NCBI GenBank assembly: GCA_947259115.1
Contig: CAMYKS010000010.1
Location: 199,385 to 263,384 of the forward strand
Length of the DNA: 64,000 bases
DNA from: an uncultured Desulfobulbaceae bacterium
Lineage (GTDB): Bacteria; Desulfobacterota; Desulfobulbia; Desulfobulbales; BM004
Direction of reading: 5' to 3'
The position numbers were made by a program, and so were the translations under genes. Shown piece by piece: positions 1-64,000 of this stretch; within the stretch, counting starts at the first letter, position 1, and each line of letters starts with the position of its first letter. The notes under the pieces are model-generated. The model saw only the letters and a list, made by a program, of their open reading frames with translations. It made no database searches and was not told the DNA's origin.

Positions 1-346
1 GGGCATCATTTACTGGTATTGAGTGGCCGGTACAGCAACCGTCATCAAAACTCCCACTAAAATTCATAAAGCCGTTACTGGAAACATAGGCCGTTGTATA
101 GCCAGTGCCGTAAAAATCAAAGGTAAACCCTACCGGAACAGCAATTACATCGTCATCAGAAAGAAAAATTTCGGTGCCGGTCCCCGAGATATCGGTCCAG
201 GTAAGCGGCGGGCCGCCCGGTTCGGTGCTGTCAGTAAAGGTATAGCCAAAGGCGTCCGGCCCTCCGGTCAGCGCGCCTGAATGTGCCGGCAGCAGAAAAA
301 CAGCACAAAAAAGTCCTATGAACATCCCCAACATTTTCTTACCCAT
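1..346 (-). CDS. Secreted beta-sandwich-like protein, N-terminal part (runs off window)
   Basis: The frame starts at the ATG whose complement is 344-346 and stays open to the left edge, so only about 115 residues are seen. A Shine-Dalgarno-like GGGGGAG lies just upstream (352-358 on this strand). The first about 23 residues form a signal peptide: MGKKMLG, a hydrophobic core with FIGLFCAVFLL, then a PAHSGA cleavage region. The exported part is rich in Thr, Gly and aromatic residues and includes VGFTFDFYGTGYTTAYVSSN. That pattern resembles beta-sandwich modules of large secreted or cell-surface proteins. No catalytic motif is seen and the rest of the gene is missing, so the function is unknown. 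The adjacent minus-strand genes are also exported proteins. Confidence 0.7.
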   Translation of the reverse strand, partial: MGKKMLGMFIGLFCAVFLLPAHSGALTGGPDAFGYTFTDSTEPGGPPLTWTDISGTGTEIFLSDDDVIAVPVGFTFDFYGTGYTTAYVSSNGFMNFSGSFDDGCCTGHSIPVNDA

Positions 347-577
347 CTTTACTCCCCCTTTGCTCCTTATTTATCTCTTGAGTAACCCTTATTTCTGAAA
401 TATTGATCAGCAAAAACATGCTTTTTGTATAGTATAATTTTTTTAGATACAAACAATAAGCTAAAATATTATTAAATCACTAATAAATCAACAAAAATTT
501 TTCTTTAGCGCCAGACGATGAATTCATGTCAACTTATTCGTGGGACAACGTTCTTGCAGGCAGCCCTGCGATTACCC

Positions 578-2575
578 TCATCCCTGTCTGCTTTTTTCTT
601 TACCCCCATAAAAAGCAGCGGCTCCGCCTGCGGCCAGCATTCCTGCCAGGCAGAAGAATGCTAAAACCGCTGTCATGACCCCGTAATGCAAGGCCAGCCT
701 GCTGAATGCCACCAGCGGCGCCAGGCCGATCCTGACCACAGAACGCAGCGTTTCATGTTCGGCAATAAAGTCGGCCACCGGTGGTGAATATTGGTAATAG
801 GCCTCAACAAACCAGGTGCCCGGCTTGTTCGTCAACAGGTAGGAGTCCCGGAAATCACGCAGGGTCATGACGTGGGGCGCCATATAGGACCCGTAGGCTG
901 CCGTTGCGATAAAGCAACCACCGCCGCCGCCACCGCCGCCTCCTGTGTCGGGTTCAACAGTTGCAAATTCAGAGAAGGAGGTGACTTCACCGCATACACT
1001 ATTATTTTCCGTATCGCGGGATGTCGTTATATCCTGCCATTCTGCAGATGCATCAACGCGATGCATCAGTCGAATTTCGTTTTCATCTCCCCTGATCCTG
1101 GAATCCTCATAGCCAAAGCATACGGTGATTATTCCATTAGAAATACCGCTAAAGTCTATGTCAAAGACCTCATCAAGAAAGCTGAAACCCGGGGGTGCGT
1201 CTGGTTTGGGTTGTTGTTCCGCGCTCAAAAGCCCGCCTGTGACAATTTCTTCAAATATCACTGTTATATTTTCCGCAGGTGAAGCTCCTGTTTCGGTGCC
1301 TGGGAAAATAAAATCTTCAGATATCCCGCAGCCATTGGTGCCTGGTGCTGTTTTATCTGGATCATCAGGGCATTCATCGTTGCAGTCAGGTGTGGTATCC
1401 CCATCTGAGTCAATATCACTTGTACCACAACCACATATTCCAGGTTCTGTCTTATTTGGATCATCGGGGCATGAATCAGGAGTTAATGTTGTCGTGGTTG
1501 CAGAGGGTGGTGTTGTAGTTGTCGTCGAGGATGGCTGGGTTGTTGTGGTTGATTCTGGTTGGGTTGTTGAGGTGCTTGAGGGTATAGTTGTCGTTGTGGA
1601 GGTTCCCGGTAATGTTGTTGTGGTGGACGCTCCTGGTAACGTAGTTGTTGTGCTTGAGCCAGATAAAGTTGTAGAGGTTGTAGAGGTTGTAGAGGTTGTA
1701 GAGGTTGTGGAAGTTGTGGTTATTGTTGTAGTTGTTGTTGCGGGTGGCTGGGTTGTTGTGGTCGTTGCAGGCGGCTCGCAGGTTTCCGTCTGGAGGTCCA
1801 TGCCAATTACAGTATTCACATGGCTGACAGGTGAAAAATCCGTGATGCAATTTCTGCTCAGGTTAACAGCAGCAGATTTGTGCAGGCCAACCAACGCACT
1901 GACATCGTTTATCAGGTTATCTTCAAGGCGCAGAAGCGTCAAACCGGTCAGGTTGCTTAAAGCACTGATGTCGTCAATTAAATTCATGCCCAGTACCAGT
2001 TCAGTCAGGTTTGTCAAATCTGACAAAACACTGATATTGCTGATCCCCATACCATAAAGATGCAGCACCGACAGGTCCGTCAGGTCCGCCAAAACGCTGA
2101 TATCATCAATGGGATTGCCGTCAAGAGCAAGTTCAGTCAGGTTCGTTAAGCTCGACAGGGAGCTGATATCAATTATCTGGTTTTGTTCAAGGTAATGATG
2201 CGTCAGGCTGGTCAGGCTTCCCAATGCGTTTATATCATTTATATCATTAAAAAAAACATCAAACAGGGTCAAACTTGCAAGGTCGGCGAACTCAACCGGC
2301 AGCGGGCCCACAATATTGTTGAGCCCTAAAGTTATTTCAGTAATATTTTCTCCAGCGTCGCATGTTATGCCTTCCCAGGTACATTCAGTGCCCGGCTCTC
2401 CCAACCAACCGGTTTTGTTTGTCCAGTTGTCACCATCGGTACTGTCATAAAAGGCAACAAGGGCGTCTCTTTCAGCAAGGCTTGCTGCCTGACTTGTGAA
2501 AACAGGTAAGAACAGAAAGACAAGTAACATGTTGGATACAATTAATGACGACCAGCGAGCAAACTTTTTAAACAT
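578..2575 (-). CDS. LRR surface protein with Thr-rich stalk and CFI-box C-terminus
   Basis: This 665-residue modular exported protein has, in order: a signal peptide (about 1-30); an N-terminal cap typical of LRR proteins ([26 protein letters not shown]); about eight internalin-like leucine-rich repeats (about 70-260; repeated SxLTxLTELxLxxNxIxDIS); a Thr/Ser/Pro-rich stalk (about 265-355); two Asp-rich calcium-binding-like repeats resembling thrombospondin type 3 ([19 protein letters not shown]); a beta-rich region; a run of ten glycines; then [10 protein letters not shown] and a C-terminal hydrophobic segment with a basic tail. The [10 protein letters not shown] block defines the CFI-box-CTERM proteins, a presumed surface-anchoring tail. 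The LRRs suggest binding of a protein or glycan, and the stalk suggests projection from the surface. The gene is followed by a small lipoprotein gene in the same orientation upstream (30 bp gap). The ligand is not known. Confidence 0.85.
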
Positions 2576-2605
2576 TTTTCTCCACCATTGTAGAATATAT
2601 TTTAA

Positions 2606-3109
2606 TTATTTCTCTTGATGCACCTGCCAACCCGTAGCATCTTTTTTCAGTTTAATTTCCTCATGATGAAAATATGTATTTTTATCATTAAAATGACTGC
2701 AGCTTTTATCATCCAAGCACAGCATTGAAAAATAGGGCTCAACAGGCCTGACGTGTAAAGAATAAATCACTGCTGCCTCTTGATTTGCATTATCAATGAT
2801 TATTTCATCTATTTTAAGTAAAACTGTTTCCAGAATTTTGGCCAATAAAGTCACGTTTCCATCAGCTAAATTAGTTCGCTGTATAATTATTCCAACCTGT
2901 TCATCAACCGGCACTTCAGAAAAAAATTGTTCTATTGCTTCAGAAGTATGCGGCGATTCTGCCCCGGATACCATAACGGTCCAGGGCCGAGGATACCCGT
3001 TAAATTTGCTGATGATTTCTGCCGCTTCATCTTCACCGAGCTTCAATCCGCAAGCCACAACAAAAAAAGAGGCAGCCAACACAATAAATAACCAGCTTAT
3101 TTTATTCAT
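2606..3109 (-). CDS. Small predicted lipoprotein, function unknown
   Basis: The 167-residue protein has a lipoprotein signal: MNKIS, a hydrophobic stretch, then the lipobox VVAC with Cys about 20. The mature part is mixed alpha/beta with no motif I recognise; it has two Cys in the segment CLDDKSCSHF and a C-terminal KLKKDATGWQV that reads like a surface-exposed beta-strand. It ends 30 bp upstream of the LRR-protein start on the same strand, so the two are probably co-transcribed. Being an inner- or outer-membrane lipoprotein is an inference from the lipobox; no function is proposed. Confidence 0.75.
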   Translation of the reverse strand: MNKISWLFIVLAASFFVVACGLKLGEDEAAEIISKFNGYPRPWTVMVSGAESPHTSEAIEQFFSEVPVDEQVGIIIQRTNLADGNVTLLAKILETVLLKIDEIIIDNANQEAAVIYSLHVRPVEPYFSMLCLDDKSCSHFNDKNTYFHHEEIKLKKDATGWQVHQEK

Positions 3110-3674
3110 ATTATTTTTTTATGAGGATTTTAGAACCAGAACATTTCATGTTGCCGACAGTCCAACGCACCCGTCAGGCTTTTCAAATCCCTGTAAAAAT
3201 TTTTTGTGTACTCTTAACCGGGCCCCTTTTTTTATTGTAGCAGCAAATCGATAATTTTTTTTGATCCTGGTTCCCATTTTTGTGTCGATTGTATAGGTTT
3301 CTTCCAGCCCCTGCAATAATAAAGGATATGAAATTCTGTGCAATCTCTTTCTATAACTGGTGCGTTAGGCAGGATGGCCTGCTTGTTTTGCTGCGCGTAA
3401 GCAGATATTTCTATATATTAAACATGTTTCAGCGGAGTTAGAAACCATGTAATTTTCTGGCGCGCCTGTTTGGCTTCAATTTGTTAAATTAATCTGAAAA
3501 AATGAATTATTTTTTTCATTTAAAGAGTCATTGTTTACACAAAACCCAACATTTGCTGCAAAATGCAAATGACGTTACATGCCCGGTGAAGACTTTCTAT
3601 GTTGAAAAAACGCAATCCTCACACTTGCAGATTTTTTTTTACAACATCCTTATTGGGGAATTAATTGAAAACAG
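3110..3674. other. AT-rich intergenic region, no convincing gene
   Basis: 565 bp between the small lipoprotein and the glycosyltransferase. A 65-codon minus-strand frame (3146-3343) has a Lys/Arg-rich product but no clear ribosome binding site and no recognised family, so I do not call it. Long T tracts occur (around 3225-3235, 3257-3264, 3631-3638), some after GC-rich stretches. I see no RNA gene here. Confidence 0.5.
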
Positions 3675-4874
3675 TTAATTCAACAATTCTTCAAACCGGT
3701 CCGCAATATCACACACTTGTTTCACCGGGTCATATTTGCTGTATTTTTCTGCAAATTTCCTTGCATGTTCAACGTATTGCGGCTGGGAGAGGACCCTTTC
3801 AATATTCATTTTATATTCATTTGTTTTTTGGCTGGTATACATGGCAATACCTAATTTTTGTTTGGCCAGGTTATGGGCAATCAGAACCTGCTCCAATTGG
3901 CCATGCTCTGGCACTAAAAACAAGGGTTTGCCATATAGTAGGGTAATTGCAATAGTACCATGCCCAGCATGGCAGATGACAAGATCACACTCTTTACAAA
4001 CCTGATGCATATCTAAGGGGTTTTCGGAAAAAACAATATTAGAAGCCTGAAAATCATTTTTGCCCTCTTGAGACAATCCGGGTGTAAATATGATGCACGT
4101 AGCATCAACTTGCTTTAAAACAGTCAATATCTCCTTGAAATGAGGATCATGGGGCTTTAGGTAACAGAAAATCTTACGGGCTCGGGATTGTTCCGGCCAC
4201 TTGGGGACTTCCCCTCCGGGCAAACTGATAACCGGACCCCAATATTTTGCTTCCTTCCTTTCCTGATAATGATCCAACTCCTGAAATGTAGCCAGAATGT
4301 TCTCATCAACTTCAAAGAGGTCAGATAAATTTACTAACAGAGGAGACCCAATTTCGCCAAGTACAGCATTAATTATCTCAACCGCTTTCCTTTCACTATG
4401 TTCGATTAAACCTTCCGGGGCCCTGTTCCATGGCATAATGCTCGGCATATTTTTTTGTATTGGAGGGGAAAAGAAACCTGTACCGTAAAGCATCGTTTTA
4501 ATACTTGTGCCCCTTGCGGCAATGAGGGCAGTGGGGGCATGATCGGCAATCAGGATGTCGGGCTTGATGAAACCTAAGAGGTTTCTCCAGGCTTTTGTCA
4601 TACTGGCCAATCCCCCTTCAATCAAATACCCCTGGTTGAACAGGGCTTCTGCATAATTATAGGTATTTTCCAACTTTTTTACTTTTACCTGCCAGACTGG
4701 TGCCTGCAGAACCTTAATGCCGTATTGACCTAATATTCTCCCTGCATCAATAACATGTTTCATGATGCATATAACTTCATGTCCCCTTGCCTGTAGTTCC
4801 TTGGCCAGAGGAAGGTCATATTGTATATGTCCTAAACCCGAGCCAAATTCCCAGGCAAAAACGATACGCCCCAT
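3675..4874 (-). CDS. GT-B fold glycosyltransferase (UGT/GT1-like)
   Basis: The 399-residue protein matches the UDP-glycosyltransferase/MGT (GT1) architecture. The N-terminal Rossmann half begins GRIVFAWEFGSGLGHIQYDL, with the Gly-rich loop that faces the acceptor. The C-terminal half has the donor-binding signature (CDLVICHAGHGTIAITLLYG then PLFLVPEHGQLEQ; His-Ala-Gly-His-Gly contacts the nucleotide-sugar phosphates). The expected role is transfer of a sugar from a nucleotide donor to a small molecule, lipid or glycan. There is no signal peptide or membrane segment, so it is probably cytoplasmic. The sulfotransferase gene lies 48 bp upstream on the same strand, which suggests the two modify one product. 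The acceptor cannot be read from sequence. A/T content is higher than in the core genes to the right, as across this whole accessory stretch. Confidence 0.85.
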   Translation of the reverse strand: MGRIVFAWEFGSGLGHIQYDLPLAKELQARGHEVICIMKHVIDAGRILGQYGIKVLQAPVWQVKVKKLENTYNYAEALFNQGYLIEGGLASMTKAWRNLLGFIKPDILIADHAPTALIAARGTSIKTMLYGTGFFSPPIQKNMPSIMPWNRAPEGLIEHSERKAVEIINAVLGEIGSPLLVNLSDLFEVDENILATFQELDHYQERKEAKYWGPVISLPGGEVPKWPEQSRARKIFCYLKPHDPHFKEILTVLKQVDATCIIFTPGLSQEGKNDFQASNIVFSENPLDMHQVCKECDLVICHAGHGTIAITLLYGKPLFLVPEHGQLEQVLIAHNLAKQKLGIAMYTSQKTNEYKMNIERVLSQPQYVEHARKFAEKYSKYDPVKQVCDIADRFEELLN

Positions 4875-4922
4875 GATTTAATTTTCCTTTTTAGATAATT
4901 TATTTTAAAATCAGCAAATACC

Positions 4923-5552
4923 TTAAATTTCTATTTTATTATTAGTCTTATTTTCATGGGGAAAAACTTTAGAGGGCATGGGCATCTTTAAAAAGTGGCA
5001 AATTTTTTCCCATCCATCACCGGCTGTGATATCAATAACAAGTAAACGTTTTGCCGGTACAGTAGCTATGACATGATCATTATGCTCCACATATTTCTTC
5101 TTGTATAAAAATTCACTGGCAACAATTGAACCGTAAACATAATTACGCAACAGTATGCGGAATATGTCATACTCTTCACGGTCCATTCCAGGTTGTTGTT
5201 TGAATCCTAAAACCCTTGATGTATAATACCTAAAACTATTTCCGCTTATCGGACTCCGTATATTTGAATGATAGGACATGCTTTTCCACCATGCATTAAT
5301 ATCTCGGATGGTCAGGATAGCTTTGCACTCCGGATATGCCTCAAGCAACTCTCTATAAAAGTATGCACTCGGAATATCCGTCACAGCATCAATATCATCA
5401 TATCTGCGAAAATCAGGGCTGGTGTTTGTTCCCGTCAAAATATCATTAAGACGATTTGTATCATAGTGAATGCATTTCAGCCCAAGGATTTGTAGAGCTC
5501 GGTATAAAGTTCTAGTTCCGGTTCTACTTAAACCAACACCAAGAACTTTCAT
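4923..5552 (-). CDS. Sulfotransferase family protein (P-loop)
   Basis: The 209-residue protein opens with the 5'-phosphosulfate-binding P-loop of the Sulfotransfer_4-type family, VGLSRTGTRTLYRALQILG. It continues with DIDAVTDIPSAYFYRELLEA, the Ile-rich strand AILTIRDINAWWKS (the 3'-phosphate-binding Arg/Ser region) and a C-terminal LLVIDITAGDGWEKICHFL, all in the usual order. It would use PAPS to sulfate a hydroxyl on a sugar or lipid. The glycosyltransferase gene follows 48 bp downstream, and sulfation of the same glycan is a reasonable inference. Length is typical for the short members of the family. The start ATG has GGAGAT about 7 bp upstream on its strand. Confidence 0.8.
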   Translation of the reverse strand: MKVLGVGLSRTGTRTLYRALQILGLKCIHYDTNRLNDILTGTNTSPDFRRYDDIDAVTDIPSAYFYRELLEAYPECKAILTIRDINAWWKSMSYHSNIRSPISGNSFRYYTSRVLGFKQQPGMDREEYDIFRILLRNYVYGSIVASEFLYKKKYVEHNDHVIATVPAKRLLVIDITAGDGWEKICHFLKMPMPSKVFPHENKTNNKIEI

Positions 5553-5743
5553 TTGCTGATCTCCTCACCCGGAAAAAGGTCATTTGAAAAAAATGAGTAA
5601 AAATAAATCGTTTGTGGAGCCAAGGGATGTTGTTAAATTGCTGAATATAACGCTTCAATATATTTTTACAATTACCCGGAAAACAATTTAACAGCGTCCC
5701 CATTTTTCCATGAAAAGGCTTACAGCAGTCTCACACAATAAAA

Positions 5744-5859
5744 AAGAGCTTAAACCTAACAGGCTAAAATCCTTATCTTTACTGGCGCACCTGGCAGGAT
5801 TATCCTCTTACAAAACATCGGATGATTGACACGAACCTGCGACCTACGGATTCGCAGTC
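5744..5859 (-). pseudogene. Degenerate copy of tRNA-Arg 3' half and its terminator
   Basis: Positions 5763-5795 match the 3' flank and acceptor end of the intact tRNA-Arg at 8708-8784 almost base for base (the block ending ACTGGCGCACCTGGC, versus ACTGGCGCGCCTGGC at 8706-8720). After an insertion of about 28 bp, 5836-5859 carries the anticodon-arm block CGACCTACGGATTCG. The part at 5744-5762 is a decayed version of the hairpin that follows the intact tRNA. The 5' half of the tRNA is missing, so it cannot fold as a tRNA. It reads as one side of an integration site whose other side is the intact gene. Confidence 0.6.
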
Positions 5860-6102
5860 TATATGTCCAACTTTCTCTCTTTTTCTTAATAGTTCTTAAT
5901 TAGCTGTTATTTCTTGATTAGTTTGGTGAAATATAAGTCTGACTTATCTATTATAATCTGTATTTTTTAATAAAATTCTTGTCCTGTTTACACAGGAATT
6001 ACACAGATATTTTTCATGGTATAGTAAGGCTATATCATTTCCATGCTTGATAGAATTCCCGTCCATTCTTTTTTATTAGAGAGCGTGAGACAATAATCCT
6101 AA

Positions 6103-6381
6103 TTTTATATCAATCTTAACTTAATTGCCACCCTCCACAACCACTCATACGGTATCGCCAATGAAATTGGGAATACCAACATCATCAGCTTTATCAATGA
6201 GTCTGATGTCATCAGCAGATAAGCGAGCATGCGAGAATTCAAAACCCTGGTGCAGCTTGGGTTGTGGGAAGAGAAGACCGCCTTTGAACGTGCTCCGCCA
6301 ATTACCAATCCTGAAAGAATATCTGAACCGTTTGATGACGGCTGGTCGGAGTACGAAGAACCGTCTGTCACGGTGCATTGA
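6103..6381 (+). pseudogene. Possible broken small gene, unidentified
   Basis: One reading frame is open from 6103 to a TAA at 6220-6222 and then, in the same frame, from an ATG at 6229 to the TGA at 6379-6381. The two translated pieces have protein-like composition: the first ends GIANEIGNTNIISFINESD, and the second starts MREFKTLVQLGLWEEKTAF and contains EPFDDGWSEYEEP. This could be a gene interrupted by a stop, or two small overlapping remnants. I recognise no family. It lies inside the proposed decayed integrative element, where broken cargo would be expected. Confidence 0.25.
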
Positions 6382-6538
6382 ACCTGTTTATTAAGATTGT
6401 AATTTCAGGCCGATGGATTAGCACGCAGTTTTACAGTGATTTTTAGGCGTTCAGTGCCGGGCATCTTGTTGAAAGGCCGGTTTTTTGTTGACAGGCTATC
6501 CTATTATTCATTAATGGTTCAATAACTGCGAAGAGCGG

Positions 6539-6562
6539 GGGGCGGTTTCGAAGAACCGCCCC
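6539..6562. terminator. GC-rich hairpin, terminator-like
   Basis: A perfect 9-bp stem (GGGGCGGTT / AACCGCCCC) with a 6-nt loop is followed on the plus strand by GAATTTT. The T tract is short, so termination strength is uncertain. It sits downstream of the broken gene at 6103-6381. Confidence 0.4.
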
Positions 6563-6627
6563 GAATTTTGGTGCGAACAAAAAAGCAAATACTTATCGCC
6601 AAGTTACAAGGGCAAAGGGATTCAGGC

Positions 6628-6675
6628 CAACTCCTTGTGGAGTTGTAACAGTAAGGACCCCGGCTTTAGCCGGGG
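6628..6675 (+). repeat. Two adjacent hairpins resembling an IS200/IS605 right end
   Basis: A 7-bp stem with a TTGT loop (CAACTCC / GGAGTTG, 6628-6645) is followed after 12 bp by an 8-bp stem with a TT loop (CCCCGGCT / AGCCGGGG, 6658-6675). Paired subterminal hairpins of this kind are found at the 3' ends of IS200/IS605-type elements next to tnpB. No tnpA or tnpB is present, so this would be a solo end or scar. The assignment rests on hairpin shape and my memory of such ends. Confidence 0.35.
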
Positions 6676-6726
6676 GAATCTATTGACAAATATTATTAGG
6701 TAAAAGAGAGGCTATAGAAGAAAAAG

Positions 6727-7572
6727 ATGAAATCGGAAAAACTGATACAAATAATTCAGGAAATTTCAAATAACCTTTCTTTCACAATCTTAGAAATAGG
6801 CGCATTGCCAATTCAGGGACAAGCAGAACCCTTTCACCAGTTATTGGATTTTTTCCCTGAATCAAAAATAATAGCCTTCGAGGTTGATGAAAATCTTTGT
6901 GAAGAGATGAACAAAAAAGCAAAACCGGGCCTAAAGTATTACCCTGTCGCTCTTGGCCGCACTGAAGAGTCATGTGCTTTTTACGAAACAAATCATCCAA
7001 TGTGCTGCTCATTGTATAAACCTAACGAAAAATTACTAAGCATGTACAACAATTTGGAAGTTGCAATGCTAAAGTCAAAAAGCACTATAAACACTGTGGG
7101 CTTGGATTTTTTCGTTCAGGAAAACAATATAGAATCAGTTGATTTCATTAAAATTGATATCCAAGGCGCTGAGTTAGATGTTTTTCAAGGAGGGATTGGC
7201 ACGTTAAAAGATGTGGTCGCGATGGTCAGTGAAGTGGAGTTTATCCCTCTTTATATTGATCAACCGTTGTTTGGTGATATATGCCACTTTCTGGCGGAGC
7301 ATGGAATGTTGTTTCACAAGTTTCTTGGCATGGCCGGGCGTTCTCTAAAGCCATATGTTGTTAACAATAATAATTGTTTCCCAACGCAACATATGTGGTC
7401 CGATGCAGTATTTCTGAAAAATCTTTTTGATATAAAAAAGTTAGATTCAGACAAGTTACTGAAGATGGGTATTCTTACATCATTGTATGGCAGTCCAGAT
7501 GTGACAGCCTATTGTTTCAAATTATATGACGAGAATCAAGGAACTGATATTTATAGAGCGGTATTCAATTAG
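6727..7572 (+). CDS. FkbM-family SAM-dependent methyltransferase
   Basis: The 281-residue protein has the FkbM hallmarks: an N-terminal SAM-binding strand (FTILEIGALPIQG), an acidic residue after the second strand (IIAFEVDENLCEE) and the family signature DFIKIDIQGAELDVFQGG about 140 residues in. FkbM-type enzymes O-methylate sugars or polyketides, and here a surface-glycan sugar is the likely target. It lies 88 bp upstream of a second methyltransferase on the same strand and inside the tRNA-Arg-bounded segment. A GAGAGG-like site lies about 12 bp upstream of the ATG. Length is normal. The substrate is not determined. Confidence 0.8.
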   Translation: MKSEKLIQIIQEISNNLSFTILEIGALPIQGQAEPFHQLLDFFPESKIIAFEVDENLCEEMNKKAKPGLKYYPVALGRTEESCAFYETNHPMCCSLYKPNEKLLSMYNNLEVAMLKSKSTINTVGLDFFVQENNIESVDFIKIDIQGAELDVFQGGIGTLKDVVAMVSEVEFIPLYIDQPLFGDICHFLAEHGMLFHKFLGMAGRSLKPYVVNNNNCFPTQHMWSDAVFLKNLFDIKKLDSDKLLKMGILTSLYGSPDVTAYCFKLYDENQGTDIYRAVFN

Positions 7573-7660
7573 CTGGAATAAGCTTACCAGCTTGGGTCAA
7601 GTTGATAAAAATCTAAATAACTATAATACAGGCCATAACAGGCCTTGAGGTATTTCATAG

Positions 7661-8398
7661 ATGTTCACTCAAGTAGAGCTAGAGCAAAAAATAAAAAGCT
7701 TTCCTTACTGGTATCATAAAATTGATTTGCCGTTTGGTATTACAACCCCTGGTTGGGCTCCATTAAATAAAGATATGTATAGGATACCTTCAGATTTAAG
7801 TGGCAAACGGGTACTTGATATTGGTTCCTGGGATGGGTTTTGGAGTTTTGAGGCGCTTAAAAGAGGTGCAAGGGAAGTTGTTGCCATTGATGATTTTTCT
7901 GATTATTTGGGGAAATTGGAAAATAAGGATAGATCAGCTTGGGATACCTTTGATTTATGCCGTTCCGCGTTAGGATATTCACCAGATAAATGTAAAAGAC
8001 ATGAATTGACCGTCTATGATCTCAAGGAGGAAGAATTAGGTATATTTGATATAGTTTTTTTCTTTGGTACTCTTTACCATCTCAGATATCCATTACTTGC
8101 ACTGGATAAAATTTCTGCAATTTGTAAAGAATCAATATTTGTTGAATCAGCCATATTGGATGATTTTAGTCCTTATCGGGGAGGATTTAATAAAGGGTAT
8201 CCTGGGTCACAAATGGTAATGGAACTTTATCCAGACAAACAATATGGCAATAATGAAACAAACTGGTGGGCCCCAACAGTACTATGCTTAATGGGATTAT
8301 TACACACAGCTGGTTTTAAGAATGTTAAAGGATGGAAACTAATGGATAACCCTACATCATTAGCGTACTGTAGGGGTTTTGCTTGTGGAACAAAATAA
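7661..8398 (+). CDS. Class I methyltransferase, CmoB/DUF1698-like
   Basis: The 245-residue protein starts with a leader helix and the phrase FPYWYHKIDLPFGITTPGW, followed by the SAM motif KRVLDIGSWDGFWSFEALKR, the acidic motif VVAIDD, and DIVFFFGTLYHLRYPLLALD. This order (short N-terminal domain, then motif I with DxGxxxGF) is that of the DUF1698/CmoB-like group. CmoB itself acts on tRNA U34 carboxymethylation, but many relatives in glycan clusters methylate sugars. Given the neighbouring FkbM gene and glycan genes, a glycan target is more likely (inference). The last 15 codons border a broken recombinase, so the 3' end of this gene marks an old junction. Confidence 0.75.
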   Translation: MFTQVELEQKIKSFPYWYHKIDLPFGITTPGWAPLNKDMYRIPSDLSGKRVLDIGSWDGFWSFEALKRGAREVVAIDDFSDYLGKLENKDRSAWDTFDLCRSALGYSPDKCKRHELTVYDLKEEELGIFDIVFFFGTLYHLRYPLLALDKISAICKESIFVESAILDDFSPYRGGFNKGYPGSQMVMELYPDKQYGNNETNWWAPTVLCLMGLLHTAGFKNVKGWKLMDNPTSLAYCRGFACGTK

Positions 8399-8403
8399 AT
8401 AAG

Positions 8404-8688
8404 AAAGCCCGAACTGATGCAGGAGCGGCTCATGCTACTGTGAATCGGGAGCTAGCGGCTTTCTCACATCTATTTACAAAGGCAGTTGACTGGAAATGGC
8501 TGGAATACAGACTAGTTTTCATAAAAAAGTTCAAAGAAAAACCAACCAGAATTATTTACCTGACTGTTGAGCAGGCCAGAAGGCTAATTGGAGCTGCGAA
8601 GCATGATCAGAACTCCAACATATATTTAATTCTGTCCCAATTACACACTAATTACACATACAACAAAAAAGGACCTAACCCATGTTGA
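8404..8688 (+). pseudogene. Tyrosine recombinase (phage-type integrase) remnant
   Basis: The frame encodes a piece of the core-binding (SAM-like) domain of tyrosine recombinases: ATVNRELAAFSHLFTKAVDW, then VFIKKFKEKPTRIIYLT and EQARRLIGAAKHDQNSNIYL, where the catalytic domain would begin. There is no N-terminal part, and the catalytic Arg-His-Arg-His-Tyr region is gone; the frame ends in unrelated sequence 20 bp before tRNA-Arg. Integrase genes of tRNA-targeted islands usually abut the tRNA like this. The protein cannot be active. Confidence 0.7.
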
Positions 8689-8697
8689 GTTAAGTCC
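8665..8697 (-). terminator. Intrinsic terminator of tRNA-Arg
   Basis: On the minus strand the hairpin GGACTTAACTC / GGGTTAGGTCC (with G-U pairs, 5-nt loop, 8671-8697) is followed by six T residues (complement of A at 8665-8670). It lies 11 bp after the tRNA 3' end, the right position and form for a Rho-independent terminator. Confidence 0.75.
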
Positions 8698-8707
8698 TTG
8701 TAATTAC

Positions 8708-8784
8708 TGGCGCGCCTGGCGTGATTCGAACACGCGACCTACGGATTCGTAGTCCGGCACTCTATCCAGCTGAGCTACAGGCGC
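8708..8784 (-). tRNA. tRNA-Arg, anticodon ACG
   Basis: The 77-nt minus-strand sequence folds into a full cloverleaf. Acceptor GCGCCTG pairs with CAGGCGC, the D-arm is AGCTCAGCTGGATAGAG, the anticodon stem GGACT... encloses loop CTACGAA with anticodon ACG, and the T-arm contains GTTCGAATC. The 3' CCA is encoded (complement of TGG at 8708-8710). The A of ACG would be edited to inosine to read CGU/CGC/CGA. A degenerate copy of its 3' half lies at 5744-5859. Confidence 0.95.
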
Positions 8785-8801
8785 ATTTTTTATAGCGTGC
8801 T

Positions 8802-8830
8802 CTTATACCCTAAAACTTTCCAACCTACAA
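8802..8830 (-). promoter_or_regulatory. Predicted sigma-70 promoter of tRNA-Arg
   Basis: On the minus strand a TTGTAG -35 (complement of 8825-8830) and a TATAAG -10 (complement of 8802-8807) are separated by exactly 17 bp and lie about 18 bp upstream of the tRNA 5' end. A 12-bp palindrome AAGAACGTTCTT overlaps the region just upstream of the -35. The rest of the 8785-9136 gap shows no gene. Confidence 0.6.
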
Positions 8831-9136
8831 GAACGTTCTTCCCATTAAGTTTTTTTTAAAGGTACTTGTATGACAAAATATTTACCTTAATATAATCACC
8901 CTTTCTAAACTCAATCACGTTTCTTCAACTAATAATTATTTATTCCAGTTGCGATGTTATCAAAGCAAGGCATTTCTTTTCAATTAAAAATAATTTTCTA
9001 CATGATCTTGAAACAATTTTTTGCTCAAGAAGAAGCAAGCCAGATCCTTTTATACAGTTATCATAAACTTTGTCCGTATTGGTGTTGCGAAAGCGGCAAT
9101 GCCCAGAACTGTTCTGGTAACAAAATTTTTATGATA

Positions 9137-9901
9137 TTATCTGTTGGGTGATTTTTCTATTCTAGCAAATTCCCTGTGGGAACGCTCAATAAGCTTATAT
9201 TTTTTTCTTATTTTTATATAGTTATTTATTCTCATGGTTTTTTTTTCAAGCAGCTCAATTTCCCTGTGTCCGTCTTTTGCACTATCATGGGGATTTATAC
9301 AGGGAAGTGCATCGACGATGGCTATTTTTTTCGGATGTTCACCCAAGACATGATGATACCAGAAATCGATTCCCCAGCCTTTTAAGACAGGGTCAAATAC
9401 TCTCATAAATGCATCGAGTTTGTCTTTGCGAAAAAGAGGGCATGTGTTCTCTACAAAATTTGTATAGCGCATGAAACACTTGATATTCATCCGGGTAATC
9501 GGATGACTGATTTTGCCTTTGGGGTGAAAGGCGGGTTGCAACAACCAAAGGTTATACTGCTCGCGGATCTCGAACAAACGGTTTATGGCATAAGTATCTA
9601 AAATAATATCATCGTCCAAGACAAAGACTGCCTGGTACTGATCCAGGATTTTCCGTTTGTTCTGATAAACGTATAATAAGTTTGGAAACTTGCCGTCTTT
9701 GCGTTCATTGTAAAAATCACTAATCCCCCTGTATTTATTCTTTACATCACCATAGTAGGTCACCCATAGATCAAAATTTTTCCGGCATTCCTCCTTGCCG
9801 TCAATGCCCTTAAGCCAATAGTGCAGGTTGGAATGGTCACCCGCAGAGGTGTAAACCAGGTATTTTGATTTAATTGAATTCACTTTTTCCATCACACCCA
9901 T
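9137..9901 (-). CDS. DUF707 family protein (putative glycan-related)
   Basis: The 254-residue protein matches DUF707 features in order: SKYLVYTSAGDHSNLHYWL near the N-terminus, QAVFVLDDDIILDTYAINRL (a DxD-like acidic cluster), NLWLLQPAFHPKGKISHPIT, RYTNFVENTCPLF and the C-terminal block GWGIDFWYHHVLGE. DUF707 proteins resemble GT-A glycosyltransferases, with the LDDD cluster as the presumed metal/nucleotide-sugar site, but no activity is established. There is no signal peptide. A second in-frame ATG three codons in (9892) could be the start; neither has a strong ribosome site. It lies at the edge of the glycan-modification stretch. Confidence 0.75.
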   Translation of the reverse strand: MGVMEKVNSIKSKYLVYTSAGDHSNLHYWLKGIDGKEECRKNFDLWVTYYGDVKNKYRGISDFYNERKDGKFPNLLYVYQNKRKILDQYQAVFVLDDDIILDTYAINRLFEIREQYNLWLLQPAFHPKGKISHPITRMNIKCFMRYTNFVENTCPLFRKDKLDAFMRVFDPVLKGWGIDFWYHHVLGEHPKKIAIVDALPCINPHDSAKDGHREIELLEKKTMRINNYIKIRKKYKLIERSHREFARIEKSPNR

Positions 9902-10164
9902 ATTGAGACAAAAAGAATAAATTCGTTTAGCGTCAATAGCATCTCAGCGAATATATTGTCCAAACCTTTGAATGTGACATATCTGCCGATAAAATTATTG
10001 CAGGACAACCCAACTTTTACATTGTTGGTTATGTGAAAAAATGAATTATTTTGCGAGCTCTCAAACTTTACCAGGAGAGTTCCTTGAAAACTCGCTTGTG
10101 CAAAAAAAAATCCGTTTAAGGTGATGCCAATATCACATGCCTTAATTGTTCTCAGCCCTGACAA
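9892..10164 (-). other. Open frame between RNase E/G and the DUF707 gene, doubtful gene
   Basis: About 80 codons are open on the minus strand after the RNase E/G stop. The frame overlaps the end of that gene by 23 bp and overlaps the start of the DUF707 gene (stop TGA within ATGGGTGTGATGG). Its product (for example KVGLSCNNFIGRYVTFKG) has a believable composition. The only available start is a TTG inside the RNase gene without a ribosome site, and no family is recognised. It could be a truncated remnant. Confidence 0.2.
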
Positions 10165-11968
10165 ACTCTATCTGATGGTCGGCCGGCGTCATTTCCGGGG
10201 CCGGCTCAATCCTGATCTGCGTGCCGTAAGTCTTCTCCAGGTCCAGCAATTCCTCGCGCTTGTTGTTCAGCAGATACTGGGCAATTTTTATTGGCAGCCT
10301 GCATTTGACCTCCATTACGTTCTTATGGGCCACTCCGGTCTGTATGCGCCGCAGGTAGGAAAGCGACTGGGTCTCCACGGAGCGGGTGACACCTCGCCCC
10401 TGGCAATATTCACAGACATGATAGCTTCCCATCTGTATGGGTCGCCCCAACTTCTGGCGGGATATCTGCAAAAGACCGAACTTGGAAATTCGGCTGATAT
10501 CCACCTTGGCCCGGTCCCGTTTCATGCTCGCCTTGACCTCTTTTTCCACCTCTCTTATGTGACGCGCGTTGCGCATATCAATAAAGTCCACAACAATGAG
10601 CCCGCCCAGGTCGCGCAAACGCAGCTGTCTGGCTAGTTCTGTTGCGGCTTCCATGTTGACCAGGAAAATAGTTTCATTAAAATTCTTATCCTTGCCCGTG
10701 CGTCCCGAATTCACATCAATTGCCACCAGCGCCTCTGTCGGGTTTATGACGATGGAACCGCCTGAGGGCAGCTTGACCACAGGCTGGTATATCTGCTCAA
10801 TCTGCTCTTCAACGGCGTACTGGTTAAATATCGGACGCGATCCCTGGTGCAGACGCACCGCTGTCTTGGACTGTTTAGATGGCAGGAGCTGCAGAAAATC
10901 CTTAACCTGTTTCTGTGTTTCCTGGGTATCCACCAGAATTTCCTGTATGTCGGGTGTGTAGTAGTCGCGCAGCACCTTGGCGATGATATCCTGGTCCTTG
11001 TAGATCAGAGCGGGCGATTCAGCTGTCTGGCCGCGCTTCTTGGTTTCGCTCCATAACCTGAGCAGGTAACGCAGATCCTTGTTGAGCCCGGTTTTGGTAA
11101 TTTCCTTGCTGGCAGTTCTGACAATATAGCCGATGCCCTCGGGTATATTCAGGGTATTCATAATGGTTCGCAGCTTGGCCCGTTCCTCCTCGTCTTCAAT
11201 CTTCCTGGAAATGCCGTGGCTGTCGCTGCCCGGCATCAGAACCAGGAACCGCCCCGGCAGGGAAAGATAGGTCGTGATGCTGGCGCCCTTGGTGCCGGCA
11301 GCCTCTTTGACGACCTGCACGAGAATTTCCTGGCCCTTTTTGATGACCTCCTGGATATTCAGGTCCTTCCAGTGCTTCTTTGCGGCCTTCTCGCAGATAT
11401 AATACTCAGGATGAATCTCGCTGAATGACAGGAAGCCGTTCTTGCCCGTACCGATGTCCACAAAGGCTGCCTGCAGGTTTGGCTCTATGGCGCTAATGCG
11501 CCCCTTATAAATATTGCCTTTTGTCTGTTCGTGGACAACGGTGGTCACATGAAATGATTCCACCCGTCCGTCTTCAATCAATGCTATCCTGCACTCTTCA
11601 GGCTCTTCGGCATTGATGAGCAGTTTAATTACCGGCTCCTTCTCCTCCTGTTTTATGGCTTTTGCACTTTTTGTAACCGGGCTCTTTTTCTGCTGCTTTT
11701 TGGGTTTTTGCGCTCTTTCCTTAACAGCTGCGGTTCCGCTTTCCGCGGTCTTCGCTTTAGTCTTTTGTGTTCTGGGCCTGCCGGGTTTGCGCACATTTTT
11801 CTTCGCCATAACTGCTGCGCCCTTGGCCTTGGAGTCTACAATCTCTTCTTTTGTCTCGGAGTTTTCAGAAGAATCTGTCGGTTTATCACCGTTTTTTTCC
11901 GTGTCTGTCATAACTTTCCTTTTAAGCTGGTCCAATTTTCCCAGCAGATTATCAACAAGTTTACTCAT
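10142..11968 (-). CDS. rng: Ribonuclease E/G
   Basis: The 608-residue endoribonuclease processes rRNA, tRNA and mRNA from monophosphorylated 5' ends. It shows an S1 domain (about 140-235; GNIYKGRISAIEPNLQAAFV), an RNase-H-like/5'-sensor region, and the DNase-I-like catalytic centre with the two magnesium-binding Asp in LVAIDVNSGRTGKD and GLIVVDFIDM. The zinc-link CEYCQGRG allows dimerisation. The N-terminus carries an unusual about 110-residue Lys/Arg/Glu-rich extension including RKPGRPRTQK, an AT-hook-like motif. The catalytic part matches RNase G length, and no long C-terminal degradosome scaffold is present, so rng fits better than rne. The start overlaps the upstream radical SAM gene by 8 bp, implying translational coupling. 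Confidence 0.9.
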   Translation of the reverse strand: MSKLVDNLLGKLDQLKRKVMTDTEKNGDKPTDSSENSETKEEIVDSKAKGAAVMAKKNVRKPGRPRTQKTKAKTAESGTAAVKERAQKPKKQQKKSPVTKSAKAIKQEEKEPVIKLLINAEEPEECRIALIEDGRVESFHVTTVVHEQTKGNIYKGRISAIEPNLQAAFVDIGTGKNGFLSFSEIHPEYYICEKAAKKHWKDLNIQEVIKKGQEILVQVVKEAAGTKGASITTYLSLPGRFLVLMPGSDSHGISRKIEDEEERAKLRTIMNTLNIPEGIGYIVRTASKEITKTGLNKDLRYLLRLWSETKKRGQTAESPALIYKDQDIIAKVLRDYYTPDIQEILVDTQETQKQVKDFLQLLPSKQSKTAVRLHQGSRPIFNQYAVEEQIEQIYQPVVKLPSGGSIVINPTEALVAIDVNSGRTGKDKNFNETIFLVNMEAATELARQLRLRDLGGLIVVDFIDMRNARHIREVEKEVKASMKRDRAKVDISRISKFGLLQISRQKLGRPIQMGSYHVCEYCQGRGVTRSVETQSLSYLRRIQTGVAHKNVMEVKCRLPIKIAQYLLNNKREELLDLEKTYGTQIRIEPAPEMTPADHQIEFVRAENN

Positions 11969-12965
11969 TTTCTATTTTCTGTCCGCTCAATGTTCTGTAG
12001 TATTTCTTGCCGCCGTGTATTTTTACAGTCAGGCTTCCCCTTTTTTCCATATCTTGAAGAATATCAGAGGCCTGCTCAGGATCAAGGTTCAATGTGGCTG
12101 CAATATCAGTGGCAGTGCATGGACGCCGCAGGAGCATCTCAATTATCTCGTCTGCAGCCATATCAGGAGAAATTACACCTTGAGAATCCTGCCTCCCTTT
12201 GCCTGAATCACTCATATCATCGTTTTTGCTTCCTGCCAGAATATCTACAGGCCCATTATACCCTTTTTCAATCTCATTTTTCACCTCATCCATTCTCTTG
12301 CGGGTCAGAGGCATGGCAAATGATTCAAAAGGGGGCCGGGCCACTGTATTCAACTGTACCCTGGTAGGTTTGATCCTGCCAATGGCAGCCTGCAGAGCTG
12401 CAATATCATCCTCCGTATCATTAATATTTTCCACAAGCAGGATCTCAAGCCAGATCTCACCGGAAAATTCACGGCTGAAGTCGGCAATTCCCTGAATAAT
12501 GGTTTCAAGGTCCGCACTGCATTTTGCCGGCCGGTTAACGCGGCGGAAGCTTTCCGGCCTGGCCGCATCCAGGGAAGGGATAACAATGTCTGCAGCCAGC
12601 AGATCCTGCCGCACCTCCTTAAGATGCAGCTGGGAACCATTTGTCAGTATGGCCACCGGTTTGTCGGTCTTCTCTTTGATATGACGTATAATTGCGCCAA
12701 TACCGGTGTGAAGCGTCGGCTCCCCGGATGCGGTAATGGTGAAAATATCAAGTTCACGGACCCGCGCCTCATCTGCAAGCAAAACGTCAAGTTCCGCAAT
12801 TATTGTCGCCGTTGGGACATGTTCGCCACGCTCACATGAGAGCTGTGGGGCTGTATTGATTTCACAATATATGCAATTGAAATTGCAGGTTTTCGGCGGC
12901 AGCAGGTCAATACCCTGGGAAAGTCCCAGGCGTCTCGAATTGACCGGGCCAAATAGATGTTTCAT
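11961..12965 (-). CDS. Radical SAM protein with C-terminal winged helix
   Basis: The 334-residue protein has the radical-SAM cluster motif in KTCNFNCIYCE (CxxxCxxC, near residue 30) after an LFGPVNSRRLGLSQGID leader. It has a glycine-rich SAM-binding strand (FTITASGEPTLH) and LTNGSQL typical of COG0731-type proteins, the group that includes tRNA-wyosine-like and other Fe-S radical enzymes. A C-terminal winged-helix segment (about 265-330; RPCTATDIAATLNLDPEQASD) would bind nucleic acid or a partner. The gene overlaps rng by 8 bp on the same strand, so the two are probably made together, possibly acting on RNA (inference). The substrate is unknown. Confidence 0.8.
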   Translation of the reverse strand: MKHLFGPVNSRRLGLSQGIDLLPPKTCNFNCIYCEINTAPQLSCERGEHVPTATIIAELDVLLADEARVRELDIFTITASGEPTLHTGIGAIIRHIKEKTDKPVAILTNGSQLHLKEVRQDLLAADIVIPSLDAARPESFRRVNRPAKCSADLETIIQGIADFSREFSGEIWLEILLVENINDTEDDIAALQAAIGRIKPTRVQLNTVARPPFESFAMPLTRKRMDEVKNEIEKGYNGPVDILAGSKNDDMSDSGKGRQDSQGVISPDMAADEIIEMLLRRPCTATDIAATLNLDPEQASDILQDMEKRGSLTVKIHGGKKYYRTLSGQKIENE

Positions 12966-13137
12966 ATACTGAGTGCAGTCCGTTGTCCTGATTCAGTTCG
13001 CTGAATCGGTTTAATACTCTTCATAATAGCTTAAATAATTTATAAATTTCATAAATTAATTCAAACTATTGCGATAATCAAGGCATTTCAGCTGTATCAT
13101 CCGAGCACAAGCAAGAAAAGAGGAGGGGCAAGCTGCA

Positions 13138-13182
13138 ATGCAATTGCTCATTTTCCTTGACACCACGGACCTCTCTGCGTAG
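13138..13182 (+). other. Possible 14-codon leader peptide upstream of ilvD
   Basis: ATG at 13138, after AGGAGG with 11 bp spacing, opens a 14-codon frame ending in TAG at 13180-13182 (product MQLLIFLDTTDLSA, four Leu and one Ile). Short Leu/Ile-rich leaders regulate branched-chain amino acid operons by attenuation. I see no terminator hairpin with a T tract between this frame and ilvD, so attenuation is not demonstrated. Confidence 0.25.
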
Positions 13183-13245
13183 ATTCCTGCACTGAAAGTA
13201 AGCAGTTATATAATCGACAACTCATAACGAAGCAGGAAGGCAGCC

Positions 13246-14907
13246 ATGCGAAGTGACCTCATAAAAAAAGGAATTGAACGGGCCCCCCATCGCTCCCTCA
13301 TGAAGGCCATGGGGTATACCAATGAAGAGATCAGCAGGCCGCTGATCGGTATCGCCCATGCCCACAATGAAATCATCCCCGGCCATATCCACCTGGACAA
13401 GATCCTGGAAGCAGTCAAGACAGGTGTCAGAATGGCAGGCGGCACTCCCATAGCATTCGGCACCATAGGGGTATGCGACGGTATTGCCATGAACCACACG
13501 GGCATGAAATATTCGCTGGCCAGCCGCGAGATTATTGCAGATTCCGTAGAGATCATGGCCCAGGCCCACCCCTTTGACGCCATGGTCATGATCCCCAACT
13601 GTGACAAGGTGACCCCGGGAATGCTCATGGCCATGCTGCGGGTCAATATCCCGGCTGTCATGGTCAGCGGCGGCCCCATGCTTACAGGACGCTTCCAGGG
13701 CAAGGATGTACACCTGGTCAGTGTTTTTGAGGGTGTCGGCCGCGTCAGGGCAAATACCATGACGGAAGAGGAACTCGAAGAACTTGAAGATTCAGCCTGT
13801 CCGGGCTGTGGATCCTGCGCCGGCATGTTCACCGCCAATTCCATGAACTGCCTCACAGAGGCCATCGGCCTGGGATTGCCCGGCAACGGCACCATCCCGG
13901 CAGTTGCCTCGGCAAGGATACGTTTAGCCAAACACGCGGGTATGGCTGTCATGAACCTGCTGGACCAAAACATCAGGCCGCGGGATATTGCAACTGCCGA
14001 GGCCTTTGAAAATGCCATGGCTGTTGATATGGCCCTGGGCTGCTCCACCAACACCGTCCTGCACGTGCCTGCCATTGCCAAGGAGGCCGAGGTCGATCTC
14101 CCCCTGGCTCATTTTAATGAGGTCAGCGAAAAGGCTCCGCATCTCTGCTCCCTTATCCCGGGAGGGCCCCATAGCCTGCAGCAGCTTGATGAAGCAGGCG
14201 GTGTCCCGGCAGTGATCTCCGAGTTGGCAAAGAAAAATATCATCAATGCGGACGTCATGACGGTTACCGGTAAAACCCTGGGAGAAAATCTTGCCAGGGT
14301 CCGGGTACGTGACCATGAAATTATCCGTACAGTTGACAACCCCTATCACGCCAGGGGGGGCATAGCGGTGCTGTACGGCAACCTGGCCCCGGATGGGGCG
14401 GTGGTCAAGCAATCGGCGGTTGCCGATGAAATGCAGATCCACGAAGGGCCGGCCCGGGTTTTCAATTCCGAGCCGGAGGCACAGGCCGCCATCCTGGGCA
14501 ATAAGATTAACGGAGGGGATGTGGTAATCATTCGCTATTGCGGCCCCAAGGGCGGTCCCGGCATGCCGGAGATGCTGTCTCCGACTTCGGCGATTATCGG
14601 TATGGGTTTGGGGAAAAGTGTGGCTTTACTCACCGATGGCCGTTTTTCCGGCGGCACCCAAGGCGCCTGCCTCGGGCATATTTCCCCCGAGGCTGCCGAA
14701 GGAGGCCCCATTGCTCTAGTTAAAGAGGGCGATATCATCCATATTGATATTCCTGCCAAAAAAATCGAGCTCAAGGTGGATGCTGCGGAACTGGAGCGTC
14801 GCAGGCGGGAATGGCAGCCTCCACAACCCAACATAACTTCAGGGTATGTTGCCCGCTACGCCAAGCTCGTCACCTCCGGCAGCACCGGTGCAGTTCTGAA
14901 GGATTAA
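13246..14907 (+). CDS. ilvD: Dihydroxy-acid dehydratase
   Basis: The 553-residue enzyme converts 2,3-dihydroxy-isovalerate and -methylvalerate to the 2-keto acids, the third common step of valine and isoleucine synthesis. Family signatures are clear: [28 protein letters not shown] and the cluster-binding [19 protein letters not shown], followed by [16 protein letters not shown] and [19 protein letters not shown] near the C-terminus. Length is standard. AGGAAGG lies 6 bp upstream of the ATG. No other ilv gene is in the window, so it is a stand-alone locus here. A short Leu-rich frame sits upstream. A MITE-like element lies immediately downstream. Confidence 0.97.
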
Positions 14908-14998
14908 AGAATCTGGGCCTGTAGTTTTGCTTTTAACCTCTCCCGGGAAGAGCTGCTTTGCCGGCGCTTACACTTATAAAGTCAACAGGCTTTTTAGT

Positions 14999-15169
14999 TA
15001 GTGTCTGTCCAGAAATGAAGATTTTTGCCGGAGATTAGGGATCGCGATAAAAATAAGCGCAGGCATATATATGATATTCCGAGCATTATTTTTTGAGCAT
15101 GACGCAGAGATACGACAAAAAGGCCATTTATGGACAGACGACAAAAAGGCCATTTATGGACAGGCACTA
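14999..15169. mobile_element. MITE-like element with 19-bp terminal inverted repeats
   Basis: The ends TAGTGTCTGTCCAGAAATG (14999-15017) and the reverse complement of 15151-15169 match at 17 of 19 positions. The 171-bp interior has no coding capacity. The right side contains a perfect tandem duplication of 26 bp (15112-15137 and 15138-15163). The core 15039-15111 is clearly related to 45822-45896. It fills most of the 345-bp gap between ilvD and lptD and ends about 80 bp before the lptD start. No transposase is nearby, so it would be non-autonomous. Confidence 0.6.
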
Positions 15170-15252
15170 GTTAATTACCGGTTCCGGCTGAACCAACAGA
15201 TACTGACCCCGGCCCTGAGAACTGGGTTCTATGAAAGAACAAACAGGGAGCA

Positions 15253-17499
15253 ATGTGTTTGGAACCCGTTTTACACCGCAAATGGATCATACAGTTCTGC
15301 CTGGTCACTGGTTTCATCCTGGCACACCTGCCCTTTGCCCATGGAGCGGACGAAGATTCTCTCCCCTGGAAAATTTCCGCCGACCGGATGATCTACCGGC
15401 AGGAACCGAAAACGGTCACTGCCGAAGGCATGGTTATCCTCCAGCAGTACGAGGAGGATGCGCCCACCGGCATTGAAATCGAGGCGGACAGGATTCAATT
15501 TAATGTAAAAGAAAATTCTGTTAATGCCTTGGGCAACCTTCACCTGCGTGGCAGATACGATGAGGTCCGCGCTTCTGAAGCACAGATGGATCTGCAAAAA
15601 CAGATAGGTTCTTTCAAGCAGGCAAGCATTTTCTGGCATGACACCACTCTGTCGGCCAGTGCCGACCTGATTGAAAAAACCGGCCCGGAAACCTACCATT
15701 TTGTCAACGGCAAACTCACCACCTGCCCCCCGGAGAAGGATAAAGCCCCGGACTGGTCAATATGGGGACGTGATGTGAAGGTCTCCCTGAACGATTACGC
15801 CAAGCTGCGGCATGCCATCTTCAGGGTCAAGGATGTGCCCATATTTTACACGCCTTACCTCTTTATTCCCATTGGAAATGACAAGAAGAGCGGCCTGCTT
15901 TTGCCGGAATACTCATCATCGGACCGCAACGGCAAAGGGATAATAGCTCCGTTTTTCATTAATCTTGCACCAAGCTACGACATGACGCTTTATCCTGGAC
16001 ATTATTCGGACAGGGGGCCTTTACTGGCAGGAGAATTCCGCTATATTGCCGATTATAATTCCAGGGGCACCGTTATGTTCAACTACCTGGATGACGACCA
16101 TAAGGACACTCCTGAAGATGATTACAGGTCAGACGGGAGGTTGCGCACAAATTTAAAGCGCTACTGGATAAGGGGCAAGGCGGATCATGACTTTGGCAAC
16201 AGGCTGGTTGCCAAATTGGATGTGGATATTGTTTCAGACCATGATTACCTGCAGGAATTCAAAAAAGGCATTATCGGCTTTGACCGGAGCAACAGAAATT
16301 TTCTGGATGACTACAACAGGGGCTTCCCGGCCGAAACCGTAGATCTGCGGGAGAACACCCTGCAGCTCTCCAAGGTATGGACAACAACCGACCTGCAGGC
16401 GGAAATAAATATAATTGATGATCTGCGGGATGACTCGGATGAAATCACGCCGGCCTGGGCTCTTCCCAGGATAGCCTATTCCGGCCTTGTGCCTTTTCTG
16501 CAGACACCCGTGGACCTGACCTGGAGCACGGAATATGTCAATTACTGGAGTGATGATGGGGTCGGCGCCCACAGGATTGACCTTTATCCCCAGTTAAACG
16601 GTCCCATTTCTTTGACTCCCCTTCTCGAATCCTCCTATCTTATCGGGCTCCGGGAAACCCTGTACTTTATTGAGCCCCACGATACGCAATCTAAAGAAAC
16701 CTGGGGAGACAGGGGGTTTGAGAGCAGGACCCTTTACAATGTCCTTTTGACAGGCGCGACAACCCTTGTCCGCGACTATGATATCTCCATCAAAAATTAC
16801 AAAACCTTCCGTCATGCCATCCGGCCTGAACTTTCCTATCTCCTTGTTAAAGGAACGGACCAGGACGATTTGCCCAAGCTGGACAATGAGGACCAGATTC
16901 TTAAAAAAAACTGGCTGCAGTACGGCCTCAACAATTATTTCAGGGCCATACGTTTGGATGAAATTTCCCTTTTCCGCAACAATTTCAGTGCATTTAAAAT
17001 TAACCAGGTATACGATATTGATGCCGATGACCACCCTTTCTCAGATATTTACTTCGAATTCATCATCAGGGGGTTTCAAGATCTCTTTTTACGCTATGAG
17101 ACTACGCTCAGCGTCTACGGAGAAGGAGTGACAACATACAGCCTTGAAACGCGCTATAAAAACAGGCGCGGTGACATCCTGAACCTGGATTATCGCTATA
17201 AACTGCACCCGGACATTGATCCGCCATATTTTCACAAGGATTCTCCAGGCAATTCACTCCATGAAATAAGGGCAAACGCAGAAAGCAGACTGTCGCAGCT
17301 CTTTTCCGTTAAGTATGACGTAACCTATTCCCTGTCATCGAACAACACCGTGGATTCGACCTTCAGCCTGATTTACCACAACCCATGCTGGGCACTTGAA
17401 TTTGCCGCAAGCAGGAATGCCGGAGATAACGGATTTTACCTCCTCTTTTCCCTGGAAGGCATTGGAACATCCATTGATTTCGGCCAGGCGGATTTTTAG
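15253..17499 (+). CDS. lptD: LPS-assembly protein LptD
   Basis: The 748-residue outer-membrane beta-barrel inserts lipopolysaccharide into the outer leaflet together with LptE. The N-terminal signal peptide has a hydrophobic IIQFCLVTGFILAHLPF segment and cleavage near AHGAD. It is followed by the OstA/LptA-like jellyroll (about 40-180; SADRMIYRQEPKTVTAEG) and the LptD barrel (about 180-748) with alternating aromatic strands, starting around KVSLNDYAKLRHAIFRVKDV with PIFYTPYLFIPIG and KSGLLLPEYS. Length is normal for the family. The ATG has AGGGAG only 3 bp upstream. The region just upstream is the MITE-like element, so the promoter may lie within or beside it. No lptE is adjacent. Confidence 0.92.
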   Translation: MCLEPVLHRKWIIQFCLVTGFILAHLPFAHGADEDSLPWKISADRMIYRQEPKTVTAEGMVILQQYEEDAPTGIEIEADRIQFNVKENSVNALGNLHLRGRYDEVRASEAQMDLQKQIGSFKQASIFWHDTTLSASADLIEKTGPETYHFVNGKLTTCPPEKDKAPDWSIWGRDVKVSLNDYAKLRHAIFRVKDVPIFYTPYLFIPIGNDKKSGLLLPEYSSSDRNGKGIIAPFFINLAPSYDMTLYPGHYSDRGPLLAGEFRYIADYNSRGTVMFNYLDDDHKDTPEDDYRSDGRLRTNLKRYWIRGKADHDFGNRLVAKLDVDIVSDHDYLQEFKKGIIGFDRSNRNFLDDYNRGFPAETVDLRENTLQLSKVWTTTDLQAEINIIDDLRDDSDEITPAWALPRIAYSGLVPFLQTPVDLTWSTEYVNYWSDDGVGAHRIDLYPQLNGPISLTPLLESSYLIGLRETLYFIEPHDTQSKETWGDRGFESRTLYNVLLTGATTLVRDYDISIKNYKTFRHAIRPELSYLLVKGTDQDDLPKLDNEDQILKKNWLQYGLNNYFRAIRLDEISLFRNNFSAFKINQVYDIDADDHPFSDIYFEFIIRGFQDLFLRYETTLSVYGEGVTTYSLETRYKNRRGDILNLDYRYKLHPDIDPPYFHKDSPGNSLHEIRANAESRLSQLFSVKYDVTYSLSSNNTVDSTFSLIYHNPCWALEFAASRNAGDNGFYLLFSLEGIGTSIDFGQADF

Positions 17500-17510
17500 G
17501 GGATAGGGTT

Positions 17511-17865
17511 ATCGGCATACAAAACTGCCGATGATTGCCACAAGGGGTTGAGGGAAAAAAATAGAAGTGTTGGAGTATTAGAAAAAATTTACTATAGTAT
17601 CACCCGTCGATTGCCTGCCGACCTTAGGACGATTTATAGTCTGCAAATCGGCTTCTCGGTTAGATTGACGATAATTTCTGCATGCTGACAATAAAAAACA
17701 ATGAAAAAAGAATGATGAAAATTTCTTCCCAGCACTCCAACACCCTGCTGCTCCACCCTTTTGTCCACTGAATATTTGTGGTTCCACTCAAATAAGCCCA
17801 TGCAACTTTTGACACCTTGGAACCTTGACCCCTTGTGCCAATCATCGGCAGTTTTGTATGCCGAT
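17511..17865. repeat. 355-bp element bounded by 38-bp near-perfect inverted repeats
   Basis: The left arm 17511-17548 and the right arm 17828-17865 are reverse complements over 38 bp with one mismatch (ATCGGCATACAAAACTGCCG... on the left). Nested inside is a second inverted pair, GTGTTGGAGT near 17567 and ACTCCAACAC near 17737. The interior has no gene. The right side carries the CCTTGACCCCTTG phrase typical of other gaps in this window. It exactly fills the lptD to DHH gap. Confidence 0.8.
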
Positions 17866-17886
17866 AAACCTTGAAACCTGAATACT

Positions 17887-18864
17887 ATGAAATACTTCGA
17901 TGTTTTCAACGGTGATGCGGACGGTATTTGCGCCCTGCATCAACTCCGGCTGTCGGAACCGCGGCCTGAGGCCAAACTGGTCACAGGAGTAAAACGTGAT
18001 ATACGTTTGCTGCAGCAACTCTCAGGCGTCCGTCAGGCCCGGATCACAGTGCTCGACATTTCCCTGGACAGCAACCGTGATGCCCTGGTGCCCCTGTTAC
18101 AGGCCGGCTGTAAAGTTTTTTACGCGGATCATCATTATGCCGGTGAAATACCTCAATCCGACAACCTCACAGCGCATATTGATCCAAATCCGGACATCTG
18201 CACCTCGCTCATTGTGGATCGTCTTCTCGGGGGGGAATATCGTGCCTGGGCAATTGCCGGGGCCTTCGGCGACAACCTGCACCTCTCAGCCCGCCAGTCG
18301 GCTGCAGCACTTTCTTTGGAAGATGCTACTGTTTCCAAGCTGCAGGAAGTTGGCGAACTCCTTAACTACAATGGCTACGGCCTTACAGTTGCTGACCTGT
18401 TTTATTCGCCCCAGGAGCTCTACAAGGCTGTTGCACCTTATGCTGACCCGGTTGATTTCTGGGAACAATCAGAAGCTCTGGCGCGCTTACGCAAAGGCTA
18501 CCGGGATGATATGGCTTCAGCATTACAGTATGAGCCTGTCCGAATTACACCGGCAGGCAGGATTTTTGAACTACCCCCTGAACCATGGTCTCGGAGGGTT
18601 TCAGGGGTATTCAGCAATCAGAAAGCCCAGGAAGAACCAAACCTGGCCCATGGGCTTCTCACCCGCAACCCGGATGACACCTACCGAATCAACATCCGTG
18701 CACCTCTTAACAATAAACAGGGTGCGGACATTCTATGCCGCTCATTTGCTACCGGCGGTGGCAGGGCTGCGGCTGCCGGCATAAACTTTTTACCCTGGCC
18801 TCAACTTGATCTTTTTTTCAGAATGTTTGATGAGGTTTTCGGTGATAAAGAGGTAAAAGACTGA
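17887..18864 (+). CDS. DHH-family phosphoesterase
   Basis: The 325-residue protein belongs to the DHH superfamily that hydrolyses phosphoester bonds in nucleotides, short RNAs or cyclic dinucleotides with manganese. Seen motifs are FNGDADGIC near the N-terminus, ITVLDISLDSN, and the DHH triad in VFYADHHYAG, followed by IDPNPDICTSLIVDRLLGG. The C-terminal DHHA1 part ends FATGGGRAAAAGINFLP, the glycine-rich substrate-binding loop. Length is near NrnA-like proteins, but the exact substrate cannot be assigned. The start ATG follows a perfect inverted-repeat element by 22 bp, so expression may depend on it. The end is followed by another inverted-array gap. Confidence 0.85.
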   Translation: MKYFDVFNGDADGICALHQLRLSEPRPEAKLVTGVKRDIRLLQQLSGVRQARITVLDISLDSNRDALVPLLQAGCKVFYADHHYAGEIPQSDNLTAHIDPNPDICTSLIVDRLLGGEYRAWAIAGAFGDNLHLSARQSAAALSLEDATVSKLQEVGELLNYNGYGLTVADLFYSPQELYKAVAPYADPVDFWEQSEALARLRKGYRDDMASALQYEPVRITPAGRIFELPPEPWSRRVSGVFSNQKAQEEPNLAHGLLTRNPDDTYRINIRAPLNNKQGADILCRSFATGGGRAAAAGINFLPWPQLDLFFRMFDEVFGDKEVKD

Positions 18865-18884
18865 AGGCTGGAGGCTCAAGGCTG

Positions 18885-19159
18885 AAGGGTTCAAGGGTCC
18901 GAGGGGCCGAGGGGTCAAGGGTAAAGCTTAAAAAATATCATTTTACACTCCATCTGCCATTTGGAACAAAGTTGGAAATCATAGCAGCCTGCTTCCAGGA
19001 ACAAGATCTCTCCGGCCTGACGGCCGTTCGAGATGACAAGGAAGGAAGATCCCGGTTTTTAAAAAGATTCAAAAAAATGTAAATATACTTTGTTCCTGCA
19101 TACAGATAAAATTATAATCTTTACCTTGAACTCTTGAATCCTTGGACCCTTGAACCCTT
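18885..19159. repeat. Inverted phrase unit: concentric inverted repeats in the DHH-pilT gap
   Basis: The outer arms AAGGGTTCAAGGGTCC (18885-18900) and GGACCCTTGAACCCTT (19144-19159) are perfect reverse complements. An inner perfect pair, GGAACAAAGT (18963-18972) and ACTTTGTTCC (19087-19096), is nested inside. Between them lies an AT-rich stretch and a GC-rich dyad (CCGGCCTGACGGCCG). No gene is seen in this 386-bp gap. Confidence 0.7.
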
Positions 19160-19250
19160 ATAATAATAAAATTCCTCGCCTTAAATGTTTCTCTTTATTA
19201 CAATTGTTTGCGGAAATAATAATTTATCCACTCCCGCCTGAGGTGAATCA

Positions 19251-20408
19251 ATGAAGCTACCGGAAGTAAATTACTGGATAACCAGCATGCTCGAATCCTA
19301 TGAACGGGTTTCCGACCTCAATTTTACTGCAGCCAAGCCGTTGCAGGTGGAAACCTCCGGCCAGTTAATGCCTATTGGCGTAACCCCGGAAATAAAAGAG
19401 CTGACACCCTTCCAGACCGAAGTCGCTGCCTTGAACATTATTCAGGGCAATAAAAGGCTGCTGGACGACCTGGCAATCCACGGCTCCTGTGACCTTTCCC
19501 ATGCCCTTGGCAACAAGGCCCGGTTCAGGGTCAATGTCTTTACCCAGCAGGGCCATCTTTCCATTGTCATGCGGAAGATGGAAAGCTCCATCCCGACGAT
19601 CCAGTCCCTTAACCTGCCTGAGGTTTTCAACAAGATGACCAAGGAGATTAACGGTTTTATCCTGGTCACCGGCGCCACCGGTTCCGGTAAGTCTACAACC
19701 CTGGCAGCCCTGTGCGACAAAATAAACAAGGAAAAGATGGTGCACGTTGTCACTCTGGAAGACCCCATAGAATTTGTGCACCCCCATAAAAAGTGCACCT
19801 TTAACCAACGGGAACTGGGCAACGACTTTGATTCCTTTGCCAACGGTTTGCGGGCCGCCCTGCGTCAGGCGCCCAAGGTCATTCTTGTGGGCGAGATGCG
19901 CGACCGGGAGACCATGGAGATCGGCATGTCAGCCGCTGAAACCGGCCACCTGGTGATGAGCACTTTGCATACGGTCGACGCCGGCCAGACCATTAACCGT
20001 ATCCTCGGTTTTTTCGACCAGGAGGAGCAGCCGCAGGTCAGAAACCGTCTCATCGATACAATCCGCTATGTCGTCTGCCAGCGCTTGCTGCCCAAGGAGG
20101 GAGGCGACCGTGTAGCTGCTTTTGAGATTATGGCCAATAACCTGCGGGTCCGTGATCTGATCATCAACGGCGAAACCGAAGACCGCACATTCTACGATGT
20201 TGTCGAGGACGGTTCAGCGCTTGGTATGCAGACCTTTGACCAGCATATCCTTGAACTCTACGAACATGGCCTCATCAGTGAGGAAACCGCCAAGGTTTAC
20301 GCGTCCCGCAAGAGCGCCATCGGCCGCGGCCTTGATAAAATCAAAGCGGCCAGGGGCGAAGCCACCTCGGGCATTACAGGCTTGGCCATGAAGAAGAAAG
20401 ATAAATAA
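19251..20408 (+). CDS. pilT: PilT-family twitching-motility ATPase
   Basis: The 385-residue secretion ATPase has Walker A in GATGSGKST, the Asp box LEDPIEF, Walker B-like VILVGEMRDRETMEIGMSAA and a His box HTVDAGQTINRILGFF. AAFEIMANNLRVRDLIINGE contains the position of the PilT AIRNLIRE retraction motif. This fits a hexameric retraction ATPase (PilT or PilU group) that disassembles type IV pili. The His-box variation (VDAGQ rather than NSAAK) leaves PilT versus PilU open. There is a C-terminal Lys-rich tail. A zinc-ribbon gene follows 39 bp later on the same strand. No other pilus gene is in the window. Confidence 0.85.
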   Translation: MKLPEVNYWITSMLESYERVSDLNFTAAKPLQVETSGQLMPIGVTPEIKELTPFQTEVAALNIIQGNKRLLDDLAIHGSCDLSHALGNKARFRVNVFTQQGHLSIVMRKMESSIPTIQSLNLPEVFNKMTKEINGFILVTGATGSGKSTTLAALCDKINKEKMVHVVTLEDPIEFVHPHKKCTFNQRELGNDFDSFANGLRAALRQAPKVILVGEMRDRETMEIGMSAAETGHLVMSTLHTVDAGQTINRILGFFDQEEQPQVRNRLIDTIRYVVCQRLLPKEGGDRVAAFEIMANNLRVRDLIINGETEDRTFYDVVEDGSALGMQTFDQHILELYEHGLISEETAKVYASRKSAIGRGLDKIKAARGEATSGITGLAMKKKDK

Positions 20409-20447
20409 GTTGACCAGCTTACACAATAAGTCATTCAGGAGACTGCC

Positions 20448-21266
20448 ATGATAGATGCCTGCCCACACTGCCAGGAGCCGCTCAACCTTTCAGATATGCA
20501 AAAGACCAAGGTACAGCTTGCCCTGGACAAACTGCCGCCGGGCAACCTGCTCAAACTAGGCTGCCCCCACTGCCAGAAGCCTTTTGAACTGAAACCGGAC
20601 GGAACCCTTCCCGGGCAGCCGCCGCCCAAAGCCGTTTCTGCTCCAAGCGGTCCCAGGGGCGCCCAGAAGACGAAGATCGCACCACCGCCGGCGCCTGACC
20701 TCGGCTGGCTTGCCAGCGGCCAGGTCATGGAAAAAGAGGTGATAGAAGACTCACCCATGGCTCTTATCCTGCTGAACAAGGGGCCCGGGCTCACCACAGT
20801 ACGGGAGGCTTATGAGGACGAGGGATTTTTGCCGGTATTTGCCGAAAGCCTTGACGACGCCCTGGAGCGCATACAGTTTACTTTTTTTGCTGCCGTTGTC
20901 CTGCACAGCCGCTTTGAGACGGATTCCCTCAGCAGCAACAAACTGCATGCTTTCATGCGCAAAATGAACATGATCCGGCGCCGTAATATCCACTACACCC
21001 TTATAGGACCGGAATTTACTACCTTGTATGACCTGCAGGCTCTGTCCAACAGCGCCAACCTTGTGGTCAACGACAACGAAGTGAATCAGTTCAGGATCAT
21101 ACTGAAAAAATCTCTGCACGAGAGCCAGAAACTCTTCGGCCCCATGGCTGAAGCTTTAGTCAGTCATGGCCGTATTACCAGTTCCATTTGGCTGGACATC
21201 AAGGTAAAGTCTGAGCAGAAGATGAAAAGCGCGGTCCTGAAAGACCTGCTGGAGGTAAAGATGTAA
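20448..21266 (+). CDS. Zinc-ribbon protein with C-terminal receiver-like domain
   Basis: The 272-residue protein has two CxxC pairs at the N-terminus (CPHCQEP and CPHCQKP, about 5 and 39), forming a zinc ribbon. A Pro-rich linker follows (about 65-95; PPPKAVSAPSGPRG), then an alpha/beta region (about 100-230; ALILLNKGPGLTTVREAYED, then VVLHSRF) that resembles a receiver-like fold without obvious phosphoacceptor residues, and a final helix. It lies 39 bp after pilT on the same strand and is probably co-transcribed, so a role in pilus control is a reasonable guess. No activity can be assigned. Confidence 0.7.
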   Translation: MIDACPHCQEPLNLSDMQKTKVQLALDKLPPGNLLKLGCPHCQKPFELKPDGTLPGQPPPKAVSAPSGPRGAQKTKIAPPPAPDLGWLASGQVMEKEVIEDSPMALILLNKGPGLTTVREAYEDEGFLPVFAESLDDALERIQFTFFAAVVLHSRFETDSLSSNKLHAFMRKMNMIRRRNIHYTLIGPEFTTLYDLQALSNSANLVVNDNEVNQFRIILKKSLHESQKLFGPMAEALVSHGRITSSIWLDIKVKSEQKMKSAVLKDLLEVKM

Positions 21267-21364
21267 TTTTGCCGCCAAGCTGTTTCTCCAACATATTCAC
21301 ATACTAGCAATTAGGAAACACCTAGAAAGAAAATACGGCCGAATGTTGGCACGAGAAAGCACCG

Positions 21365-21423
21365 GTCCGGCAGCGGCCCTTATCTAGTCTTTGCTGCCGG
21401 ACAAAACCTTCCTGCCAGGTTTT
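21365..21423 (+). terminator. Two consecutive hairpins in the pilT-to-GT41 gap
   Basis: A perfect 10-bp stem GTCCGGCAGC / GCTGCCGGAC (21365-21402, 18-nt loop) is followed by a 7-bp stem AAAACCT / AGGTTTT (21403-21423) that ends in a short T run. The pair could terminate the pilT operon. The 18-nt loop of the first stem is unusually large for a terminator. Confidence 0.4.
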
Positions 21424-21557
21424 TGCCGCCTGCCTCCCAAAGTTTTACCGCAGAACAGTTTACCATGATTGACAAATGCTGCTGCACTGCTTTAGATTGT
21501 CTGCGCAGTGTTAATGTATTCAGAACAAATACCCACCTGAAATACCCTTGTTAAACC

Positions 21558-23852
21558 ATGGAACAGAGACCTCTTAACATTCCCCAGGCTCTGCAGGCAG
21601 CCGTCAATTACCATCAGGCAGGCAGACTCCGGGAAGCAGAAAACATCTATCGGCAAATCCTGGCGGCTGAACCTGAAAATGCCGATGCCAATCATCTGCT
21701 TGGCATAATAGCACAACAATTTGGTAAGCATGAAGCGGCGGCCAAGCTCATTTCCAGGGCAATATACATAAGACCGCATGATCCGGCATATCATAACAAT
21801 CTTGGCAATGCCTATACGAGCTTGAAAAAACTTCCTGAGGCTGAAGGTGCTTTCCGGCAGGCCTTAGCATTAAACCCACAATTTGCTGAGGCACACAACA
21901 ATCTCGGCGTCACGCTCAAGAAGCAGAATAAGCCGGAAAAGTCTATAGCATATTTTAAAAATGCTCTTACAATTATGCCTCATTATGCCGAGGCGTTTTA
22001 TAATCTGGCAAATGCCCTCCAGGAGCTGGGAAATCTGGACGAGGCAATTCTTTACTACAAAAAAGCCCTGGCCATAAAATCAAATGATGCGGAAGTGCTC
22101 TTAAATTTAGGCATTGCCCTCTTAAAGAAAGTCAACCTCGATGAGGCGGAAACAGTTTTTCGCAAAGCTTTGACCATCAACCCCGGGCATGCCGAGTTGC
22201 ATTACAGTCTGGGAAAAACCTTTTTGCTAATGGGGAAACTGGACAATGCCCTTGAAAACTTCCGCCATGCAGTTGCAGTAAAACCGGAATATATGGATGC
22301 CCTTTTCAGTCTTGCCAATACCTTAAAAGAAAAAAACAACCTTGCAGAATCCCTGACCACTCTGCAGAAAATTTTAGCAATCGACCCTGAACATCACGGG
22401 GCCCAAATCAATCTTGGCCTTAACTATTTTTATATGGGCCAATTGGACAGTGCCAGCCGCACCTTTCAAAAAACCCTCACCGCCAATCCCGAGAGTGCTG
22501 AAGCATATTGCAATCTTGGCACTGTTCTTTTTGCGCAGCTCAAAATTGATGAGGCCCTGCAGCATTTCCACCGGGCTATAGCACTCAAACCAGATATTGG
22601 CATGGCATATTCAAACCTGTATTTTGCGCTGAACAGCCATCCTGAAATGGGACAGGATCAAATCCTGCGTGAAACCCTGAAAGGGGTGCATCTGCTTACC
22701 AAGGACACCAGAAAAACGAATCCGGTTTTCCGGAATGCCCCTGACAGAAACCGCAGACTGCGCATAGGGTATGTATCCCCTGATTTCCGGGATCATTCCG
22801 TGGCCTATTTTATTGAACCTGTTATTGTCGCCCATAACCGTGCGAATGTGGAAGTTTTCTGCTATGCAAATGTAAAGCACGGGGACAAGGTAACAGAACG
22901 CATCAGCAGAAACGCGGATCATTGGTCTTTTATAGGTTTCAAGGAGGATGAAGAGATTGCAGCAGAGATCAGGAGAGATAAGATTGATATTCTCGTTGAT
23001 CTTGCCGGCCATACAGCAAAGAATAATCTCATGGTGTTCGCCCGCAGGCCGGCGCCTGTTCAAGTGAATTGGCTTGGGTATCCCAACACCACCGGCCTTG
23101 ATGCCATTGGTTATCGTTTCACCGATGAAGTTGCCGATCCTGTCGGTGAAGCTGACACCATGCACAGCGAAAGCCTGTTCCGCCTTCCGCACGGCTTCCT
23201 GTGCTACCATCCCGGCGACGATACCCCGCCGGTCTCCGCCCCGCCATTCCACAATAGGGGCTGCATAACTTTTGGTAGTTTCAATCACCTGAACAAGCTA
23301 ACGCACAAAGTAATTGCCCTTTGGGCCGATATCATGCATGCTGTTCCCGGGTCGCGACTGTTAATCAAAGCTAAATATCTGGCAGATGAGTACTTGAATA
23401 AACAGATACGCAAGATGTTTCAGGAGCAGGGTATTGAACCGGATCGGCTGGAACTGTTTAGCATGCTGCAAAGCAGAAAAAAACACCTGGAACTATACGG
23501 TAGAATTGATATAGGCCTCGACCCCTTTCCCTACAACGGCACAACAACCACCTGTGAAGCCCTGTGGATGGGGGTTCCTGTCGTGACCCTGCTGGGAAGC
23601 AGGCATGCAAGCAGGGTCGGTGCATCCATCATGCATCATGTCGGCCTGGAGGAACTCATCGCTGAATCTCCGGAAGAATACAAATCCCTGGTCGTATCTC
23701 TGGCAAACAACCATGAATGGATGCTGCAGACCAGGCAGAGTCTGCGTGCCCGGATGCAGCACTCCGATCTCATGGATTCAGAGGGAATCACACGAACCAT
23801 TGAAGATGCTTACCGTATTATGTGGCACAGATGGTGTGATAATCATAAATGA
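21558..23852 (+). CDS. TPR plus O-GlcNAc-transferase-like (GT41) protein, copy 1
   Basis: The 764-residue protein has about ten N-terminal tetratricopeptide repeats (about 10-365; repeats of the AxxxNPxxAExxxNLG type), then the SPINDLY/OGT-type GT41 catalytic part (about 380-760). Diagnostic pieces are RLRIGYVSPDFRDHSVAYFI (His of the DFRDH motif), DLAGHTAKNNLMVFARRPAP, VNWLGYPNTTG and DPFPYNGTTTTCEALWMGV, the nucleotide-sugar site. The TPRs bind the target and the GT-B domain transfers a sugar, classically GlcNAc to Ser/Thr. Bacterial members modify flagellins or adhesins in known cases, but the target here is unknown. It is the first of three tandem paralogues. No clear ribosome site precedes the ATG. 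Confidence 0.85.
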   Translation: MEQRPLNIPQALQAAVNYHQAGRLREAENIYRQILAAEPENADANHLLGIIAQQFGKHEAAAKLISRAIYIRPHDPAYHNNLGNAYTSLKKLPEAEGAFRQALALNPQFAEAHNNLGVTLKKQNKPEKSIAYFKNALTIMPHYAEAFYNLANALQELGNLDEAILYYKKALAIKSNDAEVLLNLGIALLKKVNLDEAETVFRKALTINPGHAELHYSLGKTFLLMGKLDNALENFRHAVAVKPEYMDALFSLANTLKEKNNLAESLTTLQKILAIDPEHHGAQINLGLNYFYMGQLDSASRTFQKTLTANPESAEAYCNLGTVLFAQLKIDEALQHFHRAIALKPDIGMAYSNLYFALNSHPEMGQDQILRETLKGVHLLTKDTRKTNPVFRNAPDRNRRLRIGYVSPDFRDHSVAYFIEPVIVAHNRANVEVFCYANVKHGDKVTERISRNADHWSFIGFKEDEEIAAEIRRDKIDILVDLAGHTAKNNLMVFARRPAPVQVNWLGYPNTTGLDAIGYRFTDEVADPVGEADTMHSESLFRLPHGFLCYHPGDDTPPVSAPPFHNRGCITFGSFNHLNKLTHKVIALWADIMHAVPGSRLLIKAKYLADEYLNKQIRKMFQEQGIEPDRLELFSMLQSRKKHLELYGRIDIGLDPFPYNGTTTTCEALWMGVPVVTLLGSRHASRVGASIMHHVGLEELIAESPEEYKSLVVSLANNHEWMLQTRQSLRARMQHSDLMDSEGITRTIEDAYRIMWHRWCDNHK

Positions 23853-23962
23853 ATAGTGTTGGCTTTCTTGCTTTTCTCAGCATTGCCGTAAATAATTTTT
23901 TTCTTGTAAATTGTTGGTAAGTATCATCTATTCCCTATAAAACTATTATAAAACTGTTTCCA

Positions 23963-26068
23963 ATGATATCCACCAAAGATTTTGATACTGATGAACTGCT
24001 GAAGCAGACAGTCGGGCTCCTGCAGAACAATCAGCTGCAGCAGGCAGAATCAGCCTGTCGTAAAGTTCTGCAGTCTGATCCCAACAACGCCGCTGCTCAC
24101 CACTATCTCGGTATCATAGCCTGCCAGGTGGGGAATGTTACGCTTGGAGCCCAACTTATTCACAAAGCCATACAGCTTCGACCGGACTATGCCGAGGCCT
24201 ATAAAAATTATGGCAAGGCCTTGGCTGGCATGGGCAGATTTGATGAGGCAGTGAAAATTTTTAACCAGGCACTCAAACTGCGGCCGGACTATGCTGAAGC
24301 ACTGAACGACCTGGGCACCATTCTTGTTAAGCACCTGGGGCAGCAGAATGAGGCTGCTGCATGCTTCCGTAAGGCCCTTGCTCTGAATCCAAAATTATAT
24401 ATTACCCATAATAATCTCGGCAATATCTTACTGGTCGGTGGTCATTTCAACGAAGCAATCAGTCACTTCAAAAAGGCTGTTGCCCTTAGGCCTGATTTTT
24501 TTGTCGTATACAGCAATCTTGCCAATGCCTATAAAGATCAGGGGGACTACAGCAGGGCTCTGGAAGGGTATCAAAAGGCCCTGGCAATCAATCCCAACTT
24601 TTATGAAGCTTTAAACAACATGGGGCTGACCTATTACCTCATGGGTAATTTCGACAGAGCCATTGCAACCTACCAAAAGGCCCTGACAGTTAAAAAAGAT
24701 TATGCCGAAGCCTGGCTGAACATGGGTGTCTCTATATTTGCCCAAGGGGAGACTGACAAGGCGACCTCAGCTTTTCAGACAGCGCTAAAGTGCAAGCCAG
24801 ATTTTCACTTGGCGCATTCCGCCCTGTTATTCTTCATGAATTATCGAACCGGTATTTCGCAAAAAGAGATATTTGCAGAATCATGCCGGTGGGATGCAAA
24901 CCATGCCGCTAAACTGCTTGATTCATCCCGGTCCCACGAGAATATTCTTGATAAAGAACGCAAGCTGCGTCTCGGTTATGTTTCGCCGGATTTTCGAGAC
25001 CACTCGGTGGCATATTTTATTGCACCCGTTCTGCATTCACATAACAGGGAAATAGTCGAGGTCTTCTGCTATTCAGACACCCTGAACCATGACGCCATAA
25101 CTGAACAACTCAAGTCCGCATCTGATTACTGGCGCCAGGTCACCGGCTGGAGTGACCGGGATATTGCCGCTCAAATACAGAAAGACGGTATTGATATTCT
25201 GGTGGATCTTTCCGGTCATACCCTGAAAAACCGGCTCCTGGTCTTTGCCCGTAAACCGGCGCCTGTCCAGGCCAGCTGGCTCGGGTATCCCAATACCACC
25301 GGAATGCGGACTATAGATTACCGCCTTACCGATAAAGTTGCCGATCCTCCGGGAGAATCAGACGAGCTGCATAGTGAAACATTAATTCGCCTGAAAAACG
25401 GCTTCCTCTGTTATCAATTCCCAGCAACAGTACCTGCAATTGCCGCACCGCCATCGGCTGCCTCAGGACAGGTAACCTTTGGCAGCTTCAATAATCTCTC
25501 CAAAGTCACGCCGGAAGTCATCCAATGCTGGTCTGCCGTCTTACATAAAGTAAAGGGCTCCCGCCTGTTGTTGAAGGCAAAACAACTGAAGGATGAAACT
25601 GCACGGAAAAGGATTATGCAACTGTTCGGAGATCAGGGGGTTGCACCTGAGCGCCTGGAACTTATCAGCTGGCTGCCCCGAAAAGACGAGCATCTTGCAA
25701 CATACAACAAAGTGGACATAGGTCTTGATCCTTTTCCCTATAACGGCACGACCACTACCTGCGAGGCATTGCTCATGGGCGTGCCTGTCGTGACTTTCAC
25801 CGGCGTGCGTCACTCCGGACGGGTGGGCGCTTCCATCATGCACCATGCCGGGCTGGATGAACTGGTGGCCGGGTCCATTGAACAGTACACCCAGTTGGCA
25901 GTTTCACTGGCAATTAACCCTGTAAAACTGGCTACAATGCGGACCAGTCTTCGCAATCAGCTGCAACAGTCCAGCTTAACGGCGAAAAAGCAGTTCACCG
26001 AGTCCCTGGAGGAAGCATACCGGCATATGTGGTCCGCCTGGTGCGACAGCAAGGCAGAGCGCAGCTGA
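23963..26068 (+). CDS. TPR plus O-GlcNAc-transferase-like (GT41) protein, copy 2
   Basis: The 701-residue paralogue of the upstream gene has fewer TPR units (about 10-310), then the GT41 part with RLGYVSPDFRDHSVAYFI, DLSGHTLKNRLLVFARKPAP, WLGYPNTTGM and DPFPYNGTTTTCEALLMGV. The Leu for Trp change before MGV is specific to this copy; the same position is Trp in the other two. The gap to copy 1 is 110 bp and to copy 3 is about 120 bp, all on one strand, so an operon with divergent substrate-binding TPRs is likely. No Shine-Dalgarno is visible. The glycosyl acceptor is not known. Confidence 0.85.
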   Translation: MISTKDFDTDELLKQTVGLLQNNQLQQAESACRKVLQSDPNNAAAHHYLGIIACQVGNVTLGAQLIHKAIQLRPDYAEAYKNYGKALAGMGRFDEAVKIFNQALKLRPDYAEALNDLGTILVKHLGQQNEAAACFRKALALNPKLYITHNNLGNILLVGGHFNEAISHFKKAVALRPDFFVVYSNLANAYKDQGDYSRALEGYQKALAINPNFYEALNNMGLTYYLMGNFDRAIATYQKALTVKKDYAEAWLNMGVSIFAQGETDKATSAFQTALKCKPDFHLAHSALLFFMNYRTGISQKEIFAESCRWDANHAAKLLDSSRSHENILDKERKLRLGYVSPDFRDHSVAYFIAPVLHSHNREIVEVFCYSDTLNHDAITEQLKSASDYWRQVTGWSDRDIAAQIQKDGIDILVDLSGHTLKNRLLVFARKPAPVQASWLGYPNTTGMRTIDYRLTDKVADPPGESDELHSETLIRLKNGFLCYQFPATVPAIAAPPSAASGQVTFGSFNNLSKVTPEVIQCWSAVLHKVKGSRLLLKAKQLKDETARKRIMQLFGDQGVAPERLELISWLPRKDEHLATYNKVDIGLDPFPYNGTTTTCEALLMGVPVVTFTGVRHSGRVGASIMHHAGLDELVAGSIEQYTQLAVSLAINPVKLATMRTSLRNQLQQSSLTAKKQFTESLEEAYRHMWSAWCDSKAERS

Positions 26069-26189
26069 ATTTTTACAAAGTTTCGTTTACGGATCATCCA
26101 GGAGAGTAAATCCGTACTTGCAATTATTTATTGACTGGGTCATAGAAAAAAGCTTTGCTGCAAATCTACCGATAAAACAATTATTATTT

Positions 26190-28403
26190 ATGCCCATGAC
26201 AGCACACGACGAAACGATCAGAAAGACACTCGATCTGGCGGTAAGCCACCACAAGGCAGGCCGGTTCAAAGAAGCTGAAATAACCTACAGGCAGGTTCTT
26301 GTTGCTGAGCCGGAGAACGAACACGCCAACCACTTCCTTGGCATCCTGGCAGCCCAGGCAGGTCAGCCCGAGATGGCTTTGCAGCTGATTTCCAAGGCCA
26401 TAGAACAAAATCCGTCCGAACCATCCTATCACCTGCACCTGGGAAATGTCTATTTAGCGCAGAATCGGCTTAATGATGCTGTGGATGCCTATGACAAAAC
26501 CCTCACCCTCAGGCCCGGCTTTGCGGAGGCCCTTTTCAACCTCGGGAACGTCCTCCGGTTGCTGGGCCGTTTCAAGGAGGCAACAGGATACTACCAGAAG
26601 GCAATTGCCAGCAACCCCGATTACGCAGGAGCGCACATCGGCCTGGGGATAATTTACCGCAAGCAGGGACAACTTGTTGAAGCCGCAGCAGCACTGAAAC
26701 GGGCCCTTGCCCTGCAACCGGACAATGCTGAAACCCTGAACAACCTTGCCGGTGTATTCACAGAACTGGGGCAAATTGATGAGGCCATAAAGGCCCTGGA
26801 AAAGGCGATTGTCCTTAATCCCGAACTGGCCGCAGCCCATAACAGCCTGGGAATTCTCTATTTTGAACGGGGCAGGCTGAGAGAGGCTGAAACAGCCCTT
26901 CAGCGTGCCCTTGCCATCAATAGAGACTATGTTGAGGCCTATAACAACCTGGGGAATATCCTGGCAGCCCGGGGACGATTTTCAGAGGCGGTTATGAATT
27001 TCAGCAAAGCCTTGGGTTCTGACCCGAACTTTGCGCAGGCCCATAACAATTTGGGGAATGCCCTGAAGGCGAGCGCCAGGCTTAACGATGCCCTCTCCAG
27101 TTATCGCAAGGCCGTTGCCCTTGATCTGGACTATTCCGAAGCTCACTCGAATCTGCTCCTGGCCATGAATTATCTGCCGGCGTGCCGGCAAGAGGAAATC
27201 TTTGCAGAATCAGTGCGCTGGTGGCAGCAACACGGTAAAGGTTTCTTTGGCCACGACCGGTTTTACAGCAACAGCCGGGATAAGAAGCGCAGGTTGCGGA
27301 TCGGCTACCTATCGCCCGATTTCAGGGACCATTCCGTGGCCTGTTTTATTGAACCGGTTCTCAAGTCGCATGACAGGAACAGTGTTGAGGTCTTCTGCTA
27401 TACCAATGTAAGCCGTCCGGATACGGTGACGGAACGGATCAGGGCCGCAGCGGATCACTGGGTTTCAGTTGTTGGCAGGGATGCCGAAAATATTGGCGCC
27501 CGGGTGCGGGCGGACAACATTGACATCCTGGTTGACCTTGCCGGCCATACAGTAAAAAACAGTCTGCTGGTGTTTGCCCGCAAGCCGGCGCCAATCCAGG
27601 TAACCTGGCTGGGTTACCCCAACACGACCGGTCTGGCGGCCATGGATTACCGTCTGACCGATGCTGTTGCCGATCCTGCAGGCGAAGGGGATGAACTGTA
27701 CAGCGAGACCCTGGTCCGCCTGGAACATGGTTTCCTGTGTTACCAGGCTGAAGGCGCAGCGGTTCCGGTCACGGAGCCGCCCTGTGTCAAGCAGGGACAT
27801 ATCACCTTCGGCAGCTTCAACAATCTTGCAAAAACAGGCCCGGAAGTGCTCCGGTCCTGGGCCAAGATCCTCAATGCCTGCAAGGATTCACACCTCATAT
27901 TGAAGTCGGTTAACCTGGCAGACGAGGCAACCGCTGATACATTGAGGCAATTCCTTGGACAACAGGGAATTGCTGCCAACAGAATACATCTCCTTGGCCA
28001 ATTGGAGTCAAAAAATGAGCACCTTGAAATGTACGGCAAGGTAGATATCGCACTTGATCCTTTCCCCTACAACGGTACGACCACCTCCTGCGAAGCCCTG
28101 TGGATGGGAGTGCCCGTCGTAACCCTGCAGGGTGAAAGGCATTCAGGGAGAGTGGGAGCTTCCATCCTCCGCCATGCCGGCCTGGAAGATCTTGTTGCTG
28201 ATTCCATTGAAGGCTATATTGCCCTTGCTGTTTCCCTGGCAGACGACCGCGAAGCACTGCGCGAATTCCGGGCCCAGGTACGCGACCTGATGCAGCAGTC
28301 CATGCTGATGGACAAGAAGTTGTTCACTGCAACCCTGGAAGAGGCTTACCGCACCATGTGGCTGCAATGGTGTGATGCGGACCCGGATCCCCACGCACCT
28401 TGA
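26190..28403 (+). CDS. TPR plus O-GlcNAc-transferase-like (GT41) protein, copy 3
   Basis: This is the third tandem GT41 gene. The start is placed at the ATG 26190 (next in-frame ATG 26196), because alignment with copy 1 puts the conserved TPR beginning there (LAVSHHKAGRFKEAEITYRQ). An upstream TTG at 26118, 12 bp after AGGAGAG, would add 24 residues. About ten TPRs precede the catalytic part RLRIGYLSPDFRDHSVACFI, DLAGHTVKNSLLVFARKPAP and DPFPYNGTTTSCEALWMGV. Compared with its siblings, the fourth Thr of the NGTTTT motif is Ser and the Tyr before FI is Cys. It probably acts with the other two on separate targets (inference). Confidence 0.8.
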   Translation: MPMTAHDETIRKTLDLAVSHHKAGRFKEAEITYRQVLVAEPENEHANHFLGILAAQAGQPEMALQLISKAIEQNPSEPSYHLHLGNVYLAQNRLNDAVDAYDKTLTLRPGFAEALFNLGNVLRLLGRFKEATGYYQKAIASNPDYAGAHIGLGIIYRKQGQLVEAAAALKRALALQPDNAETLNNLAGVFTELGQIDEAIKALEKAIVLNPELAAAHNSLGILYFERGRLREAETALQRALAINRDYVEAYNNLGNILAARGRFSEAVMNFSKALGSDPNFAQAHNNLGNALKASARLNDALSSYRKAVALDLDYSEAHSNLLLAMNYLPACRQEEIFAESVRWWQQHGKGFFGHDRFYSNSRDKKRRLRIGYLSPDFRDHSVACFIEPVLKSHDRNSVEVFCYTNVSRPDTVTERIRAAADHWVSVVGRDAENIGARVRADNIDILVDLAGHTVKNSLLVFARKPAPIQVTWLGYPNTTGLAAMDYRLTDAVADPAGEGDELYSETLVRLEHGFLCYQAEGAAVPVTEPPCVKQGHITFGSFNNLAKTGPEVLRSWAKILNACKDSHLILKSVNLADEATADTLRQFLGQQGIAANRIHLLGQLESKNEHLEMYGKVDIALDPFPYNGTTTSCEALWMGVPVVTLQGERHSGRVGASILRHAGLEDLVADSIEGYIALAVSLADDREALREFRAQVRDLMQQSMLMDKKLFTATLEEAYRTMWLQWCDADPDPHAP

Positions 28404-28591
28404 GGTCGTTAATTCAGCCTGCGCCCTGATGCCGTTTCTCTTCACCTCTCCATAGTGACACCATTACAGATCAATTCAGGCAGCGCGTTATCCTCTGAAC
28501 AATGTGGTTCAGGGTGAGCGCTGTCTGTTGCGTTGCTGACCACATTGCTGCAGGATGATTCCAGTTACATCGTGCATCGTGATGGTTGCAC

Positions 28592-28626
28592 AAAAAAAAG
28601 GGCCGCGCATGAAGCGCGGCCCTTTT
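28592..28626. terminator. Strong bidirectional intrinsic terminator
   Basis: A perfect 9-bp stem GGGCCGCGC / GCGCGGCCC with a 5-nt loop (28600-28622) is flanked by eight A on the left and TTTT on the right. On the minus strand it gives a hairpin followed by eight T, ending the lipoprotein gene 28652-32371. On the plus strand it ends the third GT41 transcript more weakly. Confidence 0.85.
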
Positions 28627-28651
28627 GTTAAGGTTTTTAGAGTAAGAAATA

Positions 28652-31600
28652 TCAGGGACCTGAAGCTGTATAGGTTCCAAGTTGTTTCGGATTTCCAACC
28701 TCATAGGCGCTGAAGACTGTCCAGGCGGATCCCAGCGAATCTGGAGTAAGACCACCTGTGAACGTAGTACAATCGGTAGTACCCAAACCGTTTGAAATGG
28801 TGACAGCCAATGACTGGCGGCTATCTGCAAGAACTCCTGACACACCTGAAAGCTCAGGTATGGTTACGTCACCTATAGCAGTACCATTGTACGCTACATT
28901 AAGGTCAACCCAGGCTGCATCCAGGTAGCTGTTAACCTCTGCAACAGTACATGCATCAGTATTAGCACATGTGGCACCCGGGAATGAGGCCTCCAGATCA
29001 AGAGGATGAGAGAAGGAATAGTTCAGGACCATCGAATAAGGCCCTTCAGTCCCGGTAATACATGATGCAGGTTCTCCATCCGCAAAATTAGCAACCACTC
29101 CAATTACAGTAGTATTGAACGGTCCAAGCACGTCAACTATACCGAAGTCAGGAGTGATACACAGAGCGCCGTTTCCGGAATCAACGAAGTCATCAGCAGC
29201 ACCGCCTCTGGTGTTTAAACCATCACCAGCTGCATCCCAATCAAGCCAACGGTTGCCAAGCTCATCCTCGATGGTGTCCCAATTCAGCACACCATGGGCA
29301 AAACCATTAACGCCGCTGCCGTCATCAACACTCGGGGCAAATCCCAAGTCAACATATGTTGACTCTGAGTAGATAATCGCAGCAGTATCATTAAAATCAG
29401 CCGGGAAGTAATCACTCCGGGTGATGCCGGTCAGGTTGCCCTGCGGGATGGTGAGCAGGGTTCCGTCTTCTTCAAGCGTGGCACAGTTGGCATATATATC
29501 TGCTGTACCGGGACCGGCTAAGTTTTCGAGAGTAACAAAATCAGTCGCCAGGGCGATGGGCGCACCTAATGCTACGTCACAATCAACACTGGTGCTTGAT
29601 GTATCAACGTCAACCGGCTCATTGAATTTAATTACCAGGCCGTCTTCACTCCAGAGTGCATATTCAACAAATGGAGGAATCAGGTCATTGACCACCACCT
29701 GTGCCTTATCGGCAGGGTGACCTGCCAGGTCTTCCACTGCATTGGAAAAGTTCATGATCTGGCGATGATCGTCATTGGCAAGGGTAATGACATCATCAAC
29801 AGAAATCATAACCAGGTCGGCCTGGGCATTTGCTGATCCACCATCCGGTGTGTCATTGTCATCGGTTTTGCCGACGTTGTTGGCCAGGGTCCAGGAGGTG
29901 ATGCTAGTAATACCCGCCCAGTCGATGGTACCGTCGGTGGTCATGTCGATGTTCTCAGAGAAAGCCACGCCGATGGTATCATTAAATGGCTGCCAGATGG
30001 AAAAACTGGTGGCATCATAATCTGAGCCGGTCCGGGCATTATCACCGTCCTGCAGGCGGTAAAGAGTGATGGGCTCAACAACATCAAGGTTAGCCGCATC
30101 TTCCGGATCCTTGAGCAGGCGGCATGTGATGTTCAGGGTCGGAACACCGCATTCGCCAGGCTCGCCCACACCGGCATTCTCAGCACCGTCACCGAAGTCA
30201 AACAGGGTATCGACGTCAGCATCAATACAGAGCTGACCAGCAAGGTTTGTAAAGGCCGGAGTTGCTCTATTGGTGGCATAACCACAGGTGTTGTAACCAT
30301 AGTTCAGAACCGTGGTCGGAGCCACGCAGTCACCCAAAACAACTTCTACAACAGCACTGATGTTGCTGAAATCATCAATTGACTCAACGTAAATCGTGTC
30401 ACCGATATTTGCAGCTAAATCATTATCAGAACTGTCTGAACCGACTACAACATACTGGGTTCCACTTTCTCCGCTGCCGGAACAGTTATCCTGGCAGTCT
30501 GCATCTGATGAAGAACCAATCTGCCAGTCTCCAACTACAGGAGGCAGGAACGAAACAGTGGCATAATTATTGGTAATTTGTGCATTTTCCGTGATATCGT
30601 TGGGGCAGACTAACTGGTCAGCCAGGCCTTCCAGCCTCGTTTCATACTGGGCATCGGCATTCAGGTTATAGAAGGTGTTGCCGCCGGAATCATCCCACTC
30701 TGAGCGGAATACCGTAGGATACTCAGTCTGAAGGTCAGTCTGGTTGGCAACAGTAACAGAGTAATCCGTACATTCCTGTTTCAGTTCAGTAACCGCATCT
30801 GCGTTTGTTTGATCTTCGGAGTACACCTTGATACCGACCTGAATATATCCGGAGCCGTTTGTAGAGGAATATGGATCTGTATAGAACAGGGCATCTGGAG
30901 CAACCTTTCCACTGGAAGAAGTACTGTTACAAACAGTTGCACCGGTCTCATCATCATGTGTGAGGAAATTTCCTGACAGGTCCCTGTGATCAGATTTCAA
31001 CAGGTAAACGACCAGGTGATGATCATCAGGCACTGCTTCAGCTGTGGTGATTGTCAGAGTGCTGCCGGAAATCTCTGCGGTGAAATCCGTGATGTAGTCC
31101 ACATCATCATCAGTATCGTCGGGATCTACACCGGCGTCCCAGATAACGATGGAATTGGCATTTAAACTGACGTCTTGCAAGGTCTCGGTAAAATTGATTT
31201 CAAAGCCCGTGAGGCCGTGCAGGTTATCATGCAGGGCGGCAAAATAGAGGTCTGAATTTCCTTCCCAGTCTGCACTTGTACGAGTCACCGCACCGGTTAC
31301 GCTTGTAACGCATGGCTGAATATTATCATTAGTCGGAATTGGATCTACACAGACATCGCCCAGGTAAAGCAGTCCTTCATTTGTTGTTGCAATGCAGTCC
31401 CCCTCTGAATTACTGGGTGTAGAACCCGGCGAGCACGAAACATCACCTGCTGTACTGTCTTCTACAGCTAAACCGTCGTAACCCGGCGCCCACATTCTGA
31501 GGATAGAATCATTAGGAACATTAGTGAAAGAAAAGCTACCATCGTCACCTGTTACGGAAGCATGCGGGTTAGCCTCGTAGGAGAAGTAGCATCCGGAATC

Positions 31601-32371
31601 ACAATCATTGTCAGCCTGCAACACTGGATCGTTGTTATCAACTGCCCACATGTCAAGCCTTACAGTAGCACCGCCTATTGCTGCACCGGTATCGCAGTCT
31701 CTCAGCACACCTGTGACATCAGAACTAAGCATGGGCAGCATGGCTGTGGCAGCCTCAACATACATACCGTCAATAAAGGTAGTACGAGGGTTGACAACGG
31801 TGTAGGAACCACCGTCTCCACCGTCGCCGCCGTCGCCGCCTGTACCGGCACCACCATCATTGCCGCCGGCAGAACCACCGTCGCCGCCGTCCCACCATAC
31901 GCCGTTGCCGCCGGCACCGCCGGTATTATTGTTATTGTCGCCGCCAAAACCGCTGCCGCCACTTCCACCCGAACTACCATCCAGGTCAGGGTCAACACTG
32001 CCGTCAATCTGGGCTTCAGGATACACACTTACAACGGCGCCAAGATAATTATCCGGCGGCTGAATTACTACCCTGACAGGTCCATGTGATGTGCTGTCAT
32101 CAGCACCTGCAACATTTGAAACAAGTAATTTTTTGAAGTAGTACTGTCCGGCAGCGTTGGTGGTTGTCGATTCACCTTGGACGCTGACTCTGGCACCTTG
32201 AATCGCGATGCCGTTGGTATCCATTACAGTACCGCCAATGTCAATTTTGGGCCCTTTTTTGTTCTGTCCAGTTGACCCTGTTTTGTCCCCGTCGGATCCG
32301 CACGCTGCAAGTGTAGTTGCTAAACAGGCACAAAGCGCGAAATTTAAAAGAGTTGAATACTTCTTTTTCAT
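28652..32371 (-). CDS. Giant Gly-rich lipoprotein with Ig-like and carboxypeptidase-regulatory-like domains
   Basis: The 1239-residue exported protein has a lipoprotein signal, ending in a lipobox LAAC at about 21-24. A carboxypeptidase regulatory-like beta-sandwich follows (about 45-100; IDIGGTVMDTNGIAIQGARV) and then a low-complexity Gly/Asp/Asn linker (about 130-190). A second such domain (VTGVLRDCDTGAAIGGATVR, about 218-290) precedes several Ig-like modules (for example LTGFEINFTETLQDVSLNAN, and later NDTIGVAFSENIDM and GLVIKFNEPVDV), which resemble bacterial Ig-like domains. Many Cys suggest disulfides. This looks like a large surface-anchored structural or adhesive protein with no enzyme motif. 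The terminator follows the stop, and AAAGGAGG lies upstream of the ATG. Confidence 0.8.
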   Translation of the reverse strand: MKKKYSTLLNFALCACLATTLAACGSDGDKTGSTGQNKKGPKIDIGGTVMDTNGIAIQGARVSVQGESTTTNAAGQYYFKKLLVSNVAGADDSTSHGPVRVVIQPPDNYLGAVVSVYPEAQIDGSVDPDLDGSSGGSGGSGFGGDNNNNTGGAGGNGVWWDGGDGGSAGGNDGGAGTGGDGGDGGDGGSYTVVNPRTTFIDGMYVEAATAMLPMLSSDVTGVLRDCDTGAAIGGATVRLDMWAVDNNDPVLQADNDCDSGCYFSYEANPHASVTGDDGSFSFTNVPNDSILRMWAPGYDGLAVEDSTAGDVSCSPGSTPSNSEGDCIATTNEGLLYLGDVCVDPIPTNDNIQPCVTSVTGAVTRTSADWEGNSDLYFAALHDNLHGLTGFEINFTETLQDVSLNANSIVIWDAGVDPDDTDDDVDYITDFTAEISGSTLTITTAEAVPDDHHLVVYLLKSDHRDLSGNFLTHDDETGATVCNSTSSSGKVAPDALFYTDPYSSTNGSGYIQVGIKVYSEDQTNADAVTELKQECTDYSVTVANQTDLQTEYPTVFRSEWDDSGGNTFYNLNADAQYETRLEGLADQLVCPNDITENAQITNNYATVSFLPPVVGDWQIGSSSDADCQDNCSGSGESGTQYVVVGSDSSDNDLAANIGDTIYVESIDDFSNISAVVEVVLGDCVAPTTVLNYGYNTCGYATNRATPAFTNLAGQLCIDADVDTLFDFGDGAENAGVGEPGECGVPTLNITCRLLKDPEDAANLDVVEPITLYRLQDGDNARTGSDYDATSFSIWQPFNDTIGVAFSENIDMTTDGTIDWAGITSITSWTLANNVGKTDDNDTPDGGSANAQADLVMISVDDVITLANDDHRQIMNFSNAVEDLAGHPADKAQVVVNDLIPPFVEYALWSEDGLVIKFNEPVDVDTSSTSVDCDVALGAPIALATDFVTLENLAGPGTADIYANCATLEEDGTLLTIPQGNLTGITRSDYFPADFNDTAAIIYSESTYVDLGFAPSVDDGSGVNGFAHGVLNWDTIEDELGNRWLDWDAAGDGLNTRGGAADDFVDSGNGALCITPDFGIVDVLGPFNTTVIGVVANFADGEPASCITGTEGPYSMVLNYSFSHPLDLEASFPGATCANTDACTVAEVNSYLDAAWVDLNVAYNGTAIGDVTIPELSGVSGVLADSRQSLAVTISNGLGTTDCTTFTGGLTPDSLGSAWTVFSAYEVGNPKQLGTYTASGP

Positions 32372-32884
32372 GGGTTTCCTTCCTCCTTTCTCATTATCGA
32401 TTAATAAATCTTCTCCACCATTCCGTTAACGTTGATTCATCATACTATTATATATGCATCCGCATTTAGGCGAATATTATAGGCTTCTTTCCATATTATC
32501 CCTGCGATGTCAATTGTTTTTTTTGTTTTTCTCTTGTCTGGGCCTGTTTTTACAGTTTTTTTTGCAGCAGAAAAAAGAGTTTTATTTGCTTTTCTTTTTA
32601 AAAAAACAAACAATATCAATAATATATGCAAAAAAAATGCATTCAGCCTCACCAAAAAAGTATTTTTCTCCGTACTGTTGCAAAAATGTTCTATTCCTTG
32701 ATATCAGAAGATTTCAGCAGTTTCGTTGTCGCTGAAATTCTAATTCGTGGCCAATCATATAACTTCAATTAATTTTTTGCAATGACATATAATATTTTTT
32801 ACGGGCAAAATGACCAGTAATTTACCGAAACCTTCCCAGCCTCGGAAAATATTGCCCCATGGACACTAAGAACACTATCGATAC
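32372..32884. other. AT-rich intergenic region, no gene seen
   Basis: 513 bp with long T and A tracts (for example 32516-32530, 32554-32563) between the lipoprotein start and mltG. It must hold the lipoprotein promoter; two TATAAT-like boxes appear on the minus strand (complements of 32447-32452 and 32476-32481) but neither has a matching -35 at 17 bp. No RNA gene or conserved ORF is seen. Confidence 0.4.
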
Positions 32885-33898
32885 CTATTTCCCTGCTCTG
32901 TACCGGGAAACCGCTTTGTTGTGTTCCTTCAAGGTTCTGGAGAAATGATGACTCTTGTCGTCCTTTGCAACAAAATAGAGGTAATCCGTCCGGGCTGGGA
33001 AGATGACGGCCTCAATTGCAGCCCGCCCGGGGTTGGCAATAGGGCCCGGCGGCAGTCCTTCAATTATATATGTATTATACGGTGTGGATTTCTTCAGATC
33101 TGCTTTTGTAAGCTGACCCGTATTTTCCTCCAGGCCGTAACGGACTGTGGGGTCTGCCTGCAGGCGCATGCCCCTTTGCAAACGGTTGAGAAAAACCGAG
33201 GCAACCAGGGCACGTTCCTCAGGGTTGCCGGTTTCCTTTTCCACTATGGAGGCCAGGATCACCACCTCATGGTGTGACATGGCAAAAGTATCGGAATTCT
33301 GGTTTTTTATGAGCGCATTGTATATCTGGAAGTGTCTTGCAACCATCATTTCTATTATTTTTGCTTCACCCAGTTGCCCCCTTGACAGAAAGTATGTGTC
33401 AGGGAATAAATAACCTTCAAGGCTTTCTGCATGAATCCCCGTTTTTTTTAGCATTGCGGGATCACGCACCAGGTGGAGAAATTTTTCCAGATCGACCCAG
33501 CCGTCTGCGGCCAGAATAGCAGCGAATTTTGTCATTTCCGTGCCTTCCGGTATGGTCACCGGCCGGTACAGCACCTTGCCCTTTTTGAGAAGTTCAATGA
33601 CCTCCAAGGGTTTTTTACCCGGGGCAAAAGCGTATTCCCCGGCGCGCAGTCTGGAGCCTGCCCCGGTCAGTGTGGCCAGCATTGAAAAACGGGGATCAGG
33701 CCTAATCACTTTTTTTTCTGCAAGGATTTTTCCTATGGTGGAAAGGCTCGAACGGGCGGGAATAATTACTTCGATCTGCTCCCGGGAGGAAGACGGCCCG
33801 GGACCCATGGCATATATCCCGACCCAAAGGCACCACAGAAGCGGCACACCGAGGATGATCATGAGCAGGAGGGGAATACGGCGAGCGGGGAAATTCAT
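32885..33898 (-). CDS. mltG: Endolytic murein transglycosylase MltG
   Basis: The 337-residue inner-membrane protein cuts nascent glycan strands of peptidoglycan. It has one N-terminal membrane segment (about 9-28; PLLLMIILGVPLLWCLWVG), a LysM-like/YceG region (about 40-180) and the catalytic part with the essential Glu in ILASIVEKETGNPEERALVA. RLQADPTVRYGLEE and NTYIIEGLPPGPIANPGRAA follow. All family blocks are present and the length is typical. The gene is often next to tmk or holB, but here its neighbours are the giant lipoprotein and lon. Just upstream is a gap full of inverted phrase repeats. Confidence 0.92.
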   Translation of the reverse strand: MNFPARRIPLLLMIILGVPLLWCLWVGIYAMGPGPSSSREQIEVIIPARSSLSTIGKILAEKKVIRPDPRFSMLATLTGAGSRLRAGEYAFAPGKKPLEVIELLKKGKVLYRPVTIPEGTEMTKFAAILAADGWVDLEKFLHLVRDPAMLKKTGIHAESLEGYLFPDTYFLSRGQLGEAKIIEMMVARHFQIYNALIKNQNSDTFAMSHHEVVILASIVEKETGNPEERALVASVFLNRLQRGMRLQADPTVRYGLEENTGQLTKADLKKSTPYNTYIIEGLPPGPIANPGRAAIEAVIFPARTDYLYFVAKDDKSHHFSRTLKEHNKAVSRYRAGK

Positions 33899-33972
33899 GT
33901 TTTTGGGAGTGACTAAAGTTACAAGTTACAAGTGCCTATAGTGTTAAGTGCCTAAAGTGAGCTAAAGTTACA

Positions 33973-34362
33973 AGTGCCTAAAGTTACGAGTGCCTAAAGT
34001 TTAAAGTGAGCTAAAGTTTTTTTTAATGTGGCTCTAAAGAAAACTAAGCTAAAGGCACACTTTCACTCTTTGATCGGTCCATGGGTGCTGGATCGGAGTC
34101 TCCCTCTGGTCGTTTATACCCTGTTTTTTAGGATGCTTACCTTCCGCCTTCGCGGGAATGACATTGTAAAAAGACAGCGTCACTCCCGCGAAGGCGGGAG
34201 TCCAGTGAAGATGGCAGCTGAGTTTCCATAGAGCCACTATTTTTTAAAATAATTTTATATTTCAACTTCTGCTTATAATTAACCTGGTGGATATTTTATC
34301 AATACCTCAGGTTATAGTTTTTTTAACTTTAGGCACTTTAGGCACTCGTAACTTTAGGCACT
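33973..34362. repeat. Inverted phrase unit without a gene, between mltG and lon
   Basis: The left arm 33973-34000 and the right arm 34335-34362 are perfect reverse complements over 28 bp, built from GTGCCTAAAGT phrases. The arms share a 25-bp sequence with the arms of the four-helix-bundle unit (37996-38407). Further half-phrases extend outwards to 33911. Inside, a smaller inverted pair (GTGGCTCTA near 34027 and TAGAGCCAC near 34230) encloses a CGCCTTCGCGGGAATGAC-type dyad (34140-34205). No gene is seen. To the right, 34371-34490 has single-sided CCTTGACCCC phrases. Confidence 0.8.
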
Positions 34363-34493
34363 AAGAGCTTTCGCCTTCAGCCTTTAACCTTATAACCCTG
34401 AACCTCTGTGCCTTTGTCTCTCAGTGCCTTTGTGCCTTTGTTTTTAAGCTTTTCCCTTGACCCCTCGACCCCTTGAAACCTTGGCCCCTGTTC

Positions 34494-36899
34494 TCAGATC
34501 TTACACCCTCTCTTGCCCTTCTTCGTTTCCCTGAAGGCGACCTTTAGAATCTGGTCCATGTTTTTCACCGGGATGAACTCCATCTGCTCCCGGATGTCCT
34601 TGGGAATTTCCACCAGGTCCTTCTTGTTCTGCTCCGGGATAATAACCTTTTTGGTGCCGGAACGAAGGGCTGCAAGCGCCTTCTCCTTGAGGCCGCCGAT
34701 GGGAAGGACACGGCCCCGCAGGGTAATTTCACCGGTCATGGCCACATCCCAGGCCACCTTTTTCCTGGAAAGGGCTGAGTAGAGCGAAGTTGCCATGGTG
34801 ACTCCGGCAGAAGGGCCGTCCTTGGGAATGGCACCGGCCGGCACGTGAATATGGATATCCACCTCTTCAAAAAAATTCTCGGAGAGCTTCAGTTTATCCA
34901 TCCTGGACCTGCAGTAGCTCAAGGCCGCCTTGGCCGACTCCTGCATGACATCGCCAAGCTGGCCGGTAAGTATGAGACTGCCCTTGCCCTTCATAATGAT
35001 GGTTTCAACGTAGAGGATCTCGCCGCCCGTCTCTGTCCAGGCGAGCCCCGTAACCAGGCCGGGCTGGTCAATGGTCTCAATGTCACATTCCGGCTGGAAC
35101 TTGGGCGGGCCCAAATATTTATGCAGGGTCTGCCTGGAGATGGTATAAGGCCCTCTTGCCCCCTCGGCAATCTTTCTTGCCACCTTGCGGCATACCTTGC
35201 CGATCTCGCGCTCCAGATTCCGCAGGCCCGATTCCCTGGTATAATGGGAGATAATACGCTTAACTGTCACATCATCGAGCTTGATATGTTTTTCGGCAAT
35301 ACCGTTTTCTACAAGCTGCCTGGGCAGAAGATAGCGTTTGGCGATCTCGAGCTTTTCCTCCAAGGTATAGCCGGCCAGCCGGATGATTTCCATTCTGTCC
35401 AGCAGCGGCGACGGTATGGTGTCTGTAAGGTTGGCTGTGGTGATGAACATCACCTTGGATAGATCATAGGGGATGTTCATATAATGATCCGAAAAGGAAG
35501 AATTCTGCTCCGGATCAAGCACTTCCAGGAGGGCCGAGGAAGGATCTCCCCGGTAATCGGAGCCCACCTTATCTATCTCGTCCATCATAAAGACCGGGTT
35601 GTTGGCGCCGACAGTCTTCAAACCCTGAATGATACGCCCGGGCATGGCGCCGATATAGGTGCGCCTGTGGCCGCGGATCTCAGCCTCATCCCTCATGCCG
35701 CCCAGGGAAAGACGGTGGAATTTGCGGCCCAGGGCCCGGGCAATGGATTGGCCCAGCGAGGTCTTGCCGACACCGGGAGGGCCGACAAAGCAGAGGATCG
35801 GTCCCTTGGTCGACTTGTTCAGCTTGCGGACCGCCAGATACTCCAGTATCCTCTCCTTGATCTTCTCAAGGCCATAGTGGTCGGCATCAAGAACCTCTTT
35901 GGCAATCTTTAAGTCCAACCTGTCACGGCTGCCCCTGCTCCAGGGCACTTCGGTCAGCCAGTCCAGATAGGTCCGGATAATTCCAGCTTCTGAAGAATCG
36001 GGATGCATCATCTCCAAGCGCTTGAGCTGCTTGAGAGCCTCTTTTCTGGCATGGACCGGCATCCTGGCCTTACGGATCTTGCCCTGCAGCTCCTCGATTT
36101 CCTGAGCCCTGTCATCCACATCGCCCAATTCTTTTTTCAGGGCCTGCAGCTGTTCACGCAGATAATATTCCCGCTGCGAGCGCGTCATCTCCTCCTTGGC
36201 CTCGGTCTGGATCTTAGCCTGCATGGTGGACACCTCAAGCTCTTTGTTGAGATAATCCGCCACCAGTTTGAGCTTTTCCACCGGGTCAAAGCATTCAAGG
36301 ATAGCCTGAGCCTCAGGGATCTTCAAGCGCAGGTTGGAGGCAACCAGGTCCGCCAGACGGCCCGGGTCATCGATGTTATTCATGATCATAATGAGATCCG
36401 AGGAAAGAATGCCGCGTAGGGACATGATTTTTTCAGTCTGTTCACGCACCGTACGCATGAGCGCCTCAACCTCAACACTGATATCGGGCAGTTCCTGCTC
36501 ATCCACCACCATGACCTTTACTTTGAAAAACGGCTCCTTCTGCTGGAACTCCTGGATTTTTGCCTTGGTCAGGGCCTGCACCAGAACCTTGAGACGGCCG
36601 TCAGGCAGTTTCAGGGTGCGCATGATCATGCTCACCATACCTACATCATAAAGGTCTTTAGGTTCGGGATCCTCCTGGGTGGCATCCTTCTGGGTCAGTA
36701 GCACCAGGAGCTTATCCCTGGATAGGGCCTCATTGACAGCAGCCACCGATGACGCTCTGCCGACAAAAAGCGGTATAATCATAGAGTTGAAAACAACGAC
36801 ATCGCGTACCGCCATCAAAGGCAGTTCATCTGGTATCTCAATATCCTGCCTCTCTGCAAAATCATCAAGGTTGGCATGAATCGAATCATCAAAACCCAC
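34494..36899 (-). CDS. lon: ATP-dependent protease Lon
   Basis: The start is set at the GTG 36899, because AGGAGG lies 8 bp upstream. An upstream in-frame ATG (36971) without a good site would add 24 residues unlike the family. This gives 801 residues, normal for Lon. It is a hexameric AAA+ serine protease removing damaged and regulatory proteins. Order: N-terminal substrate domain (about 15-190), coiled coil, AAA+ module with Walker A GPPGVGKTS and sensor sequences, and the protease domain with catalytic Ser in KDGPSAGVTMATSL and Lys in GGLKEKALAALR. Between lon and the divergent beta-helix gene is a shared 255-bp promoter region. A phrase-repeat unit lies on its 3' side. Confidence 0.97.
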   Translation of the reverse strand: MGFDDSIHANLDDFAERQDIEIPDELPLMAVRDVVVFNSMIIPLFVGRASSVAAVNEALSRDKLLVLLTQKDATQEDPEPKDLYDVGMVSMIMRTLKLPDGRLKVLVQALTKAKIQEFQQKEPFFKVKVMVVDEQELPDISVEVEALMRTVREQTEKIMSLRGILSSDLIMIMNNIDDPGRLADLVASNLRLKIPEAQAILECFDPVEKLKLVADYLNKELEVSTMQAKIQTEAKEEMTRSQREYYLREQLQALKKELGDVDDRAQEIEELQGKIRKARMPVHARKEALKQLKRLEMMHPDSSEAGIIRTYLDWLTEVPWSRGSRDRLDLKIAKEVLDADHYGLEKIKERILEYLAVRKLNKSTKGPILCFVGPPGVGKTSLGQSIARALGRKFHRLSLGGMRDEAEIRGHRRTYIGAMPGRIIQGLKTVGANNPVFMMDEIDKVGSDYRGDPSSALLEVLDPEQNSSFSDHYMNIPYDLSKVMFITTANLTDTIPSPLLDRMEIIRLAGYTLEEKLEIAKRYLLPRQLVENGIAEKHIKLDDVTVKRIISHYTRESGLRNLEREIGKVCRKVARKIAEGARGPYTISRQTLHKYLGPPKFQPECDIETIDQPGLVTGLAWTETGGEILYVETIIMKGKGSLILTGQLGDVMQESAKAALSYCRSRMDKLKLSENFFEEVDIHIHVPAGAIPKDGPSAGVTMATSLYSALSRKKVAWDVAMTGEITLRGRVLPIGGLKEKALAALRSGTKKVIIPEQNKKDLVEIPKDIREQMEFIPVKNMDQILKVAFRETKKGKRGCKI

Positions 36900-37154
36900 G
36901 GGTTTATCCTCCTGTATAGAAAAAGTTTCCACCTGGAAACAGAGTGTCTGGAACTTCCGGCTGCCAAGCATTCCGGACTGTTGCCTGATATTAATTACTG
37001 CTATGCTGCTGTGAATCTAAACACTGGAGAGACTGAAGTCAAGCTTCGCATGCTTACCTCACTCCTGTGCGTTTTTTTGTTGCTTAAATGCGATATTCTT
37101 TTTTATGTAATCGGTCAACAGCTAAATATAAAAAAAACACTTAGGCCAGTAATT

Positions 37155-37955
37155 ATGCTTTCCGCACACTCTTTTTTTGACCTGTCTTCCTGTGAACACC
37201 CTGAACTCATGCGACCTGAAGAACAGGCATGGGACGCCCTGAAAAATCTGAAGCACTACCTTGGGGAGCAGCGCTATCATGAGTTGACCCCTCCACTTAT
37301 CCAGGACGGCGAGCCCGTTAAAAGAACCCTGGTGTATTACAACGGTTCCCTGCTGGAGGCCAGGGAGCTGAGAATTGAATTGGGCGATGCCACTAAGGGA
37401 GGCATCAAGGTTTTTCATGATGAAAACTTGCTGCTCGGGGCCAGTGTCATTATGGCCGGGGCCATTTTCCATGGCAGCCGGATCAGGATCGGCAAGGGGG
37501 TGCTGATTGAGCCGGGCGCCTATATCAAATCTCCGACCATAATCGGCGATCAGACTGAAGTGCGGCATGGCGCTTACATCAGGGGCAACTGTTTAATAGG
37601 CAGAAACTGTGTGGTGGGGCATGTTACAGAGGTCAAACACACCATTTTTCTGGATGGCGCCAAAGCCGGGCATTTTGCCTATCTGGGGGACTCCATTCTC
37701 GGCAACGGGGTCAACCTGGGGGCTGGGACCAAGCTGGCAAACCTGCGCTTCATCAAAGGAGACATCTCCATAACTACCCCGAACTCCACAATGGAGACCG
37801 GCCTGCGCAAACTGGGGGCCATACTGGGAGACCACGTACAGACAGGCTGCAATTCCGTCACTAATCCCGGCACATTTCTTGGAAAAAAATCCTTGGTCAT
37901 CCCTAATACCACCGTGCCATCAGGGTATCATCCTGACGGATCGCTGATCAGATAA
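37155..37955 (+). CDS. Left-handed beta-helix (hexapeptide) protein, GlmU-C/sugar acyltransferase-like
   Basis: The 266-residue protein begins at ATG 37155; the longer upstream frame has atypical residues and no ribosome site. After an alpha/beta leader (about 1-75; PEEQAWDALKNLKHYLGEQR), about 90-250 is a run of hexapeptide repeats (GSRIRIGKGVLIEPGAYIK, TIIGDQTEVRHGAYIRG, GRNCVVGHVTEV), forming a left-handed beta-helix. VNLGAGTKLANLR is typical of acetyl/acyltransferases that complete nucleotide sugars. No N-terminal pyrophosphorylase domain is present, so it is a stand-alone acyltransferase-like protein with unknown substrate. It lies divergent from lon, and the phrase unit with the four-helix gene starts 40 bp downstream. 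Confidence 0.75.
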   Translation: MLSAHSFFDLSSCEHPELMRPEEQAWDALKNLKHYLGEQRYHELTPPLIQDGEPVKRTLVYYNGSLLEARELRIELGDATKGGIKVFHDENLLLGASVIMAGAIFHGSRIRIGKGVLIEPGAYIKSPTIIGDQTEVRHGAYIRGNCLIGRNCVVGHVTEVKHTIFLDGAKAGHFAYLGDSILGNGVNLGAGTKLANLRFIKGDISITTPNSTMETGLRKLGAILGDHVQTGCNSVTNPGTFLGKKSLVIPNTTVPSGYHPDGSLIR

Positions 37956-37995
37956 AATAGGGGCCAAGGGGTCAAGGTAAAAGAACAAATGCCTA

Positions 37996-38407
37996 AAGTT
38001 ACGAGTGCCTAAAGTGCCTAAAGTTATTGAGAATAAAGAATTTTCCAAAAAGCTAGAAAAAAGGACTCGTCTTTTTGCGGTTGCTATCATTAAATTATCC
38101 ACATTACTTCCAGATACTCCGGAAGGAAAAGTTATCAGAAATCAAATTACCAAGTCAGGCACATCCATAGGAGCTAACTGCCGGGAAGCTAATCGTTCAC
38201 GAAGTAAGGCTGACTTCAAGAACAAGATAAAGATATGTGAAAGTGAAGCAAGCGAAACACAATACTGGCTGGAAGTAATTGTTGAGTCAAAAATGCTGAG
38301 TTGGGAAAAAGTCAAACAGGACCATCAAGAATGCAGTGAACTCTTGGCTTTATTTGCCGCCATCGCAAAAGGCTCTAAACTTTAGGCACTTTAGGCACTC
38401 GTAACTT
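37996..38407. repeat. Inverted-repeat unit carrying the four-helix-bundle gene
   Basis: The 30-bp left arm (37996-38025) and the right arm (38378-38407) are perfect reverse complements. The left arm reads AAGTTACGAGTGCCTAAAGT and continues. Arm phrases continue outwards (37989-37995 and GTAACTTG repeats to 38420). The gene 38005-38385 starts and ends inside the arms. Left of the unit is a CCTTGACC-type phrase (complement of 37960-37982). The arms match those of 33973-34362. Confidence 0.9.
38005..38385 (+). CDS. Four-helix-bundle protein (23S rRNA IVS protein / bAvd-like)
   Basis: The 126-residue protein is all helical and matches the four-helix-bundle family (TIGR02436 / 23S-rRNA-intervening-sequence protein, also related to the Avd accessory protein of diversity-generating retroelements). 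Seen are FSKKLEKRTRLFAVAIIKLS, IRNQITKSGTSIGANCREA, the signature SGTSIGANCREANRSRSKADF and a final ALFAAIAKGSKL. Members form pentameric barrels and bind nucleic acid; some are carried in 23S rRNA insertions. The GTG start and the TAG stop fall inside the left and right arms of a perfect 30-bp inverted repeat, so the repeats encode MPKVPKV and the final residues. There is no evident ribosome site. Its cellular role is unknown. Confidence 0.8.
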   Translation: MPKVPKVIENKEFSKKLEKRTRLFAVAIIKLSTLLPDTPEGKVIRNQITKSGTSIGANCREANRSRSKADFKNKIKICESEASETQYWLEVIVESKMLSWEKVKQDHQECSELLALFAAIAKGSKL

Positions 38408-38422
38408 GTAACTTGTAACTTC

Positions 38423-38713
38423 CTATTGCGCCCTGAGCCAATACTCGTTCAAGGCATAAAAAAAGCCGATGATGATCCCCAGGGTGCAGTAAATCCTGAC
38501 AATTCGGTCCCAGGGGAGACGCGCACCGGTGGAGCGCTGCATAAAGGAGACGACCAGGATGGTCAAGCCCACCACAAAGGGCGCTGTCATGAGGATCTGC
38601 ACCAGGGTTGACTTGACGGTTACAGCCAAACTTTCCGGGGTAAACCTGAGGTTGAACAGCAGATAGGCACAAATCACCAGGCTCAATGAAACATTTTTTT
38701 TAATTGCACTCAT
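38423..38713 (-). CDS. Small membrane protein, function unknown
   Basis: The 96-residue protein has hydrophobic segments at about 7-22, 37-55 and 72-88 (VTVKSTLVQILMTAPFVVGL; GIIIGFFYALNEYW), so probably three membrane helices. No domain is recognised. Its ATG lies directly against the start of the divergent gene 38714-39868 (CAT then ATG), leaving no space for a promoter between the two, so at least one start may be misplaced. The 3' end lies 38 bp from the four-helix unit. Confidence 0.55.
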   Translation of the reverse strand: MSAIKKNVSLSLVICAYLLFNLRFTPESLAVTVKSTLVQILMTAPFVVGLTILVVSFMQRSTGARLPWDRIVRIYCTLGIIIGFFYALNEYWLRAQ

Positions 38714-39868
38714 ATGGAACTCATATCTTCAGCACTTATTTTTCCTGATACGGAACCTTCCGGCCATGGCATGGCAAGGCTTCTCGTTTTCTTTAATGCA
38801 TTATCCTATTACCTGCCGACAGAAATAGCAGGGGAAGACAAGAAGGACAACAATTTCTTTACAAACCTGAGTACGGGATATGTTCCGGCGCCGCTTGGCG
38901 AGGACCTTTCACGTTTCAACCGGCTCCTGCGTGAAATGGAAACAAGCAGGTCCGATGAGCTTGCCCGTCTATTCTCTGCTGCCAAAGCACCCGTGGCCGC
39001 AGGACAGCTCAGGGACCAGGATGAAATTTCGGCTTCAAGCGTTTATGCCGCCATGAAAGGTGATGCGGATACGAAAAGAAGCCGCCGCTATAAAGAGCGT
39101 TTATGGCAGGCCAGGCTGATACTGAAGCTGGCTGAAACCCTTGCCAGAAGAGAGGCGGAGGTCAGCCTGGGGCTGGCGCAGATATCCTCTGTTGAGCAAA
39201 AAGTATTTACCGCCCTTGAGGGGCTCGGTGAGGCTGAAAAGGATGACCCGGCAGAAATGGGCAGCCTTGATACATTCCGGCATTTCGATGGTGAAAATAT
39301 TATGCCGGAGGAAACTTCGCCGGGAACATCCGCAGCGCTCATCCCCCTGCGCTTGAAAGCCTGGGCTGAACTCTACCTGGCAGACACATCGGACAGGCAC
39401 CCAATGGCCCTTGCCACCACCAGCCCGGCAAGCGGCGCCATCCTCCTTGACGGCTATGAAAATACCTGGCGCAGAGACCCCAAAAAACTATTTTCCCTCT
39501 CCATCCCGGCACTTTACCTTGCAGGCAAAAAAGGAGCCCGGGAACAGTATCAGGCATCCAGGAACACATTCCGTGCAGCGGCACAAGAAAACCTGGAGTA
39601 CCTTGCAAGTCTCCTCCAAAAAACTTCAAGCACAGCTGAACCAGTACACCATAGTCAGAAAGAACTTTCAGATAATGTTTCCGCCTGGAAGCAAAAGATT
39701 AAAACCCATTTTCCAGGCCATAAAACCGGCTTCAGAAAACTCGATTTCTACTGCTTCCCAGGCCTCCCCTTTTCAGAACTGCTTCAGCGACTTTTGCATC
39801 TGGAGGAACCTGTTTCAGCAAAAATTCAAGAGCACCCGACGGGCTTATTGGCAATCCTGAATCCCTGA
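38714..39868 (+). CDS. Hypothetical protein, Ala/Glu-rich, likely helical
   Basis: The 384-residue soluble protein has no signal peptide. Helix-forming, charged sequence dominates, for example ERLWQARLILKLAETLARRE and SLGLAQISSVEQKVFTALEG; a Glu/Asp-rich middle is followed by a His-containing C-terminal part (FPGHKTGFRKLDFYCF). I do not recognise a family. No Shine-Dalgarno precedes the ATG, and the start touches the start of the divergent membrane-protein gene. It could be co-regulated with that gene. Codon use is like the core genes, so it is probably a long-standing resident. Confidence 0.65.
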   Translation: MELISSALIFPDTEPSGHGMARLLVFFNALSYYLPTEIAGEDKKDNNFFTNLSTGYVPAPLGEDLSRFNRLLREMETSRSDELARLFSAAKAPVAAGQLRDQDEISASSVYAAMKGDADTKRSRRYKERLWQARLILKLAETLARREAEVSLGLAQISSVEQKVFTALEGLGEAEKDDPAEMGSLDTFRHFDGENIMPEETSPGTSAALIPLRLKAWAELYLADTSDRHPMALATTSPASGAILLDGYENTWRRDPKKLFSLSIPALYLAGKKGAREQYQASRNTFRAAAQENLEYLASLLQKTSSTAEPVHHSQKELSDNVSAWKQKIKTHFPGHKTGFRKLDFYCFPGLPFSELLQRLLHLEEPVSAKIQEHPTGLLAILNP

Positions 39869-39938
39869 ACTTCCAGCCTTTTAAGTTAATCCTGAAACCA
39901 TGAACTGCTGCCTGCGCCCGTATGCAGGTAAGCGACCA

Positions 39939-40064
39939 ACGGGAGACTCCGGGTAAGCACCCTTAAATACAGGGCATAAACACCCTTTCAGGGCACTATT
40001 TTTAGTACCCCCTCGGAGTCTATCGCTTACCTGAGGGGTATAAACAACCAACGGGAGACTCCGC
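39939..40064. repeat. Direct and inverted copies of an ACCAACGGGAGACTCCG motif
   Basis: ACCAACGGGAGACTCCG occurs at 39939-39955 and 40048-40064; the inverted form CGGAGTCT occurs at 40015-40022. A related inverted block (CGGAGTCTCCCTCTGGTCGT) is at 34095-34114 within the mltG-lon unit. The gap 39869-40131 holds no gene. Confidence 0.55.
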
Positions 40065-40131
40065 GGAAGAGCCCGGTCGTCTGCAACAAACCCATGCAGG
40101 GCCGGCGCTGACACAGCAGGCGGAATGCAGG

Positions 40132-40569
40132 CTACAGGTTCTTATAGGGGTTGATGGTCAGGACCGGGCAGGGAGAAGACCGCACAACCTTTTCAGCCAC
40201 GCTGCCGAACATCACCTTCTCAAGCCCCTTGTAGCCGTGGGTGCCCATGACAATCAGGTCCATGCCGCTTTCTTCCGCATGGCGGATGATCTCCTCGGCA
40301 ACATCACCTACGAGCACCTTTGCTTTAATATTTTTATGGTCTACAAGAAATTTTTCCATTTTCTCCTCAGCTGCCTCTACCATCTCCTCCTCAAATTTGG
40401 CAACCGGCATATGAGGTACAAAAAAACCTGAGTAGTCATCAAAACTCTGAACAACAAACACGACATGGATCTCGGCCTGGCATACCCCTGAAAAATACCC
40501 GGCAGCATCCAGAATCTTCTTGGAGTTTTCTGAAAAGTCAACGGGCACAAGCGCCTTTTTTATTTCCAT
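40132..40569 (-). CDS. Universal stress protein (UspA family)
   Basis: The 145-residue soluble protein has the Usp fold: IKKALVPVDFSENSKKILDA at the N-terminus and the ATP-binding signature near the C-terminus (MGTHGYKGLEKVMFGSVAEK, the GxxGx9GS loop) followed by VVRSSPCPVLTI. It is an ATP-binding-type Usp. Such proteins support survival in growth arrest and stress. The gene stands alone on the minus strand. A palindromic AT-rich stretch (CTATTTTTATTAAAAATA) at about 40599-40616 lies just upstream of its start. Function beyond the family is not evident. Confidence 0.9.
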   Translation of the reverse strand: MEIKKALVPVDFSENSKKILDAAGYFSGVCQAEIHVVFVVQSFDDYSGFFVPHMPVAKFEEEMVEAAEEKMEKFLVDHKNIKAKVLVGDVAEEIIRHAEESGMDLIVMGTHGYKGLEKVMFGSVAEKVVRSSPCPVLTINPYKNL

Positions 40570-40994
40570 TTCCCTCCTCCTTTTTTTATTTTTAACGCAC
40601 TATTTTTATTAAAAATAACGAGCAATTCGCCAAGCAACAATCTGTACATATCTTTAAAGTTATAATTTCAATTTCCCATATCGCGTAACTGAATGCAACA
40701 ATATTTATATAAATAGATTTCCCAGCAAAGTATCCAGCCCTGCAGAAACGCATAATCAACCCTGAGCAAACTGATTAACCCTGTGCCTGTGCCCTTTTCA
40801 TTTTCCCTGAACGCAAGAGCAGAAAGGCCTTACGGACCTTTACTCTCCTTGATACTCTCCACTTGAATAGATCACCGTTTATTTTTAACCTTTACATATT
40901 GACCTGCCACCTCATCGGCAATATACTTATTAGGTTGTATGTCAATAATTTGAGTCGTTTTTTTTGTTGCAAACTATATTTTTGGGAGGTCCTG
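40570..40994. other. Intergenic region upstream of the AhbD-like gene
   Basis: 425 bp. Near the left it has the AT-rich palindrome before the stress-protein start. On the right, a frame from a TTG at 40863 runs into the AhbD-like gene, but its codons read unlike a protein of this family. No RNA gene is seen. The promoter of the AhbD-like gene must lie here. Confidence 0.4.
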
Positions 40995-42059
40995 GTGGAC
41001 TTTGACGTGAAATGGATTGCCTGGGAGATAACCAGGCGTTGCAATTTGAAATGTGTGCACTGCCGTTCTTCCTCTGAACTGGAGGCCAAAGAACATCCTG
41101 ATTTTTCTTTTGACGAGGCCAAAAGGGCCCTTGATGACATCAGTTCCTATGCCCAGCCCGTGGTAGTACTCTCAGGGGGCGAGCCTCTCCTGCGCAAGGA
41201 TGTTTTCGACATTGCCGCCTACGGGACTGAAAAAGGATTGCGTATGTGCCTGGCCACCAACGGCACCCTGGTGACAGACGAAATTTGCCGGAAGATCAAT
41301 AAAGCAGGCATCAGGATGGTATCATTAAGCCTTGACGGCTCCACTGCCGAGGTCCATGACGATTTCCGCAACCAGCAGGGGGCCTTTGCAGGAACACTAC
41401 GGGCTGCCGCCCTTTTCAGGGAACATGAAATACCTTTTCTGGTCAACTCCTCATTTACCAAACGCAACCAGGAGGAGATACCGAAGGTTCATAAACTTGC
41501 CAAAAAGATCGGTGCTACGGCCTGGTACATGTTCATGATAGTGCCCACAGGCCGGGGCCAGGATATCATGGATGAATTGATCTCTGCAGAGAACTACGAA
41601 GATATCCTTGATTGGCATTACCAGATGGAAAAAGATGAAGATGAACTACTGGTGCGGCCCACCTGTGCTCCGCATTACTATAGAATCATCCTGCAGAAAT
41701 CCAAGGAGGAGGGAGAAAAATTCAAGCGGCGGTCCCTGAAATTTTCAACCGGCGGCAGCAAGGGATGTTTAGCCGGCCAGCTCATCTGCCTCATTGATGT
41801 GGATGGCGACGTCCTGCCCTGCAGCTACTTCCCGAAATCCGCCGGCAACATCCGCACGCAGCCCTTCAAGGATATCTGGGAAAACTCGGAACTGTTTAAG
41901 GAACTGAGAAACTTTAAGATATACAAGGGCAGCTGCGGGCGCTGCGAATACCTTAATGTCTGCGGCGGCTGCCGGGCCCGGTCCTATTCCATGACCGGCG
42001 ACTACCTTGCAGAGGAGCCCTTCTGCAATTATGTGCCGAGGGAGAAAGAGAAGGTGTAA
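40995..42059 (+). CDS. ahbD: Radical SAM heme b synthase AhbD-like
   Basis: The start is set at GTG 40995, with GGGAGG 5 bp upstream; 44 further upstream codons from a TTG are not family-like. The protein has about 354 residues. It has the radical SAM motif [18 protein letters not shown] (CxxxCxxC), a Gly-rich [16 protein letters not shown], and a C-terminal SPASM-like cysteine set ([50 protein letters not shown]). The C-terminal [20 protein letters not shown] fits AhbD, which oxidatively decarboxylates Fe-coproporphyrin III to heme b in sulfate reducers and methanogens. Its paralogue AhbC is similar, so AhbD versus AhbC is not absolutely fixed. hemE follows 324 bp later. Confidence 0.75.
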
Positions 42060-42066
42060 AGATAAA

Positions 42067-42329
42067 GGGTTCAAGGGGTCAAGGGGTCGAGGTTTCAAGG
42101 GGAGAAACAAAATTTAAAGGCACAAGATACAGGGTGCAAGGTACTTGACGCTTGGCACCGGGGAAAAAATCGATGTTATAAAAAAAATACTTGCAATTTT
42201 TACTTTTGCATTACAATTTTTTTGAACCCTTGAACCCTTGAACCCTTGAACCCTTGAACCCTTGAACCCTTGAACCCTTGAACCCTTCCTTGAACCCTTG
42301 AAACCTTGAAACCTTGAAACCTTGAAACC
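42067..42329. repeat. Inverted phrase unit with 8-bp tandem array upstream of hemE
   Basis: Eight perfect tandem copies of TTGAACCC (42222-42285), a TTCC break, one more copy and four copies of TTGAAACC (to 42329) lie 54 bp before hemE. About 120 bp to the left, 42067-42104 carries the opposite-strand phrases (GGGTTCAAGGGGTCAAGG), so the two arrays face each other. A partial R1 phrase (AACTTTAGCTCACTT, 42341-42355) lies between the array and hemE. No gene lies in this 324-bp gap. Confidence 0.9.
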
Positions 42330-42383
42330 AAAGAGTCTAAAACTTTAGCTCACTTATAACTTATTACTTGAGGACCGGTTTTC

Positions 42384-43421
42384 ATGAATGACACTTTTCT
42401 AAAGGCCTGCAGAGGCGAAAAGGTAGACTACACCCCGGTATGGATGATGCGCCAGGCAGGCCGCTACCTGCCTGAATACCAAAAGGTAAGAAGCAAGCTC
42501 ACATTCCTGGAGCTTTGCAAAACCCCTGAACTTGCTGCCGAGGTGACGATCCAACCTGTAGACATACTGGGTGTGGATGCCGCCATTTTGTTTTCAGATA
42601 TTCTTATCCCCTTGGAAGCAATGGGCCTGACCCTTGAATTCCATGAAAAAATCGGCCCGGTTTTCCCCAACCCTGTCCGCGACCGTCAGGCTGTTGAGCG
42701 TTTGATCATACCTGATCCTGATGAACACCTGAACTTTGTCCTGGAGACCATCCGCATCCTGCGTCGGGAGCTCGCCCAAAAGGTGCCCCTTATCGGATTT
42801 GCCGGTGCGCCGTTCACCCTAGCCACATACCTGATTGAAGGAGGGTCCTCCAAGTTCTTTTTTGATACCAAGAAGATGATGTTTGCCGAACCGGAGCTCT
42901 ACTCTTCCCTGCTTGAAAAAATAACGGATTGTACAACCGTCTATCTCAAGGCCCAGGCAGCCGCCGGGGCCCAGGCCCTGCAGATTTTTGATTCCTGGGC
43001 CGGTGTTCTGGCGCCGGGAGACTTTGCCCGCTGCGCTCTCCCCTATGTCCAGAGGATCATTGCCGATCTCAGGAAAAGCACCGATGTGCCCATAATCTAT
43101 TTTGCCAATAACGGCGCTACCCTGCTGGATCTTTCAAAGACTTCAGGCGCCGATGTCCTCGGCCTTGACTGGCGCGTGGATATTGCCAAGGCGGTTGAGC
43201 AGCTTGGGCCGGATGTTTCGGTGCAGGGCAACCTGGATCCCATTGCGCTGTTGCTGCCGGAAAAGGACCTGCGGGCCCGGGTGGCAAAAATTCTTGCCGG
43301 GGGCAGCAAGGCCCGGGGCCATATCTGTAACCTTGGGCACGGCATACACCAGTTTACACCTCCTGCCCAGGCCAAGATTTTTATTGATGCCGTGCATGAA
43401 CTGAGCCGCAAAACCAGCTGA
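42384..43421 (+). CDS. hemE: Uroporphyrinogen decarboxylase
   Basis: The 345-residue enzyme decarboxylates uroporphyrinogen III to coproporphyrinogen III. Signatures are PVWMMRQAGRYLPEYQ (conserved Arg at the pyrrole site), GFAGAPFTLATYLIEGG, FDSWAGVLAPGDF, LGLDWRVDIAKA and NLGHGIHQFTPP. All blocks of the family are in the normal places and the length is typical. It is preceded by a phrase array and TGAGGA, and followed 6 bp later by an HD-domain gene on the same strand. With an AhbD-like gene upstream, this genome seems to encode both the classical entry enzyme and the alternative siroheme-derived heme route. Confidence 0.95.
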   Translation: MNDTFLKACRGEKVDYTPVWMMRQAGRYLPEYQKVRSKLTFLELCKTPELAAEVTIQPVDILGVDAAILFSDILIPLEAMGLTLEFHEKIGPVFPNPVRDRQAVERLIIPDPDEHLNFVLETIRILRRELAQKVPLIGFAGAPFTLATYLIEGGSSKFFFDTKKMMFAEPELYSSLLEKITDCTTVYLKAQAAAGAQALQIFDSWAGVLAPGDFARCALPYVQRIIADLRKSTDVPIIYFANNGATLLDLSKTSGADVLGLDWRVDIAKAVEQLGPDVSVQGNLDPIALLLPEKDLRARVAKILAGGSKARGHICNLGHGIHQFTPPAQAKIFIDAVHELSRKTS

Positions 43422-43426
43422 GCATT

Positions 43427-44014
43427 ATGGGTATTACTCCCGTTACCATTCCAGGTGTTAACGAATGCCTGAAACTCATGGAGCAGTATCACATGCTGCC
43501 TAATATAAGGGAACATTCCATTATGGTGACCCGGGTGGCTGAGATCATCACCAACGGCCTGATCTCAGCCGGCTACGATTTATCCCTTAAAACCGTTATT
43601 GCCGGAGCCATGCTGCATGACATCGGCAAGACCGCCTGCCTTGACAATGGTGATGACCATGCTGCCAAGGGTTTTGAAATCTGCCTGGCCCATAATCTGG
43701 AACCCATAGCAGATATTGTGGCTGAACACGTGATCCTGAAAAATTATGCGCCGGAAAACGGCTACACTGAGAAAGAGATTGTCTACTATGCGGACAAAAG
43801 GGTTAATCATCACCAGGTGGTCAGCCTGGAGGAGCGCTTGGTCTACATTATTAAAAGATACGGCCTTAACAATGAAATGCGCTGCCGGGCAATCAAGCAA
43901 AATTATATGCGCTGCCAGGAGTTGGAAAAGAGAATGTTTTCCCTGTTGACATTTGAACCGGCTGATATAGCAGATTTGCTTATCCCACAGCAATCAACCA
44001 TTGAACAAAGGTAG
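43427..44014 (+). CDS. HD-domain phosphohydrolase
   Basis: The 195-residue protein has the HD metal site: H in NIREHSIMVTRVAE, the pair in GAMLHDIGKTACL (His-Asp), a further His in DIVAEHVILKN and an Asp in YYADKRVNHH. This resembles small stand-alone HD hydrolases acting on nucleotides. It follows hemE by 6 bp on one strand, so the two are probably co-transcribed. Function and substrate are not known; a role in tetrapyrrole metabolism is not supported by the fold. The final residues are a Gln-rich tail. Confidence 0.8.
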   Translation: MGITPVTIPGVNECLKLMEQYHMLPNIREHSIMVTRVAEIITNGLISAGYDLSLKTVIAGAMLHDIGKTACLDNGDDHAAKGFEICLAHNLEPIADIVAEHVILKNYAPENGYTEKEIVYYADKRVNHHQVVSLEERLVYIIKRYGLNNEMRCRAIKQNYMRCQELEKRMFSLLTFEPADIADLLIPQQSTIEQR

Positions 44015-44235
44015 CAAATATCGGACTTATCAACAGGGTCTGATGCCTTCAACGGATGTCGGGCATAATGCCTGCAGGCAGAAAGTTTTTTATTGAGGCC
44101 GACAATAATTTCAAATATTTTTTTTTTGTTGTATAGTAGCGTCATTCTTACACCTGTCGCATGGACAGTTAAAATAAAGTGCAATTCCCCATAAAGTTAC
44201 GGTTTCATACTGTACTTTTTAATAGAATTTTTTTC

Positions 44236-44276
44236 TTGCAGGGACTATGTTCAGCTGTTATTAGGAATCATTCTCA
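44236..44276 (+). promoter_or_regulatory. Predicted rubrerythrin promoter with Fur/PerR-like box
   Basis: TTGCAG (-35, 44236-44241) and TATTAG (-10, 44259-44264) are separated by 17 bp. A 15-bp sequence TAGGAATCATTCTCA (44262-44276) overlaps the -10 and start. Read on the opposite strand (TGAGAATGATTCCTA), it matches 10 or 11 of 14 fixed positions of the Fur-type TGATAATnATTATCA. Iron- or peroxide-dependent repression of the downstream rubrerythrin gene is a plausible inference. The ribosome site GAAGGAG precedes the ATG. The rest of the 308-bp gap (44015-44322) is AT-rich and shows no gene. Confidence 0.4.
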
Positions 44277-44322
44277 ATAATTTTTATATATATTTTTTAA
44301 CTATTTTATCGAAGGAGAATAT

Positions 44323-44898
44323 ATGACCAGTTTACAAGGAACCCAGACGGAAAAAAATATCCTCACCGCCTTTGCCGGTGAGTCCCAGGCCCGTAACCGC
44401 TATACCTATTTTGCCTCACAGGCTAAAAAAGACGGTTTTGTCCAGATAAGTGCCATCTTTGAGGAAACGGCTAACCAGGAAAAAGAGCATGCCAAGAGAC
44501 TTTTTAAACTCCTTGAAGGTGGTGAAGCGGAAATATCTGCCAGCTTTCCGGCCGGCGTCATCGGCACTACTCTAGAGAATCTGCAGGCGGGGGCGGCAGG
44601 AGAGAACTATGAGCACACCATAATGTACCCTGAATTTGCCCAAACAGCCATGGAAGAAGGATTCAAGCATATTGCCGCCATATTTATGGCCATAGCCGTA
44701 GCGGAAAAACAGCATGAAAAAAGATATAAGGACCTGGCAGCAAATATTGCAGCGGGCCGTGTATTCAAGCGTGAGGCAAAAGTCACCTGGAGATGCCGCA
44801 ACTGCGGCTATCTGCATGAAGACGAGGAAGCCCTGGATGAATGCCCGGCCTGTGCACATGCCAGGGCCCATTTTGAATTGCTTGGTGAGAACTACTAA
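44323..44898 (+). CDS. rbr: Rubrerythrin
   Basis: The 191-residue non-heme iron protein reduces hydrogen peroxide in anaerobes. The N-terminal four-helix diiron domain shows FAGESQARNRYTYFA and EETANQEKEHAKRLFKLLE, with Glu/His ligands. A second pair follows in EEGFKHIAAIFMAIAVAEKQ and HEKRY. The C-terminal rubredoxin-like domain has WRCRNCGYLHEDEEA and LDECPACAH (two CxxC). Both domains are complete. It starts the oxygen-defence cluster and has a predicted Fur/PerR-like site upstream. The last 7 bp lie inside a 109-bp tandem duplication, so the second copy of the repeat begins with the same codon end. Confidence 0.95.
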   Translation: MTSLQGTQTEKNILTAFAGESQARNRYTYFASQAKKDGFVQISAIFEETANQEKEHAKRLFKLLEGGEAEISASFPAGVIGTTLENLQAGAAGENYEHTIMYPEFAQTAMEEGFKHIAAIFMAIAVAEKQHEKRYKDLAANIAAGRVFKREAKVTWRCRNCGYLHEDEEALDECPACAHARAHFELLGENY

Positions 44899-45109
44899 AG
44901 TATTTTTTTAAAAAACAAGAAAGCGGCAGCGCCCCGTAATTAATACATTGCTTTAAACGGTATACGTGTCCTCATCGTGATTTATACGATGACGACAAAA
45001 CTACTAAAGTATTTTTTTAAAAAACAAGAAAGCGGCAGCGCCCCGTAATTAATACATTGCTTTAAGCGGTATACGTGTCCTCATCGTGATTTATACGATG
45101 ACGACAAAA
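44892..45109. repeat. 109-bp tandem duplication beginning in the rubrerythrin 3' end
   Basis: 44892-45000 and 45001-45109 are identical except for one base (A 44957, G 45066). The unit starts with the end of the last Tyr codon and the stop of rubrerythrin and includes an AT-rich arm, a GCGGCAGCGCCCCG block and a hairpin (GTCCTCATCGT / ACGATGACGAC, 10 of 11 paired). The near identity suggests a recent event. No gene lies in the 429-bp gap 44899-45327. Confidence 0.95.
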
Positions 45110-45327
45110 TTATTAATGTGCATAAGATTCGCATTTGTCGGCCTTGAAAAAACTCTCCGCCGTCACATATTGTGCATGTAATCTGTTGATGCAAACAGGC
45201 CCCGTTAATAAAGGCGAAACTTTTTAAGAAGTAATTCAAATAGGTCAAAAAGATGTAAACGTCGCGGAAGCATTTTGATTTTGTATTGGTGCTGTTTTTT
45301 GAGGTTTAACTGTAAAGGAGGTTTGAC

Positions 45328-45702
45328 ATGGCAAAGAAACTGGAAGTGTATAAGTGTGATGTATGCGGTAATATCGTTGAAGTTTTGCATGGAGGCCAGG
45401 GTACGCTGGTATGCTGCGGCCAGGATATGACCCTGCTGGTCGAGAATACCGTGGATGCTGCAAAAGAAAAACATGTCCCGGTTATCGAGAAGGTTGATGG
45501 CGGCTACAAGGTTTCTGTAGGATCCGTTGCCCATCCCATGGAAGAAAAACATTATATCGAGTGGATTGAACTCATTGCAGGTGACACAGCATACAGGCAG
45601 TTTTTAAATCCCGGCGACGCCCCGGAAGCGGTCTTCATGGTTGATGCAAGTGAGGTTACTGCCAGGGAATTCTGCAACCTGCACGGGCACTGGAAAAGCT
45701 GA
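45328..45702 (+). CDS. dfx: Desulfoferrodoxin (superoxide reductase)
   Basis: The 124-residue two-iron superoxide reductase has an N-terminal desulforedoxin Fe(Cys)4 centre ([16 protein letters not shown] and LVCCGQDM) and the catalytic Fe(His)4Cys centre. The sequences are [13 protein letters not shown] (Lys next to the His ligand), [13 protein letters not shown] and the C-terminal [11 protein letters not shown]. It reduces superoxide to peroxide without making oxygen, so the peroxide can pass to the neighbouring rubrerythrin. AAAGGAGG 7 bp upstream of the ATG predicts high expression. The gene stands between the 109-bp duplication and a palindromic repeat. Confidence 0.97.
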
Positions 45703-45778
45703 TTTGGCCTGACAAATATCAGTTAACCAGTTTATTTATATGTAAGAAATTCTAAATAAATTATACTAACAAACAAGG

Positions 45779-45905
45779 ATTTTTTGTCCGAATTCAGGTA
45801 CGCGAGTTTACGAGACTCCGAGGACTGCGATAAAAAAATAACCGGAGACATATATAAAATATTTCGCGGATTATTTTTTTGTGCATGACACAGAATCCGG
45901 GCAAA
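45779..45905. repeat. Palindromic intergenic repeat related to the 15-kb MITE-like element
   Basis: The core 45822-45896 aligns with 15039-15111 at about three of four positions (shared GCGATAAAAA, the CATATAT and GATTATTTTTTT blocks, GCATGACxCAGA). The ends form an imperfect inverted repeat (TTTTTTGTCCGAATTC at 45780-45795; CAGAATCCGGGCAAAAAA at 45891-45908). It has no coding capacity. It lies in the gap between desulfoferrodoxin and ferritin. Confidence 0.55.
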
Positions 45906-45931
45906 AAAGCTGATTGTTGAAGGAGTTGTTT

Positions 45932-46438
45932 ATGCTGAGCAAGAAGATGGAAAAAGCCATTAACCAGCAAATCAATGCTGAAATGTTTTCTTCATATCTT
46001 TATTTATCCATGGCCACCTATTTTGAATCGATAAGCCTTGGCGGTTTTTCCAACTGGATGCGCCAACAGGCCCAGGAAGAACTTTTTCACGGTATGAAAA
46101 TGTTTGACTATGTCTGTGAACGCGGCGGCCGGGTAACCCTGAAAGCCATTGATCAGCCTCCCTCTAAATGGGCCTCGCCTCTTGATGTTATGAAAAACGT
46201 CCTGGAACATGAACAGAAGGTTACCGGACTGATCAATGACCTGGTCAATCTTGCCCTGGATGAGCGGGACCACGCCACCAATATTTTTCTCCAATGGTTC
46301 GTATCAGAGCAGGTTGAAGAGGAGGATACAGCAGGTGGCCTGGTGGATAAGCTGAAACTGATCGGCAAAGATGCAAACGGCCTTTTTATGCTGGATACGG
46401 AATTGGCCGCACGCACCTTTACGCTGCCGGCAAAATAA
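45932..46438 (+). CDS. ftnA: Bacterial ferritin
   Basis: The start is taken at ATG 45932, where AAGGAG stands 7 bp upstream; an earlier TTG would add six residues. The 168-residue protein is a ferritin subunit of the 24-mer storage shell. Ferroxidase ligands appear as NAEMFSSYLYLSMATYFES, then QEELFHGMKMFDYVCERGG and HEQKVTGLINDL with LQWFVSEQVEEE. It detoxifies iron and oxygen and completes the local set with rubrerythrin, superoxide reductase and ROO. The gene lies 129 bp before roo on the same strand. Confidence 0.93.
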   Translation: MLSKKMEKAINQQINAEMFSSYLYLSMATYFESISLGGFSNWMRQQAQEELFHGMKMFDYVCERGGRVTLKAIDQPPSKWASPLDVMKNVLEHEQKVTGLINDLVNLALDERDHATNIFLQWFVSEQVEEEDTAGGLVDKLKLIGKDANGLFMLDTELAARTFTLPAK

Positions 46439-46567
46439 TATCGAGCACCATTTTTTATTGATACCCCGGGTCCGGCAGGAGCGGCAGTTCAGATTGAAAC
46501 GAACTGTCGTTTCTCATGAATTCAGCTGCATTGGACCTGAAGTGCAGATATTTCATAAGGAGAAAAC

Positions 46568-47767
46568 ATGAACACCACTGAAATTAAAGATAAAATTTTC
46601 TGGGTTGGAGCCATTGACTGGAATGTCAGAGATTTCCACGGCTACTCCACCTATAAAGGCACAACCTATAATGCCTTTCTGGTCAAGGATGAAAAGATTG
46701 CCCTGTTCGATACGGTCAAAAAAAGCCACATGAGTGAGTTGGTGCACCATATTAAGCAGTTGGTGGACCCCACTGACATAGACTACCTGATCGTCAATCA
46801 TGTGGAGATGGACCACTCAGGTTCACTACCCGAAATAGTTGAACTGATCAAACCGGAAAAGATCTTCTGCTCAAAAATGGGACTGAAGGCCATCCAGGAA
46901 CATTTCCACCCCGAGGACTGGCCGCTGGAAGCTGTGAGCAACGGCCAGACAATCAGCCTCGGAAGCAAGACCGTACAGTTTCTTGAAACCAGGATGCTGC
47001 ACTGGCCGGACTCCATGTTTTCTTATGTGCAGGAAGATAAGCTGCTTATTTCCAGCGATGCCTTTGGGCAGCACCTGGCCAGCAGTGAACGCTTTGATGA
47101 CGAGATTGATTTCTCGGAATTAATGGAGCAGACAGCCAAATACTATGCCAACATTCTCACTCTCTATTCCCCCCTTATCAGGAAACTCCTGGCCAAGGTG
47201 CAGGAAATGGGGCTTGAGATTGACATGATTGCCCCTGATCACGGGCTTATCTGGCGTTCACATATCAAAGATGTCATCCAGGCCTATGCTGACTGGAGCC
47301 AGAACAAGGGTAAAAGAAAAGCCCTGGTTATCTACGACACCATGTGGGCCAGCACCGAGAAAATGGCCAAGGCCGTTGTTAGCGGCATTGACATGACCGG
47401 AGTAAGTGTCAAGCTCATCAACCTGGCACACTCGCACCGCAGCGATGTCATGACGGACGTACTCAATGCCAAGGCCGTGATCCTCGGCTGTGCAACCTTG
47501 AATAACGGCTTGCTGCCCAGGATGGCAGGATTTCTGATGTATATGCGGGGCCTGAAGCCGACCAACAAGATCGGCGCTGCTTTCGGCTCCTTTGGCTGGT
47601 CCGGGGAGGCGGTCAAGCTCATGAACGCAGCCATGGAAGAGATGAAATTTGATATCATCGAACCGGGGCTGCGGGTCAAGTACGTACCAGGCCATACGGA
47701 TCTGCAAGAATGCGTGGAAATGGGTAAGAGGATTGGGCAGGCAGTCATGGAAAGCACCGACGAATAG
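46568..47767 (+). CDS. roo: FprA-type flavodiiron protein (oxygen/NO reductase)
   Basis: The 399-residue A-type flavoprotein reduces oxygen to water, or NO, with electrons from rubredoxin. The N-terminal metallo-beta-lactamase-like diiron domain shows VNHVEMDHSGSLPEI (His-x-Glu-x-Asp-His) and SSDAFGQHLASSERF, with a further His in MIAPDHGLIW. The C-terminal flavodoxin-like FMN domain (about 260-399) shows LVIYDTMWASTEKMAKAV and FGSFGWSGEAVK. All ligands are present and there is no extra rubredoxin module. AAGGAG precedes the start. A HEAT-repeat gene follows 20 bp downstream. Confidence 0.95.
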   Translation: MNTTEIKDKIFWVGAIDWNVRDFHGYSTYKGTTYNAFLVKDEKIALFDTVKKSHMSELVHHIKQLVDPTDIDYLIVNHVEMDHSGSLPEIVELIKPEKIFCSKMGLKAIQEHFHPEDWPLEAVSNGQTISLGSKTVQFLETRMLHWPDSMFSYVQEDKLLISSDAFGQHLASSERFDDEIDFSELMEQTAKYYANILTLYSPLIRKLLAKVQEMGLEIDMIAPDHGLIWRSHIKDVIQAYADWSQNKGKRKALVIYDTMWASTEKMAKAVVSGIDMTGVSVKLINLAHSHRSDVMTDVLNAKAVILGCATLNNGLLPRMAGFLMYMRGLKPTNKIGAAFGSFGWSGEAVKLMNAAMEEMKFDIIEPGLRVKYVPGHTDLQECVEMGKRIGQAVMESTDE

Positions 47768-47787
47768 CAGGATCATTTCCTTATCTG

Positions 47788-48474
47788 ATGGGAATCAAGG
47801 AAAAGCGACGCATTACTCAACTGCTGGGATCTTCTGATATTGAAGCAGTCATTGCCGAACTACGGCAGCTTCCTGCACCAAAGGTCATCAATCCGCTCAT
47901 CGGTGCACTCTGCAGCACAGATGAAACTGTGCGCTGGCATGCTATCACTGCATTGGGACCGGTTATGGCTGACCTGGCAGACCATGATATGGAAGCGGCC
48001 CGGGTGGTCATGCGCAGGTTCATGTGGAGCTTGAATGATGAATCCGGCGGCATCGGCTGGGGCGCCCCGGAAGCCATGGGTGAAATTATGGCCAGCCATG
48101 ATGGGCTTGCCGGTGAATATGCCCACATGCTGGTAGCATACATGCGTGAGGACGGTTTTTTTCTGGAACTTGAAATGCTGCAGCGGGGTCTCATGTGGGG
48201 GCTTGGCAGGCTCGCCCAGGCAAAGGCTGACCTGCTCAACTCTAAGGATGCTGTAACCTACCTGCTACCCTACCTGGATTCCACCGATGCTGCTGTTCGC
48301 GGCCTTGCCGCCTGGGCTCTGGGCCTGCTTCAAGCAAAAGAGGCTATTTCAAAGCTTGAAAAACTATCCTCTGACCCCGGTCAAATTAAACACTACCTCA
48401 ACCGCGTTTTTGTGGATGAATCCGTGGGCGGCCTGGTAGAAAAAGCCCTTGCCAACATTCAGAAAGCATCGTAA
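47788..48474 (+). CDS. HEAT-repeat protein, function unknown
   Basis: The 228-residue protein is made of HEAT-like helical repeats: VINPLIGALCSTDETVRWHA near 35, GGIGWGAPEAMGEIMA, and LLPYLDSTDAAVRGLAAWA around 165-185. Such repeats form a solenoid for protein contacts, and the first about 30 residues are a basic helix (MGIKEKRRITQLL). No catalytic residues are seen. It follows roo by 20 bp and precedes the nitrilase-like gene by 12 bp on one strand, so an operon of three is likely. Involvement in redox control is only suggested by position. Confidence 0.75.
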   Translation: MGIKEKRRITQLLGSSDIEAVIAELRQLPAPKVINPLIGALCSTDETVRWHAITALGPVMADLADHDMEAARVVMRRFMWSLNDESGGIGWGAPEAMGEIMASHDGLAGEYAHMLVAYMREDGFFLELEMLQRGLMWGLGRLAQAKADLLNSKDAVTYLLPYLDSTDAAVRGLAAWALGLLQAKEAISKLEKLSSDPGQIKHYLNRVFVDESVGGLVEKALANIQKAS

Positions 48475-48486
48475 TCTTTTTGGATT

Positions 48487-49281
48487 ATGCCAGAAAACAT
48501 CCCAGACACAACGCCCTTTTTTGCAGGATTCCTGCAATTTGATGTCCAGAGCGGTGAAATCGATAAAAATTTGTCCAGGGTAAGGGAAGGTCTTGCAGAT
48601 ATTGCTCAGTCCCACGAGCAGATATCTCCGGGAATTATTGTCCTGCCGGAACTCTGGGCCACGGGTTTTGCCTATGAGAGACTTCCGGCCTTGGCAGAGA
48701 GAACCCCTGAACTCCTGGAAAAACTTCAGGATCTAGCCGCACAATACCAGGTGTTTATTGCGGGCTCCTTACCGGAATACTCCGACTACAGCTATTACAA
48801 TACGCTTTATATCACGGGCCCCGAAGGCATTACCGGCACCTACCGCAAGCAGCGCCTCTTCAATCCCATGGCCGAAGACAGCTTTTTTACACCCGGCATC
48901 AATCCCGGGCCTGTGCAAACTTCGTTAGGTTCTGTTGCCGGATTGGTCTGCTACGACTTACGCTTCCCGGAACTCCTGCGTCAACAGACTGCTCTCGGGT
49001 CCGATCTCCTCGTTGTCCCCGCCCAGTGGCCTGCTGCAAGGATCAAGCACTGGCGCATCCTGCTTCAAGCCCGCGCCATAGAAAACCAGATGTTTGTGGT
49101 TGCCGCCAACCGCTGCGGCACAACCGGCGGCACCACTTTCGCAGGTCATTCCCTGCTAGTTGGACCTGATGGCTCAATTCTGCTGGAAGCAGGTGAAGAT
49201 GAAGAATTTCGTGGTATCATGCTTGACCCGGCGATGGTTTCCTCCGCCAGGTCCTTATTCAGTACAGTTCCGAGCGGATAG
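48487..49281 (+). CDS. Carbon-nitrogen hydrolase (nitrilase superfamily)
   Basis: The 264-residue protein has the catalytic Glu-Lys-Cys triad of the superfamily: Glu in IIVLPELWATGFAY, Lys in YRKQRLF and Cys in VAGLVCYDLRFPELLR. It resembles omega-amidase/Nit2-like amidases. The likely reaction is hydrolysis of a small amide such as a glutamine-derived keto acid, but other amidases cannot be excluded. It has no signal peptide. It is the last gene of a likely co-transcribed group after the HEAT-repeat gene, 12 bp apart. Confidence 0.88.
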   Translation: MPENIPDTTPFFAGFLQFDVQSGEIDKNLSRVREGLADIAQSHEQISPGIIVLPELWATGFAYERLPALAERTPELLEKLQDLAAQYQVFIAGSLPEYSDYSYYNTLYITGPEGITGTYRKQRLFNPMAEDSFFTPGINPGPVQTSLGSVAGLVCYDLRFPELLRQQTALGSDLLVVPAQWPAARIKHWRILLQARAIENQMFVVAANRCGTTGGTTFAGHSLLVGPDGSILLEAGEDEEFRGIMLDPAMVSSARSLFSTVPSG

Positions 49282-49486
49282 GTTTAAGGTCAAAGACTGA
49301 AGGCTGAAAAAAATTTATGCACTTATCTTTTAAGCCCTCACAGAGTTGTAATACAGTTACGATAATATTTTAGGGGCTAGTTATCTAGGACAGCCCCATA
49401 TTTTATATTATGATTCGGCAGGGGAGTTCAAACCACTCCAAACAATGGCAAGGAGTTTATAGTTCAGATCAACCGGCGTTAGAACT

Positions 49487-49556
49487 GGACTCCCGCCTGC
49501 GCGGGAGTGACAGTGCTGAGAGATTTGTCATCCCCGCGCAGGCGGGGGGATCCAGG
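49487..49556. repeat. Two oppositely oriented GC-rich hairpins (CCCGCxxGCGGG type)
   Basis: CTCCCGC/GCGGGAG at 49490-49507 and CCCCGC/GCGGGG at 49532-49547 are two dyads; the second carries the reversed flank (GTCATCCCC versus GGGAGTGAC). A similar dyad with a CGCCTTCGCGGGAATGAC motif occurs at 34140-34205. They look like a widespread short intergenic repeat. The remainder of the 407-bp gap (49282-49688) has no gene. Confidence 0.6.
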
Positions 49557-49688
49557 AATGTTTCTTGGGGTACGTTTCGCTAACCCTATTTACTAAATGA
49601 CACATCCTGCAACCTATATTGCATTTCATCCTTTCCCAAATGTTGAATATAACATTCAGTATTGTTTATGTTTCTTTTCCGGAGATAA

Positions 49689-50192
49689 TCACGCAGAAAG
49701 GCATAATTCCTGCCATCCCTTTGGAAGGTTATCCAAAGAAGATCCCAGAGAATACGCCAGGTTTTCAATTTCCTGGTGCGAACAGTTTATACATGAAACG
49801 CGGCTGCCGCTTTGCACATCCCTAATTTCATTATCAAAAAACTGCCCCAAGGCAATAGCAACTTCGTCCCTTATTGCTTGTAGAGCCAAATTCTCCCTGC
49901 GGCAGAATTTCTCCAACCGCTGCCAGTTTGCCGCACAGCGCGCCAGTCCCCGGTAAATACTTTTGTCACGATTTGCAGGATCAAGATCCCTCAAGATAAT
50001 TTCCCGGTAGCGGCTTACTACCGCTTGCTTTAAAGGGAGAATATCTTTGCCGTCAAGCATGAGCACAGGGCCGTCAGAATCTTCAGTCAGATGATAGAGC
50101 GATTCGTGCAAGGTCACTTCAGGGATCTCACCGGAATGGAGAACTACAAAAGCCTCCTCCTCAATGTATGTTTTCTTATCCACTTCTTTCAT
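49689..50192 (-). CDS. Hypothetical protein, function unknown
   Basis: The 167-residue soluble protein has an acidic N-terminus (MKEVDKKTYIEEEAFVVLHS), then a segment with PVLMLDGKDILPLKQAVVSR and REIILRDLDPANRDKSIYRG. Toward the C-terminus are GSRVSCINCSHQEIENLAYS, with two Cys spaced CxxC. It may be a helical protein with a small metal site, but I cannot place it in a family. It follows hemA on the same strand with a gap of 230 bp and may be part of its transcript. Confidence 0.6.
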   Translation of the reverse strand: MKEVDKKTYIEEEAFVVLHSGEIPEVTLHESLYHLTEDSDGPVLMLDGKDILPLKQAVVSRYREIILRDLDPANRDKSIYRGLARCAANWQRLEKFCRRENLALQAIRDEVAIALGQFFDNEIRDVQSGSRVSCINCSHQEIENLAYSLGSSLDNLPKGWQELCLSA

Positions 50193-50422
50193 CCCTCTAA
50201 TTCATCTTAAAACGATTTTTTTATTGACTACTCTAACTATATCTTCCTTACTCGCATACTGCGATACATGTATTTTAGCTTCTGTAAATTCAGCTTTATT
50301 TACCCTGGATTGTTTGATTTTCAATTTTGCTGAAGATGCAAGGAAGAAGATGTATCGCTGAAGTCTTCTACGCGAGACACCTGATGACGCAGCAGATTCG
50401 GTGATAGTGGAAATCAATCAAT

Positions 50423-51715
50423 TCAGGAGGAATTGTCAGGATCAAGATTGAAGAGTTTTCGTACTAAGGACAGTTTCACTTTCTTGTCCTTGTGGGAATC
50501 ATCTTTCTTAAGATACACTATGGGATGGTGCAGAATTTTATTCATCATGGCCGAGGTCATTTTTTCCAGGGCCTGTTTTTCCTTGTCTGTCAGATTACTG
50601 AAGCCGGATAGCGTTTTCTCCAGTTCCGCCTTGCGGACCGCCTCAGCCTTTTCCCGGATTGCAACAATAGTCGGTGTAACCTCCATGGAACCGAGCCAGA
50701 GCATAAACTTGAGCGTCTCTTCGGTCACAATGCGCTCAGCCCGCACCGCTTCCTTGTCCCGTTCCGCCTTGTTTATATCAACAACATTATTTAAATCGTC
50801 TATGCCATAGAGATAGACATTGGCCAGGTCGTTCAGCTTGGGGTCAAGATCACGGGGTACGGCGATGTCTATCAGGAACAACGGCCTGTTGCGGCGCTGG
50901 CGCATAAGTGGTTTGACATCACTGCTGCGTAGAATGAGTTCGGGGGAACCCGTGGAGCTTATCATGATATCCACCTGCTCCAGTTGGGGGATGAGCTCTT
51001 CCAGGGAGACCGCCTTGCCATTGAAACAGCGGGCCAGGTTAACCGCCCGTTCAAATGTTCTGTTGGCCACAACAACCCCGGCTATTCCCTGGTTCACAAG
51101 GTGTTGGGCTGCCAGTTCCGCCATTTCACCCGCCCCGACAAGCATGGCCCTCTTATTTTTCAGGTTGCCGAATATTTTTTTTGCCAATTCCACAGCGGCA
51201 TAGCTGATGGAAACAGCGCTGGAGCCGATCTCGGTCTCTGTCCGTATACGCTTGGCAACGGAAAATGCCTTGTGCAGCAGCCGGTTCAATATCATACCGG
51301 TGCAATTCTGCTCCGTAGCATCCCTGTAGGCCTGCTTCAGCTGCCCAAGAATCTGCGGCTCTCCTATAATCATGGAGTCCAGGCTGGCGCCAACCCGAAA
51401 AAGGTGCTGAATGGCCGCCTCTCCCTGGTGCAGATATATATATTTACCCGCCTCTTCATAGCTCATGCTTTTATTAAAGAGAAAATCACGGATTTTTCTC
51501 TCTGTTTCCTCAGGTGTTGAAGAGACAAAGAGGACCTCGACACGATTGCAGGTGGATAGGAAGTTGAACTCCTCGCAGCCGGGGATTACCGCAATCTCCC
51601 GGTATGGAGTGCCCGGATCATTGGGAAAGGCCAGGCGCTCGCGAATTTCCACCGGGGCAGTCTTGTGGTTCACCCCGAGGATCATGATCTTTTCAGCCGA
51701 CATAGGAATGGGCAC
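50423..51715 (-). CDS. hemA: Glutamyl-tRNA reductase
   Basis: The 430-residue enzyme makes glutamate-1-semialdehyde from Glu-tRNA, the first committed step of tetrapyrrole synthesis by the C5 route. The active-site Cys is in EFNFLSTCNRVEVL. Other signatures are VGASLDSMIIGEPQILGQLK, the NADPH motif AMLVGAGEMAELAAQHL, IMISSTGSP and LIDIAVPRDLDP. The C-terminal helical dimerisation domain (about 320-400) is complete. The N-terminus overlaps ccsB by 23 bp on the same strand. Together with ccsB and the precorrin-2 dehydrogenase upstream it forms an operon linking tetrapyrrole and cytochrome biogenesis. Confidence 0.95.
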   Translation of the reverse strand: MPIPMSAEKIMILGVNHKTAPVEIRERLAFPNDPGTPYREIAVIPGCEEFNFLSTCNRVEVLFVSSTPEETERKIRDFLFNKSMSYEEAGKYIYLHQGEAAIQHLFRVGASLDSMIIGEPQILGQLKQAYRDATEQNCTGMILNRLLHKAFSVAKRIRTETEIGSSAVSISYAAVELAKKIFGNLKNKRAMLVGAGEMAELAAQHLVNQGIAGVVVANRTFERAVNLARCFNGKAVSLEELIPQLEQVDIMISSTGSPELILRSSDVKPLMRQRRNRPLFLIDIAVPRDLDPKLNDLANVYLYGIDDLNNVVDINKAERDKEAVRAERIVTEETLKFMLWLGSMEVTPTIVAIREKAEAVRKAELEKTLSGFSNLTDKEKQALEKMTSAMMNKILHHPIVYLKKDDSHKDKKVKLSLVRKLFNLDPDNSS

Positions 51716-52511
51716 CTCCCAACAGATATGTCACACCCCACAGGGTAAACATAGCGGCTGAAAAACCTATTATGGCCATAATGGCAGCACGGCGCCCTCT
51801 CCACCCAACGGTGAAGCGCTGATGCAGCAGGGCGGCATAGAGAAACCAGGTAATCAGGGACCAGGTCTCTTTTGGATCCCACTGCCAGTATGCGCCCCAA
51901 GCCTGCTTGGCCCAGATGGAGCCTGTTATTATACCGAGGGTCAATAGGGGGAAACCGACAGCCAGACAATGATTGTTCAGATTATCAAGGGCATCGAGGG
52001 ACGGCAGGCGGGTGTAAAAGAGGCCGAATCGTTTTTTCTTCAACTCCCTTTCCTGCAGGAGGTACATGATACCGCCGCAGAAGGCCAGGGCAAGGAAACC
52101 GTTGGCCATAATGGCTATGCTGGCATGCACCGGCAGCCAGGCGCTTTTCAGGGCAGGCGGCAGTTGTATTATCTGTCGGGATGAAAATGTGGCGATGAGC
52201 ATGAGAATTGTTATGAGGGGGCTGACAAATGAGCCGAAATTCCTGACATTGTATCTCCAGTGAAACGAGAGATAACCCCATGTCAGAGACCAGGCAAAGA
52301 AAGAAACAGCTTCATGATGATTGGTCAATGGGGTGTGGCCTGCTTCGAAATACCTTACTACAAGGTAAACCGTGTGCAGCAGTCCGCTGCCGATAAGGAT
52401 CCAACGTGCCACCGTCCTGATCTCTTTACGCTGGGACCAGAAGTAGACCATGTAAGCTGCAGTGGACAGAATATAGGCCAGCAGGGTTAGTTGAAACAAT
52501 AGGTAGCCCAT
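51693..52511 (-). CDS. ccsB: Cytochrome c biogenesis protein CcsB/CcsA (heme handling)
   Basis: The 272-residue integral membrane protein has about eight hydrophobic segments and the heme-handling WWD-type motif WGAYWQWDPKETWSLITWFL with conserved His (TNHHEAVSF, VHASIAIM, LLHQRF). It carries heme for attachment to apocytochromes c in system II-type biogenesis. Gene names differ among databases (ccsA/ccsB/resC), so the symbol is approximate. It sits between the precorrin-2 dehydrogenase and hemA, a layout common in Desulfobacterota. The 3' end overlaps hemA by 23 bp. Confidence 0.85.
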   Translation of the reverse strand: MGYLLFQLTLLAYILSTAAYMVYFWSQRKEIRTVARWILIGSGLLHTVYLVVRYFEAGHTPLTNHHEAVSFFAWSLTWGYLSFHWRYNVRNFGSFVSPLITILMLIATFSSRQIIQLPPALKSAWLPVHASIAIMANGFLALAFCGGIMYLLQERELKKKRFGLFYTRLPSLDALDNLNNHCLAVGFPLLTLGIITGSIWAKQAWGAYWQWDPKETWSLITWFLYAALLHQRFTVGWRGRRAAIMAIIGFSAAMFTLWGVTYLLGGAHSYVG

Positions 52512-52545
52512 GCCAAAATACTCCTCTGATCAGTTTGATTTCTTT

Positions 52546-53220
52546 TCATGCATAAAAGGGTCGGATCTTCTGCAGCCAATCACCCTCCACTCTGTTCCCT
52601 AAAACTTCCTCAAAATGACTTTCCAGCCTGGACCAATTCTTAACCCTTATCCATGCAGCCATGTCATCATGCAGCAGTTGCTTAAAAAGCTTTTCGTTGT
52701 CATGCTGCTCCAGACCGGATGCAAGGATTTCAGGTCGAGCGGCACCCAGGATATCGACCAATACTCTATATTCCGCTCCAAATGTTTTTTCAAGTTCCAG
52801 GCGCAGCTTTCTGGCCAGAGCAGGACTCTTGCCCGCCGTGGAGATTGATATGGTTAAATCTCCCTGCCTGACCGTAGCCGGCAGGATAAAATTACATCTT
52901 TGGGGCACATCTGCAACATTGAGTAGAATATTATGGGCAGCGGCCTCCCCATAGACCTGTTTCTGGGTCTCATCATCATCCGTTGCCGCAATGACCAGAA
53001 AAGCCTGCTTCAGGTCTCCCTGGCGATATTCCCTGTCAATCCACTGGATGACACCATCATTATGCCGGCGCAGAAGCTCACCGGTCAGTTCAGGGCTTAT
53101 GACCAGAACCTGAGCAGAACAGGAAAGCAGCCCCAATACTTTGCGTTCAGCCACCCTGCCCCCGCCGACTACAACACAAGACCTTCCCGCCAGGTCAAGG
53201 CATATTGGATAAAAAGACAT
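52546..53220 (-). CDS. Precorrin-2 dehydrogenase / sirohydrochlorin ferrochelatase (Met8/CysG-N type)
   Basis: The 224-residue protein begins with SFYPICLDLAGRSCVVVGGG, the NAD-binding glycine loop of the Met8/CysG N-terminal family. It continues VAERKVLGLLSCSAQVLVIS, FLVIAATDDDETQKQVYGEA and LLNVADVPQRCNFILPATVR. The C-terminal helical part is the ferrochelatase and dimer region. It has no uroporphyrinogen methylase domain, so precorrin-2 must be made elsewhere. It oxidises precorrin-2 to sirohydrochlorin and may insert iron, giving siroheme for sulfite reductase or the Ahb heme route. ccsB lies 34 bp downstream on the same strand. Confidence 0.9.
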   Translation of the reverse strand: MSFYPICLDLAGRSCVVVGGGRVAERKVLGLLSCSAQVLVISPELTGELLRRHNDGVIQWIDREYRQGDLKQAFLVIAATDDDETQKQVYGEAAAHNILLNVADVPQRCNFILPATVRQGDLTISISTAGKSPALARKLRLELEKTFGAEYRVLVDILGAARPEILASGLEQHDNEKLFKQLLHDDMAAWIRVKNWSRLESHFEEVLGNRVEGDWLQKIRPFYA

Positions 53221-53314
53221 TATTCTCTCACTTCACAGCAGTAATACGTTATTGACATGCAAATCACCATAGTACCCCTTTATACAGATTATACAGGACA
53301 GCAACATGTGCAAA

Positions 53315-54121
53315 CTATAAAATTTGCAACAACAGAACCAGACCGGCCAGCACAAAACGATAGTAGGCAAAAACAGCAAACGAATGCGTTTGGATGAATT
53401 GCAGCAAAAAGGCAATGACCAGATAGCCTGAGACCGCTGCAGCCATAAAGCCAACCACATAGAAGCCCAACTGCCCCGGCTCTGAACCATGTTTTATAAT
53501 TGCCGGAAAATTATATACACCGGCGCCTAAAATAATCGGAGCTGAAAGCAAAAAAGAAAAACGGGCAGCTGCCATCCTGTTCATGCCCCTCATGAGTCCG
53601 GCAGTCATGGTTATGCCGCTGCGGGACACACCCGGCATCAGGGCCAGTGCCTGGGAAAGGCCAATCACTGCTACATCGGCAAATCCCATGCTCTTCATGG
53701 ATCTTTGATGTTTTCCCAAATTGTCAGCCAGGAGCAGAAGCAAACCGGCCCCGGCCAGAGATGCGGCGATGAAGAGGGGTGCCCTTAGAGTTGTTTCTGC
53801 GGTCTCTTTCAGAAAAAAGCCTGCAACCGCCGCTGGTATTGTCCCCAGGCAGATGTATAACGCCAGGAGACGTTGGCTCCCTGCTTCTTCACCCAATGCC
53901 TTGGGCTTAACCATGGCGGTAAACATCAGGATAAAATCACGGCGGAAATATATAATTACCGCGCAGAGGGTTCCCAGGTGCAGGGCAACATCAAATGCCA
54001 GGCCCGCCTCTTCAATGCCAAGAAAAAATTCAACCAGGGCAAGATGGCCTGAACTTGAAATCGGTAGGAATTCCGTGGCACCTTGCAAAAGTCCCAGGAA
54101 AATAGCGTAAAAAAAATTCAT
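53315..54121 (-). CDS. uppP: Undecaprenyl-diphosphatase
   Basis: The 268-residue membrane phosphatase recycles undecaprenyl diphosphate to the monophosphate carrier for peptidoglycan and O-antigen. Motifs are GATEFLPISSSGHLALVEFF near the N-terminus and the second ALMPGVSRSGITMTAGLMRG, with catalytic Ser/Arg/Glu residues. About eight hydrophobic segments are visible. Length is typical for UppP/BacA. A TlpA-like lipoprotein gene lies 21 bp upstream on the same strand. The polyprenyl synthase gene in this window provides related precursors. Confidence 0.95.
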   Translation of the reverse strand: MNFFYAIFLGLLQGATEFLPISSSGHLALVEFFLGIEEAGLAFDVALHLGTLCAVIIYFRRDFILMFTAMVKPKALGEEAGSQRLLALYICLGTIPAAVAGFFLKETAETTLRAPLFIAASLAGAGLLLLLADNLGKHQRSMKSMGFADVAVIGLSQALALMPGVSRSGITMTAGLMRGMNRMAAARFSFLLSAPIILGAGVYNFPAIIKHGSEPGQLGFYVVGFMAAAVSGYLVIAFLLQFIQTHSFAVFAYYRFVLAGLVLLLQIL

Positions 54122-54142
54122 CAGGAAAGATGGGGGAATGCT

Positions 54143-54673
54143 CTACCCTGCAGCAAGCAGATTCTTGATCTCTTCTTCCAGGACGTCATGCTCCACATAC
54201 CCGAGGTATTTTTTGACTATCTCCCCCTTGCGGTTGACCAGAAAGCTGACAGGAATGCCGGTTATGCCGCCAAACCCCCTGGTCACAACATTGTCGGCCA
54301 GCAGAATCGGGTAATTTATGCCGAATTTCTCAATGAGGTTATGTAATGGTTCCGGGCTTCCCTCATCAACGGAAAAAGCCACCACGAAAAATCCCTTTTC
54401 CTTGTACGAGTTCTGCAAATCAATCAAAGTTGGTATTTCCTGGATACAGGGAGGACACCAGGTTGCAAAAAAAGTCACCAGAAGCACATGGCCTTCAAGC
54501 TGCTTGCTGTCAAGCATCTGATTGTCAGTCAGGGAGGACAGTTTGAAATGCACCATTTGCATGTGCTCACCAATGGCCGGGGTATGCCCCCCCCTGGTAT
54601 CCGACTCTGTTTGTTTACAGGCCATCAGCATGACAAGCATGCCAATGACCAGGATAGCATATCTGAATTTCAT
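54143..54673 (-). CDS. TlpA-type thioredoxin-like lipoprotein
   Basis: The 176-residue exported protein has a lipobox LMAC (Cys about 19) after a hydrophobic signal, so it should be membrane-anchored in the periplasm. A thioredoxin fold carries the CxxC redox site in LVTFFATWCPPCIQEIPTLI, the cis-Pro in ITGIPVSFLVNRKG and a central insert typical of the TlpA/ResA group. It probably reduces disulfides in cytochrome c or other exported proteins, in keeping with ccsB nearby, but the true client is unknown. It lies 21 bp upstream of uppP on one strand. Confidence 0.88.
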   Translation of the reverse strand: MKFRYAILVIGMLVMLMACKQTESDTRGGHTPAIGEHMQMVHFKLSSLTDNQMLDSKQLEGHVLLVTFFATWCPPCIQEIPTLIDLQNSYKEKGFFVVAFSVDEGSPEPLHNLIEKFGINYPILLADNVVTRGFGGITGIPVSFLVNRKGEIVKKYLGYVEHDVLEEEIKNLLAAG

Positions 54674-54941
54674 ATTTCTCCATGGGTAATTTAAAATGAA
54701 GCGTCCCGCCGCCGCTTGAGCACATGCAACGAAACCCGCAAGTATTGTGTCCCCTGAGGCTGATGGTGTTCAATGCATTGGGTCCACTTTCTGTTCACCA
54801 AAGATAACCCTCATGGCAAAGATAATCAAGTCACCACGTCCTGCAAACTCGGGGCGGGAGATATTCACCCCGCATTCAGCACGCCGCCTCATTGCCGCCT
54901 GTAAATTTAGTCAATGCTGGAGATGTTGCTGAGGTACTGCT

Positions 54942-56789
54942 TTAAATCCCGAAGGAACATACCATTTTTTCCGGCAGACTGACGCGGGCTTCCATGCCGC
55001 CATCGGCTTTCCGGTTCAAAGAAAAGCTGCCGCCATGTATTGCTACTATTTTTTCCACCAGGGTCAGGCCGAGGCCGGTACCATAGGTTTTCGTTGTGAA
55101 AAAAGGATCAGTCGCCCTTTTTTTAATAGCCTCGGCAATACCGACCCCGGTATCGGCAAATGAAACGATCACCCAACCATTCTTCCGGCGCACAGTAATA
55201 GTCAGATTCCCACCCGACGGCATGGCATCGATAGCATTTTTTGTCAGGTGAATCATCATTTTTCGTACCAGCTGTTCATCCAATTCCAGCGCCGGATCAG
55301 GATCGGGAATATCAAGATCAACCTGGATTGAATTCCTGACCAGGGCCGGCTGGAGTATGAGTAAAGTTTTTTTTATGAGTGGATAGAGGGGCTCGCATTT
55401 CTTGTCAACTTTCATCTGCCGGACAAAATCAAAAAGGTCCTTCAGGGTTGATTCGAGCCGGGTGGTCTCATTGACTATCATATTGACAAATTCAAGAGAT
55501 TTCTCATCATGGATTTTTTTGGCCAGAATTCGGGCTGCACCACCGATTGAGGTTATCGGGTTTCTCAAGACATGTACAAGCTGGGCCGACATCTGCCCCA
55601 GAGCTGAATAACTGGCGGATTCCACCAGAAGATCTTTATTTTTTTCCAGCTCATGCGTTACACCTTCCAGGTCACCTATCTTGTCCTCCATCTCCATGTA
55701 CAGGCGGCTGTGCTCTATGGCCAGGCTGGCCTGGTTGGCAAATATCTCCAGCGACCTGACATGGTCCTTGGTTATGGGCTCGCGGGTTACAAAATGATCG
55801 GCAATGATGACACCCAGGGATCTGCTTGGCGAAAAAAGAGGCACCACGACAAAAGTATCTTCGCCCAGCAGATCAATGAGTTCTCCGGCAACGGGCACAG
55901 CAGCCTGACCATTTTTCACAAGGATGGAACGCCTCTCCAGGGCTGATTTTATCAGGATGTGCTCAGAATCCATGACCGGAACCCACAGGCTTTTGATCAG
56001 CCGGGTTACTTTTGTATCACCGTTGAGGCAGCTTTTCTTAATATTCTGAACTATTTCCAGGAAATCAAGTTTCTTATCACGCAGCTCTGCCCAGATCCTG
56101 CCGGCCTCTTCACGGCATTCAGAGCCGATGGCCAGTTTGCCCTGCAGGACAGAGTCTTCATCTTCAAATATTGCCAAAAACGCCCGGTTGAAACGTAAGC
56201 CCTCATCTGCGGTAATGCCCACAAGGATGGCCTGCAGGATCTCATCGAGCTCCACGGTGCTTAAATACACGGAGTTCATCTTCAGGGAAAGCTGATGCAA
56301 TAGCTGGATACGGAAGTGCGCCTTTTCCAAATCCTCCTGATACTTGAAATTTTCGGCAAGCAAGCGTCGCCTTTCCAGGACCTTGCGGACCACCATGAGT
56401 ATTTCATCAAACAGGACGGGCTTTGAAAGGTAATCGTCCGCTCCCTTGCGCATGCAGTCAAGGGCAACTTCCAAATCAGCCGTGCCCGTGAGCATGACGA
56501 TGCCAACTCCGGGGTGGTCATTGACAATTTCAGGCAGCAGGGTAAGACCGTCGGTATCCGGCAAACCGATATCAAGCAGGACCAGGGCAATATTGACAGA
56601 GCCAAAAAGTTTCCTGAGCTGTTCTGCATTTTCAGCTTCCACGACTGCAAACTTCTGGGTTTCGAGAAAAAACCGCAGAGGTTCCCTGATGGCTCCATCG
56701 TCATCAACAATTACAATGACCTCATCCCCCGCAAGGAGTTTGTCGGGAGTAAGGGATATATGGTTCAGACCAGGAACGGATTCAAGCAT
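54942..56789 (-). CDS. Hybrid receiver / GAF / histidine kinase
   Basis: The 615-residue cytoplasmic sensor kinase has an N-terminal receiver (about 20-140; VIVIVDDDGAIRE, Asp acceptor in LVLLDIGLPDTDG, Lys in YLSKPV). A coiled linker leads to a GAF-type domain (about 175-365; AFLAIFEDEDSVLQG and VVPLFSPSRSLGVIIADHF). A short helical HisKA with the His in QLVHVLRNPITSIGG (about 410) is followed by a HATPase (about 510-605; MMIHLTKNAIDAMPSGGN, VSFADTGVGIAE, GTGLGLTLVEKI). There is no membrane segment. This order makes the protein phosphorylation-regulated itself. No cognate response regulator gene is adjacent. Confidence 0.9.
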   Translation of the reverse strand: MLESVPGLNHISLTPDKLLAGDEVIVIVDDDGAIREPLRFFLETQKFAVVEAENAEQLRKLFGSVNIALVLLDIGLPDTDGLTLLPEIVNDHPGVGIVMLTGTADLEVALDCMRKGADDYLSKPVLFDEILMVVRKVLERRRLLAENFKYQEDLEKAHFRIQLLHQLSLKMNSVYLSTVELDEILQAILVGITADEGLRFNRAFLAIFEDEDSVLQGKLAIGSECREEAGRIWAELRDKKLDFLEIVQNIKKSCLNGDTKVTRLIKSLWVPVMDSEHILIKSALERRSILVKNGQAAVPVAGELIDLLGEDTFVVVPLFSPSRSLGVIIADHFVTREPITKDHVRSLEIFANQASLAIEHSRLYMEMEDKIGDLEGVTHELEKNKDLLVESASYSALGQMSAQLVHVLRNPITSIGGAARILAKKIHDEKSLEFVNMIVNETTRLESTLKDLFDFVRQMKVDKKCEPLYPLIKKTLLILQPALVRNSIQVDLDIPDPDPALELDEQLVRKMMIHLTKNAIDAMPSGGNLTITVRRKNGWVIVSFADTGVGIAEAIKKRATDPFFTTKTYGTGLGLTLVEKIVAIHGGSFSLNRKADGGMEARVSLPEKMVCSFGI

Positions 56790-57156
56790 GTGTTATAGCT
56801 TATGGCTAAAATGTTTTTTCAACTATTCCCCTCAGGGCTTACCATAATAAACAGACAATTTTCTTTCAGCCGAGGGGCTGCTCTGCCAGCCTGAAAATTA
56901 CGTTAATCCTTCAGCGGGCAGCTTATATATTTAAATACTCACGCCATGGTGATCTGTCAAGAAAGCTGTATAATTTCCAAGCTATTACTAGATATTTATT
57001 CCCGGTTGAAATATGCGTGGATACTCTTTAAAGTGCCAACAAAAATAAAACCTGGATCTGCGACGGGAAGTTAACGCACAATGCGTTCAAGATTGCAAAC
57101 AGGAAGTTGCAGCCTTTCCATTTGAACTGCAGCCATCCTGAAAACATAAAAACATC
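56790..57156. other. Intergenic region between divergent genes
   Basis: 367 bp between the kinase start and the small HEAT gene. A TATAAT box (56969-56974) is at a plausible place for the HEAT-dinG transcript, but without a clean -35. No gene or RNA element is seen. Confidence 0.4.
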
Positions 57157-57567
57157 ATGGTAAACAAAGACTATACTATCAGCCTTCTTCAGGTTATCGG
57201 CGACTTTCTGGAACTGGGCCATGTGGAGAACATTTTGGCCATGTTTAAGCAGGATACAGGTTTGTATAACCTGAGCGCTGATCTTATCAGGGATGAACGC
57301 TTCAGCGTACGGCTCGGCACTGCCGTGTTATTTGAAGAACTTGCCGTAATACGGCCAAACGATATTTCCCTTGCCATTCCCTCCCTCATCCCCCTGCTGC
57401 ATGAGAAAAATCCTTTTCTGCGGGGTGAGGCAGCTACCATTCTTGGTATAATCGGCTCTCCTGCAGCGCTGCAACACCTGGAAGCGCTTGCAGCTGACCC
57501 TGATCCCCAGGTACGGGAAATAATTACTGACATCCTAAAACAGGGAACAGAGGAACCCGAACCTTGA
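57157..57567 (+). CDS. Small HEAT-repeat protein
   Basis: The 136-residue helical protein has about three HEAT units, for example VRLGTAVLFEELAVIRPNDI, LIPLLHEKNPFLRGEAATIL and LGIIGSPAALQHLEALAAD followed by DPQVREIITDIL. It has no enzyme motif and should act by protein contact. It lies 12 bp before the dinG-like gene on the same strand and is probably co-transcribed with it. The partner is unknown. Confidence 0.75.
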   Translation: MVNKDYTISLLQVIGDFLELGHVENILAMFKQDTGLYNLSADLIRDERFSVRLGTAVLFEELAVIRPNDISLAIPSLIPLLHEKNPFLRGEAATILGIIGSPAALQHLEALAADPDPQVREIITDILKQGTEEPEP

Positions 57568-57579
57568 TTTCCATGCCCC

Positions 57580-59538
57580 ATGAAAAACACTCTTAAACAG
57601 ACACAGGATATATTCAAGCCGGATGGCCTCCTGTCCAGACGCTTGGATAAGTATGAACCAAGACCCGGCCAGCTGGAAATGGCTTCAGCAGTGGCGCAAA
57701 CCCTTGAGGGCGGCAGACTTGTCGTTGAAGCGGAGACCGGTATCGGCAAAACCCTGGCCTATCTTATTCCTGCTGTCTTAAGCCGCCAGAAGGTTATTAT
57801 CTCCACCAACACCCTGAACCTGCAGGAACAGATACTGCGGAGTGAAATTCCATTTATACAGGAACATATTGATCCGGCACTTTCCGTCATGTGTGTCAAG
57901 GGACGGCAGAACTATCTCTGCCTGTACCGCTGGCAGCAATTTACCGTGCACCCTCAACTTGAGATATTTGCAGCCGATGAAACACGGGAAAAAATTACGA
58001 CCTGGCTGGAATCTACAATAACCGGGGACCGGGCAGAGCTTGACTGGCTCCCGGACAATTCACCCCTGTGGCGGGAAATAAGCGCCACCCCAAGCCAGTG
58101 CCTGGGAAGCAAATGCCCGGATGAAAAATCTTGTTTTATCAATGAATTACGCAGGAAAGCTGCGGCAGCCCGGCTCCTTATTGTCAATCATCACCTTTTT
58201 TTCTCAGACCTCGCTCTCCGGCGTGAAGGGCATGGAGAAGTTCTGCCCCGGTATGAATCGGTTATTTTTGACGAAGCCCATCATCTGGAAAATGTGGCAA
58301 CTAATTTCTTTGGTTTTTCCATCAGTCACTTCCAGATGGTTGATCTGGCAAAAGATGTAAAACTTTCAGCAGTTATGCTTCCGGAGGACAAGCAGGAACG
58401 AATTCTCCAGACTGCTGAGGCACTCCACAGCCGCTCCGAACATTTTGCCGCCTTATTCCCTGCCCAGCAAGGCAAATATCCTTTACAGGAATATATTGAG
58501 CAACACCCTGACTGGGAGGGAGAGATTCAGGCCGTCTCCGACCGCTTATCAGGCCTTGAGTTGACTCTTTTGACCATGGAGACCATGGGAGAAACCTGGC
58601 AGGTGCTTGCCGGCCGCTGCCAGGAACTGCAGGCCAGGCTGCTTGCCATTGCAGGCCTGCTAGAAATTCCCCAGGCAGAAACATATATCCGCTGGTATGA
58701 ACGGCGGGAAAAAAGTGTTGTCCTGGCTGCCTCTCCCATTGATATTGCCATGGAACTCAATGCTGTCTTATATCCCAATGTAAGGAGCGCAGTTTTTACA
58801 TCCGGCACCCTGACGGTGGGAGGCGATTTCTCCTATTTTCTCAGCCGGCTCGGCCTCGAATCCGACACCGAAACTCTTTCCCTGGAGTCGCCATTCGATT
58901 ATAGCGGCCGGACCATGCTCTATATCCCGGCCCATTCCCATGCCGACCCTTTCCCCCAGCCTGACCAGGCTCTTTTTCATGATAAAATTCAATCTGTTAT
59001 TTACCAGATACTTCTGGCTTCCAGCGGCAGGGGGCTGGTACTTTTCACAAGTTTTAACAGCATGAGGAAAACTTATCCTTTTCTGCTTGAAAATCTGCCC
59101 TACCCGGTATTCATCCAGGGACAGGCACCACGCAATAAACTTTTGGAATCTTTCCAGCTCCAGACTAATTCCGTATTGCTTGCCGTGGCAAGTTTCTGGG
59201 AGGGTATAAACGTTCCGGGGGAATCATTGAGCTGTGTTATCATAGATAAATTACCCTTTGAAGTACCGAGTGACCCTGTTATCATGGCACGCATAAACAA
59301 GGTACGGGAGGAAGGCGGGAATCCTTTCATGGATTTCCAACTGCCGCGGGCCATCCTTGCTCTGCGCCAGGGCGTTGGCAGGCTCATGCGCACTTCGACG
59401 GACAGGGGTATACTGGCAGTGCTTGATGTGCGTTTGTTCACCAAACAGTACGGCCGCATATTCCTCAGGAGTTTGCCCCCAAGCCCCCTCACCCGGGAAC
59501 TTGCTGAAGTGGTGTCATTCTTTCAAAAAAATAAATGA
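57580..59538 (+). CDS. dinG: DinG/XPD-type Fe-S DNA helicase
   Basis: The 652-residue superfamily 2 helicase has Walker A in VEAETGIGKTLAYLIPAVL, followed by the Fe-S cluster region with four Cys (NYLC, then CLGSKCPDEKSC) and the DEAH box in VIFDEAHHLENVA. Helicase motifs V-VI are ASFWEGINVPGESLSCVII and ILALRQGVGRLMRTSTDRG. It unwinds DNA 5' to 3', including R-loops and damaged forks. This family also includes YoaA-like proteins, so the name dinG is approximate. It follows a small HEAT gene by 12 bp, and polyprenyl synthase follows 29 bp later on the same strand. Confidence 0.88.
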   Translation: MKNTLKQTQDIFKPDGLLSRRLDKYEPRPGQLEMASAVAQTLEGGRLVVEAETGIGKTLAYLIPAVLSRQKVIISTNTLNLQEQILRSEIPFIQEHIDPALSVMCVKGRQNYLCLYRWQQFTVHPQLEIFAADETREKITTWLESTITGDRAELDWLPDNSPLWREISATPSQCLGSKCPDEKSCFINELRRKAAAARLLIVNHHLFFSDLALRREGHGEVLPRYESVIFDEAHHLENVATNFFGFSISHFQMVDLAKDVKLSAVMLPEDKQERILQTAEALHSRSEHFAALFPAQQGKYPLQEYIEQHPDWEGEIQAVSDRLSGLELTLLTMETMGETWQVLAGRCQELQARLLAIAGLLEIPQAETYIRWYERREKSVVLAASPIDIAMELNAVLYPNVRSAVFTSGTLTVGGDFSYFLSRLGLESDTETLSLESPFDYSGRTMLYIPAHSHADPFPQPDQALFHDKIQSVIYQILLASSGRGLVLFTSFNSMRKTYPFLLENLPYPVFIQGQAPRNKLLESFQLQTNSVLLAVASFWEGINVPGESLSCVIIDKLPFEVPSDPVIMARINKVREEGGNPFMDFQLPRAILALRQGVGRLMRTSTDRGILAVLDVRLFTKQYGRIFLRSLPPSPLTRELAEVVSFFQKNK

Positions 59539-59567
59539 TTGCAACTGTAATATAAGGACTGCCCTGT

Positions 59568-60572
59568 ATGGAAAAAATTGATCTGCTGGCCAGATTAAAG
59601 CCTGAAATTGACATTGTAGATCAAACCATGCAGAACGATCTACAGAATCTTGAAAGCAAGGGATTGATACCCACCAGCCTGATCAAGGTGCTGGAGCATG
59701 CTCTTTTTAATGGCGGCAAAAGGATAAGGCCTCTGCTCTGTATTTTGACTGCAAGCCTTTGCGGCAACAAGAGCAAAGATATTTACCCCCTGGCCATTTC
59801 CTTTGAATACCTGCATGTTGCAACTTTGCTCCATGATGATGTTATTGACCACGCAGATACCCGTCGAGGCCGTCCTGCCGCCAATACAATTTTTGGCCTC
59901 AGCCCGGCAATTCTTGCCGGAGACTTTCTCCATGCCCGTTCAATGTTTCTTGTCGGCAGCCTGGGTGGCAAGAGAAGCCTGGGACCCATCTGCAGCGCTA
60001 CTGAAGGCATGGTTGCAGGAGAATTTCTCCAACTGGCCAATGTGCAGAACTTCAATCAGTCTGAAAAAGATTATTTTGCCGTGATCAATGGCAAGACAGC
60101 ATTATTCATCGGGGCAGTATGTGAAATCGGAGCCATTTTTGCCGGGTCCAATGATGAGGAAATCGCAGCTGTTAAAACCTATGGCGCCAACCTTGGCAAG
60201 GCTTTCCAGATACAGGACGACCTCCTTGATTATCTGGGAGATCCCGCTAAAACAGGCAAAGCAGTCGGTAATGATTTCTGCGAAGGAAAAATGACCCTGC
60301 CGCTGATTCATGCCCTGAAAAAGGCAGGAAACACTGAAAGCGGTTTTCTTCTTGGACTTCTCAAGGATAAAAAAAATGCACGCAGAGCTAAATTTGAGGA
60401 GGCGAAAAATATCATTGCTCAAAGCGGCGGGTTTGAATACGCTCGCCTGCTCGCTGAGAAAATGATTGCTGCAGGTCTTGCAGGCCTGGAGATTTTTACA
60501 GTCAAGCACAATGGCCCGGTCATTGAAACACTCTCCGCACTGGCCAGCTATGTTACCCAAAGAGACAAATAA
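59568..60572 (+). CDS. ispB: Polyprenyl diphosphate synthase
   Basis: The 334-residue trans-prenyltransferase has both Asp-rich motifs: LLHDDVIDHADTRRGRPAAN (first, DDxxD) and QIQDDLLDYLGD (second). Additional landmarks are GGKRIRPLLCILTA and GEFLQLANVQNF. It chains isopentenyl units onto an allylic diphosphate for quinones and other polyprenols (IspB-like). Product length cannot be read from sequence. It is 29 bp downstream of the dinG-like helicase on the same strand. Nearby uppP deals with a related polyprenyl carrier. Confidence 0.92.
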   Translation: MEKIDLLARLKPEIDIVDQTMQNDLQNLESKGLIPTSLIKVLEHALFNGGKRIRPLLCILTASLCGNKSKDIYPLAISFEYLHVATLLHDDVIDHADTRRGRPAANTIFGLSPAILAGDFLHARSMFLVGSLGGKRSLGPICSATEGMVAGEFLQLANVQNFNQSEKDYFAVINGKTALFIGAVCEIGAIFAGSNDEEIAAVKTYGANLGKAFQIQDDLLDYLGDPAKTGKAVGNDFCEGKMTLPLIHALKKAGNTESGFLLGLLKDKKNARRAKFEEAKNIIAQSGGFEYARLLAEKMIAAGLAGLEIFTVKHNGPVIETLSALASYVTQRDK

Positions 60573-60628
60573 CTATCTCATCTGCACCTGCAGGGAAGAT
60601 CAACATCTGTTTTGCGCATCTTCAACTG

Positions 60629-60841
60629 ATGAATAGAGTGAATGATTTAATGGCAACAAAAAAAATCAGAAAAAAACCGGCTAAAAAGAAGAAAGGAAAA
60701 AGCAGAACGCAACAAAAAAGTTTTTTTATGCTGCTGCGGCAATGGTCCCTGCCCTTGTTTCTCCTGTTGTTCATCGGCTTAAGCCTGGCAGCGGCTTTTT
60801 ATCTCATTTTCCTGCATACTCCCGCAACTCCCCTTTTCTAG
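60629..60841 (+). CDS. Small basic single-pass membrane protein
   Basis: The 70-residue protein has a Lys/Arg-rich N-terminal half (KKIRKKPAKKKKGKSRTQQK) and a single hydrophobic helix (about 43-62; PLFLLLFIGLSLAAAFYLIF). An alternative start at 60650 (MATKKIRKK) is possible. It is short and unrecognised. The basic segment could contact nucleic acid or the lipid head groups. It follows polyprenyl synthase by 57 bp. Confidence 0.5.
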   Translation: MNRVNDLMATKKIRKKPAKKKKGKSRTQQKSFFMLLRQWSLPLFLLLFIGLSLAAAFYLIFLHTPATPLF

Positions 60842-61076
60842 GAACTGTTCTTTCTTGTCTATCAGCCGTCATATACTTACCCTTACTATTCACATCGAAT
60901 TGGATAAATTTTGTGGTCGAATTGAGTTTTCTCTTGTGCAACGGTACTGGAAAAAATACTATATAAAGCTATAGAGGAAGACACGGACATAACTGTTTTT
61001 CAATGTCTTCCCCCCAATTTCCCATTGAAAAATGAGGGTTGCTGACAACTGAACATTTAATGCTTATTATAGCCCC

Positions 61077-62477
61077 ATGTCTTTACACAAGCGCCAGGAA
61101 ATTCCCACAGTTCTCGAGAAAATCACGCACGGTGAAATAGCGCAGATCTATCTCCTGTTCGGGGAGCGTTATCTCTGCAGGAACGCGGCTCAGGAGTTAA
61201 TCGACCGGTTACTGCCTGAAAACCAGCGCCAGGTAACAAGTCTGCAGCATATCGACGGCGACCGGGAGGATTTTAGCAGAACACTCAACCTCCTGAAGAC
61301 TTTCAACCTTTTTTCCGGACGCAAAATCTTCTGGGTGACCGACACGAAACTCTTCTATTCCAAAGGAGTTGCTAAAAGCGTTTGGCAAAAGGCCTGGGAA
61401 AAAAATGAAAGTAATGAGCCGGGACCGGCCCGGCGTTATCTGCAGCAAATGCTGCACCTCGCCGCAGTTTCACCGCAAGAGATGCTTGCAGAAAATATAG
61501 CTTCCCTGTCTGCAACCCGTTGGAAAAACCTTTTCGGTTTCACCAAGCCCCAGGGCGATCTGTCCTGGGTCCGGGATCTTTTGGTAGATATACCTGCTGA
61601 GGCCTCCCCGGCAAAGGCTACAGAGATCGATGCCGCCGCCATGTATACCCATGCTTTCGAAGCAGGCATACCCCGGGATAATATCCTGGTTCTTCTTGCC
61701 GAGGCGGTTGACAAGAGGAAACGACTCTATAAGTATATTCAGGAACATGGAGTCATCCTCGATCTGGCTGTAGACCCGGGGAGTTCTGCTGCTGCAAAAC
61801 GTGATCAGGATAAAGTTCTCACGGAATTGCTCCAATCCACCTTAGCCAAGTACGGCAAAAAGATTGAGCCCCAAACCGTTCCCGTTTTCCTTGAGAGAGT
61901 CGGCTTCCACCCTGTAGCTGCAGTTATGGAGGCAGAGAAGCTGGCACTCTATATGGGTGACAGGGAAGTTATAACTAGGGAGGATGTCGACGCTATTATC
62001 GGCCGTACCAGGGAAGAGGCCCTGTTTGAGCTAACCGAGGCCGTGACTTCGGGAAGATTCGAAGATGGATTGCTGATACTTGATCACCTCCAGTCCAGCG
62101 GGATCCATGGCCTTGCTATCCTGGCAACCTTAAGGAATCACTTAAAAAAGCTGCTGCTTGTGCGCTCATTGCAAGAAGCCAAGTCCCCGGCCTACACAAA
62201 ATCGCTCTCTTTTCCTGTTTTCCAAAAGAGTTATCTCCCGAAACTCAAGGAAGGCAGGGAGGAATGGCTTAATTTACTCTGGAAAAGCCACCCCTATGCC
62301 CTGTTTATGCTCTTTCGGCAGGCGGCCCGATTCCACTGTGCAAATCTGCAGGAGGGCTTAAAAGAGATACTGGCTGCCGAATATCGCATGAAGGGTTCAC
62401 CGGTTGACGGGCGTCTTATTATGGACAGCCTGATTTTTAACCTGATGCGTTTGGAACTCCCTGGAGTGAAGGTATAA
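61077..62477 (+). CDS. holA: DNA polymerase III subunit delta
   Basis: The protein has 466 residues and belongs to the HolA family: the AAA+-like N-terminus has IYLLFGERYLCRNAAQELID, and the downstream collar domain shows EREEWLNLLWKSHPYALFML-like helices. Delta opens the sliding clamp as part of the clamp loader. Typical HolA proteins are about 340-350 residues; this one has an extra segment near residues 110-200 (for example EPGPARRYLQQMLHLAAVSP) between the AAA+ and collar parts. No other clamp-loader gene is adjacent. The stop overlaps the start of clpS by one base. Confidence 0.85.
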   Translation: MSLHKRQEIPTVLEKITHGEIAQIYLLFGERYLCRNAAQELIDRLLPENQRQVTSLQHIDGDREDFSRTLNLLKTFNLFSGRKIFWVTDTKLFYSKGVAKSVWQKAWEKNESNEPGPARRYLQQMLHLAAVSPQEMLAENIASLSATRWKNLFGFTKPQGDLSWVRDLLVDIPAEASPAKATEIDAAAMYTHAFEAGIPRDNILVLLAEAVDKRKRLYKYIQEHGVILDLAVDPGSSAAAKRDQDKVLTELLQSTLAKYGKKIEPQTVPVFLERVGFHPVAAVMEAEKLALYMGDREVITREDVDAIIGRTREEALFELTEAVTSGRFEDGLLILDHLQSSGIHGLAILATLRNHLKKLLLVRSLQEAKSPAYTKSLSFPVFQKSYLPKLKEGREEWLNLLWKSHPYALFMLFRQAARFHCANLQEGLKEILAAEYRMKGSPVDGRLIMDSLIFNLMRLELPGVKV

Positions 62478-62791
62478 TGAGCAAAACAGGGCGGGATTTT
62501 GAAGGCTGGGTGGCGACGCATCATAAAACAAAGGTCAATGAACCGCGTTTATATAAGGTGCTGCTGCATAACGATGACTATACTTCCATGGAGTTTGTCG
62601 TGCTGCTGCTTGAAAAAGTATTTAACAAAAGTACCCCAGAGGCAACAAGGATCATGCTCAATGTACACCAGCAGGGAATCGGTGTTGCAGGTGTTTACAA
62701 CAAAGATATCGCAGAAACAAAGGTGGCCATTGTCCAAGAACTGGCCCAGAAAAACGAATACCCCTTGAGATGTTCCATGGAAAGGGTTTAA
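62477..62791 (+). CDS. clpS: ClpS adaptor protein
   Basis: The 104-residue adaptor recognises N-degron substrates and delivers them to ClpAP. The family core is visible: LYKVLLHNDDYTSMEFVVLL (Asn-Asp-Asp of the pocket), VFNKSTPEATRIMLNVHQQG and GVAGVYNKDIAETKVAIVQE. It starts at the A of the holA stop (ATGA-type overlap) and precedes clpA by 122 bp, the usual pairing. Confidence 0.95.
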   Translation: MSKTGRDFEGWVATHHKTKVNEPRLYKVLLHNDDYTSMEFVVLLLEKVFNKSTPEATRIMLNVHQQGIGVAGVYNKDIAETKVAIVQELAQKNEYPLRCSMERV

Positions 62792-62913
62792 CTGTAAAAG
62801 CAGGAAGTTGGGCAATATACATATGTTTTTTTGATAAGGCATATTAGCCAATTAATACTTAATGTCTTACAGTAGAAAGAGGATTACAGAATAATAATTA
62901 AAGGTAAAGCAAT

Positions 62914-64000
62914 ATGTTTAGCCAGAAACTTGAAATGGCATTAGTTACAGCAGTTCGCCAGGCAAAAAGCCACAGGCATGAATTTGTTACGGTTGAGCAC
63001 CTGCTCTACGGCATCCTGCAGGATGAACTCACCAACCGCATAATCAAACAATGCGGCGGCAGCCTGGAAAATCTCAAAATAAGGCTGGAGAAATTTTTTG
63101 ATGGTGAACTGCCAACGCAAAAATTAAAAGATTCCGGTGACCCCATCCAGACCCTTGGCTTTAACCGCGTATTGCAGAGGGCCATCGGCCATGTGCAGAG
63201 TTGCGGCAAAAAAGAGGTCGATTCAAGTGACGTCCTGGTGGCAATTTTTTCTGAACCGGACTCCCATGCCGTATATTTCCTGAGCACTGAAGGACTGGAC
63301 CGCATGTCCGTGGTTGAATATGTCTCCCATGGCCTGCCGGATGATATTGAAACAGATGCCTGGCAGCCCCAGAAGAAAAAGACCGTCATCAAGCAGGATG
63401 AACTTGATAAATTTACGGTGAATTTTGCAGACCGGGCCAAGGCGGGTCTGATCGATCCACTCATCGGGCGTGAGCGTGAACTGGAACGCATCATGCAGGT
63501 CCTCTGCAGGCGTAGAAAGAACAATCCCCTGCTGGTCGGTGAGCCTGGTGTTGGCAAGACCGCCATTGCAGAAGGGTTGGCCCTGCGCATCCATGACAAT
63601 AATGTTCCCTCCATGTTGGAGGATGTTGAAATCCGCCTGCTGGATATGGGCTCTCTGCTTGCCGGCACCAAATACCGCGGTGATTTTGAAAAGCGCCTCA
63701 AGGCTGTTATCGATGGCATGGAAAAAAAGGGTGACAGGGCCATACTGTTTATTGACGAGATCCATACAATTGTCGGAGCCGGAGCAACCAGCGGCGGCAG
63801 CCTCGATGCCTCAAACCTGTTGAAACCGTCACTGCAGGCGGGATCGCTGCGCTGCATTGGTTCAACCACCTACGAAGAACATAAGAACCATATTGAAAAG
63901 GACCGCGCCCTTTCCAGGCGGTTTCAGAAAATTGATATAGAGGAGCCCTCCGTTGAGGAGACGGTTGAAATATTAAACGGACTGAAATCCCGTTATGAAG
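62914..64000 (+). CDS. clpA: ATP-dependent protease ATPase subunit ClpA (N-terminal part)
   Basis: The frame opens at ATG 62914 (AAAGG about 9 bp upstream) and continues to the edge of the window, giving 362 of about 750 residues. The Clp N-domain begins MFSQKLEMALVTAVRQAKSH and EFVTVEHLLYGIL; the first AAA+ module has Walker A in LLVGEPGVGKTAIAEGLALR and Walker B in ILFIDEIHTIVGAGATSGGS, with GSTTYEEHKNHIEKDRALSR following. The ClpS gene just upstream and the N-domain type identify ClpA rather than ClpB/C. It unfolds substrates for ClpP. Confidence 0.95.
   Translation, partial: MFSQKLEMALVTAVRQAKSHRHEFVTVEHLLYGILQDELTNRIIKQCGGSLENLKIRLEKFFDGELPTQKLKDSGDPIQTLGFNRVLQRAIGHVQSCGKKEVDSSDVLVAIFSEPDSHAVYFLSTEGLDRMSVVEYVSHGLPDDIETDAWQPQKKKTVIKQDELDKFTVNFADRAKAGLIDPLIGRERELERIMQVLCRRRKNNPLLVGEPGVGKTAIAEGLALRIHDNNVPSMLEDVEIRLLDMGSLLAGTKYRGDFEKRLKAVIDGMEKKGDRAILFIDEIHTIVGAGATSGGSLDASNLLKPSLQAGSLRCIGSTTYEEHKNHIEKDRALSRRFQKIDIEEPSVEETVEILNGLKSRYE

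What the first reader, a model, noticed from the sequence alone, without database searches (positions are those of the whole stretch)
37996..38407. Four-helix-bundle gene whose start and stop codons lie in the arms of a perfect 30-bp inverted repeat
Seen: the 30-bp arms are exact reverse complements, the GTG start and MPKVPKV fall in the left arm, and the TAG stop falls in the right arm. Known: four-helix proteins of this family occur in 23S rRNA intervening sequences, where the ORF is enclosed by inverted ends that form a stem. Inference: this is a free-standing, intergenic relative of that arrangement, whose transcript would fold as a long hairpin with the ORF in the loop. That could be a mobile or selfish unit.
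Basis: partly seen in the sequence, partly recalled or inferred. Interest (0 to 1): 0.75.

Follow-up and report, generated by a model that had tools for sequence, protein, structure and literature searches.

The report
Mobile gene framed by word-repeat hairpin arms
A small gene of the family known from inserts in bacterial ribosomal RNA genes turns out to be, in the great majority of copies examined, the core of a small insertable element whose two ends are mirror-image strings of short DNA 'words' that match the type of protein encoded, which links an unexplained protein family to several kinds of unexplained bacterial repeat DNA.

Summary
In detail: two exact 30-nt inverted arms (37996-38025, 38378-38407) enclose a PF05635/TIGR02436 (S23p, '23S rRNA intervening sequence protein') gene. 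Both arms are arrays of 7-10 nt words (AGT-GCCT-AA and variants). The same words form about 26 intergenic places in this genome, mostly arm-loop-arm without a gene. Five same-genus genomes hold this site without the gene. Among 125 S23p-family loci from several phyla, flanks are mutually inverted far beyond controls. Relatives at least 55% identical to this protein carry these same words in both arms, inverted, in 68 of 87 loci; other S23p types, 0 of 36, carry other words, left and right arm of one copy usually matching each other. Clean presence/absence pairs exist (stop|ATG junction empty in Algibacter, about 0.5 kb of arms plus gene in Flavivirga; several Nostoc plasmids). The protein is under strong purifying selection (median dN/dS 0.08). 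Best reading: a free-standing IVS-like mobile element in which S23p works with cognate word-hairpin ends, with gene-less derivatives. No nuclease is encoded, so the mobilising chemistry is unknown. The GTG start inside the arm is a quirk of this copy: relatives mostly have ATG where this one has ATT (38026).

The parts
37987..38025 (+). Left word array (AAATGCCTAAAGTTACGAGTGCCTAAAGTGCCTAAAGTT); 37996-38025 is the exact 30-nt arm
   Evidence: (I1-I3, I5, I6)
38005..38385 (+). S23p/IVP four-helix-bundle gene (PF05635, TIGR02436), 126 aa from GTG; conserved family start codon corresponds to ATT at 38026
38378..38421 (+). Right word array (AACTTTAGGCACTTTAGGCACTCGTAACTTGTAACTTGTAACTT); 38378-38407 is the exact arm; supplies the TAG stop; ends beside the stop codon of the convergent gene 38423-38713
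37960..37977 (+). Left-arm remnant of another word family (GGGGCCAAGGGGTCAAGG) just outside the element; the related species G004 has a hairpin of this word family here and no S23p gene
33953..34386 (.). Second element of the same word family in the window: AGT-word arms (aligned arms 33953-34007 / 34326-34386) around a loop without an S23p gene
36876..37955 (+). Upstream neighbour, left-handed-beta-helix sugar nucleotidyltransferase-like gene (name from the sequence, not scanned), conserved at this site in relatives
38423..38713 (-). Downstream convergent small gene, conserved at this site in relatives

Best explanation
This is one copy of a small insertable element: inverted word array - S23p gene - inverted word array, about 0.43 kb, free-standing between protein genes and built like the S23p-coding intervening sequences of 23S rRNA. 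SHOWN here by comparison: the arms belong to the element (they travel with this protein clade across phyla and are absent or different around other S23p clades), the element is present or absent at orthologous sites, gene-less arm-loop-arm versions are dispersed in the same genome, and the protein is conserved by selection. INFERRED: the S23p protein, a basic four-helix bundle whose solved relatives are pentameric rings and whose fold resembles Avd of diversity-generating retroelements, binds its cognate word hairpin as RNA or as extruded/single-stranded DNA, and promotes copying or joining of the hairpin unit at new sites with host or borrowed enzymes; gene-less copies are mobilised in trans, as REPINs are thought to be by RAYTs. 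Residence is tolerated because the element settles between genes and its transcript folds into a hairpin that could be cut out by RNase III, as in rRNA IVSs.
For: Flanks of 125 S23p loci: inverted-repeat score median 36 versus 17 for 2287 random intervals and 231 other ORFs of the same loci; 82% exceed the 99th percentile of random intervals (loci are related, so the p-value of 2e-68 is nominal). Word vocabulary follows protein clade: 68/87 versus 0/36, with only 7 in the opposite orientation. Protein identity versus arm similarity: rho 0.73, permutation maximum 0.21; outside this clade rho 0.33, permutation maximum 0.18. Own right arm is the best match of own left arm in 26 of 32 other-clade loci. 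38 word-pair hits in this genome versus 2 for the reversed pattern, mostly gene-less. Over 297 genomes, word-rich and close-S23p genomes coincide (odds ratio 45, p=3e-7). Empty sites: five congeners; Algibacter stop|ATG junction versus arms+gene+arms in Flavivirga; Nostoc C052 plasmids pC052_A versus pC052_D (about 95% alike); cas2-cas1 and helicase-methylase operons with and without. dN/dS median 0.08, pI 9.5, predicted RNA hairpin MFE -119 kcal/mol. Fold: 2RLD TM 0.91, 2GSC 0.85, Avd 4DWL 0.79, by target length.
Against: No transposase, nuclease or polymerase is encoded, and none was shown to act in trans: 42 of 83 S23p-bearing genomes have no reverse-transcriptase hit and this genome has only a broken one. 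No target-site duplication was seen; two Nostoc insertions replaced or removed target DNA. In Flavobacteriaceae the gene stays at one orthologous site in 13 genomes, so movement is slow. Three word-rich genomes have no S23p hit. Binding of protein to words is inferred from co-inheritance only.
Confidence: 0.68

Rival explanations
1. The S23p gene merely inserts into pre-existing repeat hairpins (a target preference), as IVSs replace tetraloops of rRNA helices; the arms belong to the host's intergenic repeats, not to the element.
For: Gene-less word hairpins of other families occupy the same site in congeners, a GG-word left arm lies just outside this element, and where both word families meet the AGT element lies in the nested orientation 14:4. 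rRNA IVSs replaced small tetraloops (PMC4990558).
Against: Arms keep the same vocabulary with the same protein clade across Desulfobacterota, Planctomycetota, Nitrospirota and Bacteroidota, while other S23p copies in the same genome have other words. The Algibacter empty site has no hairpin at all (stop codon abuts ATG).
Confidence: 0.15
2. A domesticated host regulator: S23p binds word hairpins in untranslated regions of many mRNAs and in its own; the dispersed arm pairs are a regulon, spread mainly vertically.
For: Strong purifying selection, a conserved site in many Flavobacteriaceae, arms almost always intergenic.
Against: Arm positions are not conserved between congeners; patchy distribution (83 of 297 genomes); plasmid copies and insertions into defence operons.
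Confidence: 0.12
3. The arms are slippage and palindrome-correction products with no function, decaying around an otherwise ordinary small gene.
For: Words vary in number and order, as slippage gives, and the two arms of one copy match each other, as template-switch correction gives.
Against: Vocabulary is conserved across phyla and tied to protein clade with fixed polarity (68 versus 7 loci in the opposite orientation); other ORFs of the same loci lack such arms.
Confidence: 0.05

Closest known systems
23S rRNA intervening sequences (IVS) encoding S23p (Leptospira, Coxiella)
   Same: S23p ORF enclosed by complementary ends that form a long stem; total about 0.43 kb (Coxiella 428 nt with a 28-bp stem, PMC4990558)
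   Different: Not in rRNA but between protein genes; ends are arrays of short words; gene-less copies are dispersed in the genome
REPIN / RAYT systems (PMC3116915)
   Same: Extragenic inverted doublets forming hairpins, in several sequence families per genome, each linked to a particular protein
   Different: Linked protein is a four-helix bundle, not a Y1 transposase; ends are word arrays, not single REP palindromes
Cyanobacterial STRR heptamers and G-rich heptamer repeats (GGGGATT in Nostoc, GGGAATC in Xanthomonas; PMC4692102)
   Same: Intergenic tandem 7-mers with length variation; TAATTCG and AATCCCC heptamers are here the arms of S23p elements on Nostoc, Dolichospermum and Planktothrix plasmids
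   Different: Described as plain tandem repeats without an associated gene
Avd of diversity-generating retroelements
   Same: Similar fold (4DWL TM 0.79, 8UB7 TM 0.78 by target length)
   Different: No reverse transcriptase or template/variable repeat beside it

Membership tests
S23p / 23S_rRNA_IVP protein family (PF05635, TIGR02436) | Profile match above curated cut-off and four-helix-bundle fold | tested here: met
   71 bits vs 33.8 and 84.6 vs 24; 2RLD/2GSC fold match
23S rRNA intervening sequence | ORF enclosed by complementary ends forming a stem | tested here: met
   30/30 complementary, stem in MFE fold
23S rRNA intervening sequence | Located inside a 23S rRNA helix | tested here: not met
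   Lies between two convergent protein genes
23S rRNA intervening sequence | Excised from the transcript by RNase III | not testable with these tools
   needs RNA
REPIN/RAYT | Extragenic inverted repeat doublets, dispersed, forming hairpins | tested here: met
REPIN/RAYT | Cognate REP-associated tyrosine (Y1) transposase in the element | tested here: not met
   The element holds only the S23p ORF. The genome has 9 Y1 hits, but Y1 occurs in 212/297 genomes and does not discriminate
Diversity-generating retroelement (Avd) | Avd-like fold | tested here: met
   (E about 0.1, probability 1.00, TM 0.68 by query / 0.79 by target)
Diversity-generating retroelement (Avd) | Adjacent reverse transcriptase | tested here: not met
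   The only RVT_1 hit in the genome is a broken fragment on another contig
Insertion sequence / MITE | Element-encoded transposase | tested here: not met
Insertion sequence / MITE | Target-site duplication | tested here: inconclusive
   No duplication obvious in the alignments; two sites show loss of target DNA

The most novel reading that the evidence does not exclude
S23p proteins are the trans-acting factor of a widespread class of mobile element without its own nuclease, whose ends are protein-clade-specific arrays of short words; many interspersed heptamer/octamer repeats of bacteria (cyanobacterial STRRs, G-rich heptamers) are its gene-less derivatives, and the 23S rRNA IVSs are members that landed in rRNA.
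Probability: 0.45. Interest if true: 0.88.

Novelty: new variant of a known kind. Interest (0 to 1): 0.74.

Why it matters
S23p/IVP genes have had solved structures for two decades and are annotated widely, but have no known function; tandem word repeats of 7-9 nt between bacterial genes have no accepted origin. Showing that word arrays are the paired ends of S23p elements, with vocabulary tied to protein clade, joins the two problems and makes both testable by a simple binding and mobility assay. The library searched (open-access PubMed Central only) held no paper making this link.

Tried and rejected
Reverse transcriptase as required partner: 42 of 83 S23p genomes lack an RVT_1 hit; an association with word-rich genomes exists (18/21 versus 96/276) but is probably confounded with genome size and was not pursued. 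Y1 transposase as partner: present in 212/297 genomes, not discriminating. Phage origin: only two weak phage hits. Literature: TIGR02436, S23 ribosomal protein and IVP + repeat searches gave nothing relevant beyond the Coxiella IVS paper; MacGregor 2015 on TAACTGA repeats (PMC4679880) does not mention the S23 or four-helix family.

Full report
OBSERVATION. The two arms at 37996-38025 and 38378-38407 are 30 nt and perfectly complementary. The ORF between them, 38005-38385, matches PF05635 (71 bits, cut-off 33.8) and TIGR02436 (84.6 bits, cut-off 24). Its AlphaFold model (mean pLDDT 92.5) is a four-helix bundle closest to the S23p structures 2RLD and 2GSC and then, more weakly, to the DGR protein Avd (4DWL, 8UB7). 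One detail needs correcting. In 66 of 88 loci compared an ATG (GTG in 7, TTG in 2) stands exactly where the window has ATT at 38026; for instance L041 reads AAAGTTATGGATAATAAAG and the window AAAGTTATTGAGAATAAAG. The arm-encoded MPKVPKV has pLDDT below 50. So the family start codon lies beside the arm, and in this copy either ATT or a GTG inside the arm is used. Only 5 of 95 loci with clear arms have both start and stop inside the arms; usually the inner arm edges lie about 19 nt before the start and 12 nt after the stop (medians).

THE ARMS ARE WORD ARRAYS. Each arm is a string of 7-10 nt words: AGTGCCTAA, AGTTACG and, elsewhere, AGTGACTAA, AGTGAGCTAA, AGTGAACTAA, AGTGATCTAA. A search of the window's own genome (4.0 Mb, 73 contigs) for CTAAAGT-N(3-7)-TAAAGT gives 38 hits against 2 for the reversed pattern, at about 26 places, which lie between long ORFs. 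Most are gene-less: left array, short loop, inverted right array, for example L163, L169, L170, L171. The same genome has seven S23p genes. One more (C45) carries the AGT words; others carry different words in inverted pairs: GGGTTCAAGGG (L009), GGCACAGAGGCAC (L010, L011), GGTCAGCGGTCAGC (L012). The window itself holds another AGT element (33.9-34.4 kb) and GG-word hairpins at 17.5, 18.9 and 42.1 kb.

THE RULE IN RELATIVES. A scan of genome contigs gave 80 relatives in Desulfobacterota, Planctomycetota (Scalindua, Phycisphaerae), Nitrospirota, Bacteroidota and others; 30 loci came from a 297-genome phylum sample and 11 from plasmids of Nostoc, Planktothrix, Anabaena, Gloeocapsa, Dolichospermum, Chlorohelix, Bernardetia and Treponema. 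For 125 loci with both flanks, the inverted-repeat score between flanks has median 36, against 17 for 2287 random intervals and 231 other ORFs of the same loci; 82% exceed the 99th percentile of random intervals. The loci are related, so p-values are nominal.

VOCABULARY FOLLOWS PROTEIN CLADE. Among loci whose protein is at least 55% identical to the window protein, AGT...CTAAA-type words occur in both arms in the inverted sense in 68 of 87, and in the opposite sense in both arms in 7; among other S23p types, 0 of 36. Across loci, protein identity correlates with arm similarity (Spearman 0.73, permutation maximum 0.21), also outside this clade (0.33, maximum 0.18). In 26 of 32 loci of other clades, the best match to the left arm among all right arms is the locus's own right arm. 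Over 297 genomes, those rich in AGT words tend to be those with close S23p copies (7 of 21 word-rich against 3 of 276 others; odds ratio 45, p=3e-7), but three word-rich genomes have no S23p hit.

PRESENCE AND ABSENCE. Five same-genus genomes keep both neighbours of the window element with 125-160 bp between them, no S23p gene, and in several of them word hairpins of other families. In Flavobacteriaceae, 13 genomes carry the gene at one site; in Algibacter (L259) the upstream stop codon abuts the downstream ATG, whereas Flavivirga (L248) has arms + gene + arms, about 0.5 kb, between the same codons. Three genomes with that site empty of the gene carry it at a second shared site, and one protein at the first site (L113) groups with the second-site proteins (support 100/99), as expected if the element moved or was exchanged. 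Nostoc C052 plasmid pC052_A carries an element with perfect TAATTCG arms where plasmid pC052_D (about 95% identical around it) does not; about 220 bp of target are missing on the occupied side. Other pairs are cas2-cas1 and helicase-methylase operons.

SELECTION AND PARTNERS. dN/dS has median 0.08 over 333 pairs and never exceeds 0.28; the protein is basic (pI 9.5); the element RNA folds with the arms as a stem (MFE -119 kcal/mol). No nuclease or polymerase is encoded. Reverse transcriptase is not found in 42 of 83 S23p genomes and Y1 transposases are too common to be informative.

MECHANISM. Shown by comparison: element status, clade-specific ends, gene-less derivatives, presence/absence and selection on the protein. 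Inferred: the protein recognises its word hairpin and helps place it, using host enzymes; the folded transcript makes residence between genes harmless. The closest known arrangement is the S23p-coding 23S rRNA IVS, which replaces tetraloops of rRNA helices and is cut by RNase III (PMC4990558), but a defining feature, location in rRNA, is not met. The closest way of working is the REPIN/RAYT pair (PMC3116915), but its defining transposase is absent. The word arrays include types already described as plain heptamer repeats (PMC4692102): GGGGATT appears, as AATCCCC, in the arms of a Planktothrix element (L204).

LIMITS. No RNA or binding data; many genomes are incomplete MAGs; loci are not independent; exact element ends and target rules remain open; the literature library covers only open-access papers.

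Noticed in passing
window 42065-42330: Very long GG-word hairpin (AAGGGTTCAAGGGGTCAAGG... / CTTGAACCC repeated many times) without a gene; 31 GG-word matches in the window against 1 for the reversed sequence.
   Followed up: partly
window 17505-17871 and L009: A small palindrome (TCGGCATACAAAACTGCCGA followed by GATTGCCACAAGG or similar) is nested inside word arms at several places; L018 has a similar TTTGTCGTCATACGAAACGACGA.
   Followed up: no
own genome, 27 AGT-word places (L144-L173 and others): Where AGT words meet GG words, the GG word array mostly lies outside in the matching polarity (14 against 4), never inside, and often only one arm of each family is left, giving mixed hairpins.
   Followed up: partly
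L205, L208 (Nostoc and Anabaena plasmids): S23p elements sit between cas2 and cas1; the empty homologs L221 and L222 have the two genes adjacent. In L204, L211, L212 and L214 they sit in DISARM/BREX-like helicase-methylase or related operons.
   Followed up: partly
L213 (Nostoc sp. UHCC 0870 plasmid): Arms contain a palindromic insert (CGCAATGGACTAACGTCCCGCTCCGCTAACGCAATTCGC) resembling cyanobacterial small dispersed repeats (resemblance from memory).
   Followed up: no
G165 and G185 (phylum sample): 59-67 AGT-word hits with no S23p of this clade, so arm copies persist or spread without the matching intact gene.
   Followed up: no
own genome, several loci (L025, L028, L154, L164, L167): A recurring hairpin GCATTTATGCCCCC-TTGCGGGGTAC is inserted between AGT words.
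   Followed up: no
L107 (Melioribacteraceae): Arms of a close relative are a nearly perfect 51-nt inverted pair of quite different sequence (AAGTTGCCTTGCTGAAAGCATCCCTTTGGGAAAAGTTAAAAGA), an exception to the word rule.
   Followed up: no
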